In this document: positions 1 to 24,728 of the stretch, one piece after another
Layout: every line of letters starts with the position of its first letter
How positions within the stretch are numbered: position 1 is the stretch's first letter
From: a virus
IMG/VR virus record: IMGVR_UViG_3300007609_000087
Span: 1-24,728 of that record
Direction: 5' to 3' (one strand)
DNA length: 24,728 bases
Notes under the pieces: generated by a model
The model's input: the letters and a program-made list of their open reading frames with translations, nothing else
What the model was told of the DNA's origin: nothing
Database searches by the model: none
Position numbers and translations under genes: made by a program

Positions 1-54
1 AGCGGAGAACTGGGCATGAGTATTTTCAATACGATGGGAGCTTGCGACCAATGA
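1..54 (+). CDS. 3' end of an unidentified upstream gene (partial)
   Basis: From the first base, frame 1 stays open for 17 codons and stops with TGA at 52-54. The visible tail ends in ...MSIFNTMGACDQ. The stop overlaps the ATG of the next gene as ATGA (51-54), the same junction type used repeatedly elsewhere in this block, which is the main reason to treat it as real. By position it may be another tail or fibre gene, but 17 residues are too few to name a family. The left edge of the window cuts the gene. Confidence 0.45.
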   Translation, partial: SGELGMSIFNTMGACDQ

Positions 55-1958
55 GTAATACTAAAACAGTAATGGGCCAAGCGTCTAACCAGTATGTTGT
101 ACCTACTGATATTACAGATGTGTTCAGCACTTATTTGTATGAGGGCAATGGCTCTACACAAACGATCACCAACGGTATTGACCTTGATGGCGAAGGTGGT
201 TTGGTTTGGAGTAAGTCACGGTCTGGAGCTTACAGCCACGGTCTTTATGATACAGAGCGAGGCGTAACAAAAGAAATAAAGACCGATGCTACCACAGCCG
301 AAAGCACTGACAACGGTGTGACTGCTTTTAACTCTGATGGGTACGACGTTGGGGCAAGATTTACCACAAACAACAATGGCGATACCTACGCCTCTTGGAC
401 ATTCCGCAAAGCCCCTAAGTTCTTCGATGTGGTGACTTACACTGGGGATGGTGTTGCTGGTCGTGAGATTGCTCATAACCTTGGGACAACTGTTGGGACA
501 ATTATTGTCAAAAGAGTATCAAACACTTCAGATTGGACAACTTGGCACAGAAGTCTTGCCAACAATGAAATCATCGCACTTAACTTAGCTTCTGAAGCCT
601 ACATCGACAGTGCCTTTTTTGCCACTCCTCCCAGCACTACAGTGTTTACTGTTGGCAATACACCTTCAGCCAACGCCTCAGGCGAAACCTATGTCGCCTA
701 CCTATTCGCCCACAACGATGGTGACGGTGAGTTCGGCCCTGATGGTGACCAAGACATTATCAAGTGTGGTAGTTATACTGGTAATGGTTCTAGTGATGGC
801 CCTGAGATTGACTTGGGGTTTGAACCTCAGTGGTTGCTGATTAAGAACGCCAGCACTTCTGTAGGAAACTGGAATATTGCAGACGTTATGCGTGGGATGC
901 CTGTGGGTTCAAATACGCAACTTTTGGCAGCAAACACCTCAGGTGCTGAAGGCGGTATCCCAGCCTTTGTGCCGCAACCCACGGGCTTTAAGGTTGTTGA
1001 TAGTAATGAATTTTCAAACGGCTCTGGCAACACCTACATCTACATCGCCATCCGCCGTGGCCCTCTTGCTCCACCTGAGAGTGCGACTGAGGTGTTTGAT
1101 ATAACAACCCACAATGCTACGGTAGCACCTGCATTTAAGTCAGACTTCCCAGTAGACTTTGCTTTGATAAACAATGTAACAGCAGCTACTGCATTTGCAG
1201 CTGCAAGTAGGCTGACCCAAGGTAAATCTTTAACTACAGCATCTACGGCTTCCGAAACAAGTGATGCTAGTTATTTGTTTGACTATCAAGATGGGTGGAG
1301 AAATACAACTGGTACATTTTCAAATCTTTACTCTTGGATGTGGAAACGTGCGCCTAACTTCTTCGACGTTGTGGCCTACACGGGTAACAATAGCACAAGT
1401 CGATCTATAAGCCATAACCTTGGTGTTGCACCTGAGATGATATGGGTGAAGCGTAGAGACGGGACGTACAACTGGCTTGCTTGGCACAGTGTGTTCCTTG
1501 GTACAGGGTTAAACTTGTATTTAGATACAAATAACTCCCAAGATAATGGCGGCAGGTTTAGTGCCTCAGGACATACTAGTGAGGTGTTTAATCTTGGTGC
1601 AACTATTGGCGGGGTTAATACTTCTGGCGAAGACTACATAGCCTACCTCTTCGCAAGCTTAGATGGTGTGTCGAAGGTGTTCTCAGTAACAAAGAGTTCT
1701 GGTAGCGATGCTTCTGTGAACTGCGGTTTCTCAAGTGGTCCACGTTTCGTTATGCTCAAGCGTACTGACAGCACAGGTGATTGGTATGTGTGGGATACTG
1801 AACGTGGTATCGTTGCAGGTAATGATCCTTACTTGCTCCTGAACAGCACAGCCGCAGAAGTCACCTCTACTGACTACATTGATCCAACATCAAACGGCTT
1901 CACTATTGTGAACGGTGGTCTAGCTGATGGTGATTATATTGGATATGCTGTGGCATGA
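51..1958 (+). CDS. Repeat-built tail fibre/adhesin-like structural protein
   Basis: This 635-residue protein is a candidate receptor-binding or tail fibre component. The start is placed at ATG 51, with GGGAG at 36-40 as Shine-Dalgarno. A TTG at 42 is in frame but lies almost on the SD. The protein is built from about six related modules of roughly 90-110 residues, beginning near residues 26, 123, 234, 346, 436 and 541. Each has a beta-rich signature: an aromatic-Asp start such as FFDVVTYTGDG, an HNLG- or LGF-type turn, then a hydrophobic strand ending in KR and a Trp-rich piece (for example WTTWHRS, WLAWHSV). Linker strands of the type SGETYVAYLFA recur between modules. Such repeats are known from tail fibre-like proteins of marine phages (I recall the DUF7483 type, unverified). 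Its stop overlaps the next start as ATGA. There is no catalytic signature and no transmembrane segment. Confidence 0.7.
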   Translation: MSNTKTVMGQASNQYVVPTDITDVFSTYLYEGNGSTQTITNGIDLDGEGGLVWSKSRSGAYSHGLYDTERGVTKEIKTDATTAESTDNGVTAFNSDGYDVGARFTTNNNGDTYASWTFRKAPKFFDVVTYTGDGVAGREIAHNLGTTVGTIIVKRVSNTSDWTTWHRSLANNEIIALNLASEAYIDSAFFATPPSTTVFTVGNTPSANASGETYVAYLFAHNDGDGEFGPDGDQDIIKCGSYTGNGSSDGPEIDLGFEPQWLLIKNASTSVGNWNIADVMRGMPVGSNTQLLAANTSGAEGGIPAFVPQPTGFKVVDSNEFSNGSGNTYIYIAIRRGPLAPPESATEVFDITTHNATVAPAFKSDFPVDFALINNVTAATAFAAASRLTQGKSLTTASTASETSDASYLFDYQDGWRNTTGTFSNLYSWMWKRAPNFFDVVAYTGNNSTSRSISHNLGVAPEMIWVKRRDGTYNWLAWHSVFLGTGLNLYLDTNNSQDNGGRFSASGHTSEVFNLGATIGGVNTSGEDYIAYLFASLDGVSKVFSVTKSSGSDASVNCGFSSGPRFVMLKRTDSTGDWYVWDTERGIVAGNDPYLLLNSTAAEVTSTDYIDPTSNGFTIVNGGLADGDYIGYAVA

Positions 1959-2761
1959 TTGAGTACATCTACACAATAGAGAACACCGAAAACGGTAGAC
2001 TTTATGTGGGACGTACAAACAACCCTGCCTCAAGAAAACGTGGACACTTCTCTGAATTACGGAGGGGTGTTCACAGCAACCCTAAACTACAGAATGCCTT
2101 CAATAAGTACGGTGAAGATGCGTTTGTATTTAGTGTAGTTGAGTCTTGTTCTGGTGAGGACGTAAGGGACAAAGAGCAGGAGTGGTTCGATAAGTTCCAC
2201 AGAGATACTTCGTTCTTATACAACTGTCACTTCGAGACACACGGTGGGCCTATATGCACTGGTCCCCTACCAGAAGGAGTGAAGGTTAAAATATCAGAGG
2301 CTATCAAGGACAACACTAGAAAGTACATCTTTGATATTCTTGATGAACGATACGAAACTAAAGTGTCTTTAAAGTTTCTATCTGAAAAGTACTGCGTAGG
2401 CATTAACACTATCTGCGACTACATACCTGAATGGGAAGACAGAACAGGTCTAACTATGTTTGTTAGTAGTCAGATAGAAGACACATTAAAGCGTGTTGAA
2501 GTGTTTATTGAGGATTACGAAAAAGGTGTTTGCACACTCTCAGACTTTTATAAGTACGGGACAACGGTTCAGTCTATCAATAAGTATTGTGTCTTATTCA
2601 ACAAAGAGCCTGAAGACTTTAAAACAACAAAGCAAGATGCTAAACAAAGAGCATTAATTGCTATACAATACATGAAAGATACGGGGTGTAGTGCTGCGAA
2701 AGCAATTAGAGAATGCAAGTCAAGCACCACAACATTCTATAAATATCTCAATCAAGCCTAA
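1955..2761 (+). CDS. GIY-YIG homing-type endonuclease
   Basis: This 268-residue protein is probably a free-standing homing endonuclease. The N-terminal nuclease fold shows YIY at 4-6 and YVG at 17-19. Catalytic-type residues are R27, H31, E74 (in DKEQEWF) and N90 (in LYNCH), and R27 and N90 fall at the same numbers as in I-TevI. Residues from about 90 onward look like a DNA-binding tail with three helix-turn-helix-like stretches: near 130-150 (LKFLSEKYCVGINTICDYI), near 196-215 (LSDFYKYGTTVQSINKYC), and at the end (AAKAIRECKSSTTTFYKYL). The start codon overlaps the tail-protein stop as ATGA, so it is probably translated by coupling; no strong SD is seen. By eye it is richer in A/T and lysine codons than its neighbours, consistent with recent arrival. 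It lies between the fibre gene and the assembly-chaperone gene. Enzymes of this kind cut a site in a related phage genome and are copied across by repair. Confidence 0.85.
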   Translation: MIEYIYTIENTENGRLYVGRTNNPASRKRGHFSELRRGVHSNPKLQNAFNKYGEDAFVFSVVESCSGEDVRDKEQEWFDKFHRDTSFLYNCHFETHGGPICTGPLPEGVKVKISEAIKDNTRKYIFDILDERYETKVSLKFLSEKYCVGINTICDYIPEWEDRTGLTMFVSSQIEDTLKRVEVFIEDYEKGVCTLSDFYKYGTTVQSINKYCVLFNKEPEDFKTTKQDAKQRALIAIQYMKDTGCSAAKAIRECKSSTTTFYKYLNQA

Positions 2762-2772
2762 AGGAGAATACT

Positions 2773-3285
2773 ATGGGCGAATATCGTGATAGAACTACTG
2801 GAGTTGTCAAAACCCAAGGGCAATGGCGCAGCCACTACAAGAACGTCTCACTGCCTCGTGCATGGAAGCAAGCAACACTGGATGGCCTCAACCTAGAGGC
2901 TGTCCTAGAGGCTCCCAAGCCTACTGTTGGCCAGTATGAGGTAGCAGCACGCAACGGAGTAACTCAGGATGCTAAAGGCAACTGGGTCACTGCATGGGAA
3001 GTGCGTGATATGTTCACTAGCTACACTGACGAGGAAGGTGTCTTCCACAGTAAGCTAGACCAAGAGCAGGCCTACCAAGCAGGTCTTGATGCTAAGGTGG
3101 CTGAGTCTAATCGTGCTAAACGAGATGGTCTCCTAGTTGATACAGACTGGACTCAGATGAATGACAGTCCTCTCACTAACGAAGCTAAGACTGCCTGGGC
3201 TACCTACCGTCAAGAGCTACGTCAGATCACAGACCTAGACGCATGGCCTAACCTAGCAGATGATGACTGGCCCGTAGAACCCTAA
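2773..3285 (+). CDS. Tail fibre assembly chaperone-like protein
   Basis: This is a 170-residue soluble protein with SD AAGGAG at 2761-2766, six bases before ATG. Its last 50 or so residues read DWTQMNDSPLTNEAKTAW, then a YRQELRQ helix, and end in WP..ADDDWPVEP. That is the pattern of the Phage_tail_APC/tail-fibre assembly family, where DW(T)Q..D.PL is followed by AW..YRQ.LR and a Trp-Pro-rich end. Family members help fold or attach tail fibres and are usually encoded just downstream of the fibre gene. Here the GIY-YIG gene separates the two. The N-terminal 100 residues are charged and lack a recognisable domain. It could be a minor fibre-associated structural protein instead; the family call rests on the C-terminal motif only. 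Confidence 0.6.
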   Translation: MGEYRDRTTGVVKTQGQWRSHYKNVSLPRAWKQATLDGLNLEAVLEAPKPTVGQYEVAARNGVTQDAKGNWVTAWEVRDMFTSYTDEEGVFHSKLDQEQAYQAGLDAKVAESNRAKRDGLLVDTDWTQMNDSPLTNEAKTAWATYRQELRQITDLDAWPNLADDDWPVEP

Positions 3286-3302
3286 CTTGCTAAGGAACCA
3301 AC

Positions 3303-4850
3303 ATGGCAACCAAAGATGCATTAGACCAGATACGACAAGCAGCTGAGAATGACTTAGAGTTCTTCATTCAGTTGGTTGCTCCACAACAGGTCTTAGGGGA
3401 TTGCCATAAGGAAGTAATCGAATGGTGGACAAGGGAAGATGCTAAAGACTTTCAGCTTCTCTTGTTCCCACGAGATCACGGTAAGTCACGGCTTGTAGCA
3501 TATCGTGTTGCATGGGAACTAACTAAGAACCCTACACTACGTATCCTCTATATCTCTGCTACTGCTAACCTTGCTGAGAAGCAACTTAGTTTCATTAAAG
3601 GTATCTTTACCTCAGAGATCTTTAGACGTTACTGGCCTCATCACATACACCCTGAAGAGGGTAAGCGTACACGGTGGACTAACTCAGAGATTAGCTTAGA
3701 CCACCCTCTCCGTAAGAAAGAGAATGTACGTGACCCTAGCGTATTCACTGGTGGCTTGACTACCTCGCTTACTGGTCTGCACTGTGACATTGCTGTACTT
3801 GATGACGTTGTTGTAGCTGAGAATGCTTTGACATCTGAGGGTAGAAGCAAGGTTGCTAGTCAGTACTCACTGCTCTCATCCATCGAAGGTGCTGATGCAC
3901 AGGAGTGGGTAGTAGGTACTAGATACCACAGCAAGGACTTGTACAACGATCTGATGGAGATGAAAGAAGTTCTCTACGATAGCAAGGGTGAGCAGGTCGG
4001 TGAAGACAACATCTACGAGATCATGGAGAAGCCAGTTGAGAACCTAGGTGATGGTACTGGTGAGTTCCTCTGGCCTCGACAGCAACGTAAAGATGGTAAG
4101 TGGTTCGGGTTCGACATCCAGACCTTAGCTAAGAAACGTGGTAAGTACCTAGACAAGGGGCAGTTCAAGGCTCAGTACTACAACGACCCTAGTGACCCAG
4201 ACAACGTACCTGTAGGTAGAGATAAGATCCAGTACTTCGACAGGAAGCACCTTAAGCTAGACAACGGGTTCTGGTTCTACAAGGATAAGAAGCTAAACCT
4301 CTTCTCTGCTATCGACTTCGCTTTCAGTCTTAGATCTAAAGCTGACTATACAGCACTGGTCCTTGTAGGAGTAGACGCTGACAACAACGTGTACGTCCTA
4401 GACATCGACAGGTTCAAGACTGACCGTATCTCTGAGTACTTCGATCACATCTTCGACATGCACACTAAGTGGTCCTTCAGGAAGCTACGTGCAGAGGTTA
4501 CTGTAGCTCAGATGGCTATCGTTAAGCAGCTAAAAGACTTAATCAAAGAACATGGCCTAGCCCTCAGCATCGAGGAGTTCAGACCTAACAAGAACCAAGG
4601 TAACAAGCAGGAGCGTATCGCCTCTGTCCTAGAGCCTAGGTACGACAACTTACAGATGTGGCACTACAGGGGTGGTAACACTCAGTACCTAGAGGACGAA
4701 CTCTCTAGTCGTAACCCGCCACACGATGACGTAATTGACGCTTTAGCATCTGCCGTAGATATGGCTGTGCGTCCAACACGTAGCCTTAACAGGAAACGGG
4801 AAAGCAATATTGTCTGGGCGAATAGTCGTTTCAGAGCAGGGAGTAGATAA
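3303..4850 (+). CDS. terL: Terminase large subunit (packaging ATPase/nuclease)
   Basis: This 515-residue protein is the DNA-packaging motor that docks on the portal. A Walker A-like loop FPRDHGKSR lies at 55-63; it is degenerate compared with GxxxxGK[ST] but typical of several podovirus terminases. Walker B CDIAVLDDVV is at 161-170, with acidic residues 167-168. The coupling motif VVGTRYH is at about 203-209. The C-terminal RNase H-like nuclease starts with SAIDFAF near residue 335, has an acidic residue in LRAEVT near 400, and finishes with PPHDDVIDA near 472. Length fits the T7-type group. SD AAGGA at 3292-3296. The stop TAA overlaps the portal start (TAATG), coupling motor and portal translation. 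No small terminase subunit is recognisable next to it. Confidence 0.93.
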   Translation: MATKDALDQIRQAAENDLEFFIQLVAPQQVLGDCHKEVIEWWTREDAKDFQLLLFPRDHGKSRLVAYRVAWELTKNPTLRILYISATANLAEKQLSFIKGIFTSEIFRRYWPHHIHPEEGKRTRWTNSEISLDHPLRKKENVRDPSVFTGGLTTSLTGLHCDIAVLDDVVVAENALTSEGRSKVASQYSLLSSIEGADAQEWVVGTRYHSKDLYNDLMEMKEVLYDSKGEQVGEDNIYEIMEKPVENLGDGTGEFLWPRQQRKDGKWFGFDIQTLAKKRGKYLDKGQFKAQYYNDPSDPDNVPVGRDKIQYFDRKHLKLDNGFWFYKDKKLNLFSAIDFAFSLRSKADYTALVLVGVDADNNVYVLDIDRFKTDRISEYFDHIFDMHTKWSFRKLRAEVTVAQMAIVKQLKDLIKEHGLALSIEEFRPNKNQGNKQERIASVLEPRYDNLQMWHYRGGNTQYLEDELSSRNPPHDDVIDALASAVDMAVRPTRSLNRKRESNIVWANSRFRAGSR

Positions 4851-6589
4851 TGGACACCATTGATATTGAACACTTGATCAATCCAGATCAGCTTGCTGTA
4901 GAGATTGCAGATAAGTGGCGTCTGTGGCATTCGCTACGTAGCACATGGACTGAACAGACTAAAGAGCTACGAAACTATGTCTACGCTACAGACACAACAA
5001 CGACAGCTAATGCAATCCTGCCTTGGTCTAACACTACGACTACTCCTAAGATCACACAGATTGCTGACAACCTCCATGCTAACTACTTCGCTACGTTGTT
5101 CCCTCAACAGAAGTGGATGCGTTGGGAAGCTGATACACGAGACGCTGCAGTAAAAGCTAAACGTGACATCATTCAGTCTTACATGGAAAACAAGGTAAGA
5201 CAGTCTGAACTATTAAACACAGTATCTGATCTTATTCAAGACTGGATTCTTTACGGCAACTGTTTCGCAATGGTAGAATGGGAAGATGGCTACACCACTA
5301 AAGAAGACGGTGAGTACATTCCTAAGTACGTTGGGCCTAAGATGGTCCGTGTTTCTCCATACGATATTTGTTTTAATCCTACTGCAGCTTCTTTTGAAAG
5401 CTCACCTAAAGTTATCCGTAGTATTAAGTCTCTTGGTGAGATCAAACGAATGGTTGATGCTGATCCTTCTAACGGTTACATGAAGGATGTCCTAGATAAG
5501 ATGATGGGTGCTCGTCGTGCAGTACGTACTTCTGAGGGACACATCGACAAGGGTGAAGGTTTTACAGCTGATGGGTTCTCTAACATCCAACAGTACTACG
5601 AGTCAGACTACGTAGAAATCCTTACCTTCTACGGTGACATCTACGACCAAGACTCTGATGAGTTTATGTCGGACCGTATCATCACTATTGTTGACCGTGC
5701 TTACGTAATAAACAACGAAGAGAACCCCTCGTGGTTAGGTAAGGCTCCTATCTTCCACAGTGGCTGGCGTAACCGTCCTGACAACCTCTACGCAATGGGT
5801 CCACTAGACAATCTTGTAGGTATGCAGTACCGCATTGATCACCTAGAGAACCTCAAGGCTGATGTGTTTGATCAGATCGCCTACCCAATCCTTAAGGTTA
5901 AGGGTGACGTAGAGGACTTCGACTTCGAGCCTGGTGCACGTATCTACCTTGGTGAAGAAGGTGATGTAGGTTACATGGCCCCTGATGCTACAGCACTTAA
6001 TGCTGATATGCAGATCCAGATCTTAGAGAATAAGATGGAAGAGATGGCAGGTGCTCCTAAGCAAGCTATGGGTATCCGTACCCCTGGTGAGAAGACTGCC
6101 TTCGAGGTTCAGACACTACAGAACTCAGCTTCTCGTATCTTCGAACACAAGGCTGCACACTTCGAGCGTACCTTCCTAGAGCCTATCTTGAATGCAATGC
6201 TAGAGACTTCTCGTCGTTACATGAACCGTGCGGACATTGTACGGGTATCAGACGAAGATACAGGTGTGTTGCAGTTCCTTGAGATCACACGGGAAGACAT
6301 TACAGCAACAGGTAAGATCGTACCAGTAGGTGCTAGACACTTTGCTGAACGTGCTCGTAGGGTACAGAACCTAATTCAGATGTCTGCAGTTAAGGCCCAA
6401 GACCCTACTGTAGCACCTCACCTCTCAGGTAAGGAACTAGCTCGTATTATTGCATACGAACTTGGTGAGCCTACACTGTACGGTGAGAACATCACAGTTA
6501 GTGAACAACTAGAAACACAGAGAATGGCTCAGGAAGCAGAGATGCTAAACCAAGAAGAGCTAATGTCTGCACAGGATATGGGTATCTAA
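4850..6589 (+). CDS. Portal (head-tail connector) protein
   Basis: This 579-residue protein should form the dodecameric ring at the capsid vertex through which DNA is packaged and ejected. The call rests on size, position between terL and scaffold/capsid, and podovirus portal-like segments. These include an N-terminal helical region with the motif LPWSNTTTTPKI near residue 58, a central QDWILYGNCFAMVEW stretch near 128-142, and the C-terminal GAPKQAMGIRTPGEKTAFEV stretch followed by the helix SRIFEHKAAHFER. SD AGGGAG is at 4838-4843 and the start overlaps the terL stop. The C-terminus is Gln/Glu/Met-rich, as is common for the portal barrel. It is longer than T7 gp8 by some tens of residues but within the podovirus range. 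Confidence 0.9.
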   Translation: MDTIDIEHLINPDQLAVEIADKWRLWHSLRSTWTEQTKELRNYVYATDTTTTANAILPWSNTTTTPKITQIADNLHANYFATLFPQQKWMRWEADTRDAAVKAKRDIIQSYMENKVRQSELLNTVSDLIQDWILYGNCFAMVEWEDGYTTKEDGEYIPKYVGPKMVRVSPYDICFNPTAASFESSPKVIRSIKSLGEIKRMVDADPSNGYMKDVLDKMMGARRAVRTSEGHIDKGEGFTADGFSNIQQYYESDYVEILTFYGDIYDQDSDEFMSDRIITIVDRAYVINNEENPSWLGKAPIFHSGWRNRPDNLYAMGPLDNLVGMQYRIDHLENLKADVFDQIAYPILKVKGDVEDFDFEPGARIYLGEEGDVGYMAPDATALNADMQIQILENKMEEMAGAPKQAMGIRTPGEKTAFEVQTLQNSASRIFEHKAAHFERTFLEPILNAMLETSRRYMNRADIVRVSDEDTGVLQFLEITREDITATGKIVPVGARHFAERARRVQNLIQMSAVKAQDPTVAPHLSGKELARIIAYELGEPTLYGENITVSEQLETQRMAQEAEMLNQEELMSAQDMGI

Positions 6590-6838
6590 ATGCACTCTGC
6601 TTGGACTAAAGGTCTAAGAGGCGAAGCCAAGGAACAACGCATTAAAGAAGTGTTGAACTACAGAAATGCCTTTGATGACCTAGAAGAAATCATCGAACAG
6701 GTTCTTATAAGAAAAGATGCTGTTCGTGATTACGGCCCAGGATGGGCTGAGAAACAAATCGCCGTTAATGAGTACAATGCTGCTCTGGACGATATGTTAA
6801 AATTACTAGACCTCAACCGTAAGGATCACAAACAATAA
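6590..6838 (+). CDS. Small charged helical protein of unknown function
   Basis: This 82-residue protein starts immediately after the portal stop (TAA then ATG), and its own stop overlaps the scaffold start as TAATG. It is rich in Glu, Lys and Asp and appears wholly alpha-helical (for example FDDLEEIIEQVLIRKDAVRD), with no transmembrane segment or signal peptide. I do not recognise the family. Position between portal and scaffold suggests a role in head assembly. A misplaced small terminase or scaffold helper is conceivable, but nothing in the sequence proves it. The SD is weak (AGGA about 13 bases upstream), so translation probably depends on ribosomes finishing the portal gene. Confidence 0.7.
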   Translation: MHSAWTKGLRGEAKEQRIKEVLNYRNAFDDLEEIIEQVLIRKDAVRDYGPGWAEKQIAVNEYNAALDDMLKLLDLNRKDHKQ

Positions 6839-7626
6839 TGTCAATCTTTGATGAAGCACAGTCTGCAGGCTCCCAACCACAGGAAACACAGACTACCGAG
6901 AATACGCAACAAGAAACCCAACCACAGGAATCTTACTTGCAGAAGCTCGTAGAGACACGTGGCGAGAATTGGAAAGACCCAGAAGTTCTAGCTAAGGGAA
7001 AGGTGGAAGCAGATGCTTACATCAAGAACCTTGAGGATCAACTTGCTCAGATGCGAGATGATCTAGGCAAACAGGACTATGCGGCCAAGCTCTTGCAACA
7101 ACTAGAGGGAAAGGCTTCGGCACCCACCAACGACAAACCTCTAGGGTCCAACAACAATAACACAGGTGGCACGAATACTGAAGACAACACCAGTCTAGCA
7201 GTGAGTGAAGATAGTTTAAAAAGCCTAGTAGAGAAGACCCTAACAGAACGAGAACAGCAAACAACTGCTAGTCAGAACATTGCTGCAGTCGATAAGGCAC
7301 TACAAGAAAGCTATGGCACTGAAGCCGCTTCTGTAGTCCAGAAGAAATCAGAGGAACTAGGGATTGGGTTGGAGCGTATGCAACAGCTTGCTTCTGAATC
7401 TCCTTCTGCCTTCTTTGCTTTAATCGGTGAACAACAGAAATCCTTTAAGCCTATGACTCAAGGTTCTGTTCGTACTGAAGGTCTTTCAAACCAATCCTCT
7501 TCGGATCGTGACTGGTCCTATTACCAGAAGCTCCGTAGAGAAAACCGTAACGAATATTATTCACCTAAAGTCCAACAACAACTTATTGAAGATAAGATGC
7601 GACTAGGTGATAAGTTCGGCAACTAA
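6838..7626 (+). CDS. Scaffolding protein
   Basis: This 262-residue, very hydrophilic protein lies directly upstream of the major capsid gene, the classical scaffold position. The N-terminus is Gln/Thr/Glu-rich low complexity, with a repeated P-Q-E-T/S pattern encoded by two near-identical copies of CCCAACCACAGGAA. A Gly/Asn-rich linker lies around residues 100-120. The second half is helical and charged, ending in a basic stretch (YYQKLRRENRNEYY) that could be the capsid-binding end. Podovirus scaffolds are typically acidic, disordered N-terminally, helical and poorly conserved, so composition and context carry the call more than sequence identity. It would guide procapsid assembly and then leave the shell. 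Confidence 0.8.
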   Translation: MSIFDEAQSAGSQPQETQTTENTQQETQPQESYLQKLVETRGENWKDPEVLAKGKVEADAYIKNLEDQLAQMRDDLGKQDYAAKLLQQLEGKASAPTNDKPLGSNNNNTGGTNTEDNTSLAVSEDSLKSLVEKTLTEREQQTTASQNIAAVDKALQESYGTEAASVVQKKSEELGIGLERMQQLASESPSAFFALIGEQQKSFKPMTQGSVRTEGLSNQSSSDRDWSYYQKLRRENRNEYYSPKVQQQLIEDKMRLGDKFGN

Positions 7627-7664
7627 CTTTACTTCTAACTTTTATATAGAAAAGGACTAGCACA
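7627..7664 (+). promoter_or_regulatory. AT-rich leader and ribosome binding site of the capsid gene
   Basis: This 38-base gap is one of only two gaps above 30 bases in the late block. It is AT-rich (TATATA at 7643-7648) and holds a good SD, AAAAGGA at 7650-7656, eight bases before the capsid ATG. An unstructured AT-rich leader fits the very high translation a major capsid protein needs. I see no convincing -35 box, so I call it a translation enhancer-like leader rather than a promoter. Confidence 0.5.
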
Positions 7665-8639
7665 ATGGCTGGTATGATTTCCTCAAACACAGACATGCAG
7701 CGTCTGATTCGTTCAGAGGTTTACTCCTCAGAGCTTAAAGAGATTCTGCGTGATGAAATGCAAGCACAGCGTTATGTACGTATGCTTGATGGTTTCCCAG
7801 ACGGTGATACATTCACCATCCCAACAATCGGTGAGACAACTGTAGCCGATTACTCTGAAGATACTCAGGTATCGTATGTCCCAATGGACACTGCAGAGTT
7901 CCAGTTCACTGTAGATAAGTACCTGCAGTCTGCTTCTTACATGACTAAGAAAGCAGCACAGGACTCGTTCTACAGCGCACAGCTTGAAGCACGGTTTGTT
8001 CCTGAGCAAGAGCGTGCCATCATGGAGCACTTCGAGTCAACAACATTCGCTTCTCCTGAAGTCGGTGTTACAGCTAACTCTGCTGAGACTACAGATGGTG
8101 TTGCACACCGTATCGCTGGTGGTAACGCTGGTCGTCTCCAACTGGAAGACTTCGCATTCGCTCGCTATGCACTCAAGAAGTCTAATGTTCCAGATCGTGG
8201 CATGGTTGCTATCGTTGACCCATCCGTTGAGTACCAACTGAACACACTGACCAACTTGGTTAACGTGTCGAACAACCCAATGTGGGAAGGTATTGTTCGT
8301 GATGGTATCGCAACTGGTATGCGCTTTGTTGCTAACGTATACGGCTTTGACGTATATACATCTAACTACCTGAAGAACACTGTCGCAGACTCTGCTCTTC
8401 TCGAAGCAGATGGCACAACAGCACAAGACTTCTCTACAGACAACGGTGTTGCTAACTTGTTCTTCTCTTCTGATGCAGGTGCTAACCCATTCGTGGGTGC
8501 ATGGCGTCAAATGCCAGAAGTTGACTACGAGTACAACAAAGACTTCCAGCGTCACGAGTATGTAACTACTGCTCGTTACGGTGTTAAGAAGTACCGTCCA
8601 GAAGGTATCGTTACAGTCGTATCGAACCCTGCTGTATAA
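7665..8639 (+). CDS. Major capsid protein
   Basis: This 324-residue protein should build the icosahedral shell. Evidence is its position after scaffold and before the tail tubular genes, its length, and a capsid-like composition with no catalytic motif. An N-terminal helical segment (MQRLIRSEVYSSELKEILRD) is followed by a beta-rich arm (DTFTIPTIGETTVADYSEDT) and an alternating alpha/beta body. The C-terminus has the RHEYVTTARYGVKKYRPEGI type found in podovirus capsid proteins with an HK97-like fold. Codon use is the most regular in the window (repeated GGT, CGT, AAC, TCT), as expected for a highly expressed gene. It is flanked by an AT-rich leader and a terminal UUCG hairpin, a layout that would set its expression apart from neighbours. 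Confidence 0.9.
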   Translation: MAGMISSNTDMQRLIRSEVYSSELKEILRDEMQAQRYVRMLDGFPDGDTFTIPTIGETTVADYSEDTQVSYVPMDTAEFQFTVDKYLQSASYMTKKAAQDSFYSAQLEARFVPEQERAIMEHFESTTFASPEVGVTANSAETTDGVAHRIAGGNAGRLQLEDFAFARYALKKSNVPDRGMVAIVDPSVEYQLNTLTNLVNVSNNPMWEGIVRDGIATGMRFVANVYGFDVYTSNYLKNTVADSALLEADGTTAQDFSTDNGVANLFFSSDAGANPFVGAWRQMPEVDYEYNKDFQRHEYVTTARYGVKKYRPEGIVTVVSNPAV

Positions 8640-8647
8640 GACTACAA

Positions 8648-8669
8648 GGGTGATCCTTCGGGGTCACCC
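8648..8669 (+). terminator. UUCG-tetraloop hairpin after the capsid gene
   Basis: A nine-base-pair stem (GGGTGATCC / GGGTCACCC, one T-G wobble) is capped by the exceptionally stable C(TTCG)G tetraloop, nine bases after the capsid stop. There is no T-run behind it, so it is unlikely to be a full intrinsic terminator. It is more likely a partial terminator, a barrier to 3' exonucleases or an RNase processing point that lifts capsid mRNA over downstream genes. T7 has its terminator at the equivalent place. Confidence 0.75.
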
Positions 8670-8695
8670 TACCCTTGCTCTAGGAGATTATTTAA

Positions 8696-9157
8696 ATGGC
8701 TAACGTCAATCATTCAGCACTTTCAGACCCATACCTCCACGAGCCTAAAGGTGCCTCCACAGCCACTGCAGGTGATGTGTACGTGTCAGACGGTGCAGGC
8801 TCAGGAACATGGCAAGACCATAGACGTTCTGTAGTAAACCTGCACATCCACGACATCTCTACTCCTGAAAACATGTACGTACCTGTTCCCTTTGGTGGCA
8901 CAGTTAGCAGAGTTTCTTCTGTAATCGCAGGTGCTATTACTGGTGCAGACGTTGTGCTTACAGTAAAGAACTCTTCTGCAGCAACTATGGGTACTATCAC
9001 GATTACTCAAGCAGGATCAGCTGCAGGTGACGTAGACTTTACTAATCCTTCTACTAACAACACGATTACCGACAACGACTACATCCTAGTAGAGGGTGAT
9101 GGTGGTGCTAGTTCTCATGTTGATTGTGTTGTATCAATCGTAGTGGAGCACACGTAA
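8696..9157 (+). CDS. Probable head decoration or head-fibre protein
   Basis: This is a 153-residue protein with SD AGGAG at 8682-8686. The N-terminal stretch NVNHSALSDPYLHEPKGAST runs into a Gly/Ala-rich turn (TAGDVYVSDGAGSGTW), a leader I recall from minor structural proteins of other alphaproteobacterial podo- and siphoviruses. The remaining 100 residues are Ser/Thr/Val-rich and predicted all-beta, with no Cys pairs or catalytic motif. Location between capsid and tail tubular protein A suggests a capsid-surface decoration or head fibre. A connector-associated role is the main alternative. Its stop overlaps the next start as TAATG. Confidence 0.6.
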   Translation: MANVNHSALSDPYLHEPKGASTATAGDVYVSDGAGSGTWQDHRRSVVNLHIHDISTPENMYVPVPFGGTVSRVSSVIAGAITGADVVLTVKNSSAATMGTITITQAGSAAGDVDFTNPSTNNTITDNDYILVEGDGGASSHVDCVVSIVVEHT

Positions 9158-9888
9158 TGAAAAGAACACTCCTACAGATAGTCCAGAACATCCTGTCCGA
9201 CATGGACTCTGAGGATGTGAACAGCATTAGTGATTCCATCGAAGCTGAACAGATCGCTAGTGTGGTTCGTGATGTATACTTTAACATGGTATCTACACGA
9301 ATGATACCTGAGCACCAAGAGCTTCTCACATTAACTAGCCTCTCTTCTACTGCTCGTCCTACACACTTTGTTATACCAGACGATGTAAAGAAGATTGAGA
9401 TTATCCAGTACAACATCTCAACGACAGGTGGTACAGACTTCCGTACCCTTAAGTACCTAGAACCTATTGAGTTCCTGAACCTTAACGCTGAAGGTGACTC
9501 AACACTTTCTGTTAACTCAGTAAGCGGTAACGTATCTGTCCTTATCCGTACTGACAAGATGCCTACATTCTACACACTGTTCGATGATGAGCACGTAGTG
9601 ATGGACGCATACGATAGTTCTGTAGTACAGACACTCACTCAGTCTAACACAAGATGCTACGGACACAAGATTCCTAACTTCACAATCAGTGATGACTTCA
9701 CCCCTGACATTGATGAGGTGTTGTTTCCGTACCTTATTGCTGAAGCTAAGTCCACATGCTTCTCCTTGTTTAAGAGTGGTGTAGACCAGAAGATCGAACA
9801 AGCTGCACGTAGGCAGAAGGCTTATGTACAGAATGATATGTATCGAATTAAACAAGCAAACAAAAGGCCGACATATGGTAGACGTTGA
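9157..9888 (+). CDS. Tail tubular protein A (gatekeeper/adaptor)
   Basis: This 243-residue protein is a T7 gp11-like adaptor that sits beneath the portal and closes the head. Its N-terminus MKRTLLQIVQNILSDMDSED is the typical amphipathic start of this family. The middle holds a TARPTHFVIPDDVKKIEII strand pair, and the C-terminus a helix rich in Cys/Phe and Lys (EAKSTCFSLFKSGVDQKIEQ). ATG 9157 is chosen because it overlaps the preceding stop (TAATG) and has GGAG at 9145-9148. Opening the frame at an upstream ATG (9124) would add unrelated residues from the neighbouring gene. The 3' end overlaps the next gene by 14 bases. Confidence 0.88.
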   Translation: MKRTLLQIVQNILSDMDSEDVNSISDSIEAEQIASVVRDVYFNMVSTRMIPEHQELLTLTSLSSTARPTHFVIPDDVKKIEIIQYNISTTGGTDFRTLKYLEPIEFLNLNAEGDSTLSVNSVSGNVSVLIRTDKMPTFYTLFDDEHVVMDAYDSSVVQTLTQSNTRCYGHKIPNFTISDDFTPDIDEVLFPYLIAEAKSTCFSLFKSGVDQKIEQAARRQKAYVQNDMYRIKQANKRPTYGRR

Positions 9889-10189
9889 ATTTAGCGTTAA
9901 CAATGACAAACAGATCTTAACCGCAAGATGTCCTGAAAAGTCTAGCACTGCTATTCACGTCAAGAAATCCCCAGGCGGTTATAAGTTCTTTGAGGTTCAT
10001 GTTGAAAAGGGCAAGGTGCCTAAAGAACTGAGCGGCAAGTACACTTCTCTGCTAAGGGCTAAGGATGCTATCCACAGATACTTTAATAAACTGACGCCTA
10101 CTAAAGCTGTGAAACGAGAGGCTTTCGGTAAGGACTTTGAGGAGCGTAAGAAACGAAATGCCACAGAATCTAACACAAAGGGTAGTTAA
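9875..10189 (+). CDS. Small basic protein overlapping both tail tubular genes
   Basis: This 104-residue protein starts at ATG 9875, with AAAAGG at 9862-9867 as SD. The frame is open further upstream, but that part lies inside tail tubular A. It is Lys-rich with two parts. A predicted beta-rich half includes TARCPEKSSTAIHVKKSPGG and YKFFEVHVEKG. A helical C-terminus, KYTSLLRAKDAIHRYF, ends in a basic KRNATESNTKGS tail. There is no transmembrane segment and no family I recognise. It overlaps the upstream gene by 14 bases and the downstream tail tubular B gene by 32. A tail assembly or nucleic-acid-binding role is possible from context and charge, but unproven. Confidence 0.65.
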   Translation: MVDVEFSVNNDKQILTARCPEKSSTAIHVKKSPGGYKFFEVHVEKGKVPKELSGKYTSLLRAKDAIHRYFNKLTPTKAVKREAFGKDFEERKKRNATESNTKGS

Positions 10190-12302
10190 CACCTTTATCA
10201 AAGGATTAGTTACTGAGGCAGGTGAGCTTACGTTCCCGCCCGATGCTTCCGTAGACGAACTAAACTGTGACCTTAGACGTGACGGTTCTCGTCGTAGACG
10301 TAAGGGTATCGCTAAAGAAACTAACTCAGTACTGTCTGACTTCACTGTACCAGACACAGGTATAACATCTGTAGGAACATGGTACAACGTAGGTGGTCAG
10401 TCAGGTCTTGAGTTCCTTGTGTTTCAGAACGGTGCAACACTGTACTTCTACAACAAAGCTGAAGCTCCATTCTCTGCTAACATTGAATCACACACTGTTA
10501 ACCTAGCAACATACGAGACAGCTGGTGGTGTAGGTGCTTCAGAAGCTAAGTGTACCTTCACATCTCTTAAGGGTTCTTTGATTGTAGTATCGCCTGCCAT
10601 TGACCCTATCTACATTGAGAGAGACAACGTAGCAGAGACAGTCTCCGTTACTAAGATTGATTTCCGTACTCGTGACTTCGACTGGCAGGGTGACACCTCT
10701 ACCTACTACGAGGACGAATCTAGCCCCTCTGATGAGCGTAAGTACGATGCACAGAACGCAGGGTGGAACACTGGTAACGGTGCTCCTACGGACCTCACAA
10801 AGCGTCTGACACACCCTTGGTATGCAGGTAAAGATGCTACAGGTGTCTACGATGCTGCTGAGTGGGATAAGATCTACACTGGTACAACCCTCACAGGTAA
10901 CGGTCACTACATCTTAGACTTCTTCAATAAAGATAGATCAACGGTATCTGGTGTATCTGGTCTTACCTCAGAAACAGAAACAAGTCGTTTCACTACTGTA
11001 GCTAACTTCGCTGGTCGTGCTTTCTATGCAGGCTTGAATAGTGCTACAAACACAGACATCGTTCTATTCAGTCAGTTGATTGATAGCTTTAGTCAACTAG
11101 GTGAGTGCCTCCAACAGAATGACCCTACCTCTGAGCAGATCAGTGATGTTTTAGCAACAGATGGTGGAACTATCAGGATTGCTGGTGCTGTAGGTATCAA
11201 GGTTCTGTATGTCATTGATGCTTCTCTTTATGTCTTTGCTGATAACGGTGTATGGCGTATCGAAGGTATTGATGGGGTGTTCAGCCCTACAGGTTTCGCA
11301 GTCAAGAAGGTTACTGATGTAGGTATCGTAGATGCTAGTAGCTTCCTTGTTGCAGATGGTTCTCCTATCTGGTGGAGCCGACACGGTATCCACACTCTTG
11401 ACTTCGACTCAACAAGTGGTCGTCCTGTAGAGAGTAACTTGACTATTGCTACTATTCAGTCTTACTGGGATCAGATCCCTAACGAGTCCAAGACTAAGTT
11501 AAAGACTGCATTCGATCCTGTCAACAAACGTGCTTACTGGGCATGGCCTGACCAAGGTGAGGAAGTAGAGTCTAAGATTAACAATGTTCTTGTTCTTGAT
11601 GCTGCACTTAGAGCCTTCTACCCTTGGCGTATTGAGGACTCAGGGACAGACACAGACTGTGTTATTGACTTCGAGTTCTACTCAGGTTTCGGAGCTAGCT
11701 TGGCTGCTCTTGATGTAGTAACAACCAATGGTGATGATGTAGTAACCACTGCAGGTGACGATGTTATCTCGCAACAGACTACTAACGTAGCTACAGGTTC
11801 TCCTGCTATCATTGCTATCATTAGGGATGGTGCTACAAACAAGATCACTATGGGTTCCTTCACTGGTGATGACTTCCTAGACTGGGGTACTACTAACTAC
11901 GTATCCTATGCAGAAGCTGGTTATGACTTCATGGGAGATCTGCTCCTCAAGAAGACTGCACCATACATCACTACTTACATGCGACTCACAGAGACTGCTT
12001 GGCAAGGTGATGAGAACACTGGTTACCAACCTGACAACCCTTCATCTATGTTTGTTACAGCTTACTGGGACTTCAAGAGTAACTCCTCTAGCAGCCCTCA
12101 GCAAGCCTATCGCTTCAAGCGTATGCCTGTAGTAAACTCTAGCAACCTCCTCGACTTCGATCACCCTGAATCAGTTATTGTTACACGTATGAAGCTACGT
12201 GGTAAGGGTAGATCCATGAGGATTAAGTTCGAGAGTGAACAAGGTAAAGACTTTATTCTACTAGGATACTCTGTCCTAGGTGGGGTAAATGGAACATTCT
12301 AA
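10158..12302 (+). CDS. Tail tubular protein B (tail nozzle)
   Basis: This 714-residue protein is T7 gp12-like and forms the nozzle at the tail tip. The N-terminus MPQNLTQRVVNTFIKGLVTE, followed by a basic DLRRDGSRRRRKGIAKE stretch, is typical of this family. A large beta-propeller-like body follows, with repeated hydrophobic strands (SLYVFADNGVWRIEG, SSFLVADGSPIWW). ATG 10158 is preferred over an in-frame TTG at 10137; the SD GAGGAG at 10139-10144 is somewhat distant (13 bases). Residues 519-537 contain a short tandem repeat, noted separately. Neighbours (tail tubular A before, internal virion proteins after) match T7 order. Confidence 0.88.
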   Translation: MPQNLTQRVVNTFIKGLVTEAGELTFPPDASVDELNCDLRRDGSRRRRKGIAKETNSVLSDFTVPDTGITSVGTWYNVGGQSGLEFLVFQNGATLYFYNKAEAPFSANIESHTVNLATYETAGGVGASEAKCTFTSLKGSLIVVSPAIDPIYIERDNVAETVSVTKIDFRTRDFDWQGDTSTYYEDESSPSDERKYDAQNAGWNTGNGAPTDLTKRLTHPWYAGKDATGVYDAAEWDKIYTGTTLTGNGHYILDFFNKDRSTVSGVSGLTSETETSRFTTVANFAGRAFYAGLNSATNTDIVLFSQLIDSFSQLGECLQQNDPTSEQISDVLATDGGTIRIAGAVGIKVLYVIDASLYVFADNGVWRIEGIDGVFSPTGFAVKKVTDVGIVDASSFLVADGSPIWWSRHGIHTLDFDSTSGRPVESNLTIATIQSYWDQIPNESKTKLKTAFDPVNKRAYWAWPDQGEEVESKINNVLVLDAALRAFYPWRIEDSGTDTDCVIDFEFYSGFGASLAALDVVTTNGDDVVTTAGDDVISQQTTNVATGSPAIIAIIRDGATNKITMGSFTGDDFLDWGTTNYVSYAEAGYDFMGDLLLKKTAPYITTYMRLTETAWQGDENTGYQPDNPSSMFVTAYWDFKSNSSSSPQQAYRFKRMPVVNSSNLLDFDHPESVIVTRMKLRGKGRSMRIKFESEQGKDFILLGYSVLGGVNGTF
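11712..11768 (+). repeat. 24-base in-frame tandem repeat inside tail tubular protein B
   Basis: Two and a half copies encode DVVTTNGD, DVVTTAGD and DVI. Copy 1 is 11712-11735, copy 2 is 11736-11759 and the partial copy is 11760-11768. The copies differ by a few bases, so the duplication is not brand new. It probably forms a surface loop in the nozzle protein. Confidence 0.7.
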
Positions 12303-12314
12303 CTAGGAGACTTC

Positions 12315-12773
12315 ATGTCTTACACAATCCGTGACGCTAACCACAGCGACATCTTAGATATTACTATTGCTGCAAAGATGTTCTCGAAGGAAACTAACCA
12401 CCCTGCCTTGAACACTATCAACCCTAATAAAGTAGCTAACAGCCTTCAGCAACTGATTGACAGTGAACTAGGGTTAGTTAAGGTTGCTTGCTTCAACAAT
12501 GAAATAGTAGGGGCTATCGCTGGAGTAGTTACAGAACTACCTATCAACGATCTAGTTATATCTCAAGAGTTGATGTTGTGGTTAGACCCCTCTCACAGGA
12601 ACGGTAAGACAGCCCCTAAGTTAATTGATGCTTATGTAGCTTGGTCAACTAAGATGGGTTGTGACTTCGCAAGGTTATCTGCTCTTGATGCAGTCCTAGA
12701 GGGTCGTGCTGGTGTCCTATTTAAACGCAAAGGTTTCGTAGAGATTGAGACCGCATACATAAAGGAATTGTAA
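12315..12773 (+). CDS. GNAT-family N-acetyltransferase
   Basis: This 152-residue protein has the GNAT fold. The N-terminal strand-helix is YTIRDANHSDILDITIAAKM. A central strand NEIVGAIAGVV is followed by the acetyl-CoA-binding region LWLDPSHRNGKTAPKLIDAY, where R-N-G-K-T-A (about 95-100) fits the (R/Q)xxGx(G/A) loop. The C-terminal GVLFKRKGFVEIETAYIKEL is the usual GNAT ending. SD AGGAG at 12305-12309. It sits between the tail nozzle and the internal virion proteins, where T7 has gene 13. Similar acetyltransferase-like proteins occur there in other podoviruses. It could modify a virion protein, a host protein or an antibacterial compound; the substrate cannot be read from sequence. Confidence 0.85.
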   Translation: MSYTIRDANHSDILDITIAAKMFSKETNHPALNTINPNKVANSLQQLIDSELGLVKVACFNNEIVGAIAGVVTELPINDLVISQELMLWLDPSHRNGKTAPKLIDAYVAWSTKMGCDFARLSALDAVLEGRAGVLFKRKGFVEIETAYIKEL

Positions 12774-12774
12774 C

Positions 12775-13446
12775 ATGGCTGTATTTACTCTTGTAGGGGC
12801 TGCAGTAGGTGCGGCTATCGGGGGTGCTGTCGTAGGTGGTACTGCTGCTGTTCTAACAGGTGCTGCTATTGGTGCTTCGGTAGGCCTTGCAGCTGGTTCT
12901 GTTGTTAAAGCTAAGAAAGCTACAGCACAGGCGCAGGCGCAGACTAATGTTATAACTGAGCTACAGGAAGAAATATCTGAAGTTGAGCAACAGATTGTCC
13001 AGACACAAGGGCAACAGATTGCAGTACAGAAACAGATCCAAGCAGACCAACAGGCCCAAGAGAGGTTAGCTGTACGTAGACAGAGACGACAAGCCATCCG
13101 TGAAGCACAGATCACTAGAGCACGTCAACGTAACGTAGCACAAGCTATGGGTGCCGCTGGTTCTTCTGCTGTATCAGGTGGTGAAGCCTCTATCGGTTCT
13201 GAGTTGTCTGCTGCTCTTGGGTACTCTACTCAACAGTCAGGTCTCTCGGAGAATATCTTCCAAGGACAACAACAGACAATGGACCTGCAATCACAGATCA
13301 ACACCCTATACGGTGAGGCAGGTGTCCTACAGTCTCAAGCTAACATTGCTTCTGCTCGTGCAGGTATGTACTCTTCTAGGGCTGCTAACTACATGGGTAT
13401 CGCCCAGACTAGCCTTAACCTAGGTATGCGCTTCGGTGGCTTTTAA
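12775..13446 (+). CDS. Internal virion protein, T7 gp14-like
   Basis: This is a 223-residue protein. Residues 1-45 are a Gly/Ala/Val-rich hydrophobic segment (for example GAAVGAAIGGAVVGGTAAVL) able to insert into a membrane. A long Gln/Glu-rich coiled coil follows (about 50-115, including ELQEEISEVEQQIVQTQGQQ), then a basic stretch RRQRRQAIREAQITRARQR and a second Gln/Ser/Ala-rich helical part. Composition and order (nozzle, then hydrophobic-plus-coiled-coil protein, then two giant proteins) match T7 gp14. T7 gp14 is ejected and forms the outer-membrane pore of the DNA-delivery channel. SD AAAGGA at 12761-12766. Sequence identity to T7 is not claimed. Confidence 0.7.
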   Translation: MAVFTLVGAAVGAAIGGAVVGGTAAVLTGAAIGASVGLAAGSVVKAKKATAQAQAQTNVITELQEEISEVEQQIVQTQGQQIAVQKQIQADQQAQERLAVRRQRRQAIREAQITRARQRNVAQAMGAAGSSAVSGGEASIGSELSAALGYSTQQSGLSENIFQGQQQTMDLQSQINTLYGEAGVLQSQANIASARAGMYSSRAANYMGIAQTSLNLGMRFGGF

Positions 13447-13464
13447 TCTAAAGGGATTTTACAA

Positions 13465-16400
13465 ATGGAACTAGAACGTCCCATCGACTTCGTTGAAGAA
13501 AACAACACACCTATTGATGAGGAGTTCGGTGCTTCTGTAACCCTAGAAGATGACACTGAAGAAAGCACACAAGAAGCATTCATGGCTGTAGGTCAGGACG
13601 TAACTCCTGGACAGGCTAAAGAGATGCTCTTCGAGAGTGCTAATCCTATTGAGGCTCTTATCCGTGATAAGTTCTATACGGAAGAGATGCAAGCTGATGA
13701 ACTACAACAGGCTTTTGATAGAGCCTCATTTAAATCAGAAGACTTCTTAGATAACCCTGACTTCTTCTACGAGCAAGCTAAGGCTCTCTCAGATGACAGT
13801 GTAAGTCCTATTGACATTCGTGCAGCTGTTAACACACGCATTGAACAACGCATCCTAGAGGGTATCACTGCTAACGAAGAGACAGGTTTCATTGACCGTG
13901 TGTTGGACTTCGGTTCGTACATCGCTAGAGAAGCCACCATAGGTATCCCTGAGGCTCTTACTGAGCGTACTGAGCGTCTGGGTACAGAGATCTTGTTTAA
14001 CCGCCTGAACATGGCTCCTAGTGAGTATAAGGCATGGTTCGAACAGACTGCTACAGAGATCATGCAGGAAGGTCTTAGAGACAATGATGCTAACAAGATC
14101 GACTGGTTCAAGGGTGTTGTAGCTAACAATGGCTTTGACAGTGAGACTAACCTGAATAAGGCCTTCGCTCTTCTGGACCTTACGGGTCTCGGTGAGCTAG
14201 CAGGTCTTGGCTTCAAGGTTGCTAGAGGTGCTGCTAAACCAGCTACCCGTGTTGCACGTATCGTGGAGGCTGAGGGTGCTGAGGTTGCAGGTCAGATCGG
14301 TGAAGGCATCCTTGTACGTAACGTAGACCCTGAGGTTGCTACTGATCTTGGTCCTCGTGTAGTCAATCCACATGCTCCTGCTACAGCAACTGCTGAGGGG
14401 TGGTACTCAAGAGCCTTACGTAAGAATAAGCTTGCTGATGAAATCCGTGGTATCTACGAGAGCGGTGCTATGGGCCGTATTGTAGACACGGATACTATTC
14501 GTGCATCTGTTACTAAGATCACAGACAGGTTTGCTGAACGAGTAGGTAACGCAGTCTATAAGTCAGACCTCGAAGGTACAGGCTTCGGTAACTATACAGT
14601 TAACATCCAGATCGGTAAACCTTCTGATGGCACACCCTACAAACCTACTGTAGATGGTGAAGCCCCAGTTGGTGCTCAGAAACTAGCAGATGAAACTGGT
14701 GGTGAAGTAGTTGAAGTTCGTAACACAGCTGGTGACCTACAAGGATACACTGTACAGTACCGTGAGAACCTAGACCTTACTCAAGAGATTGAAGCTATCG
14801 ACCCTACGGAGCTTGTCCGTATGGAGCGTAAACTTGTACGTAACACCCTAGGTAAGGTTTTCGGTAACCAGCTTATGGGTTCTACTGCACTACGTGGTGT
14901 TGATCGCCTAACAACCCTAGCCCAGATGGGTGAGTCTGCTCAGTCTGCTGTTAAGGGTGTCTTTGAGCGTGAAGCTAAGAAGATTAACAAACTTAACCCT
15001 GACGACAGAGCTATCCTGTCATCTATTGTAGGTAAACTACGTGATGACCCTGTAGAGGCAGCTAGAAGAGGCTGGTACACAGAGGAAGAGTTCGCTCAGA
15101 AGTACACACAACTAGCAGGTAAGTCACCTGACCAGTCTGTGATTGATGCCTATGATGCTGAGATCGCTATCTCTAACACAGCTGCTGTAGTACGTTCCAA
15201 CAACATCATGCGCACCTATGTCCAGAAAGGATATAGAGCTATTGTTATGGAAGGTGGTATCAGAGTTCCAGCCAAGGTTACTAACAAGGCTAGCATCCCT
15301 GCAGAGGAGCTTATCCTTGACTTGAATGACAATGTACGCCTCTTGAAGGGTGAGCTAGACGAGGGTGTAGATGTCTGGAAGCTAGACCGTGACGATCAAG
15401 GTGTTCGTTATGTCTCACGTCCTAAGAGTATTGATGCACTCGAACCCCAAGACGTAATGGGCTTCAATGCTGGTGGTCCTCGTACTAACCCTAACGCTAA
15501 CTACTTTGTAGTACTTGGTCGTGAAGGTAGGTCACCTAAGTCTTTGTTGACATCGTTCACTGAGGTTGATGCTAGAACTGCAGTACAGGAACTCGCTAAC
15601 CTTCAGAGAGCCTTCAAGGAAGGTGTGACTAACATTGATGAGGTTATCCAAGCTAACAACAGCTGGAACCCTGCAATCACTAACCTTGAGGAACTCCGTA
15701 AGTTCTCTACAGAAAACAACTGGGACTTAGAGGAAGGTGTTCTCGCTTACAAAGAGCGTAACTCCTATGTACAGGACGTAGATGCTGATGATGCAACCTA
15801 CAAGATGTCCTTCGCAGACTACGTAGAGAAAGAAATGTCACGTCAGGATACTGTTCTCCCTGAGTTCGGTGGCAAGAAGTCCTACAACCTAGACCCAATG
15901 GACACTATCACACAGCAATTCGGTACAGCTGTACAAGAGTTGTCACAACATGCCTACACCCACAACGCTATTGTTGGTTGGGTTAAGAAGGCACAGCAAG
16001 CTGGTGTTGATTGGTTCCCTGCAGGTGTGTCACCTAACGATTATCGTAGCTTGTTTATGCAGGCTGACATCAAAGGTAACACTGCATTTGATAGACGTAT
16101 GAGAGAAGTACGTAACATTGAGATGCGCCGTATGGGTGTTAAAGGTGAAGCTGCACAGGTCATGGATGATCTAGGTAGACAGCTATCTGAGTACGTATTC
16201 CAGAAGACAGGTGTAGCAACTAGGATGGGTGACCCTACGAACACCCTCTTGAATATTGGTTTCCAGTCTGCCTTTGGTTTCTTTAACGTATCTCAGACTA
16301 TTGTTCAGGCCTCTCACGCTGCGACTATCATGGCTATCTCTCCTAAGCATGGTTTCAGAGGCTCAAGTATGGCCTTGACTATGCGTAGCTTGTTCCACAC

Positions 16401-17790
16401 TACTCCTGATGCAGCCCAAGAGGGCATCAAACGTGCAGCTAAGTACTACGGAATGGAGCCAGAAGAAGTCACTGAGATCATGGAGTACATTCGTACCTCA
16501 GGTCGTGATGTGATTGATGCAGAGGCTATCGAACAAGGCACGGGTGTAGCTTGGGGTATCTCAGGCTTCGGTGGTGAAAGCTACAAACCCTCTGTCTTGC
16601 GTAAGGCTTGGCTACAAACTAAGAAGGCTACGAACAAAGGTCTTGAATTAGGTCTTATCCCATTTAACGCAGGTGAGCGTATGGGTCGTATGTCTGGTAC
16701 TTACACAGCTATCCTTGAGTTTAAGGCTAAGAACCCAGGAGTATCCATCCTGAGTGACCGTGCTCGCATGTGGATCAGTAGACGTGACCAAGACTTGACC
16801 TTCAACATGACTGCAGTAGGCAGACCTCAGATCCAGAGTGGGATGATGAGAGTACCTACACAGTGGTTGTCGCACACATTCCGTGCAATGGAGTCAGTCT
16901 TTGTAGGACGTAACTTCAGTAAGGCAGAACGTGCTCGTATGTTTGCAGTTCTCATGCCCTTCTACGGTACAGCTGGTTTCGGTATGACACATGCTGCAGA
17001 CTCACTAGCTGATTACTTCGGTATTGAGCCAGATAGCACATCTTTCACATTCCTTAAGTGGGGTATGATTGATGGTATCACTGATCTCCTACTTGACGAC
17101 ACTGAAGGCAAGGTAGGTACAGGTCTTGCTGGTCGTCTTGCTCCTGCTGGTGCTATTGTAGAGACTTACCGTAAGATTAAAGAGGGTCAGTTCCTTGAGG
17201 TTGTTGGTGGTCCATCGGGTAGTATTGCTGGCGGTATAGGAGATGCCTTCTTGGAGGCCTACGCTTCCCTGAGAGACAACAGAGGGACCATGTTGACTGA
17301 GGATGTTATTAAGATTCTACGTCAACCCTCAGGTGTAGACAGTATTGCTAAGGCATACGGCATCTTTAACAACGGTATCTACAGAAGTAAGAATGGTATC
17401 ACGATACCTGGTGAGATGGGTCCAACAGAGGGCGTCTTGCAGCTTCTAGGTATTGGTAGTTTGAAGCAAGCTGAGTGGTATGATGCTAAGAACCAGATGT
17501 TCACTAGCAAGAAGAAGCTAACAAGTTTCAGAAAGAATGTGAACACTAAAGCAGAGTACGCCTTCGACCTACTACAAGGTGATACAGCTGATAAGGAGAA
17601 GGCATTCAAGCTGTTCAATGAACTAAAGGTTCTCATAGACATGAGTGGCTTTTCTCCTGAGATTCAACAGTCTATGAAAAGAAGTATTAACCGTAGACTT
17701 GATGATCAGTTCTTTACTACATACGAGCAACTATTGCGCCAAGACCAAGATGCGGAAGCAGAGCGTCTAAGAGCAACACTAGGAAGGTAA
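13465..17790 (+). CDS. Giant internal/ejection virion protein (1441 residues)
   Basis: This is the largest gene in the window, with SD AAAGGGA at 13450-13456. The N-terminus is acidic and disordered. A long helical body follows, including Gly/Ala-rich amphipathic helices and a YTVQYRENLDLTQEIEAI stretch. The last third contains hydrophobic segments such as FQSAFGFFNVSQTIVQASHA and VLMPFYGTAGFGMTHAADSL, which resemble the C-terminal part of T7 gp16-type ejection proteins. Such proteins form the inner-membrane part of the DNA ejection channel. Unlike T7 gp16, I see no transglycosylase motif at its N-terminus; that activity appears in the next gene. Exact equivalence to gp15 or gp16 is uncertain. 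Confidence 0.75.
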   Translation: MELERPIDFVEENNTPIDEEFGASVTLEDDTEESTQEAFMAVGQDVTPGQAKEMLFESANPIEALIRDKFYTEEMQADELQQAFDRASFKSEDFLDNPDFFYEQAKALSDDSVSPIDIRAAVNTRIEQRILEGITANEETGFIDRVLDFGSYIAREATIGIPEALTERTERLGTEILFNRLNMAPSEYKAWFEQTATEIMQEGLRDNDANKIDWFKGVVANNGFDSETNLNKAFALLDLTGLGELAGLGFKVARGAAKPATRVARIVEAEGAEVAGQIGEGILVRNVDPEVATDLGPRVVNPHAPATATAEGWYSRALRKNKLADEIRGIYESGAMGRIVDTDTIRASVTKITDRFAERVGNAVYKSDLEGTGFGNYTVNIQIGKPSDGTPYKPTVDGEAPVGAQKLADETGGEVVEVRNTAGDLQGYTVQYRENLDLTQEIEAIDPTELVRMERKLVRNTLGKVFGNQLMGSTALRGVDRLTTLAQMGESAQSAVKGVFEREAKKINKLNPDDRAILSSIVGKLRDDPVEAARRGWYTEEEFAQKYTQLAGKSPDQSVIDAYDAEIAISNTAAVVRSNNIMRTYVQKGYRAIVMEGGIRVPAKVTNKASIPAEELILDLNDNVRLLKGELDEGVDVWKLDRDDQGVRYVSRPKSIDALEPQDVMGFNAGGPRTNPNANYFVVLGREGRSPKSLLTSFTEVDARTAVQELANLQRAFKEGVTNIDEVIQANNSWNPAITNLEELRKFSTENNWDLEEGVLAYKERNSYVQDVDADDATYKMSFADYVEKEMSRQDTVLPEFGGKKSYNLDPMDTITQQFGTAVQELSQHAYTHNAIVGWVKKAQQAGVDWFPAGVSPNDYRSLFMQADIKGNTAFDRRMREVRNIEMRRMGVKGEAAQVMDDLGRQLSEYVFQKTGVATRMGDPTNTLLNIGFQSAFGFFNVSQTIVQASHAATIMAISPKHGFRGSSMALTMRSLFHTTPDAAQEGIKRAAKYYGMEPEEVTEIMEYIRTSGRDVIDAEAIEQGTGVAWGISGFGGESYKPSVLRKAWLQTKKATNKGLELGLIPFNAGERMGRMSGTYTAILEFKAKNPGVSILSDRARMWISRRDQDLTFNMTAVGRPQIQSGMMRVPTQWLSHTFRAMESVFVGRNFSKAERARMFAVLMPFYGTAGFGMTHAADSLADYFGIEPDSTSFTFLKWGMIDGITDLLLDDTEGKVGTGLAGRLAPAGAIVETYRKIKEGQFLEVVGGPSGSIAGGIGDAFLEAYASLRDNRGTMLTEDVIKILRQPSGVDSIAKAYGIFNNGIYRSKNGITIPGEMGPTEGVLQLLGIGSLKQAEWYDAKNQMFTSKKKLTSFRKNVNTKAEYAFDLLQGDTADKEKAFKLFNELKVLIDMSGFSPEIQQSMKRSINRRLDDQFFTTYEQLLRQDQDAEAERLRATLGR

Positions 17791-17794
17791 TCTA

Positions 17795-20392
17795 ATGGCT
17801 CAAGATATATTCGCACCCAAGAGTTCTTTTAATATCGGGTATGAGCGTCCTGTCGCTCGTCCCGTAGAGGACACTAGGGGTGAAACACAAGCCAAGTTCC
17901 AAGAAATGTCTAACGAGATGGAAGCGGCTCAGATCAGATCACAGACTCAGGTAGACAAAGCTAAGTCTGGTATTGCTAGGACCATCTTCGGAGGTGTAGC
18001 TGATCTAGCAGGAGGCTATGCAAAGAAGCAGGCTATGTCGCAGTCTTCTGGTGTAGCTAAGTCTTGGCTTGACGGTATGCAAACTGCTCAAGATCTACGT
18101 GATCAAGGTAAGTTGAATGAAGCTACCCTCTTTGAGCGTAAGGTAACTAAAGAAGCCGTATCTAGTGGCCTTGACTTAGACAAGTATAAGACAGAGTACG
18201 AGGCTGTAACTGGACGTCCTATGGAATACGTAGGACAGACACGGGAACAACAAGCCTTCGAGATGATGAAGAGTGACCAGTCTTTTCAGATGGCATACTT
18301 CGCTGCTCAAGGTCGTCTAGGCCAAGGTGCTACAGAAGAGCAGCTGATGACGGAGGCTCTTACATCTGTCCGTAAACAGGCTATTGCTTCTGATACACTA
18401 GCTCTTGTAGGCGCAGGTAACCAACTAGATTGGGAAACTCAAGTAAAAGGTGCTTACAGCACAGTCCTTGATCAGTTCGATAACTCTATTGTTGCTGGTC
18501 TAGTTAAGAGAACTCAAGATGGTCAACCTATCACACCAGGTGAGATTGATACAGTTCTGATGCAACACAACTTGATGTCTCAGAAACTCATTAAACCTGC
18601 ATACGTCAGTGATGAGCAGTGGAATGAAGTTAAGCAACGTCTTACACTACAGAAAGAGTTCTTGACATCTATTAAGAACTCACGTGACCCTGATAACATG
18701 TTGACTGACATGGTTTCTCAGATGATGCAGAGTGCAGAGACACCTCTTGACGCTATGGCTGTAGCAGCTGCTTCTGATCCATCGAACCTTGTGGCTACCT
18801 TGGGTATCAATATCCCAGAAGTAATGAACACTGTAGCTGGTTCAGCCTTCACAGACAACAACTGGAAGAAAAGAGGGCAGATCGTATCTGATCTTCAGGC
18901 AGCTGATGTGACTACACCAGTTAACGGTAACAGCACCTTCACAACAGAGACTACGCCAGCATTCCTTCAGCCTTATTTAAACCTTGACAAAGGTGTAATG
19001 AAGAAGAACGTAGACGCAGGTGTCGCTATGTTGTCTAGCGTTAAGCCAATGGAGTTGCAGAACGAGGATACTCGTAAACAGTTTTATAATGGTGTTATGT
19101 CTGTGACTGCAGGTATGCTTTCAGATAAGCAGTTCTACTCATCCTCTGTAGTGTCCAAGGTATTCAACAACCCTAACCTTAAACAGTCTCTTGACATGGT
19201 AGCTTCTGTTGACCGTGAGTCTGCAGATGAGATGCGTATTGCTATCCGTAGTGCTGCTGGCCTACAGATGAAGGCAGTAGAGGGTAACCTGTCTACAATC
19301 GAAACTACTATGGAGTTCGGTGGCTACACTGCAGACTTACAGTGGGATGAGGCAGATAATCGTTACTATATAACAAATGATCAGGCTATCCGTCACGGTG
19401 TGCAGATACTTGGTTCAGGCGGTGTATCCGATAAAGGTCTGTACATTGATCCTAAACTACCTGTAGCTCCTCGTGGTCTTGAGGATGCCTATGATCGTCG
19501 TAAGTCTATGGTTGTACTTGAACGTGCAATGAATGACTTAGCCATCGAAGGTGCTGACGACGACATGGGTATGCAACTCCCTGAAGGTGACACTGTTGGT
19601 ATCCTTGACTTCATCTCTTCTGGTGAGGGTGGTTACGGTGCAAGTAACAGAGGAACTAAAGGAAGTACGATTGTAGGTTCTGAGTTAGGTATGACTACAC
19701 GAGGTGGTAAGAACCTGACTGAGATGACCCTTGGTGAGATCATGCGCTTCCAAGCAATCAAAGACCCAGATAACCCAGACAGACTATTCGCTGTAGGTGC
19801 TTATCAGTTTATCCCTAGTACTCTTAAGTCTGCTATGGAAAGTGCTGGTCTTTCTAAGGATACTGTGTTCACACCTGATGTTCAAGACCGTTTAGGCATA
19901 GAACTGTTGATCGGCTCTAAGCGCCCTAAGCTAGCAGCTTACATCAAAGGTGAGTCTAACGACATTGAAGCAGCTATGACTGACTTCGCTAAGGAATGGG
20001 CATCAGCCCCTGATCCTAAGACAGGTAAGAGTCGATATGGAAGTGGCAACAAAGCCAAGCATAGTGTAGCTGAGACGAGACAGGCTTTACAGAGAGCACG
20101 TCAAGCCTACTCAGAAGGTATCCTTACTACTGAGCTACCTCCTGCAGGCGGTATGTCTACAAACGAACTCATCGACACAGCTGAGGGAGCTATCAATGAC
20201 TCGTCTGCTCCTACTGAAAGCCTTAGACCACAGATTCGCCCTGAACAGGAAGCTGCATCTGAAGGGACACCACGCCCTAGAGCAAGACCTCTTACACTAG
20301 AGTTTTTCAAAGAGTCTAACAAGGACATCCTTGAGGGTCTTTCAGATGAACAGATTGCTCTCCTGTTTGAGCGTAACTTTAGAACCGAATAA
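17795..20392 (+). CDS. Internal virion protein with C-terminal transglycosylase-like domain
   Basis: This is an 865-residue protein with SD AGGAAGG at 17781-17787. The N-terminal 550 or so residues are helical and Gln/Met-rich, with no enzyme motif, like the T7 gp15 class of ejection proteins. From about residue 602 a lysozyme/transglycosylase-like domain begins. ISSGEGGYGA puts a likely catalytic Glu at 611, and AVGAYQFIPSTL near 666-677 is the hallmark substrate-groove motif. FTPDVQDRLGIELL and a helical end follow. After about 780 a Pro/Arg-rich linker (RPQIRPEQEA, TPRPRARPL) leads to a short acidic helical tail. The domain would open peptidoglycan locally during DNA entry. Joining the domain to this protein instead of the largest one differs from T7. 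Confidence 0.8.
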   Translation: MAQDIFAPKSSFNIGYERPVARPVEDTRGETQAKFQEMSNEMEAAQIRSQTQVDKAKSGIARTIFGGVADLAGGYAKKQAMSQSSGVAKSWLDGMQTAQDLRDQGKLNEATLFERKVTKEAVSSGLDLDKYKTEYEAVTGRPMEYVGQTREQQAFEMMKSDQSFQMAYFAAQGRLGQGATEEQLMTEALTSVRKQAIASDTLALVGAGNQLDWETQVKGAYSTVLDQFDNSIVAGLVKRTQDGQPITPGEIDTVLMQHNLMSQKLIKPAYVSDEQWNEVKQRLTLQKEFLTSIKNSRDPDNMLTDMVSQMMQSAETPLDAMAVAAASDPSNLVATLGINIPEVMNTVAGSAFTDNNWKKRGQIVSDLQAADVTTPVNGNSTFTTETTPAFLQPYLNLDKGVMKKNVDAGVAMLSSVKPMELQNEDTRKQFYNGVMSVTAGMLSDKQFYSSSVVSKVFNNPNLKQSLDMVASVDRESADEMRIAIRSAAGLQMKAVEGNLSTIETTMEFGGYTADLQWDEADNRYYITNDQAIRHGVQILGSGGVSDKGLYIDPKLPVAPRGLEDAYDRRKSMVVLERAMNDLAIEGADDDMGMQLPEGDTVGILDFISSGEGGYGASNRGTKGSTIVGSELGMTTRGGKNLTEMTLGEIMRFQAIKDPDNPDRLFAVGAYQFIPSTLKSAMESAGLSKDTVFTPDVQDRLGIELLIGSKRPKLAAYIKGESNDIEAAMTDFAKEWASAPDPKTGKSRYGSGNKAKHSVAETRQALQRARQAYSEGILTTELPPAGGMSTNELIDTAEGAINDSSAPTESLRPQIRPEQEAASEGTPRPRARPLTLEFFKESNKDILEGLSDEQIALLFERNFRTE

Positions 20393-20406
20393 GAAAGGGA
20401 CAACCT

Positions 20407-20781
20407 GTGGCATACGCATTAGGAAAGAAGAGTAAACAGAGACTGGAAGGGGTACACCCTGACCTAGTGGCTGTAGTAGAGTTAGCAATCAGTAGGACTG
20501 AGTACGACTTCACAGTGCTTGAGGGTCTACGTAGCGTAGAGAGACAACGTGAGCTAGTGGACACTGGTAAATCTAAGACCATGAACTCACGTCACCTCAA
20601 TGGACACGCTGTAGACATTGCACCTTGGCCTATCTCTTGGGACTGGGATGACTACTACCCCATTGCAGATGTAATCAAGGATGCAGCTAGGGAGCTTGAC
20701 GTAGACATTGAGTGGGGCGGTGACTGGAAGAACTTTCCTGATGCACCTCACTGGCAACTTAGCTGGAGAAACTACCCATGA
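20407..20781 (+). CDS. M15-family peptidase endolysin (L-alanyl-D-glutamate peptidase type)
   Basis: This 124-residue zinc peptidase probably cuts cell-wall peptide stems at lysis. Zinc ligands are H63 and D70 in SRHLNGHAVDI and H115 in DAPHW; D112 fits the catalytic acid of the DxxH pair known from Ply500/CwlK-type enzymes. The N-terminal part RLEGVHPDLVAVVELAI and FTVLEGLRSVERQRELV are the family's other conserved blocks. The start is GTG at 20407, with SD AAAGGG at 20394-20399. No ATG fits, since the first in-frame Met is residue 59. There is no signal peptide, so a holin is needed for export. Its stop overlaps the next start as ATGA. It heads the lysis cassette. Confidence 0.92.
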   Translation: MAYALGKKSKQRLEGVHPDLVAVVELAISRTEYDFTVLEGLRSVERQRELVDTGKSKTMNSRHLNGHAVDIAPWPISWDWDDYYPIADVIKDAARELDVDIEWGGDWKNFPDAPHWQLSWRNYP

Positions 20782-21038
20782 AGGAAGAATGGCACCTATC
20801 TAAAAGCGTACCGCTAACCTTTGTCTTCGCTATTGCTATGCAGACTGTGGCTTTAATCTGGTTTGTAGCCTCTCTTAACGGTGCAGTAGAAAGTAACCGT
20901 GTTGACATCATCCGTCTGGAGGCTAAAACCACTACCCTTGAGGACATCGTTCAACAACAGGCTATCTCTACGGCACGTATGGACGAGAACATCAAGGCAA
21001 TCCGTAGTGCTGTAGAGAGTATGGCTAAAGCAAGATAG
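20778..21038 (+). CDS. One-TM coiled-coil lysis protein (i-spanin-like or holin)
   Basis: This is an 86-residue protein. A short charged N-terminus MKEEWHLSKS is followed by one transmembrane helix (about 11-33, VPLTFVFAIAMQTVALIWFVASL). A helical periplasmic part follows (RLEAKTTTLEDIVQQQ, ARMDENIKAIRSAVESM) with heptad-like spacing. N-in topology plus a periplasmic coiled coil is the layout of Rz-type inner-membrane spanins, though it is short for one. Single-TM phage proteins of this sort are also annotated as holins. GGAG at 20765-20768 serves as SD, and the start overlaps the endolysin stop. The position directly after the endolysin supports a lysis role; which one is open. Confidence 0.7.
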   Translation: MKEEWHLSKSVPLTFVFAIAMQTVALIWFVASLNGAVESNRVDIIRLEAKTTTLEDIVQQQAISTARMDENIKAIRSAVESMAKAR

Positions 21039-21060
21039 GCAAGACCCAAGGAAAGTGGTA

Positions 21061-21312
21061 ATGAAGATAACACCTGAATGGCTAGACAAGTGGAGGATAT
21101 GGCCTAGGCTTATTATATCCCTGTATGGATATGCCTTCTACAAGACAACAACATGGTTTATGGACCTACCAGATCCAACTAATGCGCAGGCAGGCTTTGT
21201 GTCTGTCATCGTAGGTGCAGGTGCAGGGTTCTTCGGGATATACGTCAATGGTAAGAACACGCACACTATCAACACTACTAGCAACAGCACTTCTAATCAC
21301 AACCTTAAGTAG
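21061..21312 (+). CDS. Two-TM membrane protein, holin candidate
   Basis: This is an 83-residue protein with ATG at 21061 and SD AAGGA at 21048-21052; an upstream GTG sits against the SD and is less likely. There are two hydrophobic helices: RLIISLYGYAFYKTTTWFM (about 16-34) and FVSVIVGAGAGFFGIYV (about 46-62). A short Pro/Asp-rich hinge (DLPDPTNAQ) lies between them, and the tail is polar Asn/Thr-rich. Size and two-TM hairpin topology fit class II holins, which would release the signal-less endolysin encoded upstream. The last 65 bases overlap, in another frame, the start of the lipoprotein gene. Confidence 0.65.
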   Translation: MKITPEWLDKWRIWPRLIISLYGYAFYKTTTWFMDLPDPTNAQAGFVSVIVGAGAGFFGIYVNGKNTHTINTTSNSTSNHNLK

Positions 21313-21598
21313 TTGTGGTGGTCCTCTCAGTCTCTTGACGGGAGGTGGGCCTAACGTAGCAGCTAATGTGCAAGCTGGTAAAGAGAACAACCAAGGTGTT
21401 AACACTAGCGTAGACTACAGTGTACGTCCTGTGCTTAGGCCTGAGGGTCCAGTAGAGACAATCGTACAAGACAACAGTACAACAAAGGTCACTGAGATGG
21501 ACCCTTTACTTCTGTTGCTTCTTGTGCTAGGTTGGTTAGCGCCAAGCCCTAGTGAGATAGGTAGGGGTGTACTTAAGCTATTCGGTAGGAGGAATTAA
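21248..21598 (+). CDS. Lipoprotein nested in the holin gene: spanin candidate
   Basis: This is a 116-residue protein starting at ATG 21248, inside and out of frame with the holin candidate (GGGA at 21235-21238 as SD). Residues 1-23 form a lipoprotein signal: basic MVRTRT, hydrophobic LSTLLATALLITT, lipobox LSSC with Cys23, then GG. A Gly/Pro/Asn-rich periplasmic stretch follows (GGPNVAANVQAGKENNQGVN, then VDYSVRPVLRPEGP). Near the C-terminus is a strongly hydrophobic run, DPLLLLLLVLGWLA (about 83-96), then a basic end KLFGRRN. An outer-membrane lipid anchor plus a C-terminal hydrophobic anchor is the u-spanin layout (phage T1 gp11 type). If the short hydrophobic run does not span the membrane, it would be an o-spanin partner of the one-TM protein. 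Its stop overlaps the next start as TAATG. Confidence 0.75.
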   Translation: MVRTRTLSTLLATALLITTLSSCGGPLSLLTGGGPNVAANVQAGKENNQGVNTSVDYSVRPVLRPEGPVETIVQDNSTTKVTEMDPLLLLLLVLGWLAPSPSEIGRGVLKLFGRRN

Positions 21599-21864
21599 TG
21601 GCAAAGAAGAAAGACCCAAGACTTGAACGAGCAGGTGTGTCTGGTTTCAACAAACCAAAGGCAACACCAGGCCATAAGAGCAAGTCTCATGTTGTTGTAG
21701 CTAAGGAGGGTGACAAGATCAAGACAATCAGGTTCGGCCAGAAGGGTGTCAAAGGAAGCCCTGATGGATCTAAACGCAACAAAGCATTCAAGGCTCGTCA
21801 CGCTAAGAACATCGCTAAAGGTAAGATGTCTGCAGCATACTGGGCAAACAAGGTGAAGTGGTAA
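21598..21864 (+). CDS. Small basic protein, conserved phage family of unknown function
   Basis: This is an 88-residue Lys/Arg-rich protein with the strongest SD in the window (AGGAGGA, 21587-21593). The pattern KKDPRLERAGVSGFNKPKAT, then KSHVVVAKEGDK, TIRFGQKGVKGSPDGSK and KAFKARHAKNIAKGKMSAAY ending in WANKVKW is one I recall from many phages and from algal giant viruses, as a domain of unknown function (possibly DUF6321; accession not verified). The conserved Gly, Lys and Trp positions suggest a folded domain, not just a basic tail. A nucleic-acid-binding or virion DNA-associated role is an inference from charge. It overlaps both neighbours by TAATG. Confidence 0.85.
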   Translation: MAKKKDPRLERAGVSGFNKPKATPGHKSKSHVVVAKEGDKIKTIRFGQKGVKGSPDGSKRNKAFKARHAKNIAKGKMSAAYWANKVKW

Positions 21865-22019
21865 TGGCTAAAGGATTGTACGCAAACATCCATGCTAAAC
21901 GGAAACGTATTGCTTCTGGCTCAGGCGAGAAGATGCGTAAGGTAGGCTCCAAGGGAGCACCTACAGCTAAGAACTTTAAAGACGCAGCTAAGACTGCAAA
22001 GAAGAAAAGGAAGAAGTAA
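21864..22019 (+). CDS. Very basic 51-residue protein
   Basis: The ATG overlaps the preceding stop (TAATG) and the stop overlaps the next ATG in the same way. The protein starts MAKGLYANIHAKRKRIASGS and ends in a Lys/Arg tail (TAKKKRKK). The MAKGLYANI..KRKRI..GSGEKMR pattern recurs, from memory, in small proteins of many phages, usually beside the 88-residue family. Charge is strongly positive, and there is no membrane segment. Function is unknown; DNA or RNA binding is plausible from composition. Confidence 0.75.
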   Translation: MAKGLYANIHAKRKRIASGSGEKMRKVGSKGAPTAKNFKDAAKTAKKKRKK

Positions 22020-22123
22020 TGCCATACAAGAACGGTAAGAAGATGCCATACGGCAAAGGGGCTATGACAAAGAAACCAGCCACTGCTAAGAAACCTATGG
22101 CTAAGAAGAAGCCTAAGAAGTAG
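22019..22123 (+). CDS. 34-residue Lys-rich mini-protein
   Basis: The ATG overlaps the stop of the 51-residue gene (TAATG), and TAG at 22121-22123 ends the frame nine bases before the terminator stem. The sequence starts MPYKNGKKMPYGKGAM and continues as Lys/Ala/Pro repeats (KKPATAKKPMAKKKPKK), an internal repeat of a short basic unit. Its tail resembles bacterial histone H1-like Lys-Pro-Ala tails. Evidence that it is coding is the precise overlap and clean frame. The small size leaves some doubt. Confidence 0.6.
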   Translation: MPYKNGKKMPYGKGAMTKKPATAKKPMAKKKPKK

Positions 22124-22131
22124 ACAATAAA

Positions 22132-22167
22132 AAACCCCGCTAAGGATTAAGTTCCTTGGCGGGGTTT
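22132..22167. terminator. Bidirectional intrinsic terminator between convergent operons
   Basis: A 15-base-pair stem (AAACCCCGCTAAGGA at 22132-22146 with TCCTTGGCGGGGTTT at 22153-22167; one wobble pair) has a six-base loop TTAAGT. On the plus strand CTTTTT follows. On the minus strand the A-run at 22129-22134 gives a T-run. It therefore ends both the late structural transcript and the minus-strand operon. Confidence 0.93.
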
Positions 22168-22184
22168 CTTTTTGCTTAAGCAGT

Positions 22185-22493
22185 CTACTCAGACTCTAGG
22201 TAGGTCGTCAACTCGTTCAAGTACCACTGTGCTTTACTCAAGTCCCCAATGCCATTCTTGTATCGCCATCGGTGTAAGTACTTAGCGATGTTACCTCTGA
22301 GGTATCCGATATACTCATCCTCAGACAGGAAGTCCCTGATGTATTCGATACACTCAATGGCACCTTGTCCGTAGTGGGCGGGGTTGTTGACTGGATCACC
22401 ACCCTCGTAGGGGTAACTAATATCGAACTCACACTCACCGCACACACCATCATCGTCTAGCAGGTGGTCACAAACTTCACAGTAAACGTACAT
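22185..22493 (-). CDS. Zinc-ribbon plus DUF3310 protein
   Basis: This is a 102-residue protein. The N-terminus carries four cysteines as C5-x2-C8-x9-C18-x2-C21 (a zinc ribbon). From about residue 35 the sequence PVNNPAHYGQGAIECIEYI, then YLRGNIAKYLHRWRYKNG and a DLSKAQWYLNEL helix follow the DUF3310 pattern. DUF3310 is widespread in phages; some members are described as possible nucleotide-related proteins, and no activity is established here. SD AAAGGAG is at 22502-22508 on this strand, and its ATG overlaps the stop of the upstream gene (TGATG). It is the last gene of the minus-strand operon. Confidence 0.85.
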   Translation of the reverse strand: MYVYCEVCDHLLDDDGVCGECEFDISYPYEGGDPVNNPAHYGQGAIECIEYIRDFLSEDEYIGYLRGNIAKYLHRWRYKNGIGDLSKAQWYLNELTTYLESE

Positions 22494-22678
22494 CAGCGTT
22501 TCTCCTTTAGATATTTAATACGAATAGTCTGGTACAAGGTAAGCAAGGGCCATGCTATACAGAAGAGATACACGTTAATCTCTTCGTAAGTAATGTTTAG
22601 TTTAGCAGCTACCCAGTACAGGAGTATCACACACCAGTCAAAGGTTATGTCTATCCACAGTATCCCGCTCTCCGCCAT
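22493..22678 (-). CDS. Small two-TM membrane protein
   Basis: This is a 61-residue protein. ATG at 22678 is chosen because it overlaps the phoH stop (TGATG) and has AAGGAG at 22687-22692, eight bases upstream; a longer frame to 22720 would lie inside phoH. There are two hydrophobic stretches, about 5-22 (GILWIDITFDWCVILLYW) and about 32-47 (VYLFCIAWPLLTLYQT). A short acidic loop lies between them, and the end is basic (RIKYLKEKR), giving a hairpin with the basic end probably cytoplasmic. I recognise no family. It sits between PhoH and the DUF3310 protein rather than in the lysis cassette, so a holin or antiholin role is only one option. Confidence 0.7.
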   Translation of the reverse strand: MAESGILWIDITFDWCVILLYWVAAKLNITYEEINVYLFCIAWPLLTLYQTIRIKYLKEKR

Positions 22679-23385
22679 CACAGCCTCTCCTTCATAAATA
22701 CCTTGACCCACTGTGCACATATGTCACTTCGTACAATGTCTTCTACACCGAACTCAATGACTGGTACAGGGAGCATGTGTTTCTTTGCTAGGTGAATAAC
22801 CTTCGACAGACCATCTGCTTCTTTCAGGTCTGACTGTTGTACGTCACCATTAAGAACGATAGTAGTACCTTCACCTACCCTTGTCAAGAGCATCTTCAAC
22901 TCATGTGTTGTGATGTTCTGTGTCTCGTCTACGATAATGAAGGCATTGTCAAAGCTACGACCACGCATGAGAGCTAGAGGTGCCATCTCAATGTTACCGT
23001 TCTTGATCCCTGTCTCTACAGCACCCTTACCTAGGTGTTTAATGAGAACATCTAAGACAGGTAACGCCCAAGGGTAAGTCTTCTCCTCAAGGGAACCAGG
23101 CAGGTAGCCAATGTCCTTGCCTACAGACACGTGTGGGCGGGTGATAACAATCTTGTCGATCTCTTTAGTCGTGTAGAGGTCAGAGGCGTAGGTGGCAGTT
23201 ACGTAGGTCTTACCTGTACCAGCAGGCCCAAGGACGAACACTTGCTGAGATTCTTTCAGTGCATCAATAAACTCTTTCTGCCTATCGGTACGAGGTACAA
23301 GCCCAGAAGTCTTCTTAGCAGACGCATTCTTGTAGTTAGTCTTGCGTCTAGTCTTGGTTGGCTTCTTAGGGAAATCATCGTCCAC
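22678..23385 (-). CDS. phoH: PhoH-like P-loop ATPase
   Basis: This is a 235-residue protein. A basic N-terminal tail of about 30 residues (KKPTKTRRKTNYKNASAKK) precedes the PhoH core. Walker A is GPAGTGKT at 53-60 and Walker B is FIIVDETQN at 149-157. The family's VITRPHVSVGKDIGYLPGSL lies near 80-99, and VLNGDVQQSDL follows Walker B. phoH is a common auxiliary gene of marine phages. Its cellular role is debated (RNA metabolism or phosphate stress), so no pathway is asserted. The start is GTG at 23385 with AAGGAG at 23396-23401. It overlaps the glutaredoxin gene by 11 bases and the next gene by one. Confidence 0.93.
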   Translation of the reverse strand: MDDDFPKKPTKTRRKTNYKNASAKKTSGLVPRTDRQKEFIDALKESQQVFVLGPAGTGKTYVTATYASDLYTTKEIDKIVITRPHVSVGKDIGYLPGSLEEKTYPWALPVLDVLIKHLGKGAVETGIKNGNIEMAPLALMRGRSFDNAFIIVDETQNITTHELKMLLTRVGEGTTIVLNGDVQQSDLKEADGLSKVIHLAKKHMLPVPVIEFGVEDIVRSDICAQWVKVFMKERL

Positions 23386-23608
23386 GAGTTAGGTTCTCCT
23401 TGAGTTCTGTGTACCCACCAATCAGGTCACCCTCTGGCGAGAACACTTGTGGTACGGTGGTGAGACTAGCCTTCTTCATAAGACTTAGCAACCACACATT
23501 CTTGTAGTCCTGTACGTTGTAGGTAACGTACCTCTCCTCTGCTCCGTCCAGCAATGCCTTAGCACTGTCACAGAAGTTGCATTGATTACGTGTAAGTATA
23601 ACGTACAT
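23375..23608 (-). CDS. Glutaredoxin
   Basis: This is a 77-residue protein. The CNFC active site (C10, C13) lies after the first strand MYVILTRNQ. The cis-Pro loop TTVPQVF has P53, and GGYTEL at 64-69 is the glutathione-site signature. Start ATG 23608 is preferred (GGAG six bases upstream). The longer frame to 23638 would run into the tRNA gene. It would reduce disulfides, most plausibly those of the ribonucleotide reductase encoded upstream in the same operon. A thioredoxin-like partner cannot be excluded. Confidence 0.9.
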   Translation of the reverse strand: MYVILTRNQCNFCDSAKALLDGAEERYVTYNVQDYKNVWLLSLMKKASLTTVPQVFSPEGDLIGGYTELKENLTRGR

Positions 23609-23630
23609 CTTTCGCTCCAAGGTGTTAGGT

Positions 23631-23707
23631 TGGCCCACCCTGCAGGACTCGAACCTGCAACCCTCTGCTTAGAAGGCAGATGCTCTATCCAGTTGAGCTA
23701 AGGGTGG
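23631..23707 (-). tRNA. tRNA-Arg (anticodon UCU), CCA encoded
   Basis: The minus strand folds into a full cloverleaf. The acceptor stem CCACCCT/AGGGTGG has seven perfect pairs. The D stem is GCTC/GAGC with a GG-containing loop. The anticodon stem TCTGC/GCAGA has loop CTTCTAA, anticodon TCT at 23671-23673. The T arm is GCAGG-TTCGAGT-CCTGC. Discriminator G at 23634 is followed by an encoded CCA (23631-23633). It reads AGA codons and may also help with AGG. It lies between the reductase and glutaredoxin genes on the same strand, so it is probably cut out of the operon transcript. Confidence 0.95.
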
Positions 23708-23713
23708 GTAAGC

Positions 23714-23729
23714 AAGGCCCGAAGGCCTC
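23714..23729 (-). other. UUCG-tetraloop hairpin between reductase gene and tRNA
   Basis: On the minus strand AGGCC-TTCG-GGCCT forms five GC-rich pairs (six with a G-T wobble) around the stable C(TTCG)G loop, immediately after the reductase stop (23734) and seven bases before the tRNA. There is no T-run, so it is more likely an mRNA 3'-end stabiliser or processing boundary than a terminator. Confidence 0.6.
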
Positions 23730-23733
23730 ACTG

Positions 23734-24728
23734 TTAGGTTAGGTCTACGATCTCACAACTATCACCAGAACAAGCTAGTGTCTGACTACCCGCTGTGTTG
23801 TCCTCTTGCTCATAGTCTGATAGCTTAGACCAGTCAATAGCAGAAGGCATCAAAGACAGCAACTCTTTGTAGTCTGACTTACCTACCTCTTGGTACGGTG
23901 CTTGTTGGTATGTGTGTTCGTTGTAAGGCAGGAAGGACACACCAGACATCTCATCGAAGTGCTTGTAGACGAAGGCACCTACCTCGAACCACTCATCACC
24001 TTTGACGTTGATTGTCACAGATGGTTTGTGTTCACACCATGCACGTTGATACGCTAGCCACATCTCTAGTTGCTCAATGGCCGACAGATCAGATGTAGTA
24101 ACTGCACCCTCAGGGGCTTTCATAGGGAAGCTGAACACCGTAGTCTGGTCAGGCTTCATTACGTCAGGCTCGTTAGGGATACCCTGATCAATCATGAACT
24201 GTGTCAAGGGGTCTTTGTTGTCGCCACGCACAGTGCGAATGTAATACTCTGAGTGACGAGCATGAATACCACTAGCAGAGTCAACAAGTTGGGAGACAGT
24301 GCCAGAAGGCTTGACGCAAGTGATAGCAGCAGACACAGGGATACCAAGGCGTTCAGCCCACTTAGCATTCGTAGCAACGGCAATAGCTTTAAGACGTTCA
24401 AGGGTCTTCTCCAATCCTTGGTTCTTTGTTGTAGTCAGTGGGTTGTCCATGATGCCTGTTAGAGACACGCCGAGCAACCGCTCTTCTTCGGTGTTGCGCT
24501 GCCACACCTTTCGCAGGTACGGGAACTTAGTGAAGGACGACTGGATCGTACCCAGAATGGTTGCCAACTCGACCTTTCGTTCAAGAGATTCCACAGTGTC
24601 AGTAGCACGTACAACAACCTCCGTTAGGTTACAGAACTGGTATGGGCGTAGGATGATCTCACTGCACGGGTTGGTCCCGAAGTCTTGATCAGCGTCACGG
24701 CGTCCATTCTTAGCTGACTGTTTCTTAG
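23734..24728 (-). CDS. nrdJ: Adenosylcobalamin-dependent ribonucleotide reductase, C-terminal part (partial)
   Basis: These are the C-terminal 330 residues of a class II reductase; the 5' part lies beyond the right edge, and the first complete codon is 24724-24726. The active-site strand NPCSEI (residues 19-24 of the visible part) has the Asn-Cys-Glu set that makes and uses the thiyl radical. The finger loop LLGVSLTGIMDNP, the ITCVKPSGTVSQLVDSASG stretch and HARHSEYYIRTVRGDNKDPL fit the monomeric ribonucleoside-triphosphate reductase type. The C-terminus ends CSGDSCEIVDL; a Cys-x4-Cys pair is spaced as in the Lactobacillus enzyme (731/736), the pair that passes electrons into the active site. 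It would make dNTPs for phage replication using B12 from the host, with the adjacent glutaredoxin as possible reductant. A GTG at 24594 is internal, not the start. Confidence 0.9.
   Translation of the reverse strand, partial: KKQSAKNGRRDADQDFGTNPCSEIILRPYQFCNLTEVVVRATDTVESLERKVELATILGTIQSSFTKFPYLRKVWQRNTEEERLLGVSLTGIMDNPLTTTKNQGLEKTLERLKAIAVATNAKWAERLGIPVSAAITCVKPSGTVSQLVDSASGIHARHSEYYIRTVRGDNKDPLTQFMIDQGIPNEPDVMKPDQTTVFSFPMKAPEGAVTTSDLSAIEQLEMWLAYQRAWCEHKPSVTINVKGDEWFEVGAFVYKHFDEMSGVSFLPYNEHTYQQAPYQEVGKSDYKELLSLMPSAIDWSKLSDYEQEDNTAGSQTLACSGDSCEIVDLT

Follow-up and report, generated by a model that had tools for sequence, protein, structure and literature searches.

A putative hot spot for free-standing homing endonucleases of several types at the tail-fibre/chaperone junction of roseophage-like viruses

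A predicted GIY-YIG nuclease gene that opens within the stop codon of a tail-fibre gene and ends just ahead of a tail assembly chaperone gene raises the question of whether it is a mobile element lodged at this junction and, if so, whether the neighbouring fibre gene is spread along with it. The window analysed here is the whole of a 24.7-kb stretch of viral DNA (24,728 nt; virus record IMGVR_UViG_3300007609_000087, positions 1 to 24,728), and the features of the locus are collected in Table 1. Loci in other viral contigs are referred to by L numbers.

Table 1. Features of the fibre/nuclease/chaperone locus in the window
Feature	Positions	Strand	Basis or remark
DUF7483 tail-fibre-like gene	3..1958	+	5' end cut by window; stop TGA (1956-1958) comes from the nuclease ATGA
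Last ~320 nt of fibre, common to GIY-YIG carriers with differing upstream fibre	1635..1954	+	Identity profiles, empty-pair control
ATGA overlap	1955..1958	+	Completes last Ala codon of fibre, fibre stop and nuclease start
GIY-YIG homing-endonuclease-like gene, 268 aa	1955..2761	+	Pfam, PHROG, structure matches, invariant residues
GIY-YIG catalytic domain, residues 2-80	1958..2194	+	Invariant Y6, Y17, G19, R27, H31, E74; N90 just beyond
Three-helix HTH-like unit 1, residues 123-155	2321..2419	+	Predicted structure
Three-helix HTH-like unit 2, residues 172-215	2468..2599	+	Predicted structure, hhalign to unit 1
Three-helix HTH-like unit 3, residues 226-265	2630..2749	+	Predicted structure
3' tail TCAAGCCTAAAGGAGAATACT-ATG: nuclease end, ribosome-binding site and chaperone start	2752..2775	+	Same tail after two other nuclease types
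Tail assembly chaperone (Phage_tail_APC)	2773..3285	+	Pfam, PHROG

The layout given in the original prediction, namely a nuclease that starts inside the fibre stop codon, has no clear Shine-Dalgarno sequence and lies between a fibre gene and a chaperone-like gene, was borne out in each respect. The 3' end of the fibre gene reads GCTGTGGC-ATGA, of which the ATG opens the nuclease frame such that the two ORFs overlap as ATGA, and no Shine-Dalgarno-like stretch precedes that ATG (TTGGATATGCTGTGGC-ATGA). The upstream neighbour matches DUF7483 (Pfam, E 1.7e-94) and the downstream neighbour Phage_tail_APC (Pfam, E 7.8e-15), the chaperone ATG standing 11 nt past the nuclease stop with a ribosome-binding site, AAGGAG, at 2761-2766. 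The operon is unbroken by the insert: the ATGA finishes the fibre gene, and the last bases of the insert supply the ribosome-binding site of the chaperone. The fibre is a putative receptor-binding protein, an assignment that rests on family names, its place beside the chaperone and its variability. Promoter-like matches near the nuclease gene were no more frequent than chance (two found, 2.8 expected), and neither of two terminator-like matches there was on the + strand. Compared with its neighbours, the nuclease gene has the lowest GC content (39.8%, against 46.4% for the fibre, 47.1% for terL and 51.8% for the chaperone), and its codon-usage score is atypical, as is that of the fibre, both being lower than in any of 500 windows of 268 codons sampled from the pooled structural genes. 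Elsewhere in the window, a GNAT-like acetyltransferase (Pfam below cut-off) lies within the structural gene module (12315-12773), and a PhoH-like ATPase lies beside a glutaredoxin gene on the minus strand (22678-23638), opposite to the structural genes.

The window protein belongs to the GIY-YIG superfamily, as seen from a PF01541 match above the curated cut-off (E 2.2e-10; 41.1 bits vs 22.6) together with the catalytic residues, with Y6, I8, Y17, G19, R27, H31, L35, Q46, N50, K51, G53, E54, E74 and N90 invariant in 29/29 aligned sequences. It also matches homing-endonuclease PHROGs (314, E 5e-24; 7168, E 1e-23), and the catalytic domain of I-TevI was matched both by sequence (1MK0, 7.6e-10; 1LN0, 1.2e-9) and by fold (Foldseek to 1MK0/1LN0, E 9e-6 to 7e-5). 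The catalytic residues of I-TevI we take to be R27 and E75, and 1MK0 is labelled an E75A mutant in the structure match listing. The match to the SegE family (PF19835) stayed below the gathering cut-off (23.1 bits vs 25), and the C-terminal half gave no Pfam match to the I-TevI DNA-binding domain. In the AlphaFold2 model (mean pLDDT 86.3, pTM 0.40) the GIY-YIG domain is followed by a poorly modelled linker near residues 96-98 and then by three three-helix units, the relative placement of the domains not being trustworthy because of the low pTM. The three helix-turn-helix-like units originally proposed for this region are thus present in the predicted structure, with sequence resemblance between units 1 and 2 only (hhalign E 2e-4); unit 3 did not align with the others by hhalign. 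The gene is free-standing in that it has its own ORF between a fibre ORF that runs through to a stop and an intact chaperone ORF; no coding gene is interrupted, and 1000-3500 gave no Rfam match at E<=1, hence no sign of a surrounding group I intron.

If the gene were conserved at this place in all relatives, with no empty alleles, the proposal of a mobile insertion would have little to stand on; this was clearly not the case, since the junction is empty in most relatives and holds nucleases of other types in some. The closest named relative found, Roseobacter phage CRP-4 (Zobellviridae, Veravirus), has 86.6% nucleotide identity to the window over 6 kb, the similarity beginning precisely where the chaperone gene does (window 2773, CRP-4 locus 5862). 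To the left of the chaperone start the two differ, their DUF7483 fibre alleles sharing 44.7% amino acid identity (tblastn), and CRP-4, which has a 36-nt leader and lacks the nuclease, represents an empty-site allele. The junction was empty in 5/5 named roseophages fetched (CRP-4, CRP-13, CRP-9, CRP-603 and CRP-1). A search of IMG/VR with the window chaperone returned 80 loci, three of which (L017, L069 and L081) had too little upstream DNA; 74 of the 77 informative loci were empty, the fibre leading straight to the chaperone, and three were occupied (L009, L010 with an insert identical to that of L009, and L040). Where the upstream region in this search was shortest, the fibre end was identified by eye in the leader sequence, and the loci, called marine by their kinship to roseophages, may include near-copies of one virus. 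A second chaperone scan, with an alignment seeded from occupied loci of a more distant group, yielded 64 empty and 13 occupied among the 77 informative loci of its best 80 (three were too short); 11 of the 13 were recognised by HMM and two (L230, L294) from upstream DNA that reads as nuclease, and two of the 13 are seed contigs. Empty alleles of the site held by the window nuclease therefore exist in its relatives. One locus counted as empty has a 135-nt gene-free gap between fibre and chaperone (L045:5866-6000) with near-repeats of TCTTAATTTCCACTGG.

Two further observations concern empty sites. Just past the fibre stop of L011 (5290-5420) there is a second copy of the fibre-end-like AATCGCATAA, possibly the scar of a lost insert, and the leaders of L004, L012, L013, L016, L018 and L067 have an extra stretch beginning CTACGCAAC, most of them also containing CGTCCTAACGGACTAC.

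Occupied junctions carry nucleases of several types. A single-protein scan of viral contigs with the window nuclease found no relative; a scan with a two-sequence alignment (A1) gave 80 loci, five with less than 300 nt upstream, of which seven directly follow a DUF7483-type fibre. These seven are exactly the loci with at least 54% identity over at least 215 residues, and around the other 73 matches no fibre of this kind occurs within 400 nt. Junction carriers of the window's GIY-YIG type thus form a small set, the window and seven contigs, in which one virus may be represented more than once by near-copies: L091 (the contig that is also L095) and L094, with 75-76% amino acid identity to the window, and L096-L100, with a shorter 225-aa form that is 52-53% identical in the three aligned. 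The second type (A2), in L089 and L093, is T5orf172-like and is taken to be a nuclease because of a sub-threshold Pfam match (T5orf172, E 0.045), a weak match to a PHROG HNH endonuclease family (E 0.0055) and its position, its predicted structure being too poor for use (pLDDT 41.6). A sub-threshold Pfam match of A2 to Glyco_hydro_134 (E 0.0061), which scores better than T5orf172, was taken as chance. The third type is an HNH nuclease (phrog_374, E 2.6e-64) found in L009, L010 and as the second gene of L090, and the fourth is HNH/NUMOD3-like (NUMOD3 Pfam E 2e-8; phrog_314 E 1e-7), found in L040, as the first gene of L090 and in others, with the result that L090 (4717-5885) has two unrelated nuclease genes in tandem at the junction. 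In a scan for the fourth type, the fibre ORF ended within about 20 nt of the nuclease match in 42 of 43 loci, as judged with a fibre HMM made from 19 fibres of this comparison, some of them from occupied loci; upstream of the remaining locus, L202, only 93 nt are available, and these read as a fibre end. The same type was not found in a scan of bacterial and archaeal genomes. The best 80 loci of the second chaperone scan added GIY-YIG forms (L232, L253/L265) and NUMOD3-like forms (L279, L287), and L221, with no Pfam match at E 0.05, was grouped by resemblance only. In L214 (4999-5120) the start of an HNH/NUMOD3-like gene is joined out of frame to its end, as read from the sequence, and L215 has the same ORF ends at the same place; this internally deleted remnant between fibre and chaperone is a decaying allele.

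The in-register overlap with the fibre stop and the continuity of the operon would also suit an ordinary member of the operon that serves a structural or regulatory function at this place, an explanation that is extremely improbable for a gene that most relatives lack and whose place unrelated nucleases can take, and that the empty alleles contradict. From its insertion position, the empty alleles, the several types at one junction, the decayed remnant of another type, its predicted fold, and its transfer relative to the flanks and maintenance by purifying selection (both below), the window gene is very probably a free-standing, intronless GIY-YIG homing endonuclease that has invaded a junction used by several unrelated types. 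On sequence comparisons, we read the junction as a hot spot for intronless homing endonucleases of multiple families, situated at a putative receptor-binding locus, with the window gene as one resident.

The types differ in how they sit at the junction. The 3' tail of the window insert (TCAAGCCTAAAGGAGAATACTATG) is present in seven viral contigs, six of which have upstream DNA, and all six are occupied, with nucleases of three different types adjoining the tail. An empty site with this tail was accordingly not found among them, nor was an exact empty-site ancestor of the window's own fibre allele. That unrelated nucleases have in common a tail with the chaperone ribosome-binding site looks as if one insert had replaced another by a crossover within that tail. 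In L089 and L093 the fibre end and the leader ahead of the nuclease are both normal, which places entry of these inserts at the chaperone start. Inserts of the HNH/NUMOD3-like type lie inside the fibre gene, having entered it a few codons ahead of its stop, and exchange the fibre C-terminus: the fibre ends in Ser or Ser-Ala in 33/43 carriers vs 1/135 empty loci (71 marine and 64 of the second group), and in 26/40 (L214-L216 left out) it is the nuclease that has the terminal AIA usual for fibres, the carriers being related such that no p-value is to be read strictly from these counts. By bringing its own replacement for the last codons, this type would leave the fibre intact despite an insertion inside the gene. 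The possibility that the window fibre end, YIGYAVA, was brought by the GIY-YIG gene was rejected, as L010 has the same end with another nuclease.

Comparison of the flanks demonstrated that the nuclease gene moves horizontally relative to its surroundings. Pairs among L096-L100, and the pair L091/L094, share 95-100% identity in the nuclease and 94-100% in the last 300 nt of the fibre, against 64-72% in the preceding fibre stretch (-600 to -300) in 10 of 11 pairs, the exception being L096/L097, which share more. Across the 13 pairs profiled, identity broke at -306 to -328 in ten and at -607 in L096/L097, and in the two pairs that include the window the profile jumps at -320, where the automatic threshold failed and gave -200. 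As a control, 1,081 pairs of 47 empty junctions had a median identity of 58% in the last 300 nt, and five pairs reached at least 85% there with less than 75% in the preceding 300 nt; by the same measure, 7 of the 9 profiled GIY-YIG carrier pairs did so, these pairs not being independent, while the window/L094 pair reaches 84% and L096/L097 share more. The last ~320 nt of the fibre thus travel with the GIY-YIG nuclease, a pattern that is rare among empty sites. In L089/L093 and L185/L188 the nucleases are 96-97% identical and the flanks mostly 35-85%, identity dropping near the gene ends, which indicates that a nuclease can move with almost no flank. The original prediction of a mobile gene at the junction is supported by these abrupt changes of identity at the ends of the nuclease or close to them; its further proposal, that the gene spreads with fibre genes, finds support in GIY-YIG carriers only, and there only over the final ~320 nt of the fibre, and movement of whole fibre genes by the nuclease was dropped as an explanation.

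The ten breaks at about -306 to -328 fall at a fibre block, YVAYLFAxxxGVSKV, as would be expected if ordinary homologous recombination, acting between conserved blocks, exchanged the 3' module of the fibre and a once-inserted nuclease rode along, driving nothing; the five empty pairs are evidence that the module is also swapped where no nuclease is present. We consider this explanation quite improbable, since L089/L093 and L185/L188 have the nuclease in common but not the fibre end, and several unrelated types in one junction, set against many empty alleles, would be unexpected from one carried insertion.

A different alternative is that the nuclease has been domesticated as a weapon, kept because cutting the fibre locus of competitors benefits the carrier, with homing secondary. 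Estimates of dN/dS were 0.07 and 0.09 for the window nuclease against L091 and L094, with synonymous sites nearly saturated, 0.04 between L091 and L094, and 0.04-0.26 overall in the 12 pairs that yielded an estimate (13 tried), values that point to purifying selection on the gene and that such a benefit could account for; interference with co-infecting phages is also an idea put forward in part of PMC12654880. Occupancy is patchy (3/77 informative loci in the first search and 13/77 among the best 80 of the second) and remnants exist, which fits invasion and loss better than a stable benefit. Domestication is therefore unlikely, with the proviso that it overlaps with homing and that the two are not separable by sequence.

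If the gene is a homing endonuclease, it would cut the empty junction of a co-infecting relative, and repair of the break from the carrier would copy in the nuclease gene together with a stretch of the neighbouring fibre 3' end. Its translation would probably be coupled to that of the fibre and its expression late. The C-terminal three-helix units, as modelled, may read a long DNA site, which would explain confinement to one place. More speculatively, and with rather more doubt than belief, the 3' end of the DUF7483 fibre gene could be a shared arena in which unrelated homing nucleases compete for one target and repeated cutting and repair reshuffles the C-terminal ~100 residues among phages, the HNH type bringing its own last codons. 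Were this so, domain exchange in a receptor-binding protein would be continually driven by a class of selfish genes.

The locus provides a defined and naturally replicated system, with empty, singly occupied, doubly occupied and decayed alleles of one junction and several nuclease types, in which it can be asked whether homing nucleases drive the exchange of host-recognition genes or only hitchhike. This question is testable because a host is on record for CRP-4, a close named relative with an empty site. Literature searches found no paper on DUF7483 or on this junction, and a word search of the first RCA roseophage paper (PMC6918029) gave no mention of homing. Nucleases are mentioned in part of PMC8594841 as putative homing genes, present or absent near the lateral tail fibre genes of Markadamsvirinae, and are noted there as exceptional in the flanking regions rather than as marking a common point of insertion. 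Recombinants that gained both receptor-binding protein and endonuclease genes are described in part of PMC12654880.

The kind of element is known; as far as the literature searches reach, the hot spot and the HNH type's swap of the last fibre codons are new. Nucleases of the NUMOD3/PHROG HNH kinds (phrog_314, phrog_374) are among the types at this hot spot, the HNH/NUMOD3-like type differing from the window GIY-YIG gene in entering the fibre gene a few codons before its stop and swapping the fibre C-terminus. SegH/Hef reportedly replace mobC/mobE in T4-related phages, a comparable case of different homing nucleases in one genomic slot, whereas the slot described here lies at a tail-fibre locus and draws several types in many phages. 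In T4-like phages, intronless homing by SegF/SegG, with marker exclusion and co-conversion, is the accepted model in the parts of PMC2993671 and PMC12724721 that deal with it. Like the T4 Seg proteins and I-TevI, the window nuclease has an I-TevI-type GIY-YIG domain, and it is intronless, patchy in distribution and placed at a gene junction; unlike them, it has a C-terminal half modelled as three three-helix units and is located at the tail-fibre/chaperone junction of a roseophage-like virus.

Follow-up and report, generated by a model that had tools for sequence, protein, structure and literature searches.

The lysis genes of the window, by which we mean the whole virus record of 24,728 bases, very probably form a canonical three-step holin-endolysin-spanin cassette of a cobavirus-like podovirus, in which P3 is the predicted holin, P2 a possible partner or regulator of the holin, and a lipoprotein the only spanin, of the one-piece type (u-spanin). 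The roles of the membrane proteins are predictions, and the reading as a whole is based on sequence features, homology, conservation, and gene order. The arrangement is already published in outline by Bischoff et al. 2019 (PMC6775973), who reported that cobaviruses carry a spanin plus holin/antiholin candidates with one or two transmembrane (TM) segments. Its only unusual detail is that the codons for the signal peptide of the u-spanin lie within the last part of the holin gene.

Organisation of the cassette

The window shows synteny and homology to the Cobavirinae (Zobellviridae). Its minus strand encodes a class II RNR, a glutaredoxin, and PhoH, and its plus strand the structural genes followed by the lysis genes. 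The features of the lysis region are the following:

20407-20781, plus strand: M15-type peptidase endolysin, GTG start (Pfam Peptidase_M15_4, PHROG 465)
20778-21038, plus strand: P2, 86 aa, one TM segment (about residues 11-31) and a single long helix (from AlphaFold2 and homologues)
21061-21312, plus strand: P3, two-TM holin candidate, 83 aa (from two hydrophobic segments and conserved motifs)
21248-21312, plus strand: overlap of the holin tail with the u-spanin signal peptide, 65 nt (from the sequence and cassette comparison)
21248-21598, plus strand: predicted u-spanin, 116 aa, with signal peptide, lipobox LSSC/Cys23, periplasmic part of about 62 aa, C-terminal hydrophobic segment, and basic tail
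22132-22167, no strand assigned: intrinsic terminator, probably bidirectional, which closes the structural/lysis arm

The position of the terminator matches that of the annotated bidirectional terminators of ICBM1 and ICBM2. An earlier note on this DNA had read the order endolysin, one-TM protein, two-TM protein, and lipoprotein, with the start of the lipoprotein lying out of frame inside the holin gene. The order is borne out, with the open reading frames at the coordinates listed above, and the nesting, in which the lipoprotein is in the +1 frame relative to the holin, proved to be conserved. A scan of IMG/VR returned 319 relatives of the lipoprotein, and the same layout recurs in 64 distinct full-length relatives (drawn from the best 80 loci and phage records, the window included). 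Of 61 distinct P3-type cassettes, 57 (related sequences and not independent events) show the nesting as well. By these counts, the layout is not a product of chance.

The endolysin matches Pfam Peptidase_M15_4 (E-value 8.9e-11) and PHROG 465, annotated as endolysin (4e-60), and the zinc-site motifs SRHLNGHAVD and PHWQL are directly readable in its sequence. It has neither a signal peptide nor a TM segment and is therefore holin-dependent.

The lipoprotein and its family

The lipobox LSSC (residues 20-23) and a hydrophobic run at residues 86-98 of the lipoprotein are as described before, and Cys23 is its only cysteine. The start at ATG 21248 is supported by several relatives (e.g., those at loci L014, L015, and L021) in which an in-frame stop directly precedes the aligned Met. 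All 64 distinct relatives have the lipobox cysteine as a sequence feature, and none has a further, periplasmic, cysteine. Their C-terminal hydrophobicity lies above a simple cut-off in all cases except one (63/64), and the tail past this segment is always net positive (+2 to +5). The conserved blocks of the family are GGxPNVAANxQxGxENNQ and GWLAPSPxE...R. In the protein of the window the hydrophobic core is short, with about 13 residues ahead of the conserved PSP break, and its TM insertion is a prediction.

The lipoprotein matches PHROG 30566 (2e-17), and 12 of 26 of its relatives match the Rz-like spanin PHROG 1804. It shares 46% identity with gp22 of roseophage SIO1 over 99 residues (pairwise BLASTP). 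A tblastn search of the phage collection with the lipoprotein had returned one record only, and SIO1, found by direct pairwise comparison, was probably missed there because the Leu-rich run was masked. Kongari et al. 2018 (PMC6139136, Table 5) list SIO1 and P12053L as one u-spanin family of two members. The lipoprotein falls within the family rule of that study, which asks for a minimum of 40% identity across a minimum of 40% of the length, with the qualification that the rule was run there by BLASTCLUST on periplasmic domains and here by pairwise BLASTP. The absence of a periplasmic cysteine is a property of all 58 u-spanins of the same study (PMC6139136), and the lipoprotein combines it with a lipobox sequence and a location in a lysis cassette with an endolysin and a holin candidate. 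Bischoff et al. 2019 (PMC6775973) describe the SIO1 protein as the cobavirus spanin, an N-terminal lipoprotein with a C-terminal TM segment, and the ICBM1 orthologue carries the annotation "spanin". Judged by its sequence, the lipoprotein belongs with SIO1 in one u-spanin family, a kind already catalogued, and this homology backs the suggestion of the earlier note that it may be a u-spanin. The family, which had two members in 2018, thereby comes to span hundreds of contigs from marine phages.

P2 and the alternatives to a single u-spanin

AlphaFold2 models P2 as one continuous helix over residues 13-85 (pLDDT 85), with a predicted N-in/C-periplasmic topology. This is the layout of an i-spanin, an N-terminal TM segment followed by a periplasmic coiled coil. 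When a one-TM coiled-coil protein is encoded next to a lipoprotein, automatic annotation can easily take it for an i-spanin, an ambiguity that can now be resolved. P2 contains no cysteine, and its Pfam matches are weak and unspecific ones to coiled coils. Weak matches to Rz-like spanin PHROGs occur among members of its family and are probably due to the combination of TM segment and coiled coil that both have in common. Homologues of P2 are found in SIO1, ICBM, and CRP phages, and a scan of viral contigs with the single protein gave four loci only.

P2 and the lipoprotein might form a separated two-component system, with P2 as the i-spanin, the lipoprotein as its o-spanin partner, and the C-terminal hydrophobic run as incidental. 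The Rz-like layout of P2 and the weak PHROG matches of some of its relatives are in line with such a pair, as is the adjacency of the two genes in SIO1 and ICBM phages, but we consider it very unlikely. In CRP-118, CRP-403, and CRP-804, the P2 homologues (44-51% identity) lie upstream of a separate overlapped i-/o-spanin pair. The i-spanin of the three phages is a one-TM protein (in CRP-118 with 72 aa and a match to PHROG 1026, Rz-like spanin, at 8.6e-9), and their o-spanin is an out-of-frame VSGC lipoprotein with further cysteines. In SIO1, ICBM1, ICBM2, P12053L, and CRP-171, P2 is accompanied by a u-spanin. The slot of P2 in the IMG/VR cassettes is often occupied by unrelated one-TM coiled-coil proteins (74 of 80 distinct M15-endolysin cassettes carry one of the named one-TM slot types), and the cassettes of L014 and L060 consist of endolysin, P3, and u-spanin with nothing in between, which makes P2 dispensable for this spanin. 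Nearly all two-component spanins have disulfides, whereas P2 and the lipoprotein together hold no cysteine beyond the lipidated one. Further points against the pair are the lack of a dedicated o-spanin partner gene for P2, the only lipoprotein of the window being the u-spanin, and the retention of the C-terminal hydrophobic segment across the lipoprotein family. The shortness of P2 was dropped as an argument, as i-spanins of CRP phages have 72 aa too. Length being uninformative, the case against P2 as an i-spanin rests on co-occurrence and cysteines.

It is also highly improbable, slightly more so than the pair, that the lipoprotein is some other lysis-linked lipoprotein or one for superinfection exclusion, and not a spanin. 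We found no experimental test of any family member, and AlphaFold models the protein with low confidence (pLDDT 64), as largely disordered and without beta structure (a beta-sheet prediction has been reported for T1 gp11). However, the gene is the last one for a membrane protein in the lysis cassette, its lipobox and C-terminal hydrophobic segment are conserved, and homology links its product to the SIO1 protein, a catalogued u-spanin, as well as to a PHROG of Rz-like spanins.

The least probable reading is that two complete spanin systems coexist in the phage, as the earlier note had considered on account of the i-spanin-like protein encoded 200 bases upstream: the layout of P2 would allow it and an o-spanin could lie outside a 24.7 kb fragment, but no other o-spanin or plausible lipoprotein candidate was found in the window, the complete genomes of CRP-118, CRP-403, and CRP-804 have a two-component spanin and no u-spanin homologue detected genome-wide, which suggests alternatives and not partners, and the claim is left unsupported by P2 homologues that occur beside either spanin type, by cassettes that lack P2, and by the cysteine-free P2.

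In the CRP phages, P2 is placed between the tail-fibre genes and the gene of DNA maturase A, which in the gene order of T7 is where the holin gene 17.5 lies. P2 is probably not an i-spanin, and a holin or holin regulator is our best guess and the more likely role. A literature search for one-TM coiled-coil holins or antiholins returned no description of such proteins.

The comparison also revealed genes that are missing from annotations or differ from them. Out-of-frame o-spanin genes overlapping the Rz-like i-spanin gene are unannotated in CRP-403 (L092, 5494-5694) and CRP-118 (L098, 7497-7697), and for the equivalent in CRP-804 (L093, 5060-5260) the annotation gives a hypothetical protein that starts further downstream. 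Some P2-slot proteins have the reversed order, with the coiled coil first and a C-terminal TM segment (L035, 3815-4078; L043, 4106-4342). They share the layout of hemolysin XhlA, and the Pfam model XhlA did not match the L035 copy.

The holin candidate and the nested start of the u-spanin gene

The start of P3 at ATG 21061 was preferred to the alternative GTG 21055 because of its good Shine-Dalgarno sequence (AAGGAAAG). The protein has the features of class II holins, i.e., two TM segments, small size, and location in a lysis cassette, and shows the conserved motifs WRxxPR and LPDPxxAQAGFVSVxVGAGAxxFGxYVN. No Pfam holin model matched any of 14 P3 relatives, and P3 itself matches PHROG 10198, which is annotated as of unknown function and lies outside the curated holin families. 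Relatives of P3 sit in lysis cassettes throughout marine contigs, and those in Vibrio T5-like phages and in Pelagibacter phage Mosig are outside recognised lysis cassettes. We assign P3 as the putative holin mainly because in the minimal cassettes of L014 and L060 no further small membrane protein is encoded between the endolysin and the spanin.

Spanin genes that overlap a neighbouring lysis gene out of frame are well known from Rz/Rz1. In the window, the serine codons of the lipobox contain the stop codon of the holin, TAG at 21310-21312, and the Cys codon is at 21314-21316. The same geometry is seen in the 57 related cassettes mentioned above, where the Cys codon begins exactly two bases past the last base of the holin stop and this stop lies inside the lipobox codons, the serine codons AGTAGY supplying TAG. 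The overlap therefore coincides almost exactly with the coding region of the signal peptide, a part that is cleaved and absent from the mature spanin, and constitutes, in this main cassette group, a compact case of gene overprinting. On the holin side it covers only the variable polar tail, which differs in the Vibrio and Pelagibacter homologues.

The overlap with the u-spanin is deeper in T5S1-type holins, reaching about 200 nt, and amounts to a few nt in EF-hand-like holins, where it was read by eye as the short signal peptides of this group escaped the automatic lipobox filter. From these two cases it is clear that such a junction has also arisen with other, unrelated two-TM genes. In CRP-171, the overlap with the two-TM gene is 4 nt. 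The searchable literature yielded no description of a u-spanin gene overlapping a holin gene, which is weak evidence for novelty, and the KP34 paper reports no such overlap. A broader interpretation seems to us possible but doubtful: the signal-peptide part of the u-spanin gene would repeatedly come to lie in the 3' end of the two-TM holin gene ahead of it, whichever that gene is. Holin-like genes of at least three families unrelated to one another would be involved, with overlaps that range between a few nt and about 200 nt. The pre-holin slot would hold interchangeable one-TM coiled-coil proteins forming an uncharacterised lysis-timing class and not spanins. If this interpretation is right, holin and spanin expression would be translationally coupled.

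Two observations concern the genes at such junctions. The GenBank start of CRP171_gp44 (4087) in phage CRP-171 (OR420737; L009, 3967-4317) appears to be too far downstream, since from 3967 the gene encodes a full u-spanin with a MAGC lipobox and a C-terminal hydrophobic segment, in 4-nt overlap with the preceding two-TM gene. The EF-hand-like two-TM holin-like proteins (L046, 4672-4992, and similar ones) begin with an EF-hand-like motif (VDFDVDGDGKVTLEE; EF-hand_1, E-value 0.0013) and possibly bind calcium.

Proposed course of lysis and closest known systems

In the course of lysis that we infer, P3 would act as the holin and permeabilise the inner membrane, possibly together with P2 or under its control. 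The cytoplasmic M15 endolysin would thus be set free and the peptidoglycan degraded. With its predicted lipidation and topology, the u-spanin would have two anchors, the lipid on Cys23 in the outer membrane and the C-terminal TM segment in the inner membrane. Upon loss of the peptidoglycan it would disrupt the outer membrane, presumably by membrane fusion, the mechanism proposed for T1 gp11. The codons of its cleaved signal peptide lie in the +1 frame across those of the variable, putatively cytoplasmic holin tail, and the lipobox codons give the holin its stop.

The u-spanins of SIO1 and P12053L share with that of the window the lipobox, the motif GGGPNVAANxQxGxENNQ, the lack of any other cysteine, and a predicted C-terminal TM segment followed by PSP and a basic tail, and P2 is present in the same cassette. 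However, the u-spanin gene lies directly before P2 in SIO1, ICBM1, and P12053L, with no holin-like reading frame overlapping it, whereas in the window it overlaps the two-TM holin gene. T1 gp11, the prototype u-spanin, has the layout predicted for the lipoprotein (N-terminal lipobox, periplasmic domain, C-terminal TM segment) and is also the last gene of its lysis cassette, but T1 uses a pinholin and a SAR endolysin in place of a signal-less M15 endolysin. In lambda Rz/Rz1, too, the lipoprotein begins out of frame within a different lysis gene. In the window, that gene is the one for the holin candidate, an i-spanin partner is probably lacking, and a C-terminal hydrophobic segment is part of the lipoprotein itself. 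The same order of M15 endolysin, one-TM protein, two-TM protein, and out-of-frame overlapping u-spanin ("spanin2") is found in the oyster virome phage T5S1-k141_653015 (Cobavirinae), but its one-TM and two-TM proteins bear no sequence resemblance to P2 and P3.

Other small genes near the cassette

Two small, very basic proteins are encoded directly after the u-spanin (21598-21864 and 21858-22019 in the window). They are conserved across cobaviruses and correspond to PHROG 7595 and PHROG 16028, both annotated as of unknown function. Many relatives encode, between the one-TM protein and the holin, a protein of about 150 aa with a C-terminal TM segment (MDPVTIISGATxAFNALKKG..., e.g., L012, 2187-2660, and many other loci). 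This protein is absent from the window and is present in CRP Autographiviridae phages as well.
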